Assembly: GCA_006969905.1 (NCBI GenBank)
Contig: CP030887.1
Location: forward strand, 1,532,001-1,596,000
DNA: 64,000 nucleotides
Origin: Balneolaceae bacterium
Lineage (GTDB): Bacteria; Bacteroidota; Rhodothermia; Balneolales; Balneolaceae
Direction: 5' to 3'
Shown here: one piece after another, positions 1 to 64,000 of the stretch
Layout of the letters: each line of letters starts with the position of its first letter
Position numbering within the stretch: position 1 is the first letter of the stretch
Translations under genes and position numbers: made by a program
The notes under the pieces: model-generated
What the model saw: only the letters and a program-made list of their open reading frames with translations
Told to the model about the DNA's origin: nothing
Databases searched by the model: none

Positions 1-5
1 TTTTT

Positions 6-189
6 CTCCAACGGTTTGACCTGTGCGGAAAGTAGGAAAAGATTCTCTAACACAACTAGAGACTGAGCCAAAACTTTGTTTTGAAATGTACATTATCTTA
101 AACATGGAGAAACGAGGTTTTTGGCGGTTTAAGAACCGAGAATTAAATAGCAGCTTAATTCCTCGCATGGGTTATACCGTTTGTTAGGC
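6..189 (-). other. attC-like recombination site (distal to DUF2971 gene)
   Basis: Read on the minus strand, this stretch starts with GCCTAAC (189-183) and ends with GTTGGAG (12-6), which fit or nearly fit the RYYYAAC and GTTRRRY outer boxes of integron attC sites. The arms just inside pair: CAACGGT (9-15) with ACCGTTTG (176-183), with one bulged base, as is typical of attC stems. An inner imperfect palindrome (CGAGAATTAA against TTAATTCCTCG, about 137-165) would extend the fold. At 184 bp it is longer than usual attC sites. It begins 7 bp beyond the stop of the DUF2971 gene. No integrase is in the window, so the assignment is inference from boxes and symmetry. Confidence 0.45.
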
Positions 190-196
190 ATAGTTT

Positions 197-1030
197 TCAT
201 CGTTTTGAGGTACGGATAGTATTAGTAAGTACACTTTTCTTCAAAATAGCTCTTGGACTATATTTATCAATCAAAGCTTTAACGGTAATTTCATTTCCCG
301 GAGTGCAGTGAGGTCCTAAAGTTACTTCCATAGATTCGAATGCATGTGGGTCAATATCAATATCAAAAAAATCCAAACCTGAACCATTTCCATTGTATAA
401 TGCGTTAACAATAAAGTTTGGAATGTCTCTTTGCCATTTTTCATCATCAATTCCACTGTTGGGAAATGATGGAAAAATCATCAGAACAAAACGAAACTCT
501 TTTTGAAATGCCCAATCTGGTGACTTTAGTGAAGCAATTTCTCCGGGCTTATTGATATTGATTTTTACGCCGTTTCCTTCCTGAGTGAATGAGATTGCGT
601 TGTTCTTTTTTACTTTGTAATCAGAAGTATAACTGACGACATTCTCAAACTGATTTTCATTTAAAAACATTGGTAGAATGAAATACTTGTCTGTGAAAAT
701 CTTATCAAATGGAATGGGTGAACTCATAACCCCTGTATAAAACCTTTTTAATCTATCGGGCACTGTAATAGGTTGCCAATGAAATAGATTTCGCGGGAGT
801 TTGATACGTACACCACGCATTGAGTCTGAATACATATGCCACTGCGGTATACTTTCCTCGGAATCCAAAGTCCAGCAACTAACAAAAAAGAATTCTTGTA
901 AGCGCAACGTTTTGAACGAGGAGCCTTCTGAAATATCGTCTACACGATCAAGCCTGTTAAAGCGTATTGTTTGATGCTTAAGAATTAAAGAAAGAGTTTC
1001 AATATTGGTGTAGTGATAAATGTAGTCCAT
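197..1030 (-). CDS. DUF2971 family protein in a cassette-like unit
   Basis: A 277-residue protein resembling the DUF2971 family: it opens with YHYTNIETLSLIL and a conserved RVDD segment, followed by FFVSCWT, an SIPQWHMYS stretch and GVRIKLP, then a later WAFQKEFRF motif, all typical of that family. The biochemical role is unknown. There is no signal peptide or membrane segment, so it is probably cytoplasmic. It sits alone between two attC-like sites: its ATG is 15 bp inside one GTTAGGC box and its stop lies 7 bp from the next box. That compact packaging is typical of integron gene cassettes and suggests horizontal acquisition. Family call fairly sure; function not assigned. Confidence 0.75.
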   Translation of the reverse strand: MDYIYHYTNIETLSLILKHQTIRFNRLDRVDDISEGSSFKTLRLQEFFFVSCWTLDSEESIPQWHMYSDSMRGVRIKLPRNLFHWQPITVPDRLKRFYTGVMSSPIPFDKIFTDKYFILPMFLNENQFENVVSYTSDYKVKKNNAISFTQEGNGVKININKPGEIASLKSPDWAFQKEFRFVLMIFPSFPNSGIDDEKWQRDIPNFIVNALYNGNGSGLDFFDIDIDPHAFESMEVTLGPHCTPGNEITVKALIDKYSPRAILKKSVLTNTIRTSKR

Positions 1031-1045
1031 AAATAGATTAATTAT

Positions 1046-1147
1046 GCCTAACGTGGCTGGGCTAAGTACAGTGGTTATACCATTGAATTTAGTCCAAGTT
1101 GGGATGAGTTGCTACGCAACTTTGTACTTAGCCCAGCCACGTTGGAG
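1046..1147 (-). other. attC-like recombination site (proximal to DUF2971 gene)
   Basis: The core is a perfect 20-bp inverted repeat (1051-1070 and 1123-1142), bounded by GCCTAAC (1046-1052) and GTTGGAG (1141-1147). The boxes match or nearly match the outer core sites of attC elements; GTTGGAG misses the consensus only at its last base. The 52-bp loop carries its own hairpin, AGTTGC-TAC-GCAACT (1107-1121). Total length is 102 bp, within the normal attC range. The stem is unusually perfect, with no obvious extrahelical bases, so an ordinary REP-like hairpin remains an alternative. Confidence 0.5.
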
Positions 1148-1176
1148 ATGAAGAGCGGAGCGAATTCATCTCCAAC
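1141..1176. repeat. 12-bp inverted repeat abutting the attC-like site
   Basis: GTTGGAGATGAA (1141-1152) is followed after 12 bases by its exact reverse complement (1165-1176). It shares the GTTGGAG box with the neighbouring attC-like site and ends in a second CTCCAAC box, so a further box lies only 22 bp away with no gene between. From 1177 to 1368 I see no gene, only AT-rich sequence and one copy of a direct repeat. Confidence 0.6.
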
Positions 1177-1293
1177 AAAAGAATATGACGCATTAAGTTC
1201 ATCATATCCCAATTTCATGTGTGGGTTTTATTCACCTTATCCTTTATAAGAATATGATGATTACTAACAACCCTTACAGTATTATATATCCGG

Positions 1294-1319
1294 TTATAAA
1301 TCAATAAATAAGGAAAGTG
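1294..1319. repeat. Imperfect direct repeat, copy 1 (hydrolase 3' side)
   Basis: TTATAAATCAA, three partly matching bases, then ATAAGGAA. A second copy lies at 2685-2710 in the same orientation; 20 of the first 22 positions match. The two copies bracket the serine hydrolase gene. The similarity continues weakly to a shared AGGGTT about 20 bp further on. Confidence 0.55.
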
Positions 1320-1368
1320 TGCAATGGGTGAATGAGAAGGGTTTTATCCATACTTTATAATCATAAGT

Positions 1369-2568
1369 TTAATCTTTAAAAGAAGGTATTATATATCGTT
1401 CCAGAGTATTGAATGAAGATGGTTTCCTGGTATAATTGCCACCAGTGAAAACTATTACAGCATTTAATTCAGGGATTATCATAATATTTTGCCCACCCCA
1501 ACCAGAGGCATGAATAATACTGATTGCCTGATCTGAATGTGATAATTGTTTAATCCACCATGAATAAGAGTAATCATTTTTTCCTGGTTCACCCGGGATC
1601 CTGATGGAAGTATTTCCCTGAAATACAGAAGAAGATTTCTTAATCCATTCTTCAGAGATAACTCTTTCCCCATTCCATATTCCATTATTTAAAAACAGAG
1701 CCCCAACCTTTACCATATCGCGTGGTTTCATTTTTAATCCTCCGGCAGCTTCAAAAACTCCATTGTCAAATTGTAAAGACCAATCCACAGAATCTATACC
1801 CAGGGGTGTAAACAAATACTTATCGGAAAAATCATCAATGGCGAGGCTGGTAGCATTATTTATAATTTCTCCAAGTATTACCTGGCTTCCTCCATAATAG
1901 GAAAAGTGTGTTCCGGGTTCATACTCAAGTTTTCCATCCAAAATAAATGAGATTGGATCTTTATCTGAATACCATATCCCGATCATAGGATTGTCTGAAC
2001 TGCTATATGGAGCATTCCATTCGTACCATTCTAATCCAGAGGTCATAGTAAGTAAATGCTCAATCGTTATTCTATCTTTCCCATTAGTTTTGAAGTTTTG
2101 ATGATCTGGTAAAAAATCAAAGATAGATTGATTTACACTTTCGATAAATCCTTTATCTATAGCTATTCCGATACAAAGGGATGTTATACTTTTGGTGTCT
2201 GACATTATACTATGAAGCATATCCCTGTCCCACATCACCCAATCACCTTTATGGCTGGGTGCATCCCACTGGTATTTATGCCCCGGAAAGTACTCTTCCA
2301 ATACAAGCTTTCCATCTTTGTAAATGAGCAGCGAGTGTATCCCATCAATTCTCCCTCTCATAATCTTATTGATCGCTTTTGCAATTATAACTGAATCAAT
2401 ATCTGCCGCCTGTATTGTTCCAACTTCCATCCCGTCACTAATTTTTTCAGGTTCGTGGTATAGATATCGATAATTCGAAGATTTGGTGCAGCTGGCGAGC
2501 AATAATGAAATAAAAATAAAAGCCCGAATAAAAAATATCATCATGTTAATCAATTTATAGTAGTTCAT
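1369..2568 (-). CDS. Serine hydrolase, beta-lactamase class C fold, lipoprotein
   Basis: A 399-residue member of the beta-lactamase/penicillin-binding-protein-like serine hydrolase family (the AmpC/EstB/PBP4* group). The nucleophile motif SxxK is Ser123-Asp-Thr-Lys126, a YxG/N-like motif appears in FSYYGGSQ, and the third motif is the HxG of HASGWGGQ, in the usual order. The N-terminus is hydrophobic and ends in a lipobox (LLASC, Cys27), so it should be a membrane-anchored periplasmic or surface lipoprotein. The substrate cannot be told: esterase, D-aminopeptidase or peptidase activities occur in this family, and true beta-lactamase activity should not be assumed. It stands alone, on the same strand as the DUF2971 cassette, bracketed by imperfect direct repeats. 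Confidence 0.85.
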   Translation of the reverse strand: MNYYKLINMMIFFIRAFIFISLLLASCTKSSNYRYLYHEPEKISDGMEVGTIQAADIDSVIIAKAINKIMRGRIDGIHSLLIYKDGKLVLEEYFPGHKYQWDAPSHKGDWVMWDRDMLHSIMSDTKSITSLCIGIAIDKGFIESVNQSIFDFLPDHQNFKTNGKDRITIEHLLTMTSGLEWYEWNAPYSSSDNPMIGIWYSDKDPISFILDGKLEYEPGTHFSYYGGSQVILGEIINNATSLAIDDFSDKYLFTPLGIDSVDWSLQFDNGVFEAAGGLKMKPRDMVKVGALFLNNGIWNGERVISEEWIKKSSSVFQGNTSIRIPGEPGKNDYSYSWWIKQLSHSDQAISIIHASGWGGQNIMIIPELNAVIVFTGGNYTRKPSSFNTLERYIIPSFKD

Positions 2569-2684
2569 GATGCAATTTTAGTATGGAAAAGTATGCTGTA
2601 TGCCACAGAATTATACAAAACTCTACCTATAATATTCTGTTATATTTTATAGTTCATCCCGTTTATACAGCACTGTATACCCTA

Positions 2685-2710
2685 TTATAAATCAACACAT
2701 AAGGAAGGGA
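2685..2710. repeat. Imperfect direct repeat, copy 2 (hydrolase 5' side)
   Basis: Partner of the repeat at 1294-1319, in the same orientation, about 117 bp upstream of the hydrolase start. The rest of 2569-2776 is AT-rich and holds no gene I can support. Confidence 0.55.
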
Positions 2711-2776
2711 GCTACTGATGTGAAGAGTAAGCAGGGTTCAATATTTGAAGCTATTTGACACTCAATAAAAAAGTAA

Positions 2777-2803
2777 GTCATGCTGAACTTGTTTCAGCAT
2801 CTG
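2777..2803. repeat. Left 27-bp inverted repeat flanking GIY-YIG gene
   Basis: Exact reverse complement of 3134-3160. Each arm also folds on itself (ATGCTGAA against TTCAGCAT with a 5-base loop), so it is a REP-like hairpin. It lies 32 bp before the GIY-YIG start codon. Spurious translation of this hairpin type gives peptides such as HAELVSAS and LKQVQHD, which I recall as common in Bacteroidota genomes. Confidence 0.9.
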
Positions 2804-2835
2804 TAAGGAACAGTTTTTTAACTGCTCCTACCAGT

Positions 2836-3126
2836 ATGGCCAAAGGCTACGTATATATCATGTCCAATATTGAGCGAACCACATTATACATTGGGGTTAC
2901 AAATAATATTAATCAAAGGGTGTGGCAACACAAACAAGGAGAAGGTTCAAGATTCACTTCAAAGTATCAACTTACTATTCTTTTGTATGCTGAAGAATAC
3001 TCAACTATTACAGATGCAATTGCAAGGGAGAAGCAGTTGAAGAGATGGCATAAGGAATGGAAATGGAATTTAATCAGAAAACAAAATCCTGATTTAAAGG
3101 ATTGGTACCCTACTCTTAGAGGATAG
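2836..3126 (+). CDS. GIY-YIG nuclease domain protein
   Basis: A 96-residue single-domain GIY-YIG protein of the small UPF0213/YhbQ-like kind. YVYIMSN supplies the GIY half and LYIGVTNN the YIG half. The catalytic Arg is in INQRVWQHK, and the expected C-terminal KxxKRWxxxWK segment with its basic tail follows. The catalytic Glu is probably in AIAREKQLKRW. The start chosen is the ATG directly before KGYVYIM; an upstream TTG would translate through the repeat arm and is rejected. The gene is enclosed by perfect 27-bp inverted repeats with 32 bp on its 5' side and 7 bp on its 3' side, and looks like an independent module dropped between two minus-strand genes. Role unknown: DNA repair nuclease or repeat-mobilising nuclease. 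Confidence 0.88.
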   Translation: MAKGYVYIMSNIERTTLYIGVTNNINQRVWQHKQGEGSRFTSKYQLTILLYAEEYSTITDAIAREKQLKRWHKEWKWNLIRKQNPDLKDWYPTLRG

Positions 3127-3133
3127 CCTTGCA

Positions 3134-3160
3134 CAGATGCTGAAACAAGTTCAGCATGAC
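3134..3160. repeat. Right 27-bp inverted repeat flanking GIY-YIG gene
   Basis: Exact reverse complement of 2777-2803. It starts 7 bp after the GIY-YIG stop and ends 30 bp before the stop of the convergent secreted-protein gene. Confidence 0.9.
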
Positions 3161-3190
3161 CTATCGGAAAATTGGCTTATGAAGCATAAC

Positions 3191-6100
3191 CTAAAACCTC
3201 CTGGCCAGGACCACGGTTTCTTTGAAAGTGCGTTCTTGGCCTGTGGCGCTATTAAAGGCTTTGAACAGTACAATGTAAATACCTACCCGGTTGCGCTTGT
3301 TATCATCGGTAAGGCCATCCCAGATCAGGTTGCCTTCAAACCCGGCTGCTTTTGCATCCGCCAGTTTGCGGACTTCGCGGCCGTAGCGGTCAAAGATTCG
3401 CACGGTGATCAGGTAATCGGGTTCATCGAGGGTGTAACTGATGGAGACAGCATCTTCAAAGCCGTCATCATCCGGGGAGAAGGGATTAGGGGAAAAACTG
3501 ATGCCTACCTGTTCAGGTGAACCATCAAAGGTTTGAAAGATGGTATTTTCAAAACCCGGAGTTCCACCTGAGGTTGCCGTACTTGAACTCCAGTTTGCGG
3601 GATCATTTGCAACTCCCATAGGATCAATTCTCTCCAAAGCAACACCTTTTGTACTCAAACGATTAGGGTTGTGCCAGTTTTCATCATAAAACACAGAGTC
3701 GATACTCATGCCGGAACTGTCTGAAATAAAGATAGCATCACCCGAGGCAGACAGGCTCAGGCTGCTTCGGGCAACCAACATGCTGAATGGCTCTGTTTCA
3801 GGAGATAAATCAAAATAAGTGGCTGTTTTGCTTTCGGAAAAGTTAAGGGTTTCATCTTCTGAATACACCAGGAAATAACTTTCGGCAGGTATCCATCTAT
3901 ATTGGGTTGAGACAGGATCAATACGATCTGTTTCCCCTTCCTCATCCGGGGCGTTGCTGAGGTAAAGTCCCTCCAGTGAAACCGCATAATCGTTGGTATT
4001 GTACAACTCAATATATTCAGTTTGATCAGGAAGGTTATCCTCACTGTCAGCTAGCGGATCAAACATAATCTCGTTGATTACCACACCACCCAGTTTTAAC
4101 TCTCGTGCAATAGGTAAGCTTTGGGAAGTAGTTACATTACCCTTCACATCCGTAAGATTGGAGACTTCAATCACATTATTCTCAGGGATGAGTTCGGCAG
4201 GTATAACCAGTTCCACTGTATTGCCGGAGGTGGAATCAAAAACAATCCCGTTAATCACTGAACCGAAAGCCCTGAAAGTAGTATTTGGCTTAATGGAAAT
4301 GAACTCTGAGAAAACAACCCGCAACCCAATATCCGAATTGGTTGCAAAGATGACAGAAGGGGGTTGAGTGTCTTCTTCAAAAACTGAGCTTGATGTACCT
4401 GCCGTAAACCCGGTCTTAGATGTACTGGTTGCCCAGTTCGAAGGATCATTGGATGCAGCAAAAGGGTCTTTTCTTTCGATGGAAATCCCATTTGATCCTC
4501 CCCAGCTATTATCATAAAAAAGGCTATCGATAGCCGTACCATTACTATCTGCAATTACCACCCCATCCCCGGAATCGTTAAGGGAAGGAAAACTGGAAAG
4601 GAAAACGGAGCTGGTACTGCTTGCAAAAACCTGGTTGTCTGTAAGTACTAAAAATTCGTTAGAGGCCAGGGAAATGTTATCCGGTAAGGTTGCTTTATTT
4701 CCAGCACCGTCTTTTAATGTCCACTTATGCAGAGAAATGCTCTTAGAAGAACGATTATATAATTCCACAAATTCAGCCCCATCTTCATCCGCCCGTTTAA
4801 ACAGGATTTCGTTAATGATAATGTCAAAGGTTTGAGGAGGCTGAAATTGCAGGTACCGGAATTTTATGGATTGAGAAGTAATAAGATTACCAAACAAATC
4901 CATTTGATTTAGCACTGTTAAGGAATATTCTTGCCCGTCAGGCATTTCAGAACTGAAAGCGAGCCGGACTTTAGTATCTAAATACTCAACGGATTCAATA
5001 GCTATAGATGGGGTCAGCTGATAATTATTCCGGTTCAGTGCCTGGTCAGGCCGAATATTCTCATCGTAAACCAGTTCAATAGAGGTGTTAGTAATAATGT
5101 TAATAGTCAAGATTTTCGGTCCCTCTGTTCCTCCCGTAATCAAATTCCTTTGACCGGGTGTAGCAAATGCAGGCGAGGGGCTATCTCCCCAGTTAGCCTG
5201 CAGGTTGGAAGGCAGCGTTTGGGAAATACGCTCAAGGGAAACATCACGCCCGCCCCAATCAGAATTATAAGTCAAAGAGTCAATAGTGACACCTGATTCA
5301 TTCTTAATGATAATGGCATCTGTGGTATTGTTGAGTGATGAAAAGCCCGGTACTACAAGGGCATTCGAAACCCCAAAATTTTGAATAATGCTGCTATCGG
5401 GTGTAAGAATTACATATTGAGAGGGCACCAGTATGAAACTCTGTTCTGTAATAGTTTTACCGGAAAGGGAATTATCACTTAGTGTCCAGTTGCGAAGATC
5501 AAAGTTGGAACTTGAATTGTTAACCAGCTCAACGAATTCAGAATAATCATCAGCGGGATCATACATGAATTCGTTAATGAGTATATCCCCAGGTGTTGCA
5601 ATATCTACTTTAGTAAGTACGAAAGAAACCGAAAGAAAACCTGCAACATTACCAAAAATATCCTCTTGGTTTTCTATGGATATTGTGAAGCCTTCTCCAT
5701 CTGTATCCCTGCCAAATGGAGGGGAAACATGAAGTATTACGGTATCGGGAGAAAGGTAATTTGCTGTATGAAAAGTAGTAGGGTTATTAATATCGTTATT
5801 GAGTACAATGCCTATGCTATAGTTTGAGAGCAATTCAGCAGGCGCTTGTTTCACCCGTTCTGTAAACACAACCAGCAAAGTGCTATCATTGAGAAGCTCA
5901 AAGGACTCGATATTAGGTGGCGTGGTATCTGGTAATACATCGTTAGTTGTTCCCGGTGTTCCGGATAACGGGTTTGGCGAGTCTCCCCAGTTTTCTTTGA
6001 AAATACCAGAGACAGAATCGGCTCTGCGTTCCAGAGCCACATCAACTCCTCCCCAATCTGGTTCATATTGAAGGGAGTCAACTAAGTTTCCATTCTCATC

Positions 6101-7336
6101 AAAAACCCGGATCTGATCAGTTGTATTATTAAATGCAGGAAGAGAAGCCTGGGTAAAGCTACCTTCTGTAAATACAGATCTCAGTGTGGAAGTGTCGGTC
6201 GTAAAAACCAAAAAACTATTCGGGTAAAGAACCAGTTCAGGTTCACTGATAGTTGTGAGAGAATTGTTGTCACCAATTTCCCAGTTAGCGAGATTCAGGT
6301 ACTTGGAAGATGTGTTCTTCAATTCAACATATTCCACTAATCCTGTGGGTGGATCTTTCAGAAATTCATTGATAATCACATCACCCGGCTCAAAAGTATC
6401 AAATGTGAAAAAAGCGATGGTTGTATCGGTAAGTATTGTATCTCCGGCAGCATCTTCAATACCAGAAAGTGTCAATTCATTTTCGCCACCTGGAATTGGA
6501 TTTGAAAAGGAGATACGGACAAGGTCGTTACTCTCTACAGAAAACGAAGCTGGGTTCAAAGAGCCGGGGTTTAAAATAAAATCACTATTTGAAACACTCG
6601 CCGCGTTCACATTTTTGGAAAAAATAATGTCTAGTTCAGTTGGGTTGATCTGGCTAAGGGAGTTTATAAGCAGGGGCTCAACAGGAGGTGGATCTATTTT
6701 GAAATCAAAATAATAATCGTCTACTCTTGTACTCGTGTATGTAACTGAAACTCCAAAAAAAGAAGACGTTGAGTACGTATTATCACTAGCTGTTGCCCCA
6801 GCATTTTTAAGCTCACCGTTATAACCCTCACCTACTTCTAAAGACCATGTTCCCGTGACATCCCGGGTCACTTTAATTCTGTATTCTCCTCCAGCTCGAA
6901 ATAAGGTTGTGTCTTCCAATACCACATTTTGCGTCCCTGCATCTAAACGAACAATTTTAAATACATCATCACCTGTTTGGCCTACTCTTAATGCATACCC
7001 ATTCACTGCACCAGTTAAATCAGCAATATCGCTCATCAAAAAAACTTCTGCCTTGTTTCCATTTGATGGCGTTACTCCGTCAATTCGGATAAAAAATTCC
7101 CATTCCCCTTCAGTATTCGCAGATGGAGTGGACAGATATGAAGTTGCCGATTCGTTATCATTCAAACGCAGTACATTATTCCCTTCTAAATCAAAAATGA
7201 CAAAGTTACTGTCGGCACCTGACCATATTGGATCAGATGTGAAATCACCGTCCGAAAAATCATCTTCAAAGTTAGCTGTTTGGGATAAACCCGTAAAAGG
7301 AAGAAAACAAACTAAAAGGAATAGGGCTAACTTCAT
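3191..7336 (-). CDS. Giant secreted lamin-tail-domain protein
   Basis: A 1381-residue exported protein. A Sec signal peptide (MKLALFLLVCFLPFTGLSQT) is followed by a concanavalin-like region (about 22-215). Then SbsA-type Ig-like modules alternate with four lamin-tail domains beginning near residues 317, 582, 837 and 1083; each starts with a variant of 'INEF/INEI' and carries 'EFVEL-N/Y-NSS' and 'W-L-D'. The last ~95 residues form a FlgD/CHU_C-like Ig domain (FSPNPFSPDDDG, then IFDRYGREVRKL, IWDGLTDDN), a common anchor or type IX secretion tail in this group. No enzyme active site is recognised; a surface adhesive or structural role is inferred. It is a monocistronic gene whose leader contains an intrinsic-terminator-like hairpin. 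Confidence 0.88.
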   Translation of the reverse strand: MKLALFLLVCFLPFTGLSQTANFEDDFSDGDFTSDPIWSGADSNFVIFDLEGNNVLRLNDNESATSYLSTPSANTEGEWEFFIRIDGVTPSNGNKAEVFLMSDIADLTGAVNGYALRVGQTGDDVFKIVRLDAGTQNVVLEDTTLFRAGGEYRIKVTRDVTGTWSLEVGEGYNGELKNAGATASDNTYSTSSFFGVSVTYTSTRVDDYYFDFKIDPPPVEPLLINSLSQINPTELDIIFSKNVNAASVSNSDFILNPGSLNPASFSVESNDLVRISFSNPIPGGENELTLSGIEDAAGDTILTDTTIAFFTFDTFEPGDVIINEFLKDPPTGLVEYVELKNTSSKYLNLANWEIGDNNSLTTISEPELVLYPNSFLVFTTDTSTLRSVFTEGSFTQASLPAFNNTTDQIRVFDENGNLVDSLQYEPDWGGVDVALERRADSVSGIFKENWGDSPNPLSGTPGTTNDVLPDTTPPNIESFELLNDSTLLVVFTERVKQAPAELLSNYSIGIVLNNDINNPTTFHTANYLSPDTVILHVSPPFGRDTDGEGFTISIENQEDIFGNVAGFLSVSFVLTKVDIATPGDILINEFMYDPADDYSEFVELVNNSSSNFDLRNWTLSDNSLSGKTITEQSFILVPSQYVILTPDSSIIQNFGVSNALVVPGFSSLNNTTDAIIIKNESGVTIDSLTYNSDWGGRDVSLERISQTLPSNLQANWGDSPSPAFATPGQRNLITGGTEGPKILTINIITNTSIELVYDENIRPDQALNRNNYQLTPSIAIESVEYLDTKVRLAFSSEMPDGQEYSLTVLNQMDLFGNLITSQSIKFRYLQFQPPQTFDIIINEILFKRADEDGAEFVELYNRSSKSISLHKWTLKDGAGNKATLPDNISLASNEFLVLTDNQVFASSTSSVFLSSFPSLNDSGDGVVIADSNGTAIDSLFYDNSWGGSNGISIERKDPFAASNDPSNWATSTSKTGFTAGTSSSVFEEDTQPPSVIFATNSDIGLRVVFSEFISIKPNTTFRAFGSVINGIVFDSTSGNTVELVIPAELIPENNVIEVSNLTDVKGNVTTSQSLPIARELKLGGVVINEIMFDPLADSEDNLPDQTEYIELYNTNDYAVSLEGLYLSNAPDEEGETDRIDPVSTQYRWIPAESYFLVYSEDETLNFSESKTATYFDLSPETEPFSMLVARSSLSLSASGDAIFISDSSGMSIDSVFYDENWHNPNRLSTKGVALERIDPMGVANDPANWSSSTATSGGTPGFENTIFQTFDGSPEQVGISFSPNPFSPDDDGFEDAVSISYTLDEPDYLITVRIFDRYGREVRKLADAKAAGFEGNLIWDGLTDDNKRNRVGIYIVLFKAFNSATGQERTFKETVVLARRF

Positions 7337-7382
7337 GTTTCAGAATAGCAGACCCGTATGATTTAGTCAATATTTAACAGGC

Positions 7383-7419
7383 AAAAAAATAGGGTAAAAG
7401 GATTTTCCACCTTTTACCC
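7383..7419 (-). terminator. Intrinsic terminator-like hairpin in the leader of the lamin-tail gene
   Basis: On the minus strand a perfect 10-bp stem, GGGTAAAAGG against CCTTTTACCC, with an 8-base loop is followed by TATTTTTTT. That is a good Rho-independent terminator. It ends 47 bp upstream of the lamin-tail gene on the same strand, and the next gene upstream is transcribed away from it. It can therefore only end a leader transcript or a small RNA. Confidence 0.65.
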
Positions 7420-7430
7420 CTGGAAGGACA

Positions 7431-7453
7431 TTGGAAATGCTTCACATTTCCAA
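7431..7453 (-). promoter_or_regulatory. Second hairpin before the leader terminator
   Basis: TTGGAAATG and CATTTCCAA form a perfect 9-bp stem with a 5-base loop, 11 bp upstream (minus strand) of the terminator stem. Its TTTCCA arm could alternatively pair with the TGGAAA inside the terminator loop, which would permit an attenuation switch. That role is inference only. No known riboswitch consensus was recognised in 7380-7580. Confidence 0.4.
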
Positions 7454-7583
7454 GGCAATGATTATTGTCGTGTCTCTACAACTGTTAAGTGAGATCGTTT
7501 TATAGGGCACTCCTTACAGATTTTTCGTACATTTTTTGAATAATTTTTTTGCACTCTTAAATCCCTATAAAACAACAGTTCTT

Positions 7584-7961
7584 ATGCGAAGCCTTCCTTT
7601 TTTTATTGATGACCTGAATGGCGGATTCATGATGTTGGAGGGAATTCTGCGCATGGAAGGGGATGAACTTACCTTCGAATTTCAAAAAAAAGATGCTTTG
7701 TTCGAGGCATATAAATCTGATCTGAAGGAAATACGGATTCCGTTAAGCAGTATTGATGTAGCAGAATTCAAAAAGGGATTATTTGGCACAAAGTTAATTC
7801 TCCATGCAAAAAGGGCGGCTGTTTTTAAGGATCTTCCTGGTAATGATTTAACCGTTCGTACCCTTAAAGTAAAGCGGAAACACCGGGAAACGGCTGCTTC
7901 TGTTTCTTCGCGGATAAACTTAAAAGTATCCGAAATGAAGCTGAAAGAACTTGGAGAGTAG
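7584..7961 (+). CDS. Small PH-like protein of unknown function, tandem copy 1
   Basis: 125 residues, not matched to a named family. It opens MRSLPFFIDDLNGGF and contains alternating beta-type segments (GILRMEGDELTFEF, IRIPLSSIDVAEFKKG, TKLILHAK), then a helix ending VSEMKLKEL. This pattern resembles small bacterial PH-like or membrane-stress-response 'bPH' folds, but that is inference. The start is set at the second possible ATG because it aligns with the start of the neighbouring broken paralogue (M-x-S-x-P-F in both). No signal peptide or membrane segment. A diverged duplicate follows 8 bp downstream. Confidence 0.7.
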   Translation: MRSLPFFIDDLNGGFMMLEGILRMEGDELTFEFQKKDALFEAYKSDLKEIRIPLSSIDVAEFKKGLFGTKLILHAKRAAVFKDLPGNDLTVRTLKVKRKHRETAASVSSRINLKVSEMKLKELGE

Positions 7962-7969
7962 AGTTTAGT

Positions 7970-8350
7970 ATGCCAAGTTTTCCCTTTACTTGTTCATATA
8001 CTGATCCGGAAAGCTACCTATATACTTATGTGAACGGGATAGTAAGATATGACGGAAATACTCTTGTATTGGAATACGAAACAAATAGTATGCATGGTAA
8101 AGGTAAATCGGCAGTCCAAACATGTTAAATATCCTTAAATGATATTGCAACCATTTCTTTTAAGAAAAAGTGGGTAAAACCTAAAGTTGAGATTAGTACC
8201 CGTTCACTGAAAGCAATAGAAGGATTAAAGTGGGCAAAGAAAGGCTCTTTACTTATTGATGTAAGCAAAAAGCATAGTGATGAAGCGCGCGACCTGGTTT
8301 CCAAAGTTCAAATTGAACTTTCGGAAAAGAAACTTCGGGATTTGGGTTAG
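7970..8350 (+). pseudogene. Tandem copy 2 of the PH-like gene, interrupted by an in-frame TAA
   Basis: From ATG 7970 the frame reads MPSFPFTCSYTDPES, then YVNGIVRYDGNTLVLEYE, and stops at TAA 8126-8128 (codon 53). The same frame then continues ISLNDIATISFKKKW to [10 protein letters not shown] and a proper stop at 8348-8350. Both halves align colinearly with the intact gene just upstream: IPLSSIDVAEFKKG against ISLNDIATISFKKK, and VSEMKLKELG against [10 protein letters not shown]. The stop replaces the codon opposite Arg of EIRIPL. So it is a single nonsense change in an otherwise intact paralogue, with no frameshift. It could be recent decay or a sequencing error. Its terminal TAG overlaps the stop of the convergent asd gene. 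Confidence 0.8.
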
Positions 8351-9399
8351 TTTTCCAGGTAGCCTTTCTTAACCAAAAGTTCTGCATTCAAAATAGCACC
8401 ACCGGCTGCTCCCCGAATAGTATTATGTGCCATACACACAAAACTGATATCAAAGACTTCTGCTTTCCGTAACCGGCCCATGTGTAATTGCATGCCGTTT
8501 TCCTGATCGGCATGTAAACGTGGTTGCGGATACCGGATTTCGTCATGCAGGCGAATCAGCTGTTTGGGTGCAGAAGGCAGGCCCAGTTCAGCAATTGGAT
8601 TCTTAAAGTTGAGTACGGCCTCTCTTACTTCTTCGATGCCCGATAGTTCTTTTGCCAGTTTAACGGTTACAGAAGCCATGTGACCATTTAAAGTAGGTAC
8701 ACGGGTACAGGTAGCCTGAACAGGATACCTGGGTTCGGTAATCACTCCATCCGAATAGCTACCCAACAATTTTTGGGTTTCCGGGGCAATTTTGGGTTCT
8801 TCGCCCCCGATGAATGGAACTACGTTTCCCAAAATATCAAGGCTGGCTACCCCAGGATACCCGGCTCCTGAAATAGCCTGCATGGTGGTGAGGATTAATG
8901 CCTCAATTCCAAAAGTATCATAAATGGGCTTTAATGCAATTGAAAGAGGTACTGCCACACAGTTAGGATTAGTAACAATCCAGCCGGAACCATCTTCAGT
9001 AAAGGTCTGCGTTTTGATCAGTTCAATATGATCGGGGTTTACTTCGGGTACCAGTAAGGGTACTGTTGGGTTCATCCGGTAATTCTTTGCATTGGAAATG
9101 ACCGGAATCCCTGCTTTAGCTAAATCCCCTTCAATTTCAGTGGCTACGCTTGAATCGAGGCCCGAAAACACAAAATCCACTCCTTCAAAAGAAGAGGGGT
9201 TGCAATCTGAAACAATCATTTCTGCGATATAATCCGGGAGATTTACATCCTCTACCCAGTTGACAGCATCTTTGTATTTCTTGCCCGCAGAGCGCTCAGA
9301 TGCGCCCAACGCTGTAATTGTGAACCACGGATGGTTTTGAAGCAACCGAATAAATTTTTGGCCAACGGCACCCGTAGCGCCTAGAATTCCGACTTTCAT
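8347..9399 (-). CDS. asd: Aspartate-semialdehyde dehydrogenase
   Basis: 350 residues; reduces aspartyl phosphate to aspartate semialdehyde with NADPH, the second step toward lysine, diaminopimelate, threonine and methionine. The N-terminal Rossmann motif is GATGAVGQ (7-14), followed by LLQNHPWF. The catalytic Cys147 lies in TNPNCVAVP, and a later R-x-H segment ([10 protein letters not shown]) carries the acid/base His region. The NHPWF signature and overall length resemble the archaeal/fungal-type Asd (TIGR00978) rather than the common bacterial type. lysC and lysA are in this window but far off, so this is not an operon. It is divergent from glyS and its stop overlaps that of the pseudogene. 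Confidence 0.95.
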
Positions 9400-9425
9400 G
9401 TGTAATTACGGATATGTGAATGAGT

Positions 9426-9460
9426 GAATTAGGAATAACAAATTTACAGATTCCTAATTC
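9426..9460. repeat. 11-bp inverted repeat between asd and glyS
   Basis: GAATTAGGAAT (9426-9436) and its exact reverse complement (9450-9460) with a 13-base loop, in the divergent promoter region. The right arm is followed by a further partial unit (CTAATTC). It could be an operator or an mRNA hairpin; nothing decides. Confidence 0.5.
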
Positions 9461-9571
9461 CTAATTCTCATTTATTCTTTAATACGAAAACCTTGTAATC
9501 CGCATCAAAACAGTATCAGTAAATTCTTATCTTCACCGCTCATTTAAAGCTCACAAACGAAGAATTCTTTC

Positions 9572-11023
9572 ATGTCGAATTTGGATAGTCTCGATAAAAT
9601 TGTATCCCTTGCGAAAGCACGAGGGTTTATTTTTCAATCATCGGAAATATATGGCGGCTTAAGTGCGGTTTATGATTACGGCCCCCTGGGAGTGGAACTG
9701 AAGCGTAACATCCGGAATGCCTGGTGGAAAGAGATGACCCAACGCAATGATAATATTGTTGGGATAGATGCCGCTATTTTTATGCATCCGAAAGTATGGG
9801 AAGCAAGCGGACATGTGGGTGGATTCAACGATCCCATGATTGACGACAAGCAATCCAAGAAGCGGTACCGCGCTGACATGCTGATTGAGCAGTATATTTT
9901 TAAGCTTGAGAAAGATGGTAAGACAGATAAAGCAGCGGAACTTCAGGAATTGCTGGATACTTCAGGAACCCGGAAAAGCCTGACCGAAGACCTGTACGAT
10001 ATTATTATTGAAAATGAAATCCGCTCTCCCGATTCGGGTGCTTTTGACTGGACGGAAGTACGCCAGTTCAACCTGATGTTCAAAACAGCATTTGGTGCCA
10101 CGGCCTCAGAAGATGATGGTGTTTATCTTCGTCCCGAAACAGCCCAGGGTATTTTTGTGAACTATAAGAATGTGCTGGATACCAGCCGTGTTTCTATTCC
10201 TTTCGGAATTGCTCAAACAGGTAAGGCCTTCCGCAATGAGGTGGTCGCCCGTCAGTTTGTGTTCCGTATGCGTGAATTTGAGCAAATGGAAATGCAGTAT
10301 TTTGTGGAACCGGGTAGTGATGCAGACTCATACAATGAATGGAAAGAAAAGCGGTTAGCCTGGCATAAACGAATCGGCATAAGAGAGGAGAATTTACGCT
10401 TTACCGATCACCCACAGGATAAACTGGCCCATTATGCTCTGGCTGCTGTGGATGTGCAATACCAGTTCCCGATTGGCTGGCAGGAAGTGGAGGGGATTCA
10501 TAACCGCTCTGATTTTGACCTTTCCCAGCACCAGGAGTTTTCGGGTAAGAAACTGGATTACTTTGATCAAAAGAATCAAAAAAGATATGTGCCTTATGTG
10601 ATTGAGACTTCCATCGGGCTGGATCGTTGTACCCTAATGGTGCTTTGTGATGCTTACCGGGAAGAAGAAGTGGACGGGGATAAGCGTGTGGTTCTGAAAA
10701 TGCACCCGGAACTGGCCCCGGTTCAGGTTGGGGTATTCCCGCTCATCAAAAAGCCGGAACTCCAGGAATTAGCCCATAAAATAGATTTGGATTTACGGGA
10801 AGATTATTCCGTTCAGTATGATGAAGCCGGCTCCATTGGTAAACGTTACCGAAGGCTGGATGAAGCAGGAACTCCTTTTTGCATTACGGTAGACTTTGAT
10901 GGTTTGGAAGACAATACCGTTACCATCCGCCACCGGGACGATATGAGCCAGGAACGCATTTCTGTAGATAAGATAGGAGATGCGATCCGGGATGGAATTA
11001 AGGGTTGGGCATCAAAGGACTAA
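9572..11023 (+). CDS. glyS: Glycyl-tRNA synthetase (single-chain, alpha2 type)
   Basis: 483 residues; charges tRNA-Gly with glycine in the cytoplasm. This is the dimeric class II enzyme found in Bacteroidota, Gram-positives and eukaryotes, not the alpha2beta2 GlyQ/GlyS form. The N-terminal block GFIFQSSEIYGGLSAVYDYGP, motif 2 (FRNEVVARQFVFRMREFEQME) and motif 3 (ETSIGLDRCTLMVL) are all present. The C-terminal anticodon-binding domain runs from about PVQVGVFPL to the end. Full length for the family. Starts with ATG, divergent from asd, and faces the CotH gene. Confidence 0.97.
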   Translation: MSNLDSLDKIVSLAKARGFIFQSSEIYGGLSAVYDYGPLGVELKRNIRNAWWKEMTQRNDNIVGIDAAIFMHPKVWEASGHVGGFNDPMIDDKQSKKRYRADMLIEQYIFKLEKDGKTDKAAELQELLDTSGTRKSLTEDLYDIIIENEIRSPDSGAFDWTEVRQFNLMFKTAFGATASEDDGVYLRPETAQGIFVNYKNVLDTSRVSIPFGIAQTGKAFRNEVVARQFVFRMREFEQMEMQYFVEPGSDADSYNEWKEKRLAWHKRIGIREENLRFTDHPQDKLAHYALAAVDVQYQFPIGWQEVEGIHNRSDFDLSQHQEFSGKKLDYFDQKNQKRYVPYVIETSIGLDRCTLMVLCDAYREEEVDGDKRVVLKMHPELAPVQVGVFPLIKKPELQELAHKIDLDLREDYSVQYDEAGSIGKRYRRLDEAGTPFCITVDFDGLEDNTVTIRHRDDMSQERISVDKIGDAIRDGIKGWASKD

Positions 11024-11025
11024 AA

Positions 11026-11061
11026 TAAAACCGTCCTCTAATATAAAGTGTAGCGGTTTTA
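11026..11061. terminator. Possible bidirectional terminator between glyS and CotH gene
   Basis: TAAAACCG (11026-11033) pairs perfectly with CGGTTTTA (11054-11061) across a 20-base loop, exactly filling the 40-bp gap between two convergent genes. The stem end supplies T-rich sequence in both directions. The loop is large, so strength is uncertain. Confidence 0.4.
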
Positions 11062-11063
11062 AA

Positions 11064-14027
11064 CTACTTCAACAACACCATCTTCTTAGTCTCAGTTTGA
11101 TTGCCTGCTACAATCCGGTAAATATATACCCCACTTGCCAGGTTACTCGCATCGAAGGTAAATGAATGACTTCCTGCGCCCAATCGGTCGTTTACAAGGG
11201 TGCTTAATTTTTGTCCCAGCATATTGTAAACGGAAAGCTCAACCCGCTGGGCTTGTGGGATGGTAAAAGAAATGTTGGTAGTGGGATTAAATGGATTGGG
11301 GTAGTTTTGAGAAAGGTTGAATTGATTGGGTGTATCCTCATTTTCATTACTGTTGTAGACGATGCCATTTTCCGCACCCGGTGTGCCGCCCCAGTCTGTT
11401 GCACTGAACCAGCTATTACCATCATTATTGTCATCTTCCGGATTGGATAGTTCTAAAGTTGGCCCGTTTCCATTTGCCACCAAAGGCCAGGGTTGTTCCG
11501 GTGAATATTGTGCATAATCAACGAGCTCATCATTTGAATTAAAAATACGAACCTCATCCCCTGATGAAGACAGACCGAAATCAAAATCTCCGATTATATT
11601 CTGTATAGAGCCGTGAAGGGAAGTGAACCTTGCAGCATCCCTGACTAAAACGAGGTACTCATTCGACTCCAGAACGGTATTTTGCGGGAGTACAAAAGCA
11701 TGGGTATCGTCATTGTCTTTAAAAGTCCAGCCTGAGAGATCGATAGAAACATTTGAATTGTTGTACAATTCTACCCAGTCACCGGTATCAAATTCGTCTC
11801 TTGAATTATAATTGATCTCATTAATTACTATGGTTTTTTTGGCTTCTTTAAAAGCTACTGATATAGAAACAGGATTAGAATCAAGAGCAACAGAAACCTC
11901 GGATTCTCCTTCAAAACCCGGTACCCCATTTATAGTCCAGTTTTCTACTTCGTAATCAACTGGAGGCATGGCTAACAAATGGATTTCAGTATCCTGAAAA
12001 TATATTCCTGACCAACTTCCGTTTTCCAGTGTTGGCTTTATGGAGTTAAGTCGGACACTTCCTTCCGTAATGTTCTGCAAAGTTATCCTGACGGTATCTT
12101 TCTGAAGGGTGTCGGCAATTTCTGAATACAGGTAACCAGGAATATCCTCCACATACCATTCAGTTGCGGTTCTGATCCACTCCATATCATAATCGGTAGG
12201 TCCCCCGATATCATACCAGCCTTCACTCCAACGGGCAATATCCCGGGGCATTTCGGGATCAATAGCCGTATCAATAGAATCAATTAAGGCTAACATGTAA
12301 TCAGGTTGGAAGGCTGTATTTAGCATGTCTGCCAAACGATTGAGGAAAATTTCACGGTACGTTTCATTTTCCATCATCCTGCCAAACAGCCAAAAACCAC
12401 TGGGTTCTTCGCTTAAAAAAAGTTTTAAAGAACTAAAAAAACCATCAGTGCTTTCAGTTCCCAGGTTTCTCCACCAGTCAAAATCATGTGAGATATAGTG
12501 CCATTTTCCTCCGGGTACCTGTGGTCTCCAATAGCGCACATTATTTGGATCGCCATGAGATGTATATACCTGGTAAACCCAGTGATCGGTAAAGCTCTCC
12601 AGGTCAAGGACAGAATCAGCGTATTGGAAAAAAGCTTCTCCAACTAAGTTTTGGTCATTAAAATTGCCCAGTAATTCCTGGTAGTTGGCATCATCACCAT
12701 CAGTGATAATGTCGAAATCCTTTATCATGTCAACATCTTCATAGCCATATCGTGACTCTACAAAGTCATCGTTTTTACGTTCATACAAAGTATAAAGCCC
12801 CCAGTACTGCCCATTGATATATAAAACTATGGGTTTGTAAGCCTGCATGGCATTAGCATGCCCCCATTGTAAGTTTACGGTTCTGAGAAGTTCATTTAAT
12901 AACCGTGAGCGCTCTTCGGCACCTGCGCGTAGTACAAAACCATCGTATTCCTCGTAATCATTTTCGGGAAAAAGCGGGTAGTTTAATCTATCAAGCCCAA
13001 ACCGGTCATTGTTATTGATTACAAAAGATTTCTTTAAAAAAGCCCTGCTGAAGTTCCCGCCAATTTCTGCCTCTGCATCAAATTCAAATTCTGTATTTCC
13101 TGATTCGTTCAAGTATTCGATATGTACCGGGTATTGAAATTCTTCCCAGAAATTAGCGCCCCTGAACGGATACTCACCATTGGTTTCAGAAGAATCCCCG
13201 ATTACATACATACCTTTATCAAAATCAAAAAGAGAGTCCGGCTCCATCACAAAAGACACGACAGGTACCGAATGTGATTCTTCAAAAAGATAGGTTGCCG
13301 TAACTACCTCACTGGGTTGTTTGCCCGGTTCAATAGCTATGGCACGCACAACGGTGGATGTGTCGAAAGAGATCGGGGAAGAAAAAACGGGAGAATTGGA
13401 AGTAGGTACCGCGCCACCTGTTTCATAGTGTATAACAGCTTCATCAGAACTAACGCCAATAGTAAGTAAACCGGAATAAAAACCCGAGGGGAGTGAAAAT
13501 CCGGGATTTCCGCTTTTTTCGGCAATTGTACTTCCGTCATTTGATGTATTTGGAGTAGGTTGCTGAAAAGCAAAGTTCCCGCTTCCATCCGTGGTTCGTC
13601 CCCAGGAGATGTCTGTTGTTTGTACACCAAAAGAAACGGAGTCTATTCTTGTTATCCCATCGCTGGCTGTCAGGATTACGAACTCGCCCGAAGCACTTAG
13701 CCTAAAGTCCAGATGAGTAGCCCCTTCACCCGGTTCGCCATCAGCCCATAAAATGAGGTAGCCATTAGCTGCTATGGTGGTTGAAGCGCTCTGGTTAGAC
13801 GGGATTTGCCATTTGGTTGGTTCCCCGGGATCATCTGACACGTAAATACCCGCAAGGTCGATAGATAATCCGCTGGTATTATAAATCTCAATCCAGTCAT
13901 CAAAATCCCCTTCTGAGTCGGCAATAACAGTGGAGTTGGAAGCCATAATTTCATTGACCTTTACTTGAGAGTGCGCGGAGTTGGCCACGAAAAATGACAA
14001 TGCAAAGCCTATAAAATATTTGATCAT
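11064..14027 (-). CDS. Secreted CotH-kinase-family protein with lamin-tail domains and T9SS tail
   Basis: 987 residues from the ATG at 14027; an earlier TTG three codons upstream is less likely. Signal peptide MIKYFIGFALSFFVANSAHSQ; lamin-tail domain 1 (VKVNEIMASNS, DDWIEIYN; about 20-160); a chitobiase-C-terminal-like module (about 175-255, SGFYSGLLTIGVSS); and a CotH domain (about 260-640) with GQYWGLYTLYERKNDDF and the HDFDWW metal-binding motif. Lamin-tail domain 2 follows (INEINYNSRDEFDTGDWVELYN), then a type A type IX secretion domain (NYPNPFNPTTNISF to GVYIYRIVAGNQ). CotH proteins are atypical protein kinases or spore and surface proteins; the role here is unknown, but export through T9SS is expected. 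Shares lamin-tail architecture with the 1381-residue neighbour. Confidence 0.92.
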   Translation of the reverse strand: MIKYFIGFALSFFVANSAHSQVKVNEIMASNSTVIADSEGDFDDWIEIYNTSGLSIDLAGIYVSDDPGEPTKWQIPSNQSASTTIAANGYLILWADGEPGEGATHLDFRLSASGEFVILTASDGITRIDSVSFGVQTTDISWGRTTDGSGNFAFQQPTPNTSNDGSTIAEKSGNPGFSLPSGFYSGLLTIGVSSDEAVIHYETGGAVPTSNSPVFSSPISFDTSTVVRAIAIEPGKQPSEVVTATYLFEESHSVPVVSFVMEPDSLFDFDKGMYVIGDSSETNGEYPFRGANFWEEFQYPVHIEYLNESGNTEFEFDAEAEIGGNFSRAFLKKSFVINNNDRFGLDRLNYPLFPENDYEEYDGFVLRAGAEERSRLLNELLRTVNLQWGHANAMQAYKPIVLYINGQYWGLYTLYERKNDDFVESRYGYEDVDMIKDFDIITDGDDANYQELLGNFNDQNLVGEAFFQYADSVLDLESFTDHWVYQVYTSHGDPNNVRYWRPQVPGGKWHYISHDFDWWRNLGTESTDGFFSSLKLFLSEEPSGFWLFGRMMENETYREIFLNRLADMLNTAFQPDYMLALIDSIDTAIDPEMPRDIARWSEGWYDIGGPTDYDMEWIRTATEWYVEDIPGYLYSEIADTLQKDTVRITLQNITEGSVRLNSIKPTLENGSWSGIYFQDTEIHLLAMPPVDYEVENWTINGVPGFEGESEVSVALDSNPVSISVAFKEAKKTIVINEINYNSRDEFDTGDWVELYNNSNVSIDLSGWTFKDNDDTHAFVLPQNTVLESNEYLVLVRDAARFTSLHGSIQNIIGDFDFGLSSSGDEVRIFNSNDELVDYAQYSPEQPWPLVANGNGPTLELSNPEDDNNDGNSWFSATDWGGTPGAENGIVYNSNENEDTPNQFNLSQNYPNPFNPTTNISFTIPQAQRVELSVYNMLGQKLSTLVNDRLGAGSHSFTFDASNLASGVYIYRIVAGNQTETKKMVLLK

Positions 14028-14189
14028 GGTAAGCAATCAGTTAAGAATTTTGGAAATATATACTTAGTTACCAATAAAGAGCACAAAAAAATGATAGATG
14101 AAAAAAATTTAACGAGGTTCTCTTTGGATAAAACTACTGTTACTCTTGTTCTTGTATTCGCTTTTATCCGGTTGAAAATAAACCGGGTG

Positions 14190-14576
14190 CTAATCCATAT
14201 CATCCAGCTGGATATTCAGGGCTTTCACACTGATCTGTATTTCAATCATCATCATACCTAATGAGATGAGCAACATAATCAAGCTTATTCCAAAAAGTAT
14301 ATTTCCGATCATGACTAACCCTGCAAAAAGGGAAACCATGCAAAAAACGGATAAAAAGAGAGAGCCTATACCTAGTAACTGCATGTTCTTTATTAAGCGA
14401 ACCCTTTTATGAAGATTATCGATCTGAGCTTTAGCTCCTTTGTCACCTGTTTCTTTGTATTGGCGATGAAGCGTTCGTATCAGATTTGCTAATGAAAGAA
14501 ACCGGTTAGTATAAGCCAGCAGAAGCAATGAAATTGCTGAAAAGAGCAGACCGGGTGTGGTTAAATTAAGTTCCAT
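14190..14576 (-). CDS. DUF2721 membrane protein
   Basis: 128 residues, matching DUF2721: an N-terminal hydrophobic helix (LLFSAISLLLLAYTNRFLSLANLIRTLH), a basic cytoplasmic linker, then two close transmembrane helices (LLGIGSLFLSVFCMVSLFAGLV and ILFGISLIMLLISLGMMMIEI). Function unknown. It begins 13 bp after the histidine kinase stop and is very likely cotranscribed with it, which may hint at a signalling partner. A 6-bp stem (CCGGTT/AACCGG, 14168-14186) follows its stop but lacks a clear T run. Confidence 0.8.
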   Translation of the reverse strand: MELNLTTPGLLFSAISLLLLAYTNRFLSLANLIRTLHRQYKETGDKGAKAQIDNLHKRVRLIKNMQLLGIGSLFLSVFCMVSLFAGLVMIGNILFGISLIMLLISLGMMMIEIQISVKALNIQLDDMD

Positions 14577-14589
14577 ACATCACAAAATA

Positions 14590-15525
14590 TTAGTGAGTTT
14601 TTTCTTTGGGTAAAGTAACAGTCACCCGTGTTCCTTTGTTAGCTTCACTTTCTATTTTTAAGCTGCCATTCAACATTTCAACATACTTTGCTGATGCTTT
14701 CAGGCCAAAGCCGGTACCTTTTTCATTATCTGTTCCCGGCGTACTCACCCATTCTTTACTGTATAAGATCTTGTCAAGGTTATCTGTATTGATGCCGATT
14801 CCGGAATCCTCAATAATGGTATGCGTATGATTTTCTGTCTCTTCGATAGTAATGGAGATAGTCCCCCTTTTTGGGGTAAACTTAATGGCATTATGCAGGA
14901 TGTTTCTCACAATGAATGAATAGCTGCCCTCATCAGCATAGATTTTACCGTTTAGATTGCGCATTTGCAATCTGATTTCTTTGGCACCTAAATTGTGTTT
15001 ATAAATGGCAATAATCTGATCCCAAACAGATTGCGTTTCAAAAACAGAGCGTGAAATCTTCTTATTATCAATCTGCTGTTTCGACCATTGCAAAATGTCG
15101 TTCAGGAATTGAATAAGTGCATCAATGGTAAAGCTCAAATCATCAAGATATTTTTTAAACTCCTTTTCGGAAAGAGCATCCATTTTAAGTAGCTCAAGGA
15201 TGCCATGTACTCCCGAAATGGGACTGCGAATGTCGTGAGCAATGATTGAGAATAGTTTATTATTTAATTCATTCAATCGTTCTAATTCAAGATTTTGAGC
15301 AGCAACTTTTTTGTGGTAGCCAATGAGGATGGCAGAAACAGGGTAAGCAACAACAGCAGGGATTATTGTTGACATAATAACCCCAAATACCAGGATCTCT
15401 TCTCCTGAAATTATACTTAGCAGATAGTATATAATTACTGAAACGGCAACAGATATTACTGTCACTTTCCAGGGAGAGAATAACTTTTTGATTACAGAGT
15501 CACTAATTATCAAAGCCGAAACCAT
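14590..15525 (-). CDS. Membrane sensor histidine kinase
   Basis: 311 residues. Two transmembrane helices (about 20-40 and 44-69) with almost no extracytoplasmic loop are followed by a short coiled linker (AAQNLELERLNELNNK). The HisKA H-box is FSIIAHDIRSPI with the phospho-acceptor His97. The HATPase domain shows an N-box (NILHNAIKFTPKRG), G1 (EDSGIGI) and G2 (GTGFGLK). With so little sensor domain it probably senses something in the membrane or through a partner. No response regulator is adjacent, so it is an orphan in this window. It lies 71 bp downstream of the hydrolase and just upstream of the DUF2721 gene, possibly at the tail of the sdpRI transcript. Confidence 0.9.
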   Translation of the reverse strand: MVSALIISDSVIKKLFSPWKVTVISVAVSVIIYYLLSIISGEEILVFGVIMSTIIPAVVAYPVSAILIGYHKKVAAQNLELERLNELNNKLFSIIAHDIRSPISGVHGILELLKMDALSEKEFKKYLDDLSFTIDALIQFLNDILQWSKQQIDNKKISRSVFETQSVWDQIIAIYKHNLGAKEIRLQMRNLNGKIYADEGSYSFIVRNILHNAIKFTPKRGTISITIEETENHTHTIIEDSGIGINTDNLDKILYSKEWVSTPGTDNEKGTGFGLKASAKYVEMLNGSLKIESEANKGTRVTVTLPKEKTH

Positions 15526-15596
15526 TATTTGCAGGTAAATGTACTCATCCTTACTTCACTCTACAACCCCCGCAATCGGCTGGAATATATTTTCTA

Positions 15597-16988
15597 TTAT
15601 TTGGCAGTGTTCAAAATCCAATTACTTAGGGTATCAGTAAATCCATCGACAAAAGCTTTTGGCAAAGCAGGGTATTCGTTTACCAGGCCTGTGTTTGCTT
15701 GCTGGAACAAGTGGTTGGCTGAGTCAAAAACTTTAATTTCATATTCTGTACCAGCTTTTTCCAGGGCGTTTACAACAGGTTCTTTATTTTGAGCAATAGT
15801 GACCTGGGTATCTTTGCCCCCAAAAAGTACCAGCACAGGTACATTTACTTTTTCGAGGTCGAGCTTTGTCTGATAAAGAAGAAGTGATTTCATTTGCTCT
15901 GATGAATAGAATGTCATGAGTTGATTAGCTTGATTTGTAACCATAGCATCAATATCTGGAATGGCATTTCTTTGCTTATCTGGCAAATCATTAAGCAAGT
16001 TTGTGTATGCGAGTACATAATTGCTTTTGGCTGTTTCCACATCTTTGTTGTTTACTATGGCTTCCATCATTGCTTCACGGGTATCAAGCTCTCTTTCAAT
16101 CAGGGCTTCATTAACCGGCGTATTCGCAAAAGCAAATTTAACCTGGTAACGCAGTATTTCGCTCAAAGATGGAACAGGAGAGGCCATCAGGATAAGCTGA
16201 TCCACAGCATCATTTTCTGCTGCAACTTTTGCAGCTATAATCCCACCCTGGCTATGACCGAGTAACGAAAAGCGGGTGAAGTTGTACTCTTTGTTTTGTT
16301 CAAAGAAGCTGATAATAGCGTTCACATCTGAAGTAAGATGTTCAAGGGTAGCATTTGCGAAATCGCCTGAGGATTTACCTATTCCCCTGTCATCATACCG
16401 GAAGCTGGGTATTCCCTGGCCGGCAAGGTGCTGGGCAATTGCCTGGAATATCTTAAAATCGAAGATATTCGAGTCGCGATCCTGTGGGCCACTGCCAGAA
16501 CTCATAATTACAAGTGGTGCCTTAATGTCTCCTTCGGGTAATGTAAGAGTACCCCCGACTTCCACATCACCATTAGCAATTATGAAGTCGATTTCATTTT
16601 TGGGTTTTTCAGGGTCTCCGGTAGTTTCAGCAGTCCGCTCTACTAAAAATGGAGTGGATGGACCTCCCTGTGAATAAGAACCGGATATTTTTGATTCTGA
16701 ATCAAACTTTCCATTAAAAGTACCTGTAAGTTGTCCCGCAGAAAAAACCAGGAGAACGGAATCCCCTTTTTGTTCAACAGTATTGAACTTCATATTTCTA
16801 GCACCCTGCTGAGGGATATCCAGTGCCCCGGAAAATGAATTACCATTCTTATCTATTTTGAATATAATTTTAAGCTCCCCGCCGGGTACGGTTATACCTC
16901 CTTCCCAAATACCTTCTAAGGAGTTTTGAGAAAAAATACCAAACGAAAAAAGAAGGCTAATGAAGAGTGTTAAAAAGGAAGTTCTCAT
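15597..16988 (-). CDS. Exported alpha/beta hydrolase
   Basis: 463 residues. A signal peptide (LFISLLFSFGIFSQ) precedes a ~100-residue beta-rich N-terminal domain (SLEGIWEGGITVPGGELKI). An alpha/beta-hydrolase domain follows: oxyanion region MSSGSGPQDRDSN, nucleophile elbow GHSQGG, catalytic Asp region FGGKDTQV and His in SANHLFQQ. The family is often annotated as an acyl-CoA thioesterase/peptidase-like 'alpha/beta hydrolase'; the substrate is unknown. Its ATG overlaps the sdpI stop by four bases (ATGA), so it is translated with sdpI and should fall under SdpR control. Confidence 0.88.
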   Translation of the reverse strand: MRTSFLTLFISLLFSFGIFSQNSLEGIWEGGITVPGGELKIIFKIDKNGNSFSGALDIPQQGARNMKFNTVEQKGDSVLLVFSAGQLTGTFNGKFDSESKISGSYSQGGPSTPFLVERTAETTGDPEKPKNEIDFIIANGDVEVGGTLTLPEGDIKAPLVIMSSGSGPQDRDSNIFDFKIFQAIAQHLAGQGIPSFRYDDRGIGKSSGDFANATLEHLTSDVNAIISFFEQNKEYNFTRFSLLGHSQGGIIAAKVAAENDAVDQLILMASPVPSLSEILRYQVKFAFANTPVNEALIERELDTREAMMEAIVNNKDVETAKSNYVLAYTNLLNDLPDKQRNAIPDIDAMVTNQANQLMTFYSSEQMKSLLLYQTKLDLEKVNVPVLVLFGGKDTQVTIAQNKEPVVNALEKAGTEYEIKVFDSANHLFQQANTGLVNEYPALPKAFVDGFTDTLSNWILNTAK

Positions 16989-17656
16989 TTTGACTCCTGG
17001 CTATTTGATTGAAGTTTTGTGAAAATGATGTATGAGTGAAGTATGGGAACCGCAGCAAGTAAAGTTACAAGTGTAATCAGTATAAGCTGGGAACCTGATA
17101 GTGCAGGTATAAATGGCAAGCCCATCAAAAGAAGCCCTCCAATTATCCATAGCTTACTTGAAAAACGATGTGTTTTTTTCCAGACTTCAGGGTTTTCAAG
17201 GGTCCAGGGTGTTCTGATCCCGATAAAATAATTGGGTTTGACCGAGTTGAGATAATTACCAATAATCAGGATCATAACCCCGGTAGCAAAGCGGATATAC
17301 AGGCTTATATCCATTTCATAGCCCAAAGTAACGGCCATTACAATTGCATAAATCCCGATCATAAAAACAGAAGAAACTATGCGGATAGCTGCAATTGGTT
17401 TTTGAGCCGACTTAATACGCTTTTTAGGGTCTATGCCAGGTAGCACAACCAACATTATATAGGTAAATAATGCAATGCCCGGTAGCATAAAAGCAGTCAT
17501 CCATTTAAGACCAAAATCGTCCGCTTCTCCTTTTATGTTGAAATGAGTAGGCACTTCTTCAGGCAGTTGATCCCATAAATAGAATGAAATAAAAAACGGA
17601 GCGAGTAAAAGTATAAGTACAAACCACTCTTTCTTTAAGGTTTCTGTTATGTTCAT
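16985..17656 (-). CDS. sdpI: SdpI-family membrane protein
   Basis: 223 residues with about six transmembrane segments. N-terminal DUF1648-type region (LWDQLPEEVPTHFNIKGEADDFG) followed by the SdpI signature (YLNSVKPNYFIGIRTPWTLENPEVWKKTHRF). In Bacillus subtilis SdpI is both the immunity protein against the SdpC cannibalism toxin and the membrane receptor that sequesters the repressor SdpR; that is established for the family, not shown here. Its start overlaps the sdpR stop by four bases (ATGA) and its stop overlaps the hydrolase start. No sdpABC-like toxin gene is in the window. Confidence 0.9.
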   Translation of the reverse strand: MNITETLKKEWFVLILLLAPFFISFYLWDQLPEEVPTHFNIKGEADDFGLKWMTAFMLPGIALFTYIMLVVLPGIDPKKRIKSAQKPIAAIRIVSSVFMIGIYAIVMAVTLGYEMDISLYIRFATGVMILIIGNYLNSVKPNYFIGIRTPWTLENPEVWKKTHRFSSKLWIIGGLLLMGLPFIPALSGSQLILITLVTLLAAVPILHSYIIFTKLQSNSQESK

Positions 17657-17922
17657 GATGATGGATTTGAGTTCAAAAGGTTAAAAAGCCATTGTGTTGC
17701 TTCTTCTAAAGCTGTTGTATCCAGAGAGTATGTAATGAATTGACCATCTCTTTCGGTACTGACTAAACCAGCTTGCTTCAAAGCGTCCAGGTGATGAGAT
17801 ATACTGGGTTTTGAAATATCAAAAGCTTCAGCAATCTCCCCGGCTGTCAGATCCTTTTCTTTGAGCAAATCAAGGATATGCCGCCGGGTAGGATCATTAA
17901 GAGCTTTGAAGAGGTTATTCAT
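17653..17922 (-). CDS. sdpR: ArsR-family autorepressor SdpR
   Basis: 89 residues, a complete winged-helix ArsR protein of the SdpR type: NNLFKALNDPTRRHILDLLKEKDLTAGEIAEAFDISKPSISHHLDALKQAGLV spans the first helices, the recognition helix and the start of the wing. There are no metal-binding cysteines, as expected for SdpR. It likely represses its own operon (sdpR-sdpI-hydrolase) and is titrated to the membrane by SdpI when ligand is present, by analogy with B. subtilis. A 16-bp palindrome lies directly before its start codon. Confidence 0.92.
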   Translation of the reverse strand: MNNLFKALNDPTRRHILDLLKEKDLTAGEIAEAFDISKPSISHHLDALKQAGLVSTERDGQFITYSLDTTALEEATQWLFNLLNSNPSS

Positions 17923-17930
17923 TTAGATAT

Positions 17931-17946
17931 TTAGATAATCATCTAA
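17931..17946. promoter_or_regulatory. Probable SdpR operator
   Basis: TTAGAT-AATC-ATCTAA is a perfect 6+6 palindrome 8 bp upstream of the sdpR start codon; an extra TTAGATAT half-site lies between it and the ATG (17923-17930). ArsR-family autorepressors typically bind such AT-rich palindromes over their own promoter. Binding by SdpR is inference. Confidence 0.6.
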
Positions 17947-18000
17947 TTATAAGGCAGGCTTTACCGAATTTCAAAAAAAGAGTTTCACAAAAAAGAAATT

Positions 18001-18543
18001 TTACTGGGTGATTCCAATTACACCGCAGGCTAAACGGCTTCCCGCAGCTCCTGTAGGTTGAGATGTGAGATCGTCTTCTTTGGCATGTATTATTACCGCC
18101 CGGCCTAAGATCATATTCAGGTCAATTTTTTGATCTGTATAGGAATAGCTTGTTACAGGGTTTTCAGGATTTGTTGTAATATTTCCCATGTCGCCCATGT
18201 GGCGGTTTTGCATTTCCGGGCCGCTATGATCCTGGCTTTCAGGATTAAAATGACCACCTGCAGAGGAACCATCCGGTTCTGTACAGTCACCATATTGGTG
18301 AATATGAAAGCCATGTTTGGTTTCAGACAAACCACTTATTACTGCCTCAACTTTAACTCCATCGTCTGTTTCAGTGAAATAAACAGTACCACTAACTTCA
18401 CTATCAGATAAGGGATGGATAACAGCGACAGCTTTAGTCACCTGCTGGTTTAAGGATTTTGTTTCTTTAATATTTTTTTCCTCACTACAGGCAAGAAATA
18501 AGAGGGTAAGAGATACGAGTGCCAAATAATATATTCGCTGCAT
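18001..18543 (-). CDS. sodC: Cu/Zn superoxide dismutase, lipoprotein
   Basis: 180 residues; converts superoxide to hydrogen peroxide and oxygen outside the cytoplasm. The lipobox is at LLFLACSEE, so it is membrane-anchored. Copper and zinc ligands appear in order: HGFHIHQYGDC, GGHFNPESQDHSG, HMGDMGN and VIIHAKEDDL. The disulfide partner Cys is in SRLACGVIGI, and the conserved GxxGxRxxCG tail reads GAAGSRLACG. Full length. It sits between the acyltransferase (54 bp upstream) and sdpR (78 bp downstream, separated by the operator). Confidence 0.96.
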   Translation of the reverse strand: MQRIYYLALVSLTLLFLACSEEKNIKETKSLNQQVTKAVAVIHPLSDSEVSGTVYFTETDDGVKVEAVISGLSETKHGFHIHQYGDCTEPDGSSAGGHFNPESQDHSGPEMQNRHMGDMGNITTNPENPVTSYSYTDQKIDLNMILGRAVIIHAKEDDLTSQPTGAAGSRLACGVIGITQ

Positions 18544-18597
18544 AGATAGTAAATTGAGTTCTGATAATCTGAAACGCTAACAGTAAATACCTTTTCT

Positions 18598-19878
18598 TCA
18601 TTCAGTACTTAATATCCTGTTGCGTAAAGCCTTGAATTCGTAGATAAGGGAATTGAACAGCTTGTACTTTTCAGGATTTGCTTTCATAAACTTCCTGATC
18701 CGTATACGATGTGCCTGGTATTTAAAGAAATCGCGGGCTGTTTTAAAGAAAGAACCGGAAACCAAACTAAACAGGAAGTAGGCTAGTACATAAAACCATG
18801 AAACCCCGGAGATCAATAAAACAACAGAAACCAAAAAGTAGAATGCCGGGAAAACGATAAGCCCCATCAGTAGCTTGATAGAAGCATCAAACCCGCGGTC
18901 TTCAATTATATTATGGATAACGTAGCGTATAGAAAGATAGGGCAGGGCATTATTTATTAAAGAAAAAATGTAAACAGGAAGTAACGGTAACTTCCACCAG
19001 CGTGTTTTCCTGATTTTGGCAGCCTCTCTGATACTTAGGTTTTCTTCCCGGGCGATTTCAATCAGCTTTTCAGATTTCTCAATAAGCTCTTCATTACTTG
19101 ATGCAGCTACTAGTTCAACTCTTTTATTCATAAGAACGGGGTGAACGAGATCATCGCGGTTAGGTTCCAGCTCATCTAACAAAACTTGATGCAGTGGATA
19201 CTGATCCAGTTTGGGTACGTGCATAACCAATGGCTTTAAGCCGTCAGAGGTAGCATTTTTTAAAAGATTGGCAGCTTTGCGCTCATCTGCTTCAAATGCT
19301 TCTTTAAATTTAGCAACGGGAATGGGATCTCCATATACAACGCTTACTTTATTCCGGGAAAACCGGTGATCACTGTAGTTTAATCCTACAGGTAAAATCT
19401 GCAAATCAAATTCCCAGTTATGGCGCAGCTCTGCATCAAAAGCGATACGTGTAAAACCTTTACTGAACGGGCGAACTCTTCGTTTCAGGTCATGATTGGC
19501 CTCTGCAAAAACTAGGATCACATTTCCATTGGCGAGATATTCGAGGCATTTCTCAAAAATAGCCTTGTTCTTTTGTACGGAACTGAAACCATCCCTAACC
19601 CGGTATACAGGCAGCATATTAAGGGCAGTTAAGATAGCACCAATTATTTTTTGCTTAAAAGCCTGGGCACGGGTAAGGTAAAACATAGTGGGTTTATAAC
19701 TGGTAGTAACCAGTAATGCATCCATAAAAGAGTTTTGGTGATTCGGTACCACCAAAATGGGTTTGTCTCTGGGGATTTTATCAAAACCCTTAACCTCAAT
19801 TTTTCTATAGAAAAGATGCACTCCGGGATATACCATCCCAAATTTTACTAATTGGTAAAAGGGTCTGATATCAGGCAT
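18598..19878 (-). CDS. PlsC-type lysophospholipid acyltransferase family protein
   Basis: 426 residues. The N-terminal acyltransferase domain carries the motif NHQNSFMDA (His and Asp of the NHx5D variant), a second motif in the FAEANHDL stretch and a proline-rich block (ILPVGLNYSDH). The C-terminal part holds two to three transmembrane segments (around LPLLPVYIFSLINNALPYL and FPAFYFLVSVVLLISGVSWFYVLAYFLF). It probably acylates a glycerophospholipid or related lipid at the inner membrane; longer than a plain PlsC. Start: the ATG at 19878 overlaps the symporter stop by eight bases and is preferred to an in-frame TTG at 19911. Confidence 0.85.
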   Translation of the reverse strand: MPDIRPFYQLVKFGMVYPGVHLFYRKIEVKGFDKIPRDKPILVVPNHQNSFMDALLVTTSYKPTMFYLTRAQAFKQKIIGAILTALNMLPVYRVRDGFSSVQKNKAIFEKCLEYLANGNVILVFAEANHDLKRRVRPFSKGFTRIAFDAELRHNWEFDLQILPVGLNYSDHRFSRNKVSVVYGDPIPVAKFKEAFEADERKAANLLKNATSDGLKPLVMHVPKLDQYPLHQVLLDELEPNRDDLVHPVLMNKRVELVAASSNEELIEKSEKLIEIAREENLSIREAAKIRKTRWWKLPLLPVYIFSLINNALPYLSIRYVIHNIIEDRGFDASIKLLMGLIVFPAFYFLVSVVLLISGVSWFYVLAYFLFSLVSGSFFKTARDFFKYQAHRIRIRKFMKANPEKYKLFNSLIYEFKALRNRILSTE

Positions 19879-20797
19879 TTGTGAATACGCGTTGTAATGT
19901 GGTTTTACCAACAGACCAGTACCAGCTAAGGCTTAATCCGGCAAGGATGTGCCATATTGCCCACCAGGCAGTGATGAGTGCCATACCTCCCAGTCCGTCA
20001 AAAAAGTTAAAAATTAAAAGCAGGCCAAGCCCGGAATTTTGGATACCGGTTTCGATCGAAATGGACTTCCTGTCTTCATAAGGTAGTTTAAAAAGTGAAG
20101 CAAGACTATAGCCAGAGGTAAGAGCTACTGCATTATGAATAAATACCAGGATGAGTACAAATTGTACGTAGTTAACAAAATTATCGTAGTTGTTCATAAA
20201 GGCTACCACCACAAACCCTGCAAAGAAGATCACCCCAAACCCTTTTATCCAAGGGCTTATTTTATCAGCCAGCTTTGGTTTATAATTATTCAAAAGCATA
20301 CCCAGTATGAGTGGGATCCCAAGAATGAGGACAATGATTTTAAATACTTCGAAGTAATTGAGGTGTACAGCCTGGAGAATAGCCCGTGTAGGTTCATATA
20401 AACTAGCCCACAAAGCAAAATTAAACGGTGTCATTATAAGAGCCCCTAAAGTAGCAATTGCTGTCATGCTTACAGATAGCGCTGCGTTGCCTTTAGCCAG
20501 CAAAGAGAAAAAGTTTGAAATATTGCCCCCGGGACAGGCAGCTACCATGAACATCCCCAATGCAATACTGGGAGCAGGCTCCAAAAGAATGACCAGCAAA
20601 AAGGTGAGTGCCGGGAGCATGAAAAACTGGGAAAAGGATCCAATAAGTACCGGCTTTGGGTTCTTGCCAATATTTTTAAAATCCCTGATAGTTAGCTCCA
20701 GGGCCACTCCAAACATAATAACGGCGAGAGACACATTCATCACCATTAAACCGTCTGACCCCAAATTTAACCGAATCGTATCGATAGTTTCCGTCAT
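19871..20797 (-). CDS. Bile acid:sodium symporter family transporter
   Basis: 308 residues and about nine or ten transmembrane helices. It has the BASS/SBF family signatures: GVALELTIRDFKNI near the N-terminus, the MVAACPGGNISNFFSLLAKGNAALSVSMTA sodium-site region, and ETGIQNSGLGLLL in the second half. A Na+-coupled organic-anion symporter by family; bile acid is unlikely to be the real substrate in a free-living bacterium. It is first in a minus-strand run and translationally overlapped with the acyltransferase. Confidence 0.9.
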   Translation of the reverse strand: MTETIDTIRLNLGSDGLMVMNVSLAVIMFGVALELTIRDFKNIGKNPKPVLIGSFSQFFMLPALTFLLVILLEPAPSIALGMFMVAACPGGNISNFFSLLAKGNAALSVSMTAIATLGALIMTPFNFALWASLYEPTRAILQAVHLNYFEVFKIIVLILGIPLILGMLLNNYKPKLADKISPWIKGFGVIFFAGFVVVAFMNNYDNFVNYVQFVLILVFIHNAVALTSGYSLASLFKLPYEDRKSISIETGIQNSGLGLLLIFNFFDGLGGMALITAWWAIWHILAGLSLSWYWSVGKTTLQRVFTNA

Positions 20798-20836
20798 GGG
20801 TGGAATGTAAAGAAAATTTCGTTATTGGCTATTCTG

Positions 20837-21598
20837 TTAACCAATATACTTCTGTGCCCAGGTACCTAATACCTTTCCAACATATTCGCTGTCTTCTTTT
20901 TCCTGCAGTAGGTGATCCGCTTTATCGAGTGATATAAAACTTTTGGGATGTTTGGCGGCGACAAAAATCTTCTGGGCGTTATCTATACCCACTGTATTAT
21001 CGATGGGAGAATGAAATATGATAAGGGCTTTGCCCAAATCGGCAATGTATTTTTTCATGCGGGTTTCTTCCAGGTCATCAATAAACTGTTTTTTAATGGT
21101 AAAAGGCCTTCCTGCAAGGGTAACCTTGGCCTGACCTGTTTCCTCAATTTCATCCAGGCTCATTTTAAAATTCTCTTTTACATGGGCAGGTTCAGCCGGT
21201 GCGCCAATAGTGGCCACTGCCTGCACGCTTTGCATGTGATTAGCGGCCTGAAGTACGGCAGCCCCTCCCAGTGAGTGACCGATCAGGATAGCAGGACCTT
21301 CCAGTTCCTCATCCATATACTTGCATGCCGCCAATAAGTCTTCCACATTAGATGAGAAGTTGGTTTCAGCAAAATCACCGGAGCTTTGCCCTAGTCCGGT
21401 AAAGTCAAACCGGAAGGTGGCAATACCAATTTCTGCAAGGGCTTTGGTAATATTACCCACCGCCCGTAAATCTTTGGAGCAGGTAAAACAATGGGCAAAA
21501 AGGGCATAAGCTTTAACAGAATCGTTTTCAGGAAGGTCAATTTTTGCTGAAAGTGATTCGCCTAAAGCGCCTTTAAATGTTACTTTTTTTGATTGCAT
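20837..21598 (-). CDS. Cytoplasmic alpha/beta hydrolase
   Basis: 253 residues without a signal peptide. It shows the HCFTCSKDLRAVG oxyanion region, FRFDFTGLGQSSG, the nucleophile elbow IGHSLGG, the Asp region IFHSPIDNTVGIDNA and the His in DKADHLL. It closely resembles the hydrolase half of the bifunctional alpha/beta-hydrolase-OsmC proteins of Bacteroidota and Proteobacteria, but it ends after the hydrolase domain with no OsmC part. Substrate unknown. Divergent from the VOC gene; stop is 39 bp downstream-facing to the symporter start on the same strand. Confidence 0.87.
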   Translation of the reverse strand: MQSKKVTFKGALGESLSAKIDLPENDSVKAYALFAHCFTCSKDLRAVGNITKALAEIGIATFRFDFTGLGQSSGDFAETNFSSNVEDLLAACKYMDEELEGPAILIGHSLGGAAVLQAANHMQSVQAVATIGAPAEPAHVKENFKMSLDEIEETGQAKVTLAGRPFTIKKQFIDDLEETRMKKYIADLGKALIIFHSPIDNTVGIDNAQKIFVAAKHPKSFISLDKADHLLQEKEDSEYVGKVLGTWAQKYIG

Positions 21599-21705
21599 GA
21601 TGTTGGTATAATGGGTTAACAGTTAATCGCCACAAAAGCGCAAAATGTCAGGTATATATACAACTTTTGTGCTTCAGTGATTCCGTGGCAAAAAAACAGA
21701 ATAGC

Positions 21706-22119
21706 ATGAATCCCTTCCATTTAGCATTTCCGGTGAAAGACTTGGAAGAAACTTATACTTTTTATACTGAAATATTGGGTTGCTCTACAGGACGAACCTC
21801 CGATCATTGGATCGATTTCAATATGTGGGGACACCAGGTGGTAGCTCATTTAAGCCCGGATGAAGCCAAAGAATCTGCAATGAATGCGGTAGATGGGAAA
21901 GGAGTTCCGGTTCGCCACTTCGGGGTTATACTTGAAATGGATGAGTGGGAAAAACTGGCTGAAAAAGTAAAGGCAGCCGGAATTGAATTTGTGATAGAAC
22001 CATATGTTCGGTTTAAAGGCGAACCCGGCGAACAGGCTACGATGTTCTTCCTTGATCCAAGTGGCAATGCCCTGGAATTCAAAGCCTTTGGAGACAAGAG
22101 CCAGATTTTTGCGAAGTGA
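21706..22119 (+). CDS. VOC family protein (glyoxalase/dioxygenase fold)
   Basis: 137 residues from the ATG before NPFHLAFPVKD; an upstream TTG is rejected. It is a vicinal-oxygen-chelate fold: first beta-alpha-beta unit HLAFPVKDLEETYTFYTEILGC, second unit HFGVILEMDEWEKLAEKVKAAG, and the terminal metal-ligand region FFLDPSGNALEFKAF (Glu). His and Glu positions suited to metal binding are kept (HLAFP, HFGVI, EFKAF). It could be a dioxygenase-like or lyase-like enzyme; the reaction is not predictable. Monocistronic. Confidence 0.85.
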   Translation: MNPFHLAFPVKDLEETYTFYTEILGCSTGRTSDHWIDFNMWGHQVVAHLSPDEAKESAMNAVDGKGVPVRHFGVILEMDEWEKLAEKVKAAGIEFVIEPYVRFKGEPGEQATMFFLDPSGNALEFKAFGDKSQIFAK

Positions 22120-22162
22120 ACCGCTTCGCGGAATTAAAAATGAAGAATTATAAATTTCATCT

Positions 22163-22292
22163 GGTTACGATGCTCTGCGTCGTAACCTAACGTACCGACG
22201 CGGAGCATCGGAGCGAGGGGTGTTGGGGAAATGGAACGACACCCTCCGACTTCATTCGCTTACGCTCATGAACCCACCTCCCTCAAGGGAGG
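22163..22292. repeat. Nested REP-like hairpins upstream of the DUF559 gene
   Basis: GGTTACGA (22163-22170) pairs with TCGTAACC (22180-22187). The overlapping segment GATGCTCTGCGTCG (22169-22182) alternatively pairs with CGACGCGGAGCATC (22197-22210) with a single G-T wobble. So two mutually exclusive hairpins share one arm. About 70 bp on, CCTCCCT-CA-AGGGAGG (22277-22292) forms a third hairpin. The whole gap 22120-22354 holds no gene. Confidence 0.7.
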
Positions 22293-22354
22293 ACTATTTA
22301 TACCCTTATTCTAATTCATTTGTAAGGAACTGACTTTGGACTGATCTAACAGGC

Positions 22355-22681
22355 ATGGCAAGAGAGTTGAGAAAGAATTTTACATTAGGAGAGGCTCTCC
22401 TTTGGAAAGAGATCAGTAAAAGAAGACTGGGAGTTCAGTTTCATCGGCAGGTTCCTGTTCATGAATATATCCTGGACTTTTATTGCCATGAACTTAAACT
22501 GGCTATAGAATTAGATGGAAGTTCTCATGATACAACTGATCAAAAAGAGAAAAACCTAATCAGGGATTATGATTTGGAGCAATTAGGGATAAAAGTAATT
22601 CGAATTGATGATTTGGACGTAAAAAGAAATATGGATTCCGTGATCAGGTTTTTAGAAAGGATTGTTCGTAAACATACCTAG
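22355..22681 (+). CDS. DUF559 (Vsr-like) endonuclease-domain protein
   Basis: 108 residues, a full-length stand-alone DUF559 protein. RELRKNFTLGEALLWKEISKRRLG is followed by VQFHRQVPVHEYILDFYCHELKLAIELDGSSHD, which carries the D-x(n)-ExD/DG-type catalytic residues of the PD-(D/E)XK/Vsr-like fold. The C-terminal IKVIRIDDLDVKRNMDSVIRFLE completes the domain. The family is predicted to nick or cut DNA; its cellular role is not established. Its stop shares a CTAG tetranucleotide with the stop of the convergent lipoprotein gene. A dense hairpin repeat lies just upstream. Confidence 0.85.
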   Translation: MARELRKNFTLGEALLWKEISKRRLGVQFHRQVPVHEYILDFYCHELKLAIELDGSSHDTTDQKEKNLIRDYDLEQLGIKVIRIDDLDVKRNMDSVIRFLERIVRKHT

Positions 22682-23208
22682 TTAGCAGCCTCAAACTCCG
22701 TCATCAGATAAGCCCCAAAAATAACCACGTTCTTGGATTGCCAGTTTTTCTGGATTTCAGCTTCGGGATTGGTGTAATTAAACAGCCGGATTTTTTCTCC
22801 ATTATTTACCCGGAATAAATAGTTGTAAGACAAGTCTGTAGCGGGACTCTCCGTATGTGATTCTATCTCTTTTTGATCAGGAAGGTCTAAGATGTTTAAA
22901 TGATCTGCGATGAATTCAAAATCCTCCCAGCCTGCCACAGGTTCAATGCCGGTAATGGAAGCTACATTCAACTCTTGTCCTGTCATGGGTAAAAATTCAA
23001 TACGGTAACCCTGCCAGCCCTTTCGCTCTTTAACCATTACATAAGAAATGATTTGCCTGCCCATAATGGCCACACGAATAGCTTTTTCAGAATTTTCAAA
23101 AGCCTTCTGGATAGCTTGATCCTGCCGGATCAACGGATCAGGGTTTTTACAACCTGTGATGGTAATCGTCAAGAACACGATCAGGTATATAAAGGGCTTT
23201 AGTTTCAT
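22678..23208 (-). CDS. Small lipoprotein of unknown function
   Basis: 176 residues. Signal peptide MKLKPFIYLIVFLTITITGC with the lipobox Cys, so a lipoprotein. The mature part has no recognised domain: a helix (LIRQDQAIQKAFENSEKAIRV), then beta-type strands. The start is the ATG at 23208, which overlaps the ABC-F stop by four bases (ATGA); a longer frame starting inside the ABC-F gene is rejected. It is therefore coupled to the ABC-F gene, though no functional link is evident. Confidence 0.75.
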   Translation of the reverse strand: MKLKPFIYLIVFLTITITGCKNPDPLIRQDQAIQKAFENSEKAIRVAIMGRQIISYVMVKERKGWQGYRIEFLPMTGQELNVASITGIEPVAGWEDFEFIADHLNILDLPDQKEIESHTESPATDLSYNYLFRVNNGEKIRLFNYTNPEAEIQKNWQSKNVVIFGAYLMTEFEAAN

Positions 23209-25211
23209 GCGTCTAATTCCTGTTCGATGGTTTCCATGCGATTGGCATATTCTTCCCATCGTGAATAACGGTCGGTAAGATCCATTTTTAATTGCTCATA
23301 TTCGAGTGAGGTTTTCTTAACCTTTTCACCATCGTCATAAAAATCAGGTTGCCCCATCAGTTCTTCAATCTCCGTTTTCCTGTTTTCCATTTGCTCAATG
23401 TCTGCTTCCAGAGCCTGCACTTTTTTCTTTATGGGATTGATGCGCTTGTTAAGTTCATTTCTGCGTTCTGCTTCCAGTCTTCGCTGTTCTTTCCGGGAAA
23501 GGATTTCAGTTTTTCCGTTCTGAGAAGCTTCTTTTGTTTCCTGGATGGTTTCAGCTTCTTCTCTCTTTTTAGCAAGGTAATAGGAGATGTTACCGAAATA
23601 GGTTTTTATTCTCCCGGGCTGAATTTCGAGCACTTTATTTACGATAGGATCAAGGAAAGCCCGGTCGTGAGAAACAATCATACAGGTTCCTTCATATTGC
23701 TGAAGGGCTTGTTGAAGGATATTTTTACTGCTCATATCCAGGTGATTGGTAGGCTCATCAAAAATGAGAAAGTTAGCAGGGGAGAGCAGCATTTTTGCCA
23801 AAGCCAGCCGGCTTTTTTCCCCACCTGAAAGTACCTTCACCTTTTTGAACACATCATCACCGGTAAAGAGAAAGCTTCCCAGGATAGATCGCAAACGGCT
23901 TTCCTTTTCTCCTGAGCCGGCCTCCATCATCGTTTCCAACGCATCCTTCTTTAAATCCAGGTCATCTGCCTGGTGCTGTGCAAAATAGGAGGTGGTTACT
24001 TTATGCCCTTCTTTTCGGATTCCGCCCTGGATATTTTCCATTCCTGCTAAAATCCGGATGAGGGTAGATTTCCCGGCTCCGTTCGGCCCCAGCACAGCGA
24101 TTTTATCTTCACGCTCGATCTCGTAATCCAAACTGTCAAAAACTATATTATCACCGTAGTTTTTTTTGATGTCTTCCAGGCTCATTACTATCTGTCCGCT
24201 CCGTTCCGGTGCGGGAAACCGGAAGGATACACTGGCCAGTTCGTCTTCCACTTCAATGCGCTCAATTTTTTCCAGTTGCTTTACACGGCTTTGTACCTGC
24301 CGCGCTTTGGTGGCTTTGTACCGGAACCGCTCGATAAACTCTTCGGTTTCTTTAAGCTGCTTCTCCTGGTTCTTTTGGGCATTGATGAGCAGTTCTCGCT
24401 CTTCCTCCCACTTCTTTTCATAGAAGGAATAATTCCCTGCATAATCGGTCATAACCCCTCTGCGAATAGCCAGTGTCCGGTTGGTTATGGTATCCAAAAA
24501 AGTGCGGTCGTGTGATACAACAATAACGGCACCTTCATAGCCATTCAGAAAATTCTCCATCCACTGCAGGGACTCAATATCCAGGTGGTTAGTAGGCTCA
24601 TCCAACAATAAATAGGTCGGTTTTTTTAACAGTAGTTTTGCAAGGGCTATCCGCATCAACCATCCACCACTGAACTCGGTAGTAGAACGATTAAAATCGT
24701 TTTCAGAAAAACCGAGCCCCATAAGCACTTTTTCGATAGTAGCCCTGAGTGAGTAAAGCCCTGAGGTTTCTAACCGGGTTTGAAGCACCCCAAATTGTTC
24801 AAGATACCGCTGATGTTCAGGGCTGTCGTGGGGTGTAGAGGCTATTTTTTCCTGGATAGCTTTAACCTTCATTTCCAGTTCAAACAGTTCAGAAAAAGCC
24901 GTTTCCACTTCCTCAATAACAGTGAGGTTAAAATCCGGATCAACACCATCCTGCGGAAGGTATCCAAGTGTTTCCTCCCCGGAGAGCACCACTTTACCTT
25001 TGTCCGCTTCCTGTATCCCCATTATGATTTTCAGCAAAGTAGATTTGCCGGCTCCGTTCGGGCCTACTAATCCTATACGTTCTCCGGGATTGATAATAGA
25101 GTTAATCCCGTCCAGGAGATCACGATCACCAAGAGAAAGGGTTATATTTTCTAAAGCCAGCAATGCAGGTTGATGAATGGATATTTCGTTTTTAAAATAT
25201 GCATTTGGCAA
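23205..25211 (-). CDS. ABC-F family ATPase (Uup/YheS-like)
   Basis: 668 residues with two ABC domains and no membrane segments. Walker A GPNGAGKST occurs twice (near residues 54 and 375). The signature loops are FSGGWLMRIALAKLLL and LSGGEKSRLALAKMLL, and the Walker B regions LLLDEPTNHLD and LIFDEPTNHLD. The linker is charged (about 240-330), and the C-terminal coiled coil (SRKEQRRLEAERRNEL to IEQMENRKTEIEEL) is like Uup. ABC-F proteins act on the ribosome, relieving stalls or resisting antibiotics. The start is uncertain: the longest frame begins with TTG at 25211, and a second TTG at 25163 directly before LALENITLSLG would match most homologues. No ATG is available. Confidence 0.93.
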   Translation of the reverse strand: MPNAYFKNEISIHQPALLALENITLSLGDRDLLDGINSIINPGERIGLVGPNGAGKSTLLKIIMGIQEADKGKVVLSGEETLGYLPQDGVDPDFNLTVIEEVETAFSELFELEMKVKAIQEKIASTPHDSPEHQRYLEQFGVLQTRLETSGLYSLRATIEKVLMGLGFSENDFNRSTTEFSGGWLMRIALAKLLLKKPTYLLLDEPTNHLDIESLQWMENFLNGYEGAVIVVSHDRTFLDTITNRTLAIRRGVMTDYAGNYSFYEKKWEEERELLINAQKNQEKQLKETEEFIERFRYKATKARQVQSRVKQLEKIERIEVEDELASVSFRFPAPERSGQIVMSLEDIKKNYGDNIVFDSLDYEIEREDKIAVLGPNGAGKSTLIRILAGMENIQGGIRKEGHKVTTSYFAQHQADDLDLKKDALETMMEAGSGEKESRLRSILGSFLFTGDDVFKKVKVLSGGEKSRLALAKMLLSPANFLIFDEPTNHLDMSSKNILQQALQQYEGTCMIVSHDRAFLDPIVNKVLEIQPGRIKTYFGNISYYLAKKREEAETIQETKEASQNGKTEILSRKEQRRLEAERRNELNKRINPIKKKVQALEADIEQMENRKTEIEELMGQPDFYDDGEKVKKTSLEYEQLKMDLTDRYSRWEEYANRMETIEQELDA

Positions 25212-25310
25212 GAAAGAAAAGTATGGTATTAAACTTTAAATATAGTATTGTTGCTTATATTACGTCCCTGTTAAAAAGGAGATTACCCTAATGATTCGCT
25301 ACTTACTTTT

Positions 25311-26399
25311 ATGACCCTACTGATTATTTACCTCGCTCTTGCAGTTGGCGTATCCTTTTTGTGTTCTATTCTGGAAGCAGTATTACTCTCGGTAACCCCT
25401 TCTTTTATAGCGCTCAAAGAACAGGAAGGCTCAAAATCAGGTAAGCTTTTGGTTGAGCTGAAAAAAGATATAGATCGTCCGCTTTCCGCCATCTTAAGTT
25501 TAAATACTATTGCCCACACTGTTGGAGCGGCAGGTGTAGGTGCCCAGGCCCAGGTGGTTTTTGGTAATGCGTATGTAAGCATTACTTCGGCCATACTCAC
25601 TTTTGTGATTTTAGTATTCTCTGAAATCATTCCTAAAACACTGGGAGCAAACTATTGGAAGGAGTTATCGGGAGTGGCGGCTCAAACCATTAGGTTTCTC
25701 ATTTTTGTTACCTACCCGCTGGTATTGCTTTCAAAGGGAATAACACGCTCGTTATCTAACAATGACAGTTCACAAACGTTAAGCAGGGAAGAGTTTTCCG
25801 TAATGGCTGATATCGGGGTAGAAGAAGGTGTTTTTGAAGAAGGAGAATCCACCATATTTAAAAACCTGATCCGGTTCAGCTCCCTTCGAGCTTCGGACAT
25901 TATGACCCCCAGAATTGTTGTGGTTCGGTTTAATGAAGATACTACCATTGAGGAAGTGCTGAACAGGGATAAAGACCTTCAATTTTCAAGGTTCCCTATT
26001 TTTGGTAAAGATGAGGAAGATATCATGGGATATGTTCTCAAGAACGATTTGTACCAACACCTTTCCCAGGGGAAAGGCGGAGCCAGCTTAAAAGAAATCA
26101 AAAGAGATATCCTGATCCTCCCTGAAAAGATGAAGCTGAGTGTACTTTTTGAAAAAATCATTGAGAAACAGGAGCACATTGCCGCAATTGTGGATGAGTA
26201 TGGCGGATTTTCAGGTATTGTTACTATGGAAGATTTGGTTGAAACTTTACTGGGTTTAGAGATTGTAGATGAGATAGATACCATCGAAGACATGCAAAAA
26301 CTGGCCCGGTTAAAATGGAAAGAGAGAGCCAAGCGCCTGGGCATTTCTGTCCCTGAAAAACCTCAGCAGGAAACAAGTTCACCAGAAAATAAAACCTAG
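25311..26399 (+). CDS. CNNM/DUF21 and CBS-domain membrane protein (hemolysin C-like)
   Basis: 362 residues. The N-terminal CNNM (DUF21) transmembrane domain (about 1-185) includes ALYL-like helices and the conserved NTIAHTVGAAGVGAQ and FSEIIPKTLGANYW segments. A tandem CBS pair follows (about 195-320: IMTPRIVVVRFNEDTTIEEV; IVDEYGGFSGIVTMEDLVETLLG). The CorC_HlyC C-terminal domain found in longer relatives is absent. The family exports or senses Mg2+ and related divalent ions; 'hemolysin' is a historical label. Its TAG shares a CTAG with the stop of the convergent lysC. Confidence 0.92.
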   Translation: MTLLIIYLALAVGVSFLCSILEAVLLSVTPSFIALKEQEGSKSGKLLVELKKDIDRPLSAILSLNTIAHTVGAAGVGAQAQVVFGNAYVSITSAILTFVILVFSEIIPKTLGANYWKELSGVAAQTIRFLIFVTYPLVLLSKGITRSLSNNDSSQTLSREEFSVMADIGVEEGVFEEGESTIFKNLIRFSSLRASDIMTPRIVVVRFNEDTTIEEVLNRDKDLQFSRFPIFGKDEEDIMGYVLKNDLYQHLSQGKGGASLKEIKRDILILPEKMKLSVLFEKIIEKQEHIAAIVDEYGGFSGIVTMEDLVETLLGLEIVDEIDTIEDMQKLARLKWKERAKRLGISVPEKPQQETSSPENKT

Positions 26400-27760
26400 G
26401 AAAAGAGACGGGTGTGAATTTTTTGGGAAGCTTCTGTTAGCAACTGCTCATCCAGGGCAATATTTAAGATGCGTTTCTCTTTGGTGAAAGAGATCATATC
26501 CAAATCGGTTTCTTCCATTACTTCAAAAACTTCGGATATCAGCTCGCTGGCTTTTGAAACCCGGCAACCAATTATACTGATAAGCCCCTTTTGTTTCTCC
26601 AGCTCCACGGAACCAATTTCAATGAACTCATTGCCCAGTTCTTCCAGTTTATGATTATCTGTAAGTGCTATAGTAACGGAAGCTTCGGTTGTGTTTACTG
26701 CATCAACGGTTAGCTGATGCTTTTCAAGCACAGAAAAAACATGGGTTAAAAAATGGTAACCCATTACTGTCTCGTAAGCACTAATAGTTAACAAAGCTAT
26801 ATTGTCTTTAAAAGAAATAGCGAGTGCTTTCCGGTCATGTTCTGCCTCACGAACAATCAGTGAACCTTCATCATCGGGTTGAAACATATTCTTAACAAGA
26901 ACGGGGATATTACGCTCTTGGGCAGGCTTCAAAGTAGATGGATGAAGAACTTTTGCACCGAAGTACGCCATTTCTGTGGCATCATAATAGCTAAGCCTGG
27001 GTATGGGCTTGGCATCTTCAATAAACCGGGGATCACTGGTATATACTCCACTCACATCAGTCCATATCTCAATGGCTTTTGCATGAAGGGCAGACCCGAT
27101 TAAACTGGCTGAATAGTCAGAGCCTTCAAAACCTAAAGTGGTTATCGTTCCTTCCGTAGACTCACCATAAAAACCCCCGATGATAGGGGTAAATCCGCTT
27201 TCAAGAATGGTTTCAAGTGAGCCAGATTTTTGATTGATAAGCATTGCATTTGGATTGGCACTACCGTAATTGGTATCTGTTTTGATAATTTTTTTAGCAT
27301 CTACGTGCTGGGTCAGAATGTCAACTGCTAGCCCGCATTGCGCCAGCAGGTAGGACGAGATTTGTTCTCCTATGGCTGCAATGCCGTCCCTCATATTGGG
27401 TTTTAGTTCTCCCACTTTAGTAGTGTATTTCAGGAACTTGTTAAGCAACCCGTTTTTTTGTTCAATATGGCGAATACAGCTTTCCTCAATAAGGGGATTT
27501 TTGGGATGGGGATTTTCTTTAAGAAACTCCCCAACCAGGGTTATATGGCGTTCTTTTATGCTTTCGGATATGCGAAGTGCTTCATCTAACCTTACTTGTT
27601 CAGCAAGTTTGGCAGCTTCAATAAGCTGGCGGGTTGTTTGGGCTGTGGCCGAAACCACTACAACCGGGTATTCATATTGCTTTATGATTTCCAAAACCTG
27701 CTTCCAGCTTTGGTGATCATTCATTGAGGTACCGCCAAATTTAAGTACGTGTATATCCAT
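26396..27760 (-). CDS. lysC: Aspartate kinase
   Basis: 454 residues, monofunctional; phosphorylates aspartate, the first committed step to lysine, diaminopimelate, threonine and methionine. The N-terminal ATP site is VLKFGGTSM, the substrate region GIAAIGEQISSYLLA, and the nucleotide-binding loop TTLGFEGSDYSASLIGSALHA. Two C-terminal ACT domains (about 305-454) carry the allosteric site, so feedback by lysine or threonine is expected. No homoserine dehydrogenase or DapDC fusion. Not linked in operon to asd (8.3 kb) or lysA (30.7 kb). Confidence 0.95.
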   Translation of the reverse strand: MDIHVLKFGGTSMNDHQSWKQVLEIIKQYEYPVVVVSATAQTTRQLIEAAKLAEQVRLDEALRISESIKERHITLVGEFLKENPHPKNPLIEESCIRHIEQKNGLLNKFLKYTTKVGELKPNMRDGIAAIGEQISSYLLAQCGLAVDILTQHVDAKKIIKTDTNYGSANPNAMLINQKSGSLETILESGFTPIIGGFYGESTEGTITTLGFEGSDYSASLIGSALHAKAIEIWTDVSGVYTSDPRFIEDAKPIPRLSYYDATEMAYFGAKVLHPSTLKPAQERNIPVLVKNMFQPDDEGSLIVREAEHDRKALAISFKDNIALLTISAYETVMGYHFLTHVFSVLEKHQLTVDAVNTTEASVTIALTDNHKLEELGNEFIEIGSVELEKQKGLISIIGCRVSKASELISEVFEVMEETDLDMISFTKEKRILNIALDEQLLTEASQKIHTRLFS

Positions 27761-27880
27761 GCTTCAAAATTTCAAAAACAAAAGTAAGGCTATTTCAAAG
27801 CTATTCCATCTTAAAAACCTGATTAAGTTCCCATGTTTTAGAGATCATTATTGAATGAAGTCGTTATCTTAAACTCAAAA

Positions 27881-29089
27881 ATGAAAATCGCTGTTATAGG
27901 CGGGGGAGCGGCAGGCTTTTTTAGTGCTCTTTCTGCAAAAGAGCATAATCCGGGAAGCCAAGTTACGATATATGAAAAATCGGATAAGCTTCTGTCAAAA
28001 GTAAGAATATCGGGTGGGGGAAGATGTAATGTTACCCATCATTGTTTTGATATAAAGGAGTTAGCCAGCTTTTATCCGCGTGGAGAACGGCAGCTTAGAA
28101 AAGCATTCGGGACTTTTTCCCCGACAGATACCATTAACTGGTTCGAAAATTGCGGGGTTGAATTGAAGACGGAAGCCGACGGTAGGATGTTCCCGGTCAC
28201 TGATTCTTCCCAAACCATTATTGATTGTTTGATGAATGAAGCCGGGAGTCTGGGAGTAAGTATTAAAACTAAGTCACATATTAAAAAGCTGATTTCGGGA
28301 GAGGATGGTTTTGAATTGGTATTTAAAAATGGTGAAATAGGAAGTGTGGATAAGGTTATTGTTGCAACCGGTGGTAGTCTCCGACCAGAAGGATTTAAAT
28401 GGTTTAAGGAATTGGGGCACTCCATTGAAAATCCGGTTCCTTCTTTGTTTACTTTTAACATGCCTGATGAGCCTATAAAAGAGTTGATGGGTTTAGTTGC
28501 TAATCCGGTTTCAATTAAAATTATGGGTACTAAACTGAAAAGCTCAGGCCCGTTATTGATTACTCATTGGGGGATGAGTGGCCCTGCCATATTAAAGCTC
28601 TCTGCCTTTGGAGCCAGGGTATTACATGAATTGGGATACCAGTTTAAAGTTCTTATTAACTGGGCCGGGGAAAAGACTGAGACAGAAGTGAAAGCGGCTT
28701 TAGATGAAATCGTAAAAGATAATCCGAAGAAAAAGGTACAGAATGTACGGGTATTTGAATTGCCTCATCGCCTGTGGCATTTCCTGTTAAAGAAACTAAA
28801 TGTACCTGATGATATGATTTGGTCTAACATGGGGAAAAAGAACCTGAACAGGTTGGTACATCTTCTAACAAGCGATGAATATAAAGTGAGAGGGAAAACC
28901 ACATTTAAGGAAGAGTTTGTTACATGCGGAGGAATAAATCTCAATGAGATAGATTTTAAAACCATGCAAAGTAAAAAAGTACCCGGATTATACTTTTGTG
29001 GAGAGGTTTTGGATATTGATGGAGTGACTGGAGGTTTTAATTTCCAGGCAGCATGGACTACCGGATTTATTGCCGGCAAGCTAAATTAA
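27881..29089 (+). CDS. HI0933/YhiN-like FAD-dependent oxidoreductase
   Basis: 402 residues from the ATG before KIAVIGGGAAGFFSA; an in-frame TTG ten codons upstream is less likely. The Rossmann GxGxxG dinucleotide site is followed by the family marker VRISGGGRCNVTH. The mid-region has IVATGG, and the C-terminal block is CGGINLNEIDFKTMQSKK...GLYFCGEVLDIDGVTGGFNFQAAWTTG. All are diagnostic of the HI0933 flavoprotein family (NAD(P)/FAD-dependent, substrate unknown). Cytoplasmic. Divergent from lysC. Confidence 0.93.
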   Translation: MKIAVIGGGAAGFFSALSAKEHNPGSQVTIYEKSDKLLSKVRISGGGRCNVTHHCFDIKELASFYPRGERQLRKAFGTFSPTDTINWFENCGVELKTEADGRMFPVTDSSQTIIDCLMNEAGSLGVSIKTKSHIKKLISGEDGFELVFKNGEIGSVDKVIVATGGSLRPEGFKWFKELGHSIENPVPSLFTFNMPDEPIKELMGLVANPVSIKIMGTKLKSSGPLLITHWGMSGPAILKLSAFGARVLHELGYQFKVLINWAGEKTETEVKAALDEIVKDNPKKKVQNVRVFELPHRLWHFLLKKLNVPDDMIWSNMGKKNLNRLVHLLTSDEYKVRGKTTFKEEFVTCGGINLNEIDFKTMQSKKVPGLYFCGEVLDIDGVTGGFNFQAAWTTGFIAGKLN

Positions 29090-29133
29090 AAAGCGCTTTT
29101 TTAGCTATATTGAATTTGATTAAAAGGCAGGCC

Positions 29134-30669
29134 ATGACAGAGACTTATTTTTCAAAGTTCAGAAACCAAATTATTGGAATTGACCAGGAGTTTAAAACTC
29201 CTTTCGGTGACCAAAAAATTTTATATGCAGATTGGATTGCCAGCGGGCGCTTATACGCTCCTATTGAAGACCGCATTCGCAATGATATTTCGCCTTTTGT
29301 AGGTAATACCCATACCGAGACTACGGTTACCGGTACGGCTATGACCAAAGCCTATCATAAGGCAAAAGAATTGATCAAAGATCACGTAAATGCAAGCCCT
29401 GATGACATTCTCATTTTTTGTGGTTCAGGGATGACGGGCGCAATTAACAAATTACAGCGTATTTTAGGACTAAAGGTTCCCGACAGAATACGTGACTATG
29501 CTCCAAACCTGGGAAAAGAAAAAGGCTTATTTGGATTTTTTAAGGCCAAAAAACATGCGAGGCTTATAGAATGTGAGGATGAGAACCGGCCCGTTGTATT
29601 TATCACTCACATGGAACATCACTCTAATCACACATCCTGGTTAGAAACCATTGTGGATTTGGAAATCATAAACCCTGATGACCAAGGGTTAGTAGATTTA
29701 AACCATTTTAAGGAACTGCTTGCCAAATATAAATCCAGAAAATATAAAATTGCTTCGGTTACCGCCTGTTCCAACGTAACCGGTATTGAAACTCCTTATC
29801 ATGAGATAGCAAAGCTCATTCATGCGCACGGTGGAGTTTGTTTTGTAGATTTTGCCTGCTCAGGGCCCTATGTGGATATAAATATGCACCCCGAAGAAGA
29901 AGGCACCCATTTGGATGCGATATTTCTTTCGCCGCATAAGTTTTTAGGGGGGCCCGGTACACCGGGGATAACTATTTTTAACTCCAATCTTTATCATAAT
30001 CGTGCACCTGATATACCCGGAGGTGGGACGGTTACCTATACATCTCCCTGGTTTGAACATCGCTACATCCCCAATATTGAAGATCGCGAAGATGGAGGGA
30101 CTCCTCCTTTTATTCAGGGGATCAGGGCAGCAATGGCATTTAAGCTGAAAGAGGAAATGGGAGTGTCCAATATTGTAGCCCGAGAGCATGAGCTGGTTGA
30201 GCGATTAATTGAAGGATTGGATAACATTGAAGGAATTTCAGTACTGGCAAAAGAGCATACTAACCGGCTGGGAGCCGTTTCGTTTTGCCTGGAGGGAATC
30301 CATTACAACTTAGCTGTGAGGATTTTGAACGATCGGTTTGGGATACAAACACGTGGGGGCTGTGCCTGTGCAGGTACTTACGGGCATTATCTTTTGGATG
30401 TGGATCAGTCAACTTCCCAAAATTTAGCTGAACTTATACTGAGCGGTGACCTGAGTGTGAAGCCAGGCTGGATCCGGGCCTCTGTTCACCCGACTATGCT
30501 GGATTCAGAAATAGATTATATGATACAGGCGATTACTGAACTGATGCAGAATAAAACGGAATGGGCAAAGGATTACACCTATAATCAAATGACTAATGAA
30601 TTTGATTATACAGGCAGTGCTGAAGTAGTAAAAGAGAGGCAAGTGGAAGACTGGTTTGCTTCATTTTAG
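29134..30669 (+). CDS. Class V aminotransferase-fold PLP enzyme (cysteine desulfurase-like)
   Basis: 511 residues from ATG 29134, preceded by AAAGGCAGG. It is a fold-type I PLP enzyme: the Schiff-base Lys is in AIFLSPHKFLGGPGTPG, the His/Asp pair in CFVDFACSGPYVDI, and the late TRGGCACAGTYGHYLL is the Cys-bearing loop that resembles cysteine desulfurases/selenocysteine lyases. Longer than IscS/SufS (about 400), with an extra insertion around YAPNLGKEKGLFGFF. The substrate is not certain; it could be a desulfurase or an isopenicillin-epimerase-like enzyme. Its stop overlaps the stop of convergent lysA by nine bases. Confidence 0.88.
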   Translation: MTETYFSKFRNQIIGIDQEFKTPFGDQKILYADWIASGRLYAPIEDRIRNDISPFVGNTHTETTVTGTAMTKAYHKAKELIKDHVNASPDDILIFCGSGMTGAINKLQRILGLKVPDRIRDYAPNLGKEKGLFGFFKAKKHARLIECEDENRPVVFITHMEHHSNHTSWLETIVDLEIINPDDQGLVDLNHFKELLAKYKSRKYKIASVTACSNVTGIETPYHEIAKLIHAHGGVCFVDFACSGPYVDINMHPEEEGTHLDAIFLSPHKFLGGPGTPGITIFNSNLYHNRAPDIPGGGTVTYTSPWFEHRYIPNIEDREDGGTPPFIQGIRAAMAFKLKEEMGVSNIVAREHELVERLIEGLDNIEGISVLAKEHTNRLGAVSFCLEGIHYNLAVRILNDRFGIQTRGGCACAGTYGHYLLDVDQSTSQNLAELILSGDLSVKPGWIRASVHPTMLDSEIDYMIQAITELMQNKTEWAKDYTYNQMTNEFDYTGSAEVVKERQVEDWFASF

Positions 30670-31818
30670 ATCATCGGAATATACAGGTTTTCTACGGGTT
30701 CTTAGGTTGTATTCACTTTGCATAACCTCGCCATAAGCTCCGCTGCTTCTTATTGCCAGCATATCTCCGCGTTCCAATTCGGGCAGCATAATATCCGTTC
30801 TGAAAACATCTGAACTTTCACAAATAGGGCCTACTACATCATAAGCTTGCGTTCCAGTAGTTGTTTTAAACACATTAAGTGCATGTTCTGCCTGGTATAA
30901 CGCAGGGCGAATGAGCTCCGTCATTCCAGCATCAATAACTGCAAAATTTTTAGTGCGTCCCGGCTTGGTGTATAATACTCTGGTGATCAAACTACCGCAT
31001 TGCCCAACTATGGCGCGCCCAAGCTCAAAATGTAACTGCTGATGTGGTTTTAATTCAATCAGCTCATCATATACTCCAAAAAAAGCTTCAAAGTCGGGTA
31101 TGGCTTTTTGATCCGGCTCCTGGTAGTTGATTCCCAATCCCCCTCCAACATTAATAACGGTAAGTGTAAAGCCTTTACTTTCTATGTAGGCATTAAGTTG
31201 ATTTGCCCGCTTACAAAGCTGCCGATAAGGTTCCAGCGATTCAACCTGGGAACCAATATGAAAATGAATCCCTATTAGTTCGACATTGGAAAGAGAAGGG
31301 AGTAAGTCTAGTACTGTGTCAAGGTCTTCTTCATTGATGCCAAACTTATTCTCATTTAATCCTGTAGTAATGTACTTGTGTGTTTTGGCATCCACATCAG
31401 GGTTAAGTCGTAATGCAACATTTGGTTTTTTATTATGTTTTACTGCAAGCCCGTTGATTACTTTTAACTCTTGTACAGATTCGCAGTTAAAGCAAAAGAT
31501 ATCATGCAATAAAGCCAATTCAATTTCATCATCACTTTTACCGACCCCGGCAAAAACTATTTCCGAAGGGTTGAAACCTGTTTCTACGGCACGAGCGATT
31601 TCTCCCCCGCTAACACAATCAGCTCCTATTCCTGCATTTCTTATTTCATTAAGAATCCTGGCATTGAAATTTGCTTTCAAAGCAAAGTGCACCCGATAGC
31701 CTTTATCAAGAGCGTGCTTTTTTACTTCAGAAAGTGTAGCTCTTAAAGTATCAAGGTTGTAGTAATAAAAGGGGGTTGGGTACTGCTGTAAAGCATTCAC
31801 TGCTTCTTTGTTAAGCAT
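30661..31818 (-). CDS. lysA: Diaminopimelate decarboxylase
   Basis: 385 residues; decarboxylates meso-diaminopimelate to L-lysine with PLP. The alanine-racemase-like barrel has the PLP Lys48 (FALKANFN), HFHIGSQVE, and the glycine-rich phosphate loop INVGGGLGI. The active-site CESSDVF and the SGAYGEVMQSEYN near the C-terminus complete it. Full length. Its ATG overlaps the antiporter stop by eight bases, so both are in one transcript; the coupling of lysine synthesis with a cation antiporter is unexplained. Confidence 0.96.
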   Translation of the reverse strand: MLNKEAVNALQQYPTPFYYYNLDTLRATLSEVKKHALDKGYRVHFALKANFNARILNEIRNAGIGADCVSGGEIARAVETGFNPSEIVFAGVGKSDDEIELALLHDIFCFNCESVQELKVINGLAVKHNKKPNVALRLNPDVDAKTHKYITTGLNENKFGINEEDLDTVLDLLPSLSNVELIGIHFHIGSQVESLEPYRQLCKRANQLNAYIESKGFTLTVINVGGGLGINYQEPDQKAIPDFEAFFGVYDELIELKPHQQLHFELGRAIVGQCGSLITRVLYTKPGRTKNFAVIDAGMTELIRPALYQAEHALNVFKTTTGTQAYDVVGPICESSDVFRTDIMLPELERGDMLAIRSSGAYGEVMQSEYNLRTRRKPVYSDDLK

Positions 31819-33661
31819 TTTCTTCAGTTGTATGAGTAGTTTTTTGAGTTGAGCTTTTCTCCTCTTTATGTTTGTTATTATGAACGAGAGAGAGGATGTG
31901 ATCTCCCTCCTGGGGAGAAGGTGGATTATCTAATGAAAAAGGTGTAGCTACTTCATTACTAGAGATTAGGAAAAGTGGTATAACTGAAGGTTCAGCATCT
32001 TTTTTGGACCCCTCTAATGAAAAGTCTGGTTCTACCTTAAGAGTTTCGAGTGTATAGTTTTGCTGAAAAAAAGTGTTAAGGCGATCAAAATTGAGATCAG
32101 AGCCAAACAATGTTCTTCCACTTAAATGGTCAGTCATTTCTGCATCTCTTCGCTGAGAAGATGCCTGAGGGGAAAGCTGGAATACTTCCGAGGTACTAAA
32201 TATTTCCATAAAGCGGATAGAAGCTAATGAATTTACTTCATCATTTGGAGTTAGTGCCAAAGACTTACCTATCCCATCAAGGTTTAGTTCATCCAGGGCA
32301 TATTCAGAAAGAATATTTCCATAATAGGTGTTTAATCCTGATTTACGGGCTTTGGAGATATTCTCCCAGTTAGAGTCTGCTACTAATACTTTAAGGCCGG
32401 CCTCTTTTAATTTATGAGCGATTTCCCGTGCCCATTCATGAGCGCCAATAATGAGCATACCATTGGGCTTCGCTTTTGCCACACCCAGCAACCGGGCAAC
32501 CGGGCTTGCCGATAATCCATAAATGGTTACCGTTGCAATAATTACAATGAATGTGTAGGGAACCAGTTGTTCAGCCGCAGCATATCCTTCCTGTTCTAAG
32601 CGGAGCGCAAATACTGCAGAGATTGCAGCAGCAACAATTCCCCGTGGTGCCATCCAGGCTACAAATGCTTTTTGCCTGAATGTGAGATTTGATCCAATAG
32701 TAGATAAGTAAATAGAAAGAGGGCGGACTACTAAAATAAGTGCAGCTAAAAATGCAGCTGATGACCAATTAAAGTATCCAAGGTGTTCAACTTTTAACCG
32801 GGAGGCCAGCAAAATAAACAAAGCAGAAATAAGCAGTACCTGGAGGTTTTCCTTAAACTCAACGATATGGTTAATGCGTGCACTTTTTTGATTAGCAAGA
32901 ATAATCCCCATTATGGTAACTGCCATAAGGCCAGACTCGTGCTGTAGAAGATTAGAAGCAGTAAACACAGATACTACTACCATTAATGTTACCGGGTTTT
33001 GAAGATAGTCTGGAATCCAGTGCTTTTTTAACGTGAAATACATAATTGCTGCTCCAAGCGCACCAAAAAATACCCCGTCTATAATAGTTGTTACAATTAC
33101 GAGTCCGGCTCTTCCCGAAATGCTGTCAAAACCACCATTGATGATGATTTCGAAAACTAAAACGGCCATCATAGCTCCAATCGGGTCATTAACTATACCT
33201 TCCCATTTTACCACAGAGCCAACCTTTTCAGTAGGACGAACCTGCCTGAGAAGTGGAACTATTACTGTGGGACCGGTAACGATGAGAATGGCACCAAACA
33301 AAACTGAAAGCTCCAGGCCAAGATCCAGGAAGTAAAGTGCGGATACAGAAGCTAAAAGCCAGGTTATCCCAACTCCTACCGTGATAAGTTTTATAACCGT
33401 ACCACCGATTTCCCGAAACTCTTCCATTTTAAGACTTAAGCCACCTTCAAAAAGAATAATAGCTACCGAAATTGAAACAAAGGGGCTTAGCAGGTCGCCC
33501 ATAAGTTCATCAGGATCGAGAAGGCCTGTGAGTGGTCCTGCAATAATTCCCAATCCCAAAAGTAGCAAAATAGCGGGCAATTTGCTCTTCCATGCCAACC
33601 ACTGGGCGGAAATGCCAAGAACAATTACGGCTGTTAATCCTACTAAAATGTGCTCACTCAT
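31811..33661 (-). CDS. Cation:proton antiporter with TrkA-N (RCK) domain
   Basis: 616 residues. A CPA1/NhaP2-like membrane domain of about 12 helices (1-395) carries the GPTVIVPLL and KWEGIVNDPIGA motifs; the VND holds the ion-binding Asp. A cytosolic RCK-N domain follows (about 400-510: GMLIIGAHEWAREIAHKL, VLVADSNWENISKARKSG, YYGNILSEYALDELNL). A short C-terminal tail is rich in Glu, Lys, Ser and Thr. It likely exchanges Na+ or K+ for H+ and is gated by nucleotide binding. Divergent from the amino acid permease and overlapping lysA. Confidence 0.92.
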   Translation of the reverse strand: MSEHILVGLTAVIVLGISAQWLAWKSKLPAILLLLGLGIIAGPLTGLLDPDELMGDLLSPFVSISVAIILFEGGLSLKMEEFREIGGTVIKLITVGVGITWLLASVSALYFLDLGLELSVLFGAILIVTGPTVIVPLLRQVRPTEKVGSVVKWEGIVNDPIGAMMAVLVFEIIINGGFDSISGRAGLVIVTTIIDGVFFGALGAAIMYFTLKKHWIPDYLQNPVTLMVVVSVFTASNLLQHESGLMAVTIMGIILANQKSARINHIVEFKENLQVLLISALFILLASRLKVEHLGYFNWSSAAFLAALILVVRPLSIYLSTIGSNLTFRQKAFVAWMAPRGIVAAAISAVFALRLEQEGYAAAEQLVPYTFIVIIATVTIYGLSASPVARLLGVAKAKPNGMLIIGAHEWAREIAHKLKEAGLKVLVADSNWENISKARKSGLNTYYGNILSEYALDELNLDGIGKSLALTPNDEVNSLASIRFMEIFSTSEVFQLSPQASSQRRDAEMTDHLSGRTLFGSDLNFDRLNTFFQQNYTLETLKVEPDFSLEGSKKDAEPSVIPLFLISSNEVATPFSLDNPPSPQEGDHILSLVHNNKHKEEKSSTQKTTHTTEENA

Positions 33662-33775
33662 AAATTACTTTTAAAAATGCGGAACTAACTAAAACTAAAA
33701 AGTGATTGAGGATAGACAAAATTTAAATAATCTACATTCCGAAGTTGTTATTTCTATAATATATTAAAGGGACCT

Positions 33776-35869
33776 ATGGCGGAAGCGAAAAAAAAATTAT
33801 CTAAAAAGCTTACACTCTTTGATCTGTATGCGGTAAGTACGGGTGCTATGTTCAGTTCTGGCTTTTTCCTTCTGCCGGGTATAGCAGCGATGGAAACAGG
33901 TAATTCGGTATACTTGGCGTATTTAGCTGCTGCATTTTTGATTTTGCCATCTATGTTTAGCGTAGCTGAACTCTCAACAGCGATGCCAAAAGCCGGTGGT
34001 ACTTACTATTTTCTTGACAGGAGCCTAGGCCCTATGGTAGGTACTATTGGAGGGCTGGGTTCCTGGATTGCGCTGGTATTTAAAAGTGCTTTCGCTCTCA
34101 TTGGGATGGGAGCTTACCTTACGCTATTTGTAGACTTGCCCATTTTACCTCTTGCGTTAGTACTTACGGTAGCCTTTGGTTTATTGAATATTTTTGGGGC
34201 TAAAGAAACTGCGGTTCTGCAGCGTATTCTTGTAACTGCTTTGGTAGTCATTATGACCTTTTTCATTATCCAGGGTTTAAACTATATGTACATAGCGCAA
34301 AACCCGCTGCCGGAAATGCGTGAGCAAAATTTCTTTACTAATGGGATAAATGGGTTTATATCAACCATAGGCTTGGTTTTTGTTTCCTATGCAGGTTTAA
34401 CAAAAGCAACAAGTATAGCTGAGGAAGTACAGAATCCCGATAAGGTACTTCCATTAGGGATGATACTTTCGCTTGCAACGGCAAGTTTTGTATATGTGGT
34501 AGGAGTGTACATAATGGTGAATGTGTTACCTGCTAACGAATTATTTTCGAGCCTGACCCCGGTAGCAGATGCGGGAAATGTAGTGTTGGATTTCATGCCG
34601 GGTTCGTCCGGTTTATTGTTGGTAGTGATTGCTGCAATTGCCGCCTTTGCTTCAACAGGTAATGCAGGTATTATGTCTGCATCAAGGTATCCGTTGGCTA
34701 TGAGCCGTGATAAATTGATCAGCTCTGCATTTGGTAAGATCGGTAAGTTTAAGACCCCTCATATATCAGTACTTGTTACCACAGGCTTCATGCTTCTTGT
34801 ACTCCTCTTGTTTGATGTGGAGGCTGTCGCAAAGCTGGCCAGTGCCTTTCAGTTATTATTGTTCTTTTTGATCAATTTATCAGTAATAGTAATGAGGGAA
34901 AGCAGGATTGAGGCTTATAAGCCAGGATACAAATCGCCACTTTATCCGTGGGTACAAATTGCAGGTATGATTATTTCGTTATGGTTGGTTGCAGAAATGG
35001 GATTACTGGCAGTAGGCTTAACAGGCACAGTTATTATTTTATGTATTGGATGGTATTTCTACTATTCACATGGTAAAGTGAAGCGGCAGGGAGCGATTTA
35101 TCATATACATGCACGTTTAGGGCAGTTACGCTATGAAGCACTGGAGCATGAATTGATGACTATCATCAACGAAAAGAATTTAAATACATCCCTTACCTAT
35201 GAAGAAGTGATTGCCCGGTCGCTTGTATTACAGGTAGATGATGATAAGTCCAGTTTTGACCGTTTGTTGCTCAAAGCCACCATTACACTTTCAGACCGCT
35301 TAGACGTTGATCGGGAAGAAATAAAAGAAGGGTTATCCGATCTGGAAAATAATTTTGTTGAATTGAAGGAAGGTGTATTCTTTAATTATGTACAATTAGA
35401 AAAGGCAGTTATACCGGAAATGCTTGCTGTGCAGATTTCCGGTGGAATAAGTATCAACCAGGGTAAAGAACAGAAAACGGCAAATGCTATTCTTTTTATG
35501 GTTACTCCTGCCACACGTCCATTATTGCACATGCGCATAATAGGGCATTTGGCTGAACTTATAGAAGCAGAAGATTTCCTTAAGCGCTGGAAAAAAGCAA
35601 AAGATCAAAAAGAGTTGAAAGCTGTTTTACTTAGTGATGAGCGATTCATTCATGTCAGGCTCACTGAACACACCGAGTCAGAAGAATGGATTGGAAAGTC
35701 GTTAATGGATATTGATTTGCCTGGCGAGTGTTTGGTTGCCATTATAGAACGGGATGGGGAAATCATTATACCGAAGGGTAAAACTGTACTTGATTCGGCT
35801 GATGTTCTTTCGATTCTTGGCTATCCTAAAGATATAGCTGAACTAAAAGAACGATTGCGATTGAAATAG
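33776..35869 (+). CDS. APC-superfamily amino acid permease with C-terminal regulatory domains
   Basis: 697 residues. An APC transporter of about 12 helices occupies 1-440 (early GAMFSSGFFLLPG substrate/ion loop; SYAGLTKATSIAEEVQNPDK). A cytosolic part of ~255 residues follows. Residues about 470-620 resemble a PTS EIIA type-2 domain in layout (LDVDREEIKEGL, ILFMVTPATRPLLHMRIIGHLAELI, AEDFLKRWKKAKDQKEL), but the usual PH phospho-site region reads GISINQG, so the phosphorylatable His seems absent. The last ~60 residues (EWIGKSLMDIDLPGECLVAIIERDGEIIIPKGKTVL) are a TrkA-C/RCK-C domain. It is probably an importer regulated by a cytosolic ligand. Domain call for EIIA is inference. Confidence 0.85.
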   Translation: MAEAKKKLSKKLTLFDLYAVSTGAMFSSGFFLLPGIAAMETGNSVYLAYLAAAFLILPSMFSVAELSTAMPKAGGTYYFLDRSLGPMVGTIGGLGSWIALVFKSAFALIGMGAYLTLFVDLPILPLALVLTVAFGLLNIFGAKETAVLQRILVTALVVIMTFFIIQGLNYMYIAQNPLPEMREQNFFTNGINGFISTIGLVFVSYAGLTKATSIAEEVQNPDKVLPLGMILSLATASFVYVVGVYIMVNVLPANELFSSLTPVADAGNVVLDFMPGSSGLLLVVIAAIAAFASTGNAGIMSASRYPLAMSRDKLISSAFGKIGKFKTPHISVLVTTGFMLLVLLLFDVEAVAKLASAFQLLLFFLINLSVIVMRESRIEAYKPGYKSPLYPWVQIAGMIISLWLVAEMGLLAVGLTGTVIILCIGWYFYYSHGKVKRQGAIYHIHARLGQLRYEALEHELMTIINEKNLNTSLTYEEVIARSLVLQVDDDKSSFDRLLLKATITLSDRLDVDREEIKEGLSDLENNFVELKEGVFFNYVQLEKAVIPEMLAVQISGGISINQGKEQKTANAILFMVTPATRPLLHMRIIGHLAELIEAEDFLKRWKKAKDQKELKAVLLSDERFIHVRLTEHTESEEWIGKSLMDIDLPGECLVAIIERDGEIIIPKGKTVLDSADVLSILGYPKDIAELKERLRLK

Positions 35870-35877
35870 TTTTAGAT

Positions 35878-37137
35878 TTAGGATCGAAATTTTCCCAAAA
35901 CCTGGTCAATGGTTAGCTGAAGTTCTTCACTCTCTTCCATGTTTCTTAAAGTAAGAAGCCCGGTTTCGAGTTCGTTTTCTCCAACAATGAGTGCATAGCG
36001 GGCATTTTCCCTGTTTGCATCTTTCATCTGTGCTTTCATAGACCGGCCCATATAATCCATGGTAGCTGAAATACCCATTTCCCGAAACTTTGAAAGTGTC
36101 TCGATTCCCCACGTTTGAGCTTTTTCTCCGAGAGTGACCAGGTAAATATCTACACTCTTTTCACTTCCTAATTTTATTTCTAATTCTTCACAGGCGATTA
36201 ACAACCGTTCCATACCTGCTGCAAAACCTACAGCAGGGGTTGGTTGCCCACCTATTTCTTCAACGAGTAAATCATATCTGCCGCCACCTGCTAATGCATC
36301 CTGGGAACCAAGATCGGAGCTGGTAAGCTCAAAAGCTGTTCGGGTATAGTAATCCATACCGCGTACAAGCAAAGGATCAAGTGTGTAAGATATATTCAGT
36401 TTATCAAGCAACTCACATACCCTTGTAAAGTGTTCAGTAGATTCATCATTGAGATGATCTCCAATAACAGGAGCATTTTTTATAAACTCCTGGTCTTCAG
36501 GTTCTTTAGAATCTAAAATCCGCATAGGGTTTTTCTCAAACCTGTTCTGAGAAAGTTCACTTAGTTTTGATAGATTTGGCTTCAGATAATCTTTTAAAAC
36601 TTCTTTGTACCGATCCCTGCTTTCAGGGTCACCCACAGAGTTAAGTTTCAGGTCGAAGTTTTGAATACCAATTCTTTGGTAGATGCGAATCATAAACGCG
36701 ATACATTCTACATCTGCAATTGGATTGTCACTACCAATTATTTCCACTCCAAACTGATGGAATTGCCGTTGACGTCCTTTCTGTGGGCGTTCTGCACGGA
36801 ACATGGGCCCTATATAATATAGCTTCTGCGATCCGCCTCTTTGCCCCAGGTGATGTTGAACATAGGCTCGTACTACCGGGGCTGTTAATTCAGGCCGCAG
36901 AACATAATTACTGTCCCCTTTAGTGAATGCAAAAATTTCTTTGGTAACAATGTCAGTAAGCTGACCAACCCCTCGTTTTATCAACTCGGTTTGCTCTAAA
37001 ATTGGAGTCCGAATCTCCTCAAAATTAAACTTTGCCGCTTCTTCATGAATAATGTTTTCCAATGCTCTCCATTTAGGAGATTCATCAGGGAGAATATCAA
37101 AAAAACCGAGGTGTGTAGAGTAGATAGCTTTTGCCAT
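35878..37137 (-). CDS. hisS: Histidyl-tRNA synthetase
   Basis: 419 residues, class II. Motif 1 region RTPILEQTELIKRGVG; motif 2 FRAERPQKGRQRQFHQFGVEIIG; the histidine-specific loop LVRGMDYYTRTAFE; motif 3 AVGFAAGMERLL. The C-terminal anticodon-binding domain runs from about VDIYLVTLG to the end. Full length. It faces the permease gene with an 8-bp gap and is divergent from the epimerase gene. Confidence 0.97.
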   Translation of the reverse strand: MAKAIYSTHLGFFDILPDESPKWRALENIIHEEAAKFNFEEIRTPILEQTELIKRGVGQLTDIVTKEIFAFTKGDSNYVLRPELTAPVVRAYVQHHLGQRGGSQKLYYIGPMFRAERPQKGRQRQFHQFGVEIIGSDNPIADVECIAFMIRIYQRIGIQNFDLKLNSVGDPESRDRYKEVLKDYLKPNLSKLSELSQNRFEKNPMRILDSKEPEDQEFIKNAPVIGDHLNDESTEHFTRVCELLDKLNISYTLDPLLVRGMDYYTRTAFELTSSDLGSQDALAGGGRYDLLVEEIGGQPTPAVGFAAGMERLLIACEELEIKLGSEKSVDIYLVTLGEKAQTWGIETLSKFREMGISATMDYMGRSMKAQMKDANRENARYALIVGENELETGLLTLRNMEESEELQLTIDQVLGKFRS

Positions 37138-37296
37138 TCGGGCTTAATTACTTTTTAAACTAGGTTTGTAAAGATAAGGGAGACTGCTCTCACATGCTTG
37201 TTTGAAAGAGTGTATTATTAAGCTTTGAGAAGCTTTTTATAAGTTCATTTAAGAAAGGCTTTCTTTATTTTAGCTCAATCTAAACTAAATCATGTT

Positions 37297-38388
37297 ATGA
37301 AAATTATTAGTGTTGTGGGAGCAAGACCTAACTTTATGAAAGTAGCTCCCCTAAGTATTGCTTTTAGTAAATACCCCCAGATTGAACATAAAATTGTACA
37401 CACAGGTCAACATTACGATTACTCAATGAATAAGCTTTTTTTTGAACAGCTTGGCATTCCCGATCCAGATGTTCATTTGAATGTTGGAAGTGGTTCTCAT
37501 GCAAAGCAAACTGCAGAAATTATGTCGAAATTTGAGGATGTTCTCATTCAAGAAAGCCCTGATTATTTATTAGTTGTTGGGGACGTAAATTCTACAGTTG
37601 CATGTTCTTTAGTTGCTTCTAAGATGCATATAAAGGTAATTCATGTAGAAGCCGGCCTTAGAAGTAATGACAGAAGAATGCCGGAAGAGTTGAATAGAAT
37701 TGTTACTGATCATTTGTCAGATATGTTATTTGTTTCAGAAGAAAGTGGTCTGATAAATCTTGAGAGAGAAGGTATTTCTAAAGATAAAGTACATTTTGTT
37801 GGAAATGTGATGATCGACTCATTGATAAGAAACCTTGAAAAAGTAAAAATGAATGAAGTTATGAACTTGAACGGGTTAACTAGTAATTCTTTTGGGTTAG
37901 TAACACTTCATAGACCATCTAATGTTGATACTAAGGAGAGCCTAGAGAATCTGGTTTATTTACTAAAAAATATCTCAAAGCAATATAAGTTAGTTTTCCC
38001 AATGCACCCCAGAACTAAGAATAATTTGAATAGATTCGGAGTTCTGGAATCCATCTTGTCTGAACCAAATATTCAAATACTTGAACCCCAGGGATATTTT
38101 GAGTTTTTGAAACTTATGAAGGAGTGCTTATTTGTTTTAACGGATTCGGGTGGGATTCAAGAAGAAACGACATATTTAAATGTTCCATGTATTACCATCA
38201 GAGATAATACAGAACGCCCGATAACTTGCACCTTGGGAACAAATACGCTAGTTCCATTCAAAGAAATTGATAGTATTGAAGCCATAATTGAATCAAAACT
38301 GACAAAGAAAGCAGCCAAAGTAGAAGTACCTTATTGGGATGGTAATACAGCAAAACGTATTACCGAAATTATAGTGGCCAATTATTGA
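37297..38388 (+). CDS. wecB: UDP-N-acetylglucosamine 2-epimerase (non-hydrolysing), copy 1
   Basis: 363 residues; interconverts UDP-GlcNAc and UDP-ManNAc, supplying an N-acetylmannosamine-type precursor. The GT-B fold markers are GARPNFMKVAPL, HTGQHYDYSMNKLFFEQL, HVEAGLRSNDRRMPEELNR, TLHRPSNVD and TDSGGIQEE. It is alone on the plus strand and its stop lies one base from the stop of the flippase gene ending the opposing operon. A second epimerase at 46147-47214 is only moderately similar, so the two are not recent duplicates. Confidence 0.93.
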   Translation: MKIISVVGARPNFMKVAPLSIAFSKYPQIEHKIVHTGQHYDYSMNKLFFEQLGIPDPDVHLNVGSGSHAKQTAEIMSKFEDVLIQESPDYLLVVGDVNSTVACSLVASKMHIKVIHVEAGLRSNDRRMPEELNRIVTDHLSDMLFVSEESGLINLEREGISKDKVHFVGNVMIDSLIRNLEKVKMNEVMNLNGLTSNSFGLVTLHRPSNVDTKESLENLVYLLKNISKQYKLVFPMHPRTKNNLNRFGVLESILSEPNIQILEPQGYFEFLKLMKECLFVLTDSGGIQEETTYLNVPCITIRDNTERPITCTLGTNTLVPFKEIDSIEAIIESKLTKKAAKVEVPYWDGNTAKRITEIIVANY

Positions 38389-38389
38389 A

Positions 38390-39889
38390 TCAAGTAAATA
38401 ACCGTTTAATATTGTGAGACCAATTTTTAGGGTTTCTCCAATCATACCAAATTATTTTAATTTGACGTAGTTCGGCTTTTTCATAAAAATTGAAAGGGTA
38501 TAGTAGTAAAGGGAAGAGTAAAATGGCGGCTATTTTTACTGCTAATCTTGGTATTAACGGCCAATTAGTTGTTAATAATGCAGCAAATACAAGTATTGCT
38601 CCTAAAACAAACATGAGCGTAATTTTGTACCATTCAAATTGTATCGGATAAGCTTTATTTGAAAAATAGAAAAGTCCTCCAAAATAAAGAGCCTGTGATA
38701 TTAAGCTAGCTACAGCAGCACCCATGGCTCCTAGATATGGAATTAATATAAAGTTCAATAATAGGTTTGTCCCTGAGATTATAGCAGTAGTTATACTAAT
38801 TCGAGAAGTCTTTTTAGTAATATGTAATCCTGTAACGACAATATCTTTCAACGCTACAAAAAACATACTAAATGCCAGTACTGGAATAACTGAAAAAGAA
38901 GCCCAATAAGCGGTACTCCCGGTAAATACTTTTAGAAACTCTTTGCTAAAAAGTGAAATACCCATTATGCATATCATCATAACAAAACCATAATAGGTCA
39001 TAGTTTTCGTATAGAACCTATTATTGTCTTCATCGTTGATTTTTCGAAATATGATGGGGGTAATTGCCATGCTAACAGACCCAATAATAAAAACCTTTAA
39101 CAGAGAGGATATTTTATATCCAAGAGAGTAGAGTCCCACTTCTTCAAGACCTGAATGGCTGTTTAAAACAAATCGATCCAAGACGTTTACGGAAGCAGCA
39201 ATAGCCCCAGCTATCATCATTGAGATTCCATACCCCATCATTTCCTTGAAAACAGGTATATGTATCCGGAGACTGATATTTCTGGATACATAAGGAATAA
39301 GCAGGACAAGATAGGAGAGGAAGCCTGCAATTTGACCTATATAAATAGCTTTGAGACCATCACCCAGAATAAGCAAATAATAAAGAGTTACTATCAGCGT
39401 CACAAAAAGCTTAAATATATTGCTTGAGGTAAAAAAAGCAGCCCTGTCCTGAAGACGCATCAATGTTGCTGGGAGAATTCCTACTGCTTGTAAACCTGTT
39501 GAAAAAATAACTAAGAGTAGTATATCTTGGTAGTTGGTATCATTAAACAATAAAATAGAGAGCTGCTCTCTGAATAAAAAGGAAATGAATACAACAGACA
39601 GAACAAGTAGTGCTACAAGTATTGATGCAGTAAAAAAGGTAGACTTATTTTCTTTCTCAGATTGCTCGTAATACCATCTAAACAAAGAATTAAAAAGACC
39701 AAGACCTAATAAGAAAACTAGGATTTGACTAATTGCCTCGAATACACCAAGTGCCCCATAATCTTCAATACTTAGATATTCTGGATTGGTTAAAAAAGGA
39801 ACAAGAACAAAGCCCACTAATTTTACGGAGATGTTTCCAATCCCATAGATAAATGAATTTTTAAATGTTTCTTTTACATACTTAAGCAA
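38390..39889 (-). CDS. Polysaccharide repeat-unit flippase (Wzx/MOP family)
   Basis: 499 residues, about 12-14 transmembrane helices in the MOP-flippase pattern: N-terminal FKNSFIYGIGNISVKLVGFVLVPFLTNPEYLSIEDYGALGVFEA, later GLYSLGYKISSLLKVF and AVASLISQALYFGGLFYFS. It would move a lipid-linked oligosaccharide across the inner membrane. Last gene of the minus-strand polysaccharide operon, 17 bp after the alpha-toroid gene. AT-rich like its neighbours. Confidence 0.9.
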   Translation of the reverse strand: MLKYVKETFKNSFIYGIGNISVKLVGFVLVPFLTNPEYLSIEDYGALGVFEAISQILVFLLGLGLFNSLFRWYYEQSEKENKSTFFTASILVALLVLSVVFISFLFREQLSILLFNDTNYQDILLLVIFSTGLQAVGILPATLMRLQDRAAFFTSSNIFKLFVTLIVTLYYLLILGDGLKAIYIGQIAGFLSYLVLLIPYVSRNISLRIHIPVFKEMMGYGISMMIAGAIAASVNVLDRFVLNSHSGLEEVGLYSLGYKISSLLKVFIIGSVSMAITPIIFRKINDEDNNRFYTKTMTYYGFVMMICIMGISLFSKEFLKVFTGSTAYWASFSVIPVLAFSMFFVALKDIVVTGLHITKKTSRISITTAIISGTNLLLNFILIPYLGAMGAAVASLISQALYFGGLFYFSNKAYPIQFEWYKITLMFVLGAILVFAALLTTNWPLIPRLAVKIAAILLFPLLLYPFNFYEKAELRQIKIIWYDWRNPKNWSHNIKRLFT

Positions 39890-39906
39890 AATAGGATCCC
39901 TTTACT

Positions 39907-41130
39907 CTATAAAATCAATCGATTTTGTTCATTATATAAAAGATACCTTGACATTGCTCTAAGCATCCAGGACTGAGCCCACCGTATATATTTTATTTCT
40001 GACCGGTAAATTCGTCCAGTGAATCGGCTTTTCTCAAGTCCATAGAAAAAGTCTCCATTCCTTTTATCGAATAAGTTTTCTATTGTCCAACTCAGAACAT
40101 CAGTGGCTTGTTTAAAGGCATTGACGTTATAAGAAGATAAAAAAGTTAAGCAGTTAATTGCCTCAGCAGCTGAATGGATATCAACCCGATAAGTTTTGTC
40201 TGGTTTCAATTTTGGAGCTCCATTTCTTTCAAAAAAGTTATCCAAATAGAATTTAAGTCCCTTTTTTAAAGCTATTTCAACATCGTCTCTTGACGTATAA
40301 AAGTGAATACTTCCAAGCATTCTCAGCACAAATCCTGTATGATAGTTATCAATAAACTTTTGAGGTTCTTCTGGAGGACCATTATAGTCAAAAGCACCAT
40401 CTTCATATTGGTCTGAAAGAGTATAATTTACCGCTTTATTACCTAGATCAATCCATTCTTTCTTGTTTACTTCTAATCCCACTTTGATAAGAAAATCCGC
40501 GACAAAAAGATTAAGGTTATGAACATGGTTTTGATAGTTAGGAATATATGAGAAACAAAGTTTATCTTCAGATATTGAATCAATGGGCAGGTTGCTGAGA
40601 AATTCACAAATTTTTGAACAGTTTTCTAAACTTTTAGAATCTGCATGGATTTTATATCTTGTCCAGTAATATTCCCCAACAGCAGTAGTGACTATACCGT
40701 TTGGGGTATTCGCAGGAATGAGCCTTTGTGATTCCCAGTCGAATGGGTATCCCCATCCCAAGCCTGTAGAGGTTTCTGATTTATAACTATAAAGTAGTTG
40801 ATCAATTCGATTTTGCGAGTTCTCCAGAATTTTTTTATCAAAGTTTTCTAACAAAGAAAACTCTTCTATTGAAGTTCCGATTAATCCCAATGCTTTTGAA
40901 TTATGAGCTGATTTTATGTTAAAAAGCCAGCGAGATTTTATAGGATAGTGATAAGTAAGCTCCATGACTATCTCCCGGGTTATCTCGGTAATTTTATTTT
41001 TTTTCCCCCATTTAATAAGATTTAAAAAGAAGGGGTGAGCCTTTAAATCATATGGATCATGGCCTTTGAAGTCCGAATCTCTCAAGATTTTTAATAGATT
41101 TTTTGAAATCTGTATTTCTAAATCAGACAT
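39907..41130 (-). CDS. Alpha-toroid (six-hairpin glycosidase-like) protein of a polysaccharide locus
   Basis: 407 residues without signal peptide. The chain is a string of paired helices with Trp/Gly/Tyr-rich turns (GLGWGYPFDWES, GAFDYNGPPE, NYHTGFVLRMLGSIHFYT, IHSAAEAINCLTFLS, IRWAQSWMLRAMSRYLL), typical of an (alpha/alpha)6 toroid as in N-acyl-glucosamine epimerases, lyases and unsaturated glucuronyl hydrolases. No catalytic residues can be assigned with confidence. Similar cytoplasmic proteins turn up in O-antigen and capsule clusters. It may be an epimerase-like or C5-epimerase-related enzyme, or a structural helper. One base separates it from the upstream glycosyltransferase gene. Confidence 0.6.
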   Translation of the reverse strand: MSDLEIQISKNLLKILRDSDFKGHDPYDLKAHPFFLNLIKWGKKNKITEITREIVMELTYHYPIKSRWLFNIKSAHNSKALGLIGTSIEEFSLLENFDKKILENSQNRIDQLLYSYKSETSTGLGWGYPFDWESQRLIPANTPNGIVTTAVGEYYWTRYKIHADSKSLENCSKICEFLSNLPIDSISEDKLCFSYIPNYQNHVHNLNLFVADFLIKVGLEVNKKEWIDLGNKAVNYTLSDQYEDGAFDYNGPPEEPQKFIDNYHTGFVLRMLGSIHFYTSRDDVEIALKKGLKFYLDNFFERNGAPKLKPDKTYRVDIHSAAEAINCLTFLSSYNVNAFKQATDVLSWTIENLFDKRNGDFFYGLEKSRFTGRIYRSEIKYIRWAQSWMLRAMSRYLLYNEQNRLIL

Positions 41131-41131
41131 T

Positions 41132-42172
41132 CTAATAACCTAGTTCTTTAAGCAATTTCAAGCTTACTTTTTCAAAATCTTCAATGTTTCTATTCTCAAA
41201 CAGAATACACTCCGGCTGACGTTCGGTAGAATTACTTGCTATAACTTTAGTACCCATTAAAATAGCTTCGCTTACACTAATACCGAAACCATCATAAAGT
41301 GTTGGGCGGAGCATAATATCACAATCTTCAAATAATGCCCAGATATCATTAAATCCTTCAAGAAGAAAGAAATTCGAATTAATTTCATGTTCCCGAAGTT
41401 TTTCAATTTGAGATTCTAAATATCCACTATAATCCTTTTTCCCAATAGCTAGTATAAGTCCCGTATTTGGGTATTCTTTTGATAATCTGATTAATAACTC
41501 AATTGATAAATCTAAGCCGTACACGTCAATATTATTCTTAAAATGTAGACGATATGCATTTATTATCAGTAAAGGTTTATGTTTTTTTTGAAAATCTATC
41601 AATGAGTTAGGATATGTGTTTTTTACGTGAGCTTTGGTTGATAAATCGGGAGGAAGGAAAGAAGATTTGACAAAAATTTTATTTTCTAAAACAGGCAGTT
41701 CGCTCATTATTGATGATTTAACTACTTCTGAAACAGCGTTGATCTGATAAGAATAATGCAGCAAAGTGTTACGTAGCTTATTGAATAAAAATCCCTTGTT
41801 CTGAAGTAATACGGGATTATGCACTGAAAAAAAAAGATCGAACCGAACAAATAATTTTGCAATTAGTATCGCAATCATTAATTGGAATGAAATACTATGG
41901 AGATGGACTTGATCGTATCTTTTACGAAGTATTTTTGATAAAAGTGCTACTAGGTTAGCCCCTGAAAATGCGGTTTTAGAAGAATCGAAGATGGAATAAG
42001 AAAAGCTTGTTTTACTTAATAGTGCTACTAATCTTGAAATATGGATTGAAACCCCACCAACTTGTGTATAAAAGGGACCAACTATTAAACTGCTTTTTTT
42101 TTGAGTAAATCCCCAATCAGTAACAAAATCTACAATTTGTGCATCATTATAATTCAGCTTAGAACTACTCAT
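41132..42172 (-). CDS. Glycosyltransferase, family 4-like
   Basis: 346 residues, GT-B fold. N-terminal acceptor domain VGPFYTQVGGVSIHISRLVALL; C-terminal nucleotide-sugar domain with FEDCDIMLRPTLYDGFGISVSEAILMGTKVIASNS, which has the E-x7-E motif of retaining family 4 enzymes. The preceding ~17 residues look like a non-conserved extension. Donor and acceptor are unknown. Its start overlaps the methyltransferase stop by four bases (ATGA) and it is AT-rich relative to the housekeeping genes. Confidence 0.85.
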   Translation of the reverse strand: MSSSKLNYNDAQIVDFVTDWGFTQKKSSLIVGPFYTQVGGVSIHISRLVALLSKTSFSYSIFDSSKTAFSGANLVALLSKILRKRYDQVHLHSISFQLMIAILIAKLFVRFDLFFSVHNPVLLQNKGFLFNKLRNTLLHYSYQINAVSEVVKSSIMSELPVLENKIFVKSSFLPPDLSTKAHVKNTYPNSLIDFQKKHKPLLIINAYRLHFKNNIDVYGLDLSIELLIRLSKEYPNTGLILAIGKKDYSGYLESQIEKLREHEINSNFFLLEGFNDIWALFEDCDIMLRPTLYDGFGISVSEAILMGTKVIASNSTERQPECILFENRNIEDFEKVSLKLLKELGY

Positions 42173-42858
42173 TCTGCAACTGGAATATCTGGATATTCAA
42201 ATATATAAAAGTCAGCAAATGAACCAATCCTTGCGTCTCCATTAAACCTTAGTTTGTTGGGTATGTGCTTAATAATCTTCCATTCGGGTTTGTTCTCAGC
42301 AATCCAGGCAGTAAATTTTCTATGTCGAACGTGCGCGAGAATATTACCCATTTGGTCATCAGTGTCAGAGCTGTATATTATTACAAACCGTGTTGAAGAG
42401 TTAAATAATTTGTTCATATAGTCTTCAAATATTTCATCTTCAACCAAGTGGTAAATAACATCAAGTGAGAGAACAAGTTCTGCTTTTTCATTTCGATATT
42501 CGGAAACAAGTTTAAATGACTTGGTAGGGTCAGAAATAAATAATTGTTTACAATGCTCTACCGCCTTTTTACTAATATCAAATCCCAAATAGTTTGGATA
42601 TTTAGCTAGCTTAAGCTGATTTCCATCCCCAGCACCAAATTCTATTACATATTCCAAATTCCTCTCCGAAACAAACCTATTCAAAATATCAGCTTTATAT
42701 TCAGCTAATTCATTATAGGATCCCGGCCCAGAATTTCCTCCGGAATTATATCTGGAAATCCAATAATCTTTTGAATTTTTAAAAACTAGAGAATTTTTTT
42801 GGGTAAAAATCCGCACGATAGATCTGAGTATCGGAATTTTTTTTATCACGGAGTTCAT
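42169..42858 (-). CDS. SAM-dependent methyltransferase, class I
   Basis: 229 residues. SAM-binding motif I (YVIEFGAGDGNQLKLA), motif II-like YLGFDISKKAVEHCK and the region AELVLSLDVIYHLVEDEIFEDYM are those of methyltransferase types 11/25. N-terminal ~30 residues are basic and hydrophobic without a clear signal peptide. It presumably methylates a sugar or lipid intermediate of the polysaccharide, by context. It shares one base with the upstream fusion gene and four with the next glycosyltransferase. Confidence 0.82.
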   Translation of the reverse strand: MNSVIKKIPILRSIVRIFTQKNSLVFKNSKDYWISRYNSGGNSGPGSYNELAEYKADILNRFVSERNLEYVIEFGAGDGNQLKLAKYPNYLGFDISKKAVEHCKQLFISDPTKSFKLVSEYRNEKAELVLSLDVIYHLVEDEIFEDYMNKLFNSSTRFVIIYSSDTDDQMGNILAHVRHRKFTAWIAENKPEWKIIKHIPNKLRFNGDARIGSFADFYIFEYPDIPVAE

Positions 42859-44978
42859 TAACGAGAAGCTAAAATGGTTAATCTTGTGGTATGAATTAAT
42901 GATTGAATACAGATGGGCAAATCCTTTCCATATTTTATGGTTCCAGCAAATGCTTTAATAATTGCTTCATGCCCCTTATCACCAGAGCCTTTAATCGTCT
43001 TGAAATTTACTCCATATCCTTTAAGTTCTTTATAATCATCAAGTATAATGCTTTTCTGATCATAGAAAAGTTCAAGGCGTTCTTTGGAAAGTTTTTTATT
43101 TCCCAAACCAGTATAAACTAATGAGCAGACTGAGCCATCCTCATAAGTAACAGTAATTACTCTATTGTCAGAGCCATGCACTCCATTTTTGCTGCCTGAT
43201 ATAGAATTTATGCTGATGGTTTTAGGAATGTCATCAACAAGAAAACTAAATAAATCTATAATATGACATGCTTCTCCAATAATTCGACCTCCATCTTTTT
43301 GAGTCCAATGATCTAGGGGTTGAAAACCGGCGTTCATTCTGTATGTGCAAATTAGTGGATTTATTCTTTGTGATGTTTGCTCTCTTATCTGTTGTATAAA
43401 GGGACTGAATCTTCTATTAAAACCAACAGTTAGCACTGGAGCAGAGTCTTTTTTTGATAGATAGAATTGTTCAATTTTTTGAAGCTCTTTTTCATTTATT
43501 GAAAGTGGCTTTTCAACAAAGACGTGTTTTCCGGCCTCCAGACACTTAAGAGCTATTTCAGTATGAGTCGAATGTCGGGTCGTAATAAAAACAACATCCA
43601 CATCATGATTGTGCAGCAAGTCATCAACAGAGGCTTCAATTTTTTTTATTTTAAATTTTTCTGCAAGATTCTGTGCTTTGAAAGGTGTTTGATTTACTAA
43701 AACTTGAACATCAAATTCCCTGGGCATACCCCTTAAAATAGGAATGGTCATATTAGTGGCAAAGCTTCCGGTACCAATAATAGCTGTTTTCAGAGGCTGA
43801 TTTCCAAGCCCTGGTCTCTTATCTGTGGTTATACCTACTTTAGAAAGTTTTATATCAGGTTCTGGTTCCTGATACTTAAAGTATGAGATCAGCGGAGCAT
43901 CAGGCCCTTTTAAAGTTTCGAATGCAGCATCAGAATCAAATAATGGATATTCTTTATGAGGTAAGAGACGCAAGTTTACAGAAGAGTTTTTTAGTGCCTT
44001 AAGATAAGCTTGCATATTTCTATTCTCAGTCCATCGAACATAACTATAGGGATAATCGACACCTTCTTTTTCATAAGAATCATCATATCTACCGGGACCA
44101 TAAGAAGTTGAAATCAGGAAATCGAGTTCTTTCTCATAAATATCCTTCCTGTCTATTGTCATTCCAGTAACTCCAACAAGAATTACCTTTCCTTTTTTTC
44201 TGCAAATTTGAAACGCTTGTGCCAAAGGTTCGTTGGCATTTGTTGAAGCTGTTATAATAGTTGCGTCAACTCCATGACCATCTGCCCATGCGATTGCATC
44301 GGTAATAAGATTCGGATCGGCAGCATTTTTGATAATATCAGCACCACAGGCTTTGGCAAATTCTAGTCTTTTTTTATCAATATCTACAGCAAGTACATTC
44401 ATGCCACTCGCTTTGAGTAACTGTACAGTTGTTAGTCCTAATAATCCTGTACCTAAAACTGCTACATTTGACCCGAAAGATAAATCTGCTCTTCGAATAC
44501 CCTGCAGAGCTATACTGCCAATTGCAACTGTAGATGCATCACGCATAGATAAACCAGTAGGAATATGAACAACCAAATTTACTGGAACAACAGCAATTTC
44601 AGCATGAGCAGAAACAATCCCTCCTGCTGCAGCAACTAAGTCGCCAACCTGAAAGTTTTTTACATCTTTTCCGATTTCTATCACTTTACCTGATAGAGAA
44701 TATCCTAAAGGCAAAGCTTGATTAAGCTCGGTTTGAACTGAATCCCAGTATGATTTCAAACCCATTTTTGAAATTTTCTCAAGTGCTCGCCCGATAACTT
44801 CTGGTTTTTCAGCAACCCGTTTTAATATGCTTTTTCCAGTAGAAGAAACACTACTAAGCTCCGTTCCTGCCGAAATACAGCTATAGTAGACCTGTATCTT
44901 TACAGTCCTGTCTTTGATAGTTGGTTCTGGCAGTTCTTTTTGGAAAACCTGACCTTTTTTAACAAGAATTTGTTTCAT
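42858..44978 (-). CDS. Two-domain oxidoreductase: zinc-ADH-like fused to Gfo/Idh/MocA
   Basis: 706 residues. Residues about 1-370 form a medium-chain alcohol dehydrogenase-like domain (YYSCISAGTELSSV, GYSLSGKVIEIGKDVKNFQVGDLVAAAG, Rossmann VAVLGTGLLGLTTVQLL). The four-cysteine structural zinc loop is not seen. Residues about 390-706 are a Gfo/Idh/MocA oxidoreductase (TAIIGTGSFATNMTIPIL, FITTRHSTHTEIALKCLEAGKHVFVEKPLS). Such two-domain proteins are known in capsule and O-antigen loci. It probably carries out successive oxidation/reduction at a sugar; substrate unknown. Four-base overlap (ATGA) with the glycosyltransferase gene upstream. Confidence 0.9.
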   Translation of the reverse strand: MKQILVKKGQVFQKELPEPTIKDRTVKIQVYYSCISAGTELSSVSSTGKSILKRVAEKPEVIGRALEKISKMGLKSYWDSVQTELNQALPLGYSLSGKVIEIGKDVKNFQVGDLVAAAGGIVSAHAEIAVVPVNLVVHIPTGLSMRDASTVAIGSIALQGIRRADLSFGSNVAVLGTGLLGLTTVQLLKASGMNVLAVDIDKKRLEFAKACGADIIKNAADPNLITDAIAWADGHGVDATIITASTNANEPLAQAFQICRKKGKVILVGVTGMTIDRKDIYEKELDFLISTSYGPGRYDDSYEKEGVDYPYSYVRWTENRNMQAYLKALKNSSVNLRLLPHKEYPLFDSDAAFETLKGPDAPLISYFKYQEPEPDIKLSKVGITTDKRPGLGNQPLKTAIIGTGSFATNMTIPILRGMPREFDVQVLVNQTPFKAQNLAEKFKIKKIEASVDDLLHNHDVDVVFITTRHSTHTEIALKCLEAGKHVFVEKPLSINEKELQKIEQFYLSKKDSAPVLTVGFNRRFSPFIQQIREQTSQRINPLICTYRMNAGFQPLDHWTQKDGGRIIGEACHIIDLFSFLVDDIPKTISINSISGSKNGVHGSDNRVITVTYEDGSVCSLVYTGLGNKKLSKERLELFYDQKSIILDDYKELKGYGVNFKTIKGSGDKGHEAIIKAFAGTIKYGKDLPICIQSLIHTTRLTILASR

Positions 44979-46150
44979 GATTTATGGTTATAAATATTGA
45001 GAAGCACTTCTTCATCAACACTCCAATTATACTTATCTCGAATGTGTTGCGCCCCTTCTGTTTTTAGCTTATCTCCACTTTCCCATTTTCTATAAAGTGT
45101 ATGTATCTGTTTAGAGATATTTCTTATGTCGTCGAACTTATAAATTAAACCTGAATTGGTCTCGTTTATGATTCGCTCAATAGGATCACAGTTAGTAGCT
45201 AAAATTGGTTTTCCTGTTGCCATATACTGGAAAAGTTTATGCGGAATGGTAGTGTCGGTATGCATAGACTTAGTGTGGGGTATTAACAATACATTCGATC
45301 TCCTCATTAAAGTCATCATTTCATTTAAGCTTTTCCATCCCCAAAAAATTACCTGGTCTTGTAGCTTTAGCTCTTCAGCAAGATTCCTTAATTGGTGTAG
45401 ATAACTTCCATCTCCAACAATCCAACATTGGATATTATTATTTTCAAGTTCAGCCAATGCAGGTAAAATATATTGCAACCCACGGTGCTTAGTTACCCCA
45501 CCTCCATAAAATAGAATCATTTTATCCGATTTAGTTTCTTCTTGTGGATCGTGTGCCAAATTATATATATCTACTAACGTAGGGGTATTTGAAACTATAT
45601 GAACTTTCTTAGGTGAAGCGGTTAGCTGTTTTAATCTCTCTCCGTTTTCTTCTACTACGGCAATTACTTCATCTGCTTCTTGCACCATTCTTTGTTCATA
45701 ATCCCTCCATTGAGAATCAGAAGAAAGAATTCTTCCCAGGAATGATTTTACATGAGGAGATACTTCGAGTAAGGCCGGCCAATTTTCATGGAGGTCAAGA
45801 ATCAACCTCAACCCATACTTTTTTTTGAGTTGTAATCCAACCTGTGCTAATGGTAAGTCATGTATATGGACGGCTTCAAAATTCTGGTCTTTACATATAT
45901 CATTTAGAAAGGTTCGCCAAAAGTTGAAGTAAAATGGGAATTTTAAACAACCAACATTGGTTTTGTAGATGAAATTGGAAATTGGTTTACGATAAATTAG
46001 GGCCCCATTCCATTCTTCTTTTAAGGGAGCTCCTTTCTGGTCGAAGCAAGCAATTACCACTTCATGCCCCGCTGTTACTAATGATACTATCTCATGTTCT
46101 ACACGAACATCAGGAGGGAAATTTCGCTCCAGAACCATTAATATTTTCAT
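44975..46150 (-). CDS. Glycosyltransferase family 4
   Basis: 391 residues, GT-B. N-terminal MKILMVLERNFPPDVRVEHEIVSLVTAGHEVVIACFDQKG; C-terminal donor site MILFYGGGVTKHRGLQYILPAL, VWFWGWKSL-type loop, and NVLLIPHTKSMHTDTTIPHKLFQYMATGKPILATNCDPIERII. Similar to WbnH/FemD-like transferases of O-antigen loci. Acceptor unknown. Its stop overlaps the ADH/Gfo-Idh fusion start, and its start the stop of the second epimerase, each by four bases. Confidence 0.9.
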   Translation of the reverse strand: MKILMVLERNFPPDVRVEHEIVSLVTAGHEVVIACFDQKGAPLKEEWNGALIYRKPISNFIYKTNVGCLKFPFYFNFWRTFLNDICKDQNFEAVHIHDLPLAQVGLQLKKKYGLRLILDLHENWPALLEVSPHVKSFLGRILSSDSQWRDYEQRMVQEADEVIAVVEENGERLKQLTASPKKVHIVSNTPTLVDIYNLAHDPQEETKSDKMILFYGGGVTKHRGLQYILPALAELENNNIQCWIVGDGSYLHQLRNLAEELKLQDQVIFWGWKSLNEMMTLMRRSNVLLIPHTKSMHTDTTIPHKLFQYMATGKPILATNCDPIERIINETNSGLIYKFDDIRNISKQIHTLYRKWESGDKLKTEGAQHIRDKYNWSVDEEVLLNIYNHKS

Positions 46151-47214
46151 GATTTGAGCTGCTTTTTAATTATGTTAGCAATATCGGAAGAAGAAAATCC
46201 TTGCCCATACAAAGGCACCCAATTGGTTTCTGGATTTGAGTTTACCGCACGCACAATTCGTTCGGCATAAGGTCCAGTAAGCGTATTCCATTTACCATCA
46301 AGAGTTTCTATCCATTCTGTCTCATTTCGTACTGTTATACATTGTTTTTTCATCCAGTAAGCTTCTTTTTGGAGTCCACCTGAATCGGTGATCACTTTCT
46401 GGCAGTTATTTAACAGAACCATCATTTCGAAATAAGATACGGGCTCTGACAGCACCAGATTTGCAGGAAGATCAAGTTGCTCAATTTTATTCTTATTTCT
46501 GGGGTGTACAGGCCATAATATTTGCTGTTCTATTTTTGAAAAAGCTTCCATTATATTTTTGAGATGATCTTCATTATCAGTATTTGATGGCCGATGAATA
46601 GTGGTAAGAATAAATTGGTCTTTTTTAAGACTGGTAATATCTGATAGTGAAACTTTCTGTTTAGCAATTTCAGAGAATGTTAACAATGCATCATACATCA
46701 CATCCCCCACATTAAAAACACCTTTTGAGATGCCTTCTCTTTTTAGTTGTTTTACTCCTTGATCAGAAGAGCAAAACAAAATATCAGATATATGATCAGT
46801 CATAATACGATTGATCTCTTCAGGCATGGCTTTATTAAAGCTTCTCAAGCCTGCCTCAACATGGATCACAGGGATATGTAGCTTTGAGGCAACCAGAGCT
46901 CCGGCCAGGGTTGAATTGGTATCTCCATACACCATCAAAGCAGTGGGCAACTCAGGCTCTTGCAGAATATATGATTCCAATTTTTGTAGCATAATCCCGG
47001 TTTGTTCTCCGTGGCTACCAGAACCAATGCCGAGATTTAAAGCTGGCACAGGTATGTTCAGTTCCTCCCAGAAAATTGTACTCATTTCATGATCATAATG
47101 CTGTCCGGTATGAATGATTTTTTCCGGGATATTTAGATCACTTAGTGCCTCTGAAACAACTGCCGCTTTTACAAATTGCGGCCTTGCACCAACTATGGTT
47201 AAAATATAGCTCAT
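46147..47214 (-). CDS. wecB: UDP-N-acetylglucosamine 2-epimerase (non-hydrolysing), copy 2
   Basis: 355 residues with all the family motifs: GARPQFVKAAVV, HTGQHYDHEMSTIFWEELNIP, GSHGEQTGIML, HVEAGLRSFNKAMPEEINRIMTDHISD, TIHRPSNTD and TDSGGLQKEAYW. Same reaction as copy 1, though the active-site loop differs (LQKEAYWM instead of IQEETTYL). It resembles the WbpI/CapP-type subgroup more than the ECA WecB subgroup, which can act on UDP-2,3-diacetamido sugars; that distinction is inference. Within the operon, overlaps both neighbours by four bases. Confidence 0.92.
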   Translation of the reverse strand: MSYILTIVGARPQFVKAAVVSEALSDLNIPEKIIHTGQHYDHEMSTIFWEELNIPVPALNLGIGSGSHGEQTGIMLQKLESYILQEPELPTALMVYGDTNSTLAGALVASKLHIPVIHVEAGLRSFNKAMPEEINRIMTDHISDILFCSSDQGVKQLKREGISKGVFNVGDVMYDALLTFSEIAKQKVSLSDITSLKKDQFILTTIHRPSNTDNEDHLKNIMEAFSKIEQQILWPVHPRNKNKIEQLDLPANLVLSEPVSYFEMMVLLNNCQKVITDSGGLQKEAYWMKKQCITVRNETEWIETLDGKWNTLTGPYAERIVRAVNSNPETNWVPLYGQGFSSSDIANIIKKQLKS

Positions 47215-48518
47215 GATGATAATTTGTTTAATTCTTCAGCAAGACGTTTTGTCAAGCTCTCTCTGGAGTACTTAACAGCATTATTAGTTTGGTTTGAAAT
47301 AACCCCATTTTTCCAATCAGTAAATAATTTCAAAATATGTGCTTTGAGCTTTTCTTTTTCACTATATGAAATAAAGACACCTGAGTTAGTTTCTTCAAGT
47401 ATATTACTCATATCTCCTTTTACCGGACTAATACAAACTATTGGCCGTTCAGATGCTAGGTACTCAAAAAATTTCCCGGTCAGAATCAAATTAGCGTTGG
47501 GAGCATTATTGACAATTAGAAGTAATGCCTCAGATTGTTTTTGGTATTTCACAATTTCAGTATGAGGTACATATTCTATAAACTGAACTTGTGATTCAAC
47601 TGAGTGTTTACTGACACTTTGTTTTATGGACGTGTCTACTTTTCCAATTAGTTGAAGTTGGAATAAAGCTTTAAACTCAGCATTCTGGTTACTTAATTCG
47701 TGAATTGCCTCCCAAAGTATTTCAGGATTTCTTGTAGGAGTCATCATCCCCACATGAGAAAGAGTAAACTTTCTATTTGGAGAATATTCATTTCCAATAA
47801 AGTCATCACGATCATAACCATTAGTAATTACAGAAATTGGGGTCTGAGTTATTTCGGAAAATTCTGTTTTCATGGTAGGGCTTACAACTACCAATGAATC
47901 AGCACGCTCTAGCACCTTTTTTTCCAACTTATGGTGTTTTTTTCTTGCAAAGGAAGAAAGATTTAGATCTTCAAAGAAATCAATGTTTGTCCAGGGATCC
48001 CGGAAATCTGCAAGCCAGGGTATACTGGTTTTTTCAGAAATACCAAGGGCAATCATATGCATTGAATGAGGCGGACCCGTGGATACAATTGCTTTTATGT
48101 TTTTTGTATTTCTAAGATATTTTACGAGGAACTTAACAGAAGGCTTAATCCAGAACTTTCGGGCATCGGGAATGAAAAAATTACCGCGAATCCAGACAGA
48201 TATTTTCTGAAGTAAAGAACTTTCATTTCCGGATTTCATTAAACCCGCCCCTAATTTCTCTTCTTTTTTGAGCCCTACAAATTTCTTGTAAAATGAATAG
48301 GGTTCCCAAATTTGAGAAGTGAGAACAGTTACATTTTCGGGAATATCAGCAGAAAGAGTTTCATCAATTGCAGGCCTTTCAGGGTTTGAAGGTGTATAAA
48401 TAACCGGCTCCCACCCGAACCTTTGAAGATACTTCGTAAATTTAACCCATCTTTGTACGCCTGATCCTCCACTAGGTGGCCAGTAATAAGTTATTATGAG
48501 TACTTTTTTATGACTCAA
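47211..48518 (-). CDS. Glycosyltransferase family 4
   Basis: 435 residues, GT-B, of the Bacteroidota type whose N-terminus is ITYYWPPSGGSGVQRWVKFTKYLQRFGWEPVIYTP. The acceptor-domain WLADFRDPWTN block and RADSLVVVSPTMKTEF come next. The donor domain contains LSHVGMMTPTRNP and ALLLIVNNAPNANLILTGKFFEYLASERPIVCISPVKGD, with the E-x(n)-E region. Substrate unknown. Its start overlaps the YfhO-type gene stop by 11 bases and its stop the second epimerase by four. Confidence 0.9.
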   Translation of the reverse strand: MSHKKVLIITYYWPPSGGSGVQRWVKFTKYLQRFGWEPVIYTPSNPERPAIDETLSADIPENVTVLTSQIWEPYSFYKKFVGLKKEEKLGAGLMKSGNESSLLQKISVWIRGNFFIPDARKFWIKPSVKFLVKYLRNTKNIKAIVSTGPPHSMHMIALGISEKTSIPWLADFRDPWTNIDFFEDLNLSSFARKKHHKLEKKVLERADSLVVVSPTMKTEFSEITQTPISVITNGYDRDDFIGNEYSPNRKFTLSHVGMMTPTRNPEILWEAIHELSNQNAEFKALFQLQLIGKVDTSIKQSVSKHSVESQVQFIEYVPHTEIVKYQKQSEALLLIVNNAPNANLILTGKFFEYLASERPIVCISPVKGDMSNILEETNSGVFISYSEKEKLKAHILKLFTDWKNGVISNQTNNAVKYSRESLTKRLAEELNKLSS

Positions 48519-50985
48519 TCTTAGATTTTTTTTGGAGGTGTATGAACCCTACTGCTATACCTAATAGTATTTGTATTATCAAAGAAATCCATCCAAGCGT
48601 TACGCCAAGCGAGTATGAGTTTGGTTTGAATTCAAGTTCAAGCTTATGCTCTCCGGCAGGAATCTCAAAACCACGTAGTACATAATTGGTTTTATAAATT
48701 GGCACTTCTTCACCATTTAATTTTGCAATCCAACCTGCGGGATAATAAATCTCGCTGAGCACTAAAAAACCAGGTTGTGACCTTTCTATTTCAAGTGATA
48801 TTTCTGCACCCGTATAATTAGTAACCACTACTGAAGAAGAAGCGTCAGGCATCGTTGTTAATCCATCAGCGTTTTCAACTACGGCTACATTTGAATAATT
48901 AACATTAGGTTGATCTACAAAATTAAAAGCTTCCTGAGGTGTATCAACGAAAACCAAAGAATCAACAAAGAACGCTTTTGGTAATAATTTTTCATTTTCA
49001 AACACAGAACCAGAATTTCCTGTAAATACTTCTCTAAGCCCTGGTATTCTTAGCCCGGTCTGATAATTAATATATTTGATATTGAGCGCCCCAAGCAGTT
49101 CAAGGTTCAAACCAGCATCTCCTTTATACAAAGGGCCTCCGGCTTTTTGAAGGTCAGCGACAATACTAAGTTTGGCACCGGTATATCCGCCTATTGTTGG
49201 GTAAAAATAAGAGGGAGTTGCTTCTTGGAATGTGCTTACCAAGAGGGGAAATACTCTATACCTGTATTCACCATTTTCGGAATTGATATTATCAATGATA
49301 TACTGGTCAATATCTCTTTTTCGGGATTCTAAGTAAGCAACAGTATCTCTATTCTTGTCCACAATTACTTGTTCCGGGATGTACCGTTTTCCTACGGTTA
49401 TCATGTCAAAACCAGCAAGAAAAATAAGCCCTAATGATGCTAATCCAATAGAAAGCTTACGCTTTAAAGCAAACCAAATTAAAGTAATTGTTAAGGCTAG
49501 AAAAATTCCCAACCGGAATAAATCTCTGTTTGCACTCTCTTTTCTTTCTGGTACAAAATTTTGCTGAATTACACTTATGGCTCTTTGCTTAACTTGGGGA
49601 TTATTGGGACTTACCTGGTTTTGTTGGGCAATTTGTTGCGAAAGCCGTGCAACCTCATTTGGGTTTGTAAAGTCAGATGATTTAACCTGGATAAATAAAA
49701 AAGCAAAAATAAGAGCGGTGATTCCAAGAGGAATATACAGCTCCTGGATTGAAGAAGACTTTTTCTTAACGAAGTCTATGAACCAATCCAGCCCATAAAC
49801 AGCAACTATTGAATAACAAAATGCAGTAAGAACGAGCCAGGTTTCCGGGGCTCTAAATTTGTTGAAAAGTGGGATATAATCAAAAGCAAGCTGATTTATT
49901 AAAAGGAAGTTGCCACCCCATGCAAAAATAATAGCTAGGGTTCCTGTTCCAAAGAACACAAAAAGGGTTCTACTTTTCTGTTTGAATAATGCCACTAGAA
50001 TAAATGGAAGAACCAAAGCGCCTAAATAATGTGGCCCCGATGTGAAAGATTTTGGTCCAAAATAATTTGGTGAAGCACCACCAAAGATTTCCGGAATAAA
50101 TAGTGTTAATGTTTCTTTAATACCTTGTGACCATGCAAAAGCATAACCCGCACTGAGCCCGGTGGTACCATCGAGTGCAGATCCACCTCGGATACTAAAT
50201 GGGCTGTATTCTTGAAGTGTTAAGAAACTTTGTGCATGACCAACTATTCCTACTATTCCTCCAAGAATTAATAATCCGGTAATTATTCCAAACTGTCTGA
50301 AGTTTTTTTCTTTTATCTGATTCCAGGAATCTGCTATCCAAAGAAAACCAAGTAAATACATGAAATAATAGGTAATCTGCGGATGTCCAGCCCTAACCTC
50401 TAAAGCCATAGCAACAGTAAAAAGGAGCAATCCCGCCAGTTTATTATCAGACCGGGTTAGTTTCCAATAACCCACAAAAATCCAGGGTGCAAATGCAAGT
50501 GCTACAAACTTTGAAGTGTGTCCGGCTCCTATAATAATTGGGAAATAGGTAGTAAGAGAATAGGTAATACTTCCAAATACCGCTGTTAATGGTCGAAACC
50601 CCATAAGTATAAGTAGGAAATAGGTACCCGAAAGCATAATCCAGTATTGAAACGCTGGATATATTTTGTGAAAGAAGCGGCTTACAAAATCAATATGTGG
50701 AACCTGCGTTGCTACTGACACCACAAAAGCAGGCATCCCAAGATACATATTTTCTACCCAGAGTGGTTCTTTGTCAAATTTTTCTCTGTACTCGATTACA
50801 GATTCAGCTCCAGCTCGCCATTGCGTAATATCATGCCGTTGCAGTTCTTTACCACCAATAGTTGTGGCTGTAAATAAAAAGAAGGGAACAAGGAAAAGAA
50901 TAGCTAATGCTATAGCGTGCTGCTTCCATTCCGAAAGACTATAGAAAAAACCTTCAGATATGTCTTGGGTATTTTTTTTGGCCAT
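48508..50985 (-). CDS. YfhO-family membrane protein (GT-C-like)
   Basis: 825 residues. Many transmembrane helices in the first ~430 residues and again at 490-530; then a large soluble domain (about 545-790, containing PSYFYPTIGGYTGAKLSIV and GFLVLSEIYYPAGWIAKLNGEEVPI) and a final helix (VTLGWISLIIQILLGIAVGF). The pattern matches YfhO/DUF6044-like GT-C membrane proteins, which use lipid-linked sugars at the outer face of the inner membrane. The activity is unknown here. Starts five bases after gatC ends and leads the polysaccharide operon. Confidence 0.85.
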   Translation of the reverse strand: MAKKNTQDISEGFFYSLSEWKQHAIALAILFLVPFFLFTATTIGGKELQRHDITQWRAGAESVIEYREKFDKEPLWVENMYLGMPAFVVSVATQVPHIDFVSRFFHKIYPAFQYWIMLSGTYFLLILMGFRPLTAVFGSITYSLTTYFPIIIGAGHTSKFVALAFAPWIFVGYWKLTRSDNKLAGLLLFTVAMALEVRAGHPQITYYFMYLLGFLWIADSWNQIKEKNFRQFGIITGLLILGGIVGIVGHAQSFLTLQEYSPFSIRGGSALDGTTGLSAGYAFAWSQGIKETLTLFIPEIFGGASPNYFGPKSFTSGPHYLGALVLPFILVALFKQKSRTLFVFFGTGTLAIIFAWGGNFLLINQLAFDYIPLFNKFRAPETWLVLTAFCYSIVAVYGLDWFIDFVKKKSSSIQELYIPLGITALIFAFLFIQVKSSDFTNPNEVARLSQQIAQQNQVSPNNPQVKQRAISVIQQNFVPERKESANRDLFRLGIFLALTITLIWFALKRKLSIGLASLGLIFLAGFDMITVGKRYIPEQVIVDKNRDTVAYLESRKRDIDQYIIDNINSENGEYRYRVFPLLVSTFQEATPSYFYPTIGGYTGAKLSIVADLQKAGGPLYKGDAGLNLELLGALNIKYINYQTGLRIPGLREVFTGNSGSVFENEKLLPKAFFVDSLVFVDTPQEAFNFVDQPNVNYSNVAVVENADGLTTMPDASSSVVVTNYTGAEISLEIERSQPGFLVLSEIYYPAGWIAKLNGEEVPIYKTNYVLRGFEIPAGEHKLELEFKPNSYSLGVTLGWISLIIQILLGIAVGFIHLQKKSKIES

Positions 50986-50990
50986 GTTGT

Positions 50991-51278
50991 CTATTCAATT
51001 ACTTTTGGAACCCTGAAATAATCAGAATCGGCATCCGGGGCATTTTTGAGTGCATCTGTATGAGAAAGTGGGGGTTTGGCTTCATCTTTTCTGAACCGGC
51101 TATCCAGTTCGATGACATGTTCAAGTGGTTCTACCTCAGAGGTATCCAGCTCATTAAGCATTTCCATATAGTCCAGGATTTTGCTCATGTCTTCGGCAAA
51201 AGAAACAGCTTCTTCATCAGTTAGCTGAAGACGGGCAAGATTGGCTATGTATTTTACATCTTTTTCGGATACAGACAT
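50991..51278 (-). CDS. gatC: Asp-tRNA(Asn)/Glu-tRNA(Gln) amidotransferase subunit C
   Basis: 95 residues, full length. The GatC signature is VSEKDVKYIANLARLQLTDEEAVSFAEDMSKILDYMEMLNELDTSEVEPLEHV, and the C-terminus YFRVPKVIE is the part that wraps GatA. It stabilises GatAB, which forms Gln-tRNA(Gln) and/or Asn-tRNA(Asn). GatA and GatB are not in the window. It heads the minus-strand run and the next gene follows after five bases, so the polysaccharide genes may share its promoter. Confidence 0.95.
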   Translation of the reverse strand: MSVSEKDVKYIANLARLQLTDEEAVSFAEDMSKILDYMEMLNELDTSEVEPLEHVIELDSRFRKDEAKPPLSHTDALKNAPDADSDYFRVPKVIE

Positions 51279-51435
51279 TTTAACAATAGATTATTTAACT
51301 AAACAATTTAAAAAAAGATTGGGGTAAAGGTTAATTTATAATCACAAAATTATAAATATAACTTTGCAGCTGCATAACTTAGAGATTGGGAATTAAGGAA
51401 ATATTATTCATTTTATCGCCGACTCCAAAAGGCTT

Positions 51436-51708
51436 ATGATTAAGAAAAAAATTACGATAAAAAATTCGGCAGGCCTTCATGCAAGGCCATCTGCGGCATT
51501 AGTGAAACTTGCCGGCTCCTTTAAATCAGATTTCTATATTCACATGTATGGTTACAGGGTGAATGGAAAAAGTATTTTGGGGGTGATGACACTGGCTGCC
51601 GAAGAAGGGGCAGAACTGGAGTTAGAGCTTAATGGAGAGGATGAAAAGGAAGCTATGAGTGCAATTGTTGAGCTTGCAAACAATAAGTTTGGTATGGCTG
51701 ATGAATAG
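51436..51708 (+). CDS. ptsH: HPr phosphocarrier protein
   Basis: 90 residues. The phospho-acceptor His15 is in AGLHARPS and Ser46 in GYRVNGKSILGVM, so the regulatory Ser site of HPr kinase is also kept. HPr accepts phosphate from Enzyme I. Immediately upstream of ptsI (12-bp gap), forming a ptsH-ptsI pair. No EII sugar component is in the window, so transport versus purely regulatory use is open. Upstream 51301-51435 is an AT-rich divergent promoter region with gatC. Confidence 0.95.
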   Translation: MIKKKITIKNSAGLHARPSAALVKLAGSFKSDFYIHMYGYRVNGKSILGVMTLAAEEGAELELELNGEDEKEAMSAIVELANNKFGMADE

Positions 51709-51720
51709 TAAATAGAAGCA

Positions 51721-53424
51721 ATGTCTGAAGATGTTATAAAAGGAATATCAACCGGAGAAGGAATTGCTATAGGAAAAGTGTTCATCTATGATAAAGGGAA
51801 ACGAAAAGTATATCCAACAGGCATCAGCCCTAAAAAAGTAAGTGCTAACAAAAAGATATTTCAGGATGTTTGTAAAAAGCTTTCCAGTGAATTAGATGAG
51901 CTTTTAGAGCATTTGGATAAAGGCTCGGCAGATATTATTGAGTCTCAAAAGCAAATCATCATTGACCCGGAAATTGAACGAAAAGTATTTTCTGTTATCG
52001 AGGGTGAACTGATGAGCGTGGAATATGCTATTTATTCAACCTATTGTTCATTTATTGAAAGATTAGAGGAAAGTGGTTCTGAGTTATTTAAGCAACGGAT
52101 TATAGACTTAGTAGATATCAGGGATCGGTTGATTGATCTTATTAAAAATGATTATAGCCCAAAGCAGAATTTAAAAGGGAGAATACTGATTGCGAAGGAG
52201 GTAAGTCCTACGGAACTTATAACTTTACATGAGCAAGGTATTGAGGGCCTTGTGGTAGAGAAAGGAGGTATCACCTCTCATGCTTCCCTTATCGCTCAGG
52301 CATTGGCTATACCTTGTATTGTGAATGCCAAGCATGCGTTAGATGTAAAAGCAGAGGGTAAAGCTATTTTGGATGGTCGGGAAGGTTTTTTAATGCCCAA
52401 TCCGAGTAAGAACCAGATAAGAGAATACTCTCAGAAGCTAAATAAACTTCGCCATAAGCAAAAAGAAGCACAACAAAACTTAGAAAAATTATCCAAAACA
52501 CAATCCGGAACAGGATTTGAGTTATTGGCGAATATTGAGTTTGAAGAGGAGATTGAATATGCTAACCGTAATAAAGCGGCCGGTGTAGGCCTTTTACGAA
52601 CAGAGTCGCTTTTGTTTAATAACTATTCTACTGAGGAAGAACAACAGCAGTTCTACCAGAATGTGCTTAAAGGTATTGAAGGGGAAATAACAGTTCGCCT
52701 TTTTGATATTGGAGGGGATAAGCTGAATGCAAGAATTCCTGATGAGGATAATCCCTTTCTCGGTTGGCGTGGAATACGAATGCTTTTGGATGAGGAAAAG
52801 TTACTGAAATCTCAGATACGGGCACTCTATAAAACCGAGGCCTTATATCCAGGAAGAATTAGGATTTTATTACCTATGATTTCGGTAGTTCAGGAAATCG
52901 AGGCCGTAAAGCTATTTATAGAAAGTGTAAAAAATGATCTGAGAAATGAGGGGATTAATATAGACAGATCTATTCCATTAGGCATCATGATCGAAGTGCC
53001 AAGTACAGCATTGATAGCGGACAAACTGGCAAAACTCGTAGACTTTTTTAGTATAGGAACTAATGATTTAACCCAGTATACCCTTGCCGTAGACCGGGGA
53101 AATGAACGTATTTGTTCATTATATCAACAACATCATCCTGCAATCTGGAAGTTAATCAAAACCACAGCTGATGCTGCTCATCAACACGGGATTGATATTT
53201 CTGTATGTGGAGAGTTAGCTGGACACGTGTTAGGTGCTTGTGGCCTGATAGGTATGGGAATAAAAAAGCTGAGCATGGCTTCAAGCAATATACTTCCTGT
53301 GAAAGAAGAATTGGTTTCTCATACAGATGATGAATTCAGTAAACTGGCAGAAAGCTTTTTATGCTCAACCTCATCTGACGAAGTATTAAAAGCTTTTGAG
53401 GGTTGGCGGTCAAAAAGAAGTTGA
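51721..53424 (+). CDS. ptsI: PTS Enzyme I (phosphoenolpyruvate-protein phosphotransferase)
   Basis: 567 residues. The active-site His is about residue 187 in VEKGGITSHASLIAQALAIP. The PEP-utilising C-terminal barrel has VGLLRTESLLFN, IRLFDIGGDKLNA-type and WRGIRMLLDEEKL segments, then GIMIEVPSTALIADKLAKLVDFFSIGTNDLTQYTLAVDRGN and the Cys-containing SVCGELAGH. Transfers phosphate from PEP to HPr; cytoplasmic. Paired with ptsH. A short hairpin follows its stop (see terminator). Confidence 0.97.
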   Translation: MSEDVIKGISTGEGIAIGKVFIYDKGKRKVYPTGISPKKVSANKKIFQDVCKKLSSELDELLEHLDKGSADIIESQKQIIIDPEIERKVFSVIEGELMSVEYAIYSTYCSFIERLEESGSELFKQRIIDLVDIRDRLIDLIKNDYSPKQNLKGRILIAKEVSPTELITLHEQGIEGLVVEKGGITSHASLIAQALAIPCIVNAKHALDVKAEGKAILDGREGFLMPNPSKNQIREYSQKLNKLRHKQKEAQQNLEKLSKTQSGTGFELLANIEFEEEIEYANRNKAAGVGLLRTESLLFNNYSTEEEQQQFYQNVLKGIEGEITVRLFDIGGDKLNARIPDEDNPFLGWRGIRMLLDEEKLLKSQIRALYKTEALYPGRIRILLPMISVVQEIEAVKLFIESVKNDLRNEGINIDRSIPLGIMIEVPSTALIADKLAKLVDFFSIGTNDLTQYTLAVDRGNERICSLYQQHHPAIWKLIKTTADAAHQHGIDISVCGELAGHVLGACGLIGMGIKKLSMASSNILPVKEELVSHTDDEFSKLAESFLCSTSSDEVLKAFEGWRSKRS

Positions 53425-53434
53425 TTTATTAATT

Positions 53435-53455
53435 AAACCGGGAAGCGGTTTTATA
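53435..53455 (+). terminator. Possible terminator after ptsI
   Basis: AAACCG (53435-53440) and CGGTTT (53446-53451) form a 6-bp stem with a 5-base loop followed by a short T stretch (TTTTATAAG). Weak. The rest of 53425-53627 is a very AT-rich stretch with no gene. Confidence 0.4.
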
Positions 53456-53627
53456 AGTGTCTGTTTTTCTTTGAAAATAATTTTTTATTCATTTTTTAAA
53501 CAAAAACACAAATATTCATTAATAAATTTAATGTTAAAGTTTTTTTTCATTTTATTTTATTGTTAATTCGTTGAATCATTTAATTATTCTCAATAATTTT
53601 CATCTCACTTTTAAACCAAAGACTTAT

Positions 53628-53927
53628 ATGATTACCAAGAATTTCACCCCTAAAAGAACAGTGTGCAAAGTAACCCTGTCTGTTCCGGCAGAATGGGCAG
53701 AAAAAGAAGTTATTGTAGCCGGAGACTTCAACGACTGGGATACAAACTCCACCAAACTTGAAAAGAAAGGAAAGGTTTGGAAAACAGAACTGAGGCTGAA
53801 GCCTCAAAATACCTACCGCTTTAAATACTTAATTGATGGAGAGCGTTGGGAAAATGATGATGCGGCCGACGCTTATGTTGCTAATGATTTTGGTACTGAA
53901 GATTCTGTGATATACATTGAACAGTAA
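53628..53927 (+). CDS. Stand-alone CBM48/isoamylase-N-like carbohydrate-binding protein
   Basis: 99 residues from ATG 53628; a longer frame from the AT-rich gap is rejected. The E-set fold of AMPK-beta/glycogen-branching CBM48 modules is clear: VTLSVPAEWAEKEVIVAGDFNDWDTNSTKLEKKGKVWKTELRLKPQNTYRFKYLIDGERWENDDAADAYVANDFGTEDSVI. The glycogen-contact motif VAGDFNDWD and the 'Y-FKY-IDG-W' strand are intact. No catalytic domain or signal peptide; a cytoplasmic glycan or glycogen sensor is inferred. It follows ptsHI and precedes birA. Confidence 0.88.
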   Translation: MITKNFTPKRTVCKVTLSVPAEWAEKEVIVAGDFNDWDTNSTKLEKKGKVWKTELRLKPQNTYRFKYLIDGERWENDDAADAYVANDFGTEDSVIYIEQ

Positions 53928-53942
53928 ATAAGCTTATGAATA

Positions 53943-54728
53943 TTGTTTAATACAGATCTTTTTAACGAATATTTGGCTACGTCCTGGCTAGGGCGTAGCT
54001 TTTTCTTTTTTGAAGAGCTTGAATCAACAAGCACTTATGCTAAAAATACACAAGAAATACGCTCTACTCAGGGTGCATTAGTTCTTACAGAAAAACAATT
54101 AGGGGGAAGGGGGCAGCATGGCCATATTTGGGAAGCAGAACCGGGTAGCAATCTTACATTCAGTTTAATATTTAACCCTTTAAAGGCAGAACGACTAATC
54201 GTGTTAACACTGGCGTGTGCTTTTGCCCTTACTAAAGCCCTCGACGAGTATATCGGCTCCCCGGAAACAAAAATAAAATGGCCGAATGATGTATATTACG
54301 GACATCAAAAAATTGCAGGGTTACTTACCGAAGCAGTACATACCGGGAACCTTCTAGATCGGGTAATTATCGGAATAGGTTTGAATGTGAATCAAACGAG
54401 TTTTAGCGATGCACTTTCAAAAAAAGCCACCTCGCTGAAAACTATCTGTAATAGAGACTTTGGAAGGGAAAAACTTCTTGCAGACATATTGACCTATATA
54501 GAACACCATTATCAAAAATGGGTTTCTTATGATCTTGGGATGCTTAAAGAGGTTAATAGAAAATTAATTGGTTATGGGGAATGGGTTCATATTGAAGTCG
54601 AGAAGAATCTTTTGGATGAACAGGTTAAGTTTTTAGGAATAAATGAGAACGGTGCACTTCAAGTGTTGAATAAGGGGCTTGAAGTAAATACTTTTTCCTA
54701 TGAGCAAGTTCGAATTAAACCCGGTTGA
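53943..54728 (+). CDS. birA: Biotin--[acetyl-CoA-carboxylase] ligase
   Basis: 261 residues; attaches biotin to the carboxyl-carrier protein. The biotin/ATP-binding core reads FFEELESTSTYAKNTQEIRSTQGALVLTEKQLGGRGQHGHIWEAEPGSNLTFSLIF, then TKIKWPNDVYYGHQKIAGLLTE and IIGIGLNVNQTSF. It lacks the N-terminal winged helix, so it is a non-regulatory (class I) ligase. The frame opens with TTG at 53943 just after the CBM48 stop; no ATG is available near the start. It overlaps tilS by 29 bases. Confidence 0.94.
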   Translation: MFNTDLFNEYLATSWLGRSFFFFEELESTSTYAKNTQEIRSTQGALVLTEKQLGGRGQHGHIWEAEPGSNLTFSLIFNPLKAERLIVLTLACAFALTKALDEYIGSPETKIKWPNDVYYGHQKIAGLLTEAVHTGNLLDRVIIGIGLNVNQTSFSDALSKKATSLKTICNRDFGREKLLADILTYIEHHYQKWVSYDLGMLKEVNRKLIGYGEWVHIEVEKNLLDEQVKFLGINENGALQVLNKGLEVNTFSYEQVRIKPG

Positions 54729-56037
54729 AAAAGCCTTTAGAAATTCGCTGGAAGCACACTTCTCAGCCTATCCTAAGTTAGTTGTTGGGGTGAGCGGTGG
54801 TGCGGATTCCATGGCGTTGCTTTTTCTTATTAAAAAAACCGGTTTAAATGCATTAGTGATCCACATCAATTATGGGTTACGAGGAAAAGAGTCCGATTTA
54901 GACCAGGAACTGGTAGAAGGCCTTTCTTTTGAATGGGGTTTTGATTGCGTATCCGCTCGTTTAAATACTGAAGATTCAAAAAAGGAGAATTTTCAAAAAT
55001 GGGCCAGAGATCAGCGCTATCAGATTTTTCGAGATTTATATGAGCAAAATAATGCAGATGCAATCATAGTTGCTCATCACCAGGATGACCAGGTGGAGAC
55101 GATTTTACAAAAACTGCTAAGAGGAAGCGGTGTTTCATCATGGCAGGGCATGAAGGAATGGGATGGGGAAATCTGGAGGCCTCTGCTTGATATTTCAAAA
55201 GAACAAATCCTTGATTACTGCCAGTCCGAAAACATTCCATATCGGACTGACTCAAGTAACCTGTCTTCCGATTATGCCCGTAATTTTATCAGAAATGATT
55301 TAGCCCAAAGGTTTGATGATTTTTTCCCGGGATGGAAGCAGAATCTATTAGGGCTTTCAGGTCTGGGAAAAGTAACACAGCAAGCTGTTGAAGAGCTGAC
55401 AAAAACTATAAGCAGTAAAAATGAAATTAGTGCAGGTGAGTTAAATAAACTTCCAACCGAACTAAGAAAGGCCATGTTAAAGGAATTCCTAATTCATCAG
55501 GGAATACAGCAGAGCTCTAAAGGAGAATTGGAAGAGTTGGATACTCTGATAATTGGCGAGACCGGGAAAAAGGTAATATTGAGTGATGAAAAATATGTCG
55601 TCAAAGACCGGGAATCACTGGTTTTTGTAACTAAAGGGAAAGTTGAAGGTAATTTCACATTCAACAGTAATGAATCTTTTAGTGATATAGACCATCCAAT
55701 TTTAGGATTTAAGATTGCTGATAGTTCTTTTAAAAAAGAAGGGCTGTATATGGCTACTGATAGCTTTAAATGGCCGGTTACTTTACGCAGGTGGAAGGCA
55801 GGAGACAAAATTGTGCCTTTCGGCATGAATGGCTCCCAAACAGTAGCTGGTCATCTTACAAATCGAAAGGTATCTTCTGCAAAAAAGGAAAAAGCTTTGG
55901 TATTGTGCGGATCAGATGGTACTATTTACGCCATAATTTTTCCTGAACCAGGTAAAAGCCGGGAAATAGGAACTATTTCAGAACAGGTAAAGCTTTTGGA
56001 AGAAACTAAAAGAACCCTGACTATATACTTCAAGTAA
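54700..56037 (+). CDS. tilS: tRNA(Ile)-lysidine synthase
   Basis: 445 residues; converts C34 of the CAU-anticodon isoleucine tRNA to lysidine. The PP-loop ATP site is GVSGGADSMALL (residues 30-41), followed by HINYGLRGKESDLDQELV, the conserved AHHQDDQVETILQKLLRGSG, and RPLL with YRTDSSN near 180-190. A middle linker and a C-terminal tRNA-binding domain (about 340-445) follow. Essential in most bacteria. Translated from within the end of birA. Confidence 0.94.
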   Translation: MSKFELNPVEKAFRNSLEAHFSAYPKLVVGVSGGADSMALLFLIKKTGLNALVIHINYGLRGKESDLDQELVEGLSFEWGFDCVSARLNTEDSKKENFQKWARDQRYQIFRDLYEQNNADAIIVAHHQDDQVETILQKLLRGSGVSSWQGMKEWDGEIWRPLLDISKEQILDYCQSENIPYRTDSSNLSSDYARNFIRNDLAQRFDDFFPGWKQNLLGLSGLGKVTQQAVEELTKTISSKNEISAGELNKLPTELRKAMLKEFLIHQGIQQSSKGELEELDTLIIGETGKKVILSDEKYVVKDRESLVFVTKGKVEGNFTFNSNESFSDIDHPILGFKIADSSFKKEGLYMATDSFKWPVTLRRWKAGDKIVPFGMNGSQTVAGHLTNRKVSSAKKEKALVLCGSDGTIYAIIFPEPGKSREIGTISEQVKLLEETKRTLTIYFK

Positions 56038-56042
56038 CTACT

Positions 56043-56603
56043 ATGAGCCTATATCTGCCAGAATCAGTAATGTGCAATGGTGAACGTTTTAAAGTGTTCA
56101 TTACCAGAGAAGAGATTGACGCAAGAGTTTCACTTCTTGGAGAAAAATTAGACAAAGACTTTGAAGGAAAGCGCCCTATTTTTATTGGTGTCCTGAACGG
56201 TTCTTATATCTTTCTTGCAGATATCATGCGCAATGTATCTATACCTTGCGAGGTGGACTTTATGAAACTAAGCAGTTATGGCGATGCAAAAGTCTCTTCA
56301 GGTGAGGTTACCGAGCTAAAGCATATTGATGCCAAACTGAAAGACCGGCATGTGATTTTAGTTGAGGATATAATAGATACCGGGCTTTCAATGAAGTATA
56401 TGATTGATAAGATGAAGGCTATGGACCCAGCCTCCGTTTCGGTGATTACCTTGCTGCATAAAAAAGACGCTACTCTCCATGATGTTCAGATTGATTATGT
56501 GGGATTTGAAATACCAACAAAATTTGTATTGGGTTATGGATTGGACTATGCGCAGGAAGGAAGGAACCTTGCCCAGATTTATGTTCTGGAAGAAGATAAT
56601 TAA
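56043..56603 (+). CDS. hpt: Hypoxanthine phosphoribosyltransferase
   Basis: 186 residues; salvages hypoxanthine (and guanine) to IMP/GMP. The PRPP motif VILVEDIIDTGLSM carries the paired acidic residues; the flexible loop is LSSYGD, and the purine-contact region VGFEIPTKFVLGYGLDYAQEGRNL. Full length. Six bases after tilS, so the same operon; TilS-HPRT adjacency is common in bacteria. Confidence 0.95.
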   Translation: MSLYLPESVMCNGERFKVFITREEIDARVSLLGEKLDKDFEGKRPIFIGVLNGSYIFLADIMRNVSIPCEVDFMKLSSYGDAKVSSGEVTELKHIDAKLKDRHVILVEDIIDTGLSMKYMIDKMKAMDPASVSVITLLHKKDATLHDVQIDYVGFEIPTKFVLGYGLDYAQEGRNLAQIYVLEEDN

Positions 56604-56661
56604 TGTGTAAAACTCGTTGCTTAGGCTTGGCAACAACCGTATATTTGTTGCCCTTGTGAAA

Positions 56662-56750
56662 GGAGAGGTGGCTGAGTGGCTGAAAGCGCTCCCCTGCTAA
56701 GGGAGTTTAGGTGGAAACACTTAACGAGGGTTCGAATCCCTCCCTCTCCG
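56662..56750 (+). tRNA. tRNA-Ser (anticodon GCT)
   Basis: An 89-nt cloverleaf. Acceptor arms GGAGAGG/CCTCTCC pair perfectly with discriminator G; the D arm begins TGGCTGAGTGG. Anticodon stem-loop TCCCCTGCTAAGGGA gives anticodon GCT (reads AGC/AGU). A long variable arm (GTTTAGGTGGAAACACTTAAC) is the class II serine mark. T-loop GGTTCGAATCC. The 3' CCA is not encoded (CAAG follows). Confidence 0.95.
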
Positions 56751-56766
56751 CAAGCCAATGTAAAGT

Positions 56767-56799
56767 AAAGCTCTATACTTTTTGTGTGGGGCTTTTTTT
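56767..56799 (+). terminator. Rho-independent terminator of tRNA-Ser
   Basis: AAAGCTC (56767-56773) pairs with GGGCTTT (56789-56795) through one G-T wobble, followed by a seven-T run (56793-56799). Located 16 bp after the tRNA. Confidence 0.7.
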
Positions 56800-56811
56800 A
56801 ATTCAGCCACA

Positions 56812-57390
56812 GTGATAGAATTTATTCCTTCTTTTTTTATTCCATTTTTCATCTTTTTAGCTCGTATAACCGATGTTAGCCTTGGTACGCTCAGAATAGT
56901 TATGGTTTCCCGGGGCTTCAAGATCAGGGCATCTATTTTAGGTTTTTTTGAAATCTTGATATGGATCCTGGTAGTAGCTGAACTTTTTAAAAGTATCGAT
57001 AACTGGGCTAACTACATTGCCTATGCCGGTGGATTTGCTGCTGGTACCTATGTGGGAATGTACATAGAGAGTAAGCTAAAAGTGGGCACAATTATAGTTC
57101 GGATTATAACATCAAATAAATTTACCGAATTAACAGAGGCACTAAAAAATGCTGGTTTTACCGTTACCACCCTGGATGCAGAAGGTGGTTTTGGTCCGGT
57201 GAAAGTTATTTTTACCGTTTTAAAAAGAAGGAAATGGAATCAAATAGTCTCAATTATTGAAGCAAACGATCCATCAGCCTTTTTTTCTTCTGAAGACGTA
57301 AAGTATGCAAGTGCTTTATTCAATGGTGTTGATGTACTTGAACAACGTAGCCCTACAAACCGGTTACTGGGTTTGAGAAAAGGAATCTAA
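56812..57390 (+). CDS. UPF0316/DUF2179-containing membrane protein
   Basis: 192 residues. Three transmembrane helices (FFIPFFIFLARITDVSLGTLRIV; ILGFFEILIWILVVAELF; IAYAGGFAAGTYVGMYIES) are followed by a cytosolic DUF2179 ferredoxin-like domain (VRIITSNKFTELTEALKNAGFTVTTLDAEGGFGPVKVIFTVLKRR). The ARITDVSLGTLRI signature marks the UPF0316 family (B. subtilis YebE/YpjP-like naming varies). Function unknown. Start: a GTG at 56812 is chosen because an upstream TTG would lie inside the tRNA terminator. Confidence 0.85.
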   Translation: MIEFIPSFFIPFFIFLARITDVSLGTLRIVMVSRGFKIRASILGFFEILIWILVVAELFKSIDNWANYIAYAGGFAAGTYVGMYIESKLKVGTIIVRIITSNKFTELTEALKNAGFTVTTLDAEGGFGPVKVIFTVLKRRKWNQIVSIIEANDPSAFFSSEDVKYASALFNGVDVLEQRSPTNRLLGLRKGI

Positions 57391-57507
57391 AAAAGAACGT
57401 TGATTCCAGCATGTGTAAAACATATAGCAGGCAATCCTTCCTAACTTATAAGCAGTATTTTTTTATACCCTCAACTTTCTCATTTTACAACCAATTGAAA
57501 TGAAGTT

Positions 57508-60414
57508 ATGCTTGCATATTTAATTGGTATTCTCACCTTTTTCCAGGTTCAGAATTACAGCATAGATTACTATAACACCCAACAAGGCTTGTCGAATAAC
57601 ATTGTTTATGATGTTCATCAAGATCTGGAGGGATTTATTTGGGTTGCTACTGAAAATGGACTCAATCGTTTTGATGCTTATGAATTCAAAACCTTTTACC
57701 ATTCTGAAAGTAATTCTTACTCTATTTCCAGTAATGTAGTTCGTTCTATTTTTGAGAGTAAAGACGGGAGGCTTTGGATTGGTACCCGACAGGGAATAAA
57801 TCTTTTTAATAAGCAGACAGAACGCTTTACCCGTTTCATAGCTCCGGATTCTTTAAATCTCACTTCGAATGATGTTCTTGAATTAGAAGCCGATTCACAG
57901 GGAAACCTTTGGTACGTAAACCACTCGCGACTATTTAAATTTGATGTAAGTGCAGAGAAATATCAGGAAATCAATGTTCCCTTTACGATTTATAAAATCG
58001 TAATTGCTGAGGGCGATATAATCTGGATTACAACTTATGAAGGGGGAGTTTACACCTACCATATCCGAACAAAAGAACTCCAGAAGATTAAGCAAGTAGC
58101 CACAGGGGATAATATTTCATTTTTCCTTGCATCCGATAAGCGTACTAAGTTGTATAACTCGTTTGATGGAATGCTGACACTTGATGGTTGGAAAAAACTC
58201 CCTGTTCTGGATACAAATAATAAGGTGGAGCGATTTTTCGAAGACACAAAAGGAAGGAGATGGTACGGATCTAAAGAGAATTTATATGTCCAGGAAAGTG
58301 AGTCTGGTTCTGTAAAAAAGATTGATTTGTCGGAGAGTCCCGAGCCGGTTTTATCAACTATAAAGACAATAACAGAAGACAAAACCGGGGGTATTTGGGT
58401 TGCTACGGTGGATGGATTGTATAGAATCAGAAGCAAAGAAAAAAACTTCCAAAGGCCACAAAATGAACCTTCATTTAAGGCAGTAATGGCCATTGAAGAA
58501 TCTGGAAATACCTGGTGGGTAAATTATTTTTCAGGAAATCTAACTAAGTTCGCATTTAGCGATTCCGGTGAGTTAGTTGAGGAGTCGTACATCGATCTGG
58601 CGAATGGTATAAATCAAATTTGGGATATTCAGGCTGTTAGCGATAATATGTTATGGCTTGCGACCGAGGAAGGACTTTTTGAATTGGATAAGAAGTCATT
58701 TCAAGTTTCCAGAATCGATACTTTTGAGGAAGAAAGAGAGTATGAGGTTTTCTTCATAATAAAGAAAGATCGCCCGGGAGTTTTTTGGGCAGGAGGCTAC
58801 AGCTCAGTTCTGAAAATAGATAGCAGAACGAAAGAGGTTTTGTCACGCATTGAAATTGTAGATGAATATGAAGGAGCATTGGTTCAGGATATCATGCCTG
58901 TTGAAGATGGCTTGCTGATTGCCACAGAGACCCACGGATTATTTCATTATTCGGAGGCATTCGGATTAAGCAAAACATGGAACCAAAAACCTATTCCTGC
59001 TCAGCTTGATCAGATTTCAATCTGGGATATGTTTCAATCCAGTCATAAAAAGGTGTGGTTTGCAGGAAATAACGGATTGTATAGCCTCAATTCATATGAT
59101 GATTTTTTAAATCCTATAAAATCACAGATAGAAGACAATTTGATAGTTTTCAGCATTACCGAAGACCACAACCAGTTACTTTGGTTAGGCACTGATAAAG
59201 GTTTGGTAAGATATAACCCAATCACCAAAGAGTACAGAAGGTTTGATTCAGGCGATGGTTTCGAAAATCCGGAATTTAATCGCCGTTCAATCTTTACATC
59301 CAGATCAGGAAGAATTGCTGCAGGCGGTATGAGTGGATTTGTTTATTTCGATCCCAATGAAATCAATATCAACCTAAATGAGCCTGAAGTTTGGATTACA
59401 AATCTCAGGATAATCACACCGGATTCTACAGAAGAAGTCATTACCTATCAGGTGGAAGAGGTTAATTTGGGTTGGCATCAAAACACCTTCGAAATCAACT
59501 TTACGGCATTGAACTATACCAATTCATCAGAAAACCAATACAAATATAAGCTGGTGAATTATGATCCCGATTGGGTTGAGCCCGAAGATTCAAGATTTGC
59601 TCGCTATGTACGTGTTCCGGCAGGTCAATACGAATTCAAAGTGATCGCCTCAAATAACGATGGCGTCTGGAATGAAACCGGAGACTCTGTACAAATCAGG
59701 ATAAATCCTCCATTTTGGCAAACCTATTGGTTTAGAACTTTATTATTCATTGTTGTGATTACTCTGGCCTGGATGTTGTACCGTTTCAGAGTGCAACAAC
59801 TTTTGGAAGTTGAACGGGTTCGCCTGCGCATTGCTGGAGATTTACACGATGAAATTGGAAGTGGATTAAGCGGAATAGCCCTTACAGGAGACCTTCTTCA
59901 GGATCAGCTTAAAGAGGGAAATCCGAAACCAGAAATGATTCAAAAAATAAGTGGAAATGCCCGGAACCTGGCTTCTTCTCTGGACTCTATAGTATGGCTG
60001 ATTGATCCAAGTAAAGAATCCTTGCTCGATTTACTTATACGATGTAAGCAGGTAGCGCGAGATTTGCTTCCAAATTGTGACCTTGTTGTATTGGATGAAA
60101 TTCCGGAAAGTCTGCATAACAAAGAACTGTCTTCAGAAACACGCCGGGGGTTCTATTTAATTTTCAAGGAAGCGGTTCACAATATCTATAAACACGCAAA
60201 GGCGGAACGTGTGGAGATTCGGTTTTATCTTGAAGGTGATACACTGGAGATTTCATTACAGGATAATGGCATTGGGTTTCACGAAGAAAAGGTGCTGAAA
60301 GGAAAAGGGCTCGATAATTTTAGAAAAAGAGCGCAAGAGATGAAGGGTGTCTTTTCTCTCAAAACAGGAGAAGGAAAAGGCACTACTATCATTATCCAAA
60401 AAGCACTACCGTAA
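57508..60414 (+). CDS. Two-component regulator propeller sensor histidine kinase
   Basis: 968 residues. A short signal peptide (MLAYLIGILTFFQ) precedes two seven-bladed reg-prop beta-propellers (about 20-650; repeated units such as GRLWIGTRQGINLFN, GGIWVATVDGLYRI, LLWLGTDKGLVRYNP). A Y_Y_Y domain (about 650-730), one transmembrane helix (about 742-760) and a HisKA_3 domain (RIAGDLHDEIGSGLSGI, phospho-His about 780) follow. The HATPase (about 870-968, EAVHNIYKHAKAERVEIRF, DNGIGF, GKGLDNF) closes it. The NarX/LiaS-type kinase half pairs with the adjacent LuxR-type regulator. Such propellers usually sense glycans; ligand unknown. Confidence 0.93.
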   Translation: MLAYLIGILTFFQVQNYSIDYYNTQQGLSNNIVYDVHQDLEGFIWVATENGLNRFDAYEFKTFYHSESNSYSISSNVVRSIFESKDGRLWIGTRQGINLFNKQTERFTRFIAPDSLNLTSNDVLELEADSQGNLWYVNHSRLFKFDVSAEKYQEINVPFTIYKIVIAEGDIIWITTYEGGVYTYHIRTKELQKIKQVATGDNISFFLASDKRTKLYNSFDGMLTLDGWKKLPVLDTNNKVERFFEDTKGRRWYGSKENLYVQESESGSVKKIDLSESPEPVLSTIKTITEDKTGGIWVATVDGLYRIRSKEKNFQRPQNEPSFKAVMAIEESGNTWWVNYFSGNLTKFAFSDSGELVEESYIDLANGINQIWDIQAVSDNMLWLATEEGLFELDKKSFQVSRIDTFEEEREYEVFFIIKKDRPGVFWAGGYSSVLKIDSRTKEVLSRIEIVDEYEGALVQDIMPVEDGLLIATETHGLFHYSEAFGLSKTWNQKPIPAQLDQISIWDMFQSSHKKVWFAGNNGLYSLNSYDDFLNPIKSQIEDNLIVFSITEDHNQLLWLGTDKGLVRYNPITKEYRRFDSGDGFENPEFNRRSIFTSRSGRIAAGGMSGFVYFDPNEININLNEPEVWITNLRIITPDSTEEVITYQVEEVNLGWHQNTFEINFTALNYTNSSENQYKYKLVNYDPDWVEPEDSRFARYVRVPAGQYEFKVIASNNDGVWNETGDSVQIRINPPFWQTYWFRTLLFIVVITLAWMLYRFRVQQLLEVERVRLRIAGDLHDEIGSGLSGIALTGDLLQDQLKEGNPKPEMIQKISGNARNLASSLDSIVWLIDPSKESLLDLLIRCKQVARDLLPNCDLVVLDEIPESLHNKELSSETRRGFYLIFKEAVHNIYKHAKAERVEIRFYLEGDTLEISLQDNGIGFHEEKVLKGKGLDNFRKRAQEMKGVFSLKTGEGKGTTIIIQKALP

Positions 60415-60457
60415 TTCCGGTATAGCGTTTGTAAATCAGCTTTGCGTATTTGATTAC

Positions 60458-61099
60458 ATGAAACAGAAGAAATACAGTATCTGGATCGTTGAAGATGATC
60501 CCTTGTTCAGGGAATCGCTGGAGGCTTTGATTGAGGTACAGTCCAATCTTGAGTTAACGTTGTCTGTGCAATCGGTAGAAGACGCGCTCAGTTCATTTTT
60601 AACCTGCAAATCGCCTGATGTTATTCTCCATGACATCGGGTTACCGGGTAAATCCGGAATTGAAGCGATCCCGTATTATAAAAAAGAGTTCCCGGAAGTA
60701 TTGATTATCATGCTCACCATTTTCGAGGAAGATGAACGGGTGTTTGAATCTATAAAAGCCGGCGCGGATGGATATTTACTTAAGAGAACAACAGGAGAGC
60801 AACTTATAAAAGGGATCAGAGAAGTACTTTCCGGTGGAGCGGCCATGTCTCCCGGAATTGCCAAAAAAGTGATGGAGATGCTCATTCATGGAGGTCCGAA
60901 AAAAGAATCCAGTCTGACTCCCAGAGAAACCGAAGTACTGCGATTATTGGTAGAAGGATTAACGATGGATATGATTTCGGCGAAACTTGAGATTTCATCT
61001 GGCACGGTAGATTCTCACATCAAAAATATTTATCGGAAACTACAGGTGCATAACCGGGCTGAGGTAGTATCTAAAGCGATAAAAGACAGGCTTATTTAA
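60458..61099 (+). CDS. NarL/LuxR-family response regulator
   Basis: 213 residues from ATG 60458; an upstream frame inside the kinase gene is rejected. The receiver domain (1-125) has the acidic pair in WIVEDDP, phospho-acceptor Asp59 (VILHDIGLPG), Thr/Ser switch (MLTIFEED) and Lys of YLLKRTTG. The C-terminal LuxR helix-turn-helix reads LTPRETEVLRLLVEGLTMDMISAKLEISSGTVDSHIKNIYRKLQVHNRAEV. Cognate partner of the propeller kinase 43 bp upstream. A DNA target is not visible, though the gap downstream leads to the FG-GAP gene, a plausible target. Confidence 0.95.
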   Translation: MKQKKYSIWIVEDDPLFRESLEALIEVQSNLELTLSVQSVEDALSSFLTCKSPDVILHDIGLPGKSGIEAIPYYKKEFPEVLIIMLTIFEEDERVFESIKAGADGYLLKRTTGEQLIKGIREVLSGGAAMSPGIAKKVMEMLIHGGPKKESSLTPRETEVLRLLVEGLTMDMISAKLEISSGTVDSHIKNIYRKLQVHNRAEVVSKAIKDRLI

Positions 61100-61110
61100 T
61101 TTCCCAAAAT

Positions 61111-61266
61111 GAATTTAAATTCGTTTTCAGCAGAAATTTTACTGCCTATCAAAGGAACTCTTCCTGATTTTAAAATCAGGTCATTCCTGCGAAGGCAGGA
61201 ATCTGAATTTAAATAGGGGCCAATAGGCTTTTGCTAAATCCAGATCTCGGGCATCCGCCGCGAGAT
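61111..61266. repeat. REP-like hairpin cluster between the regulator and the FG-GAP gene
   Basis: Four symmetric elements in 160 bp: the palindrome GAATTTAAATTC (61111-61122); an 18-bp perfect palindrome (61163-61180, CCTGATTTT/AAAATCAGG); ATTCCTGC-GAAG-GCAGGAAT (61183-61202); and ATCTCG/CGAGAT (61244-61249, 61261-61266). The third and fourth resemble dispersed REP-type repeats seen in many Bacteroidota-like genomes. 61100-61385 holds no gene. Confidence 0.65.
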
Positions 61267-61385
61267 GACATTGTTCCAACATTTCGTCCATCCATGAGAT
61301 TATATTATATCCCGTAAACACGGTATAGAAGATTTGGGCTGCGGAAGCTAATCTGTATCAATCTTTCATCTTAATGGTATGTACT

Positions 61386-64000
61386 ATGAAAAACTTGATA
61401 CGAAGAAGTATTTGGGGATTTCTTGGAATCCTATTCCTTTCATTAACCACGGAATCTTTAGTAGCTCAACCGGTCTTAAAAAATCAGGTAGCTACTATAA
61501 AAACGGTAAGCGATGAAAGTCCGGAAAGCAAGGCAAACCCTTCTGATCCGGGGATTTTTGCATTTGACTTAAACGGAGATGGGATTAACGATTTTATTCA
61601 GCCATTTTTGAAATTCAAAAATCTGAGAGAAGAAGATAGCGAGGATAGTTTCGATACAATTATTCTTTCCTATGATGAATCAGGCAGAACTGTAAAGTCA
61701 GCATTTATTCCCGGACTTTATTTTGCTGTAGGTGATTTAGATGGGGATGGAATTGCCGAGCTGGCTACGCAAAATGATGACGGAGATATCGAAATTGTAT
61801 CATTCGAAGAAACTGAAGAGAGTCCTTTTGCTAAATTCGAAACTACCATAATTGAATCGCCTCCGGGTGAAAGGCCAAATGCAGGAGAAGCATTAACAGG
61901 AGATCTGGACGCAGACGGATTGAGCGATATTCTTTTTTGCGAGAACGAATTTGAATCCTACAATACATGCGTTCTGATAAACGGTGTTATGTTTTCAAAT
62001 AATGCTACAACCATAACCTCAGAAATGTTTGATTTCAGAGATCATGGTGTTGATTTTAGCCTCCCCCCACAACTTCTTATCGATAAATCCATTGCGGGAG
62101 AAGGAAACTCATTTTATGCTTTCGGTACGGTTGATAATTACTCCAGAGAAGTGATGGTTGAATTTGATATTGACGAAAATGGAGATTTAATTAGCGTTTT
62201 TGAATATGAATGGGTTGGAACTTCGAATGAAAGCCTCTATGACCGACGATATTATTTCGATGATATAGATGGAGACGGAGAGATAGAAATAATTTCTTCA
62301 GATAACCGTGAATTCCCTTTGGCCGGATTTCGAAGAATACATTTTAATAATCCGGTATGTGACTACCGGGATGTTGATTACTCAGGCGATGATCCTGTGA
62401 TTCAGAACCCGGATGTAATCAGCAATAACTGTGTGGTTGACAGGGTATTTTTTGATGATGACGATAAGCTTCGGGCAGGAGTATGGCAATCGGGTAATTA
62501 TAAGGCTTGTGATGCAGATCAAATTCCAATCGGTTGTTCTGAGCAACCGTTTATAAACAATGATCAAACTGTTTTACCCTTATCATTCGAAGCAGCTAAA
62601 ACCATTGGGCAACCACAAAGTACCATCTTTAATGGAGTAGCTGATCCGAGTGTACAAGCAAGAGGACTTCAGGCGATGAAGATTGATAAAACTTCAGGTA
62701 TAATTTTTCAGCCACTTTTTCCTTTTTCTGAAATTCTAAGAGTTGCTGAGATTTACAGAACATTAATGCTCACTTTTATAGATCAACTAACCCAAGCCCC
62801 AACAAATGCTATTAACGCCTCCTATTTTAGAGGGAATGTTCAGAATGAACAAACGTGTCAAACGTTTACTCAACCATGCGAAGTTACAAACAGCGCGTAC
62901 TATGTTGTGTTAAACTCCGCAGATGGAATGGTAAATACTGAGTCAAGAATAAGTGAATCTACGTACCAGTATATTACATCGAGTAGATTTATTGATGAGG
63001 AAGAAAATTCTGTTCCAAGAGTTGCCATAACAGCAGACGATTCAAAAAACTATATTCCAAAAAAAGAAGACCTGGAATTTGATGAACTAGACAAAACGAG
63101 AGCTAAATCAACCGGATTGGTAGAGTATGATACGCTTTTAGTATCTACTGAAGTAAACCTGGAGCCATTGGGTAATTTCGACGAGACCTTCACTTCTCTT
63201 ACGGTAAAAAACATAGGTGATATTGATGGTATTCCTGGCGAGGAGCTTTTGATTGGGAGTAATTCAATGGCGTCAGGAGGTCAGGCTGTAAATAAAGCCT
63301 GGATTTATCTTGGAGAGAATATTACATATCAGGAGCCGGATTACGAGATAGACTTCGCTAATGACAGTACGATTGATGCCAGTAGCTTTATATCGTTAGG
63401 CAGAGTTGCAGAAGGGTTGGGAGATATCAATGGAGATGGAATAGGAGACTTCGCGGTCGGCCTTCCGCTTTATGATCAGCGCTTTGATGGTGTTTCTTAC
63501 GGAGCAGTGTATGTGTTTACAGGCATTGATAGATCTGCAGCCAAAGTTGCTACGGATACCTCCACTTTTGAAACTCCATTTTTAGTGATCAGACCCGAAG
63601 AAGCTGAGTACTCAATAGGTGAGTTTGGATCCGATATAAGCGGTGGGGATTTTGACGGAGATGGTTATAATGACATAGCTATACTGGCCGATAATGGCTC
63701 AAAATCTCCGGTTTCGCCCACTATTCGTGTATATAAAGGTGGACCAGATATGGACGGAATTCCAGATTATTTTTTGAATGTTACAGAAGAAGATGTAGGA
63801 GGGTTTAGCAGCGACACGCTTAATTCTTTTTTTGAAGCAGTTGTCCATTTTATGCCGGAAGAAGTAGGCGCAGACCACCAGGATTTGTACTTTTCTCCCG
63901 GCGCTTTTACTAAATATCCTGACGCGGTAATCTTTAAAGGAGGAGTGGATGAGCTAACAAAAACCAATAAAGCGAACACTCTGTCGCTTACCCCTGCATT
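61386..64000 (+). CDS. FG-GAP/VCBS repeat secreted protein, 3' end beyond window
   Basis: An open frame from ATG 61386 runs without a stop to the window edge, at least 871 residues. Signal peptide MKNLIRRSIWGFLGILFLSL...ESLVAQ. Repeated calcium-type Asp-rich motifs of the FG-GAP/VCBS integrin-like propeller occur: DLNGDGINDFI, GDLDGDGIAELA, GDLDADGLSDILF, DDIDGDGEIEII, GDINGDGIGDFAVG and GDFDGDGYNDIAI. It is a surface or secreted beta-propeller protein, probably with a C-terminal T9SS tail further right. A role in adhesion or glycan binding is inferred. It follows the propeller two-component pair, a possible regulator. Confidence 0.85.
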   Translation, partial: MKNLIRRSIWGFLGILFLSLTTESLVAQPVLKNQVATIKTVSDESPESKANPSDPGIFAFDLNGDGINDFIQPFLKFKNLREEDSEDSFDTIILSYDESGRTVKSAFIPGLYFAVGDLDGDGIAELATQNDDGDIEIVSFEETEESPFAKFETTIIESPPGERPNAGEALTGDLDADGLSDILFCENEFESYNTCVLINGVMFSNNATTITSEMFDFRDHGVDFSLPPQLLIDKSIAGEGNSFYAFGTVDNYSREVMVEFDIDENGDLISVFEYEWVGTSNESLYDRRYYFDDIDGDGEIEIISSDNREFPLAGFRRIHFNNPVCDYRDVDYSGDDPVIQNPDVISNNCVVDRVFFDDDDKLRAGVWQSGNYKACDADQIPIGCSEQPFINNDQTVLPLSFEAAKTIGQPQSTIFNGVADPSVQARGLQAMKIDKTSGIIFQPLFPFSEILRVAEIYRTLMLTFIDQLTQAPTNAINASYFRGNVQNEQTCQTFTQPCEVTNSAYYVVLNSADGMVNTESRISESTYQYITSSRFIDEEENSVPRVAITADDSKNYIPKKEDLEFDELDKTRAKSTGLVEYDTLLVSTEVNLEPLGNFDETFTSLTVKNIGDIDGIPGEELLIGSNSMASGGQAVNKAWIYLGENITYQEPDYEIDFANDSTIDASSFISLGRVAEGLGDINGDGIGDFAVGLPLYDQRFDGVSYGAVYVFTGIDRSAAKVATDTSTFETPFLVIRPEEAEYSIGEFGSDISGGDFDGDGYNDIAILADNGSKSPVSPTIRVYKGGPDMDGIPDYFLNVTEEDVGGFSSDTLNSFFEAVVHFMPEEVGADHQDLYFSPGAFTKYPDAVIFKGGVDELTKTNKANTLSLTPA

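Follow-up and report, generated by a model that had tools for sequence, protein, structure and literature searches.

A small GIY-YIG nuclease gene enclosed by inverted REP-like hairpins, a candidate minimal mobile element

The stretch of DNA analysed here (the window, G000:C1:1532001-1596000, 64 kb from a genome of 3.49 Mb) contains a compact unit in which a single short gene is enclosed by two inverted hairpin repeats. Its features are as follows.

2777..2804, + strand: left hairpin repeat, REP-like, with the GTC tag outward and the CTGT tail facing the gene; matches 3133-3160 perfectly in inverse orientation
2801..2834, + strand: leader RNA hairpin between the left repeat and the start codon, pairing an AAGGA purine stretch (possible SD)
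2836..3126, + strand: GIY-YIG nuclease gene, 96 aa, ATG at 2836, stop codon included; PF01541 E=7.6e-17
3133..3160, - strand: right hairpin repeat, exact inverse of the left repeat, GTC tag outward

The two arms extend over 31 nt at 97% identity (2774-2804 and 3133-3163) around a perfect core of 28 nt (2777-2804 and 3133-3160). The original prediction, made from the letters alone, had described perfect 27-bp inverted repeats around a 96-residue GIY-YIG protein; the protein, the enclosure and the perfect match all stand, and the repeat is one base longer than was claimed. Folding gives each arm the 8-bp stem that had been predicted (ATGCTGAA/TTCAGCAT), closed by a 5-nt loop and bearing the GTC tag on its outer side, and the tags of the two copies read AGTC and GGTC. 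Two hairpin-core matches are observed in the window, compared with 0.02 expected from shuffles. A longer frame of 123 aa starting at TTG 2755 and another frame starting at 3137 run over the repeats and translate them as HAELVSAS and LKQVQHD peptides, the same mistranslation that had been pointed out beforehand. The leader region (2775-2870) folds at -25.4 kcal/mol (z=-3.17), and its pairing of the AAGGA stretch resembles the translation control of IS200-type elements. A leader hairpin conserved across the phylum was not found; a similar GTAAGG...CTTAC stem is confined to close relatives in Balneola.

All 44 sequences compared, drawn from Bacteroidota and Proteobacteria, share the five catalytic residues of GIY-YIG enzymes (Y7, Y18, R28, E65 and N84) without exception. 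An AlphaFold model of the window protein (pLDDT 91) adopts the GIY-YIG alpha/beta fold, its top Foldseek matches being 1zg2 (UPF0213 BH0048), Slx1 and the N-domain of UvrC, all with weak E-values (1e-3 to 0.1) and a probability of about 1. By its motifs, catalytic residues included, and by its fold the protein belongs to the GIY-YIG superfamily. It stands alone at 96 aa, with no homing-type DNA-binding tail (NUMOD), and PADLOC returned no hit that would indicate a defence-system role. Among intact pairs dN/dS is 0.02-0.6 and mostly <0.2, the highest values resting on few changes, and as judged by these substitution ratios the gene is under purifying selection.

Counting copies of the hairpin core through the genome, as the original prediction had proposed, gives 64 matches at <=3 mismatches and 0 for a reversed control pattern. 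In 53 copies picked for having the GTC tag, where GTC itself is therefore present by selection, the conserved block starts at GTC; any base may precede it (T16 C14 G14 A9), and the sequence outside is almost without information. Because conservation begins at this point and almost no information lies beyond it, we take the tag to be the edge of the element. The tail in this genome is CT(T/G), not CCA. Close repeat pairs (<=450 bp apart) number 13 against 0.5 expected, and 9 of the 13 are oriented tag-outward. The genome holds 14 GIY-YIG genes, two of them hairpin-enclosed: the window copy and a copy at 1105837 whose protein is 75% identical to it. The other 12 have no such flanks, and those placed on the protein tree fall on other branches. 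Four more tag-outward pairs hold decayed GIY-YIG genes, recognised against shuffles at 167774 (z 8.0), 317475 (z 13.7), 720928 (z 28.2) and 1803516 (z 8.2). The flanked gene, which on the original prediction should not vary freely, is in fact GIY-YIG, intact or decayed, in the wide tag-outward pairs of this genome; in the other pairs tested the spacer measures 43-159 bp (52-147 bp in the tag-outward ones) and contains no GIY remnants.

The same arrangement recurs well beyond this genome. A scan of close relatives yielded 56 loci in Balneola and its kin, Flavobacteriia, Bacteroidales, Chloroherpetonaceae and others, and 50 of the 54 loci with enough flank carry a hairpin in the same orientation on both sides, compared with 1 of 633 control positions taken from the same loci; at none of the 54 do both flanks occur only in the opposite orientation. 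With a repeat as abundant as this one, 64 copies in a single genome, a gene might happen to fall between two of them by chance, but chance placement is refuted by the control positions and by the excess of close pairs, and we assign it a negligible probability. The stems themselves are maintained, with 627 of 656 stem cells paired (shuffle maximum 578) and compensating changes mainly in the outer stem pairs. The outer stem bases of the left and right hairpins are identical at 14 of 50 loci against 10 by shuffling, a difference not informative on whether the unit is copied as a whole.

Gene and repeat also occur together across 148 genomes of the phylum: the gene is present in 14 of the 15 genomes with at least 20 hairpins and in 22 of the 133 with fewer (Fisher p=3e-9), and, with the window's own family left out, in 5 of 6 hairpin-rich genomes against 15 of 123 others (p=3e-4), although these p-values overstate the evidence because the genomes are related. 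Three genomes (G157, G120 and G125) have 16-22 hairpins and no gene detected. Taken with the flank counts, this distribution is far from the random placement of repeats relative to GIY-YIG genes that had been named as evidence against the original prediction. In one Bacteroidota genome without the CTGAA hairpin, three GIY-YIG genes lie in tandem about 420 bp apart (G087:C86:45036-46131).

Copies of the unit at different places provide the structural evidence for mobility. About 7 copies at 93-97% DNA identity occur at different places in the Balneola genome G007, whose contigs break inside the GIY-YIG gene, as expected for near-identical repeats, and further copies are found in G006, G001 and G002. 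Where copies lie in unrelated surroundings, their alignments repeatedly start at GTCATCC... or stop at ...GGGATGACC; the shared stretch extends past the tag in several cases because those copies sit inside an outer inverted-repeat element. In derivatives about 210 bp long (L223, L224, L225, L227 and L236) both ends are retained and most of the gene is gone, and these are nuclease-less copies of the kind that had been anticipated.

A second inverted-repeat element, with ends TTGTAGATGTTAGGTAATTCGTTGACA, hosts many of the GIY-YIG units in the Balneola genomes G006 and G007 (L143, L144, L145, L152, L237 and L248) and is present at dozens of other places as well. That so many of the G007 and G006 copies lie inside an outer element could mean that the unit is moved by some other mobile element, such as the Balneola element with 27-bp terminal inverted repeats (TTGTAGATGTTAGGTAATTCG...), and that the nuclease is only cargo. 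We consider this improbable, since L146, L155 and both intact copies of the window's genome have no outer element. In addition, hairpins and gene keep the same arrangement throughout Bacteroidota and in many Proteobacteria, a range much wider than the one genus where the outer element was observed.

Of the empty sites in relatives that the original prediction had suggested seeking, one orthologous filled/empty pair was obtained. At this site G006 has only a palindrome (GGTCATCCCG, a 16-bp core, CGGGATGACC) in the position of the G007 unit; alignment of the left flank extends over 823 bp at 96.5% up to the palindrome, and that of the right flank over 242 and 685 bp (94.6% and 91.8%) from the palindrome onward, with the linkage of the two G007 halves inferred from these flanks because the halves lie on contig ends. 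The comparison shows only shared palindrome arms at the junction and no separate target duplication. Some filled copies also carry the 16-bp core palindrome in their hairpin loops (on both sides in L150, and in L144 and L262), so that recombination between two cores would give exactly the empty form seen in G006, which may have arisen by excision instead of preserving the state before insertion. For the window copy no clean empty site could be drawn: 7 of 7 congeners keep the right-hand gene without the unit, and the other neighbour differs. Empty sites for L155 and L146 were not obtained, their neighbours being too diverged or having extra DNA inserted. A perfect 16-bp palindrome, TCCGCCAGCTGGCGGA, or a close variant replaces the hairpin loop in L144, L150, L237, L258, L259 and L262, as if another tiny element were targeting REP loops.

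The structural evidence also bears on a purely regulatory or housekeeping reading, in which a DNA-repair-like nuclease gene keeps the hairpins as terminators or to stabilise its mRNA and nothing is mobile. The leader hairpins of the window, the resemblance of the fold to Slx1 and UvrC and the purifying selection on the gene would suit such a reading. It accounts poorly for copies in unrelated surroundings, for those that are decayed or internally deleted and for the filled/empty site, and other GIY-YIG genes in the window's genome lack hairpins of this type; we judge it very unlikely.

Relatives of the nuclease in Alphaproteobacteria, Aeromonas and some Bacteroidota (class B) are enclosed by classical CGTC-tagged REPs, an extension that the original prediction did not include. 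Within the Bacteroidota sample, GIY-YIG genes of certain other families are flanked by TGTCATTCCCGCGAAGGCGGGAATCCAT in G039 and G044 and by related forms in G085, G094 and G151. In a plasmid collection, inverted CGTC-type REPs enclose 10 of 16 representatives (S. meliloti, Novosphingobium, Neorhizobium, Rhizobium, two Shinella, two Sphingobium, Azospirillum and Aeromonas), tag outward in most, and most proteobacterial loci have the full CGTC tag and a CCA tail. The REP has 6 copies on S. meliloti pSymB, 5 of them clustered within 800 bp around the GIY-YIG gene, and in Azospirillum lipoferum AZO_p3 (L307 1486-1779) the gene sits between sufB and sufC with REPs flanking it in both orientations. 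Among the same 16 representatives, no paired REPs were found at the relatives from Planktothrix, Photobacterium, R. tumorigenes and Spirosoma, Sinorhizobium C101 has a weaker flanking pair of another type, and N. gonorrhoeae (L308) has GTCATTCCCGC-type (dRS3-like) repeats around the gene, the best-matching flanking pair being in opposite orientation. On a protein tree with few columns, many open forks, four rows absent and open reading frames picked in six frames, the difference between repeat classes A and B requires one change and most unflanked genes group apart; repeat class partly tracks taxonomy, yet five class-B rows belong to the window's own phylum.

The strongest competing explanation is that of a homing-type parasite, in which the GIY-YIG gene inserts into pre-existing REPs that are spread by something else. 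GIY-YIG is the classic homing-nuclease fold (PMC1564403), relatives of the gene give weak matches to group I intron endonuclease models, and the solo palindrome of G006 lies exactly at the position of the G007 unit. However, the internally deleted derivatives share both ends of the unit together with gene remnants, which implies that the unit itself has spread; moreover, repeat-rich genomes nearly always hold the gene, and the repeat class follows the protein clade. We therefore consider a homing parasite unlikely.

Our preferred reading is that the unit, from tag and hairpin through the GIY-YIG gene to hairpin and tag, constitutes a minimal mobile element. Conserved anatomy, copies at different sites, non-autonomous derivatives, purifying selection on a gene whose catalytic residues are all kept, the co-occurrence of gene and repeat and the match between repeat class and protein clade are read from genome comparisons, and on such comparisons it is highly probable that gene and hairpins belong together and that the unit is mobile. 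For the remaining steps we infer that the protein would recognise the GTC-tagged hairpin once it is extruded, either single-stranded or as a cruciform, and would cut at or beside it. Having no transposase chemistry, it would leave a break or a nick, which host recombination and repair would fill with another copy as the template. The gene-bearing unit would spread by this route and later decay to solo hairpins, and so would its gene-less derivatives, the hairpin dimers and internally deleted forms that are the counterparts of REPINs or MITEs. That dispersal of the unit is driven by the nuclease is probable, and the repair-mediated route is put forward tentatively. The original prediction of a nuclease-driven analogue of REP/RAYT is supported by the flank counts, the co-occurrence, the derivatives and the filled/empty site, and we hold the full version, hairpin cutting by the nuclease with host repair finishing the spread, to be reasonably likely. 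Counting against it are the GIY-YIG genes of this genome and of other bacteria that lack such flanks, the opposite orientation in N. gonorrhoeae, the genomes with 16-22 hairpins and no gene detected, the possible origin of the one empty site by excision and the several G007 copies that sit inside the outer element.

As in REP/RAYT (TnpA-REP) systems and REPINs, a small nuclease-type gene is bordered by inverted, tagged palindromes with the tag outward, and inverted dimers, solos and gene-less derivatives are dispersed in the genome (PMC2817692, PMC3116915, PMC8266576). However, RAYT is an HUH tyrosine transposase, which is absent from our unit, whose sole gene is GIY-YIG, and the REP/RAYT tag is GTAG where the window's is (N/C)GTC. 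Because these two defining features are lacking, the unit would work like REP/RAYT without being a member of it. The hairpins themselves resemble CGTC-tagged REPs, which include dRS3 and RPE-4/RPE-6 (PMC3733652): they have a GTC tag, an 8-bp stem starting with AT and a 5-nt loop, within the 8-9 bp and 4-5 nt of that family, and form tag-outward inverted dimers. Copies in the window's genome keep GTC and, where the family reads CGTC or TGTC/CCTC, have C in 14 of 53 and T in 16 of 53 as the first tag base; this base varies freely, and in place of the CCA tail of most CGTC families they carry CT(T/G).

With GIY-YIG homing endonucleases of the I-TevI type the unit shares the fold, the catalytic residues and, in the proposed model, selfish spread by cleavage and repair, but it has no intron and no NUMOD and is bounded by inverted hairpins rather than by a split target. 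By structure the closest proteins are the stand-alone UPF0213 and Slx1-like GIY-YIG proteins (1zg2, Slx1), for which we know of no repeat partners; Slx1 has a RING domain and acts with Slx4. Unlike a MITE or an insertion sequence, the window unit encodes no transposase, and the G006/G007 junction shows no separate target-site duplication.

Di Nocera et al. (2013) found no dedicated enzyme for CGTC-tagged REPs, suggested that it had possibly died out, and reported that RAYT genes are never flanked by CGTC units (PMC3733652). Within our literature coverage, which left out most subscription papers and preprints, no paper linking GIY-YIG to REP, REPIN, palindromic repeats, dRS3 or CGTC was found, and word searches of a 2025 REP survey and of a GIY-YIG phylogenomics paper showed no such link. 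Palindromes of the CGTC type are found widely in bacteria, and a nuclease gene that is conserved, under selection and bordered by such repeats in distant bacteria encodes a candidate for the missing enzyme. Whether the CGTC-tagged REP superfamily as a whole, covering the Bacteroidota hairpins, the alphaproteobacterial CGTC REPs and perhaps Neisseria dRS3 and Rickettsia RPE, has its dedicated mobilising enzymes in small stand-alone GIY-YIG nucleases is in our view an evenly balanced question. If the proposed reading is true, bacteria would have a class of mobile element that needs no transposase and spreads through nuclease and repair, and REP-type repeats would have arisen with two unrelated enzymes, HUH and GIY-YIG. 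It would also give a role to a large group of small GIY-YIG proteins that usually carry no annotation beyond 'GIY-YIG nuclease family protein' or 'excinuclease ABC subunit C'.

The relative without paired REPs on Planktothrix agardhii plasmid p1 (L299) lies between a gene for an MmeI-like restriction enzyme and drmA of DISARM.
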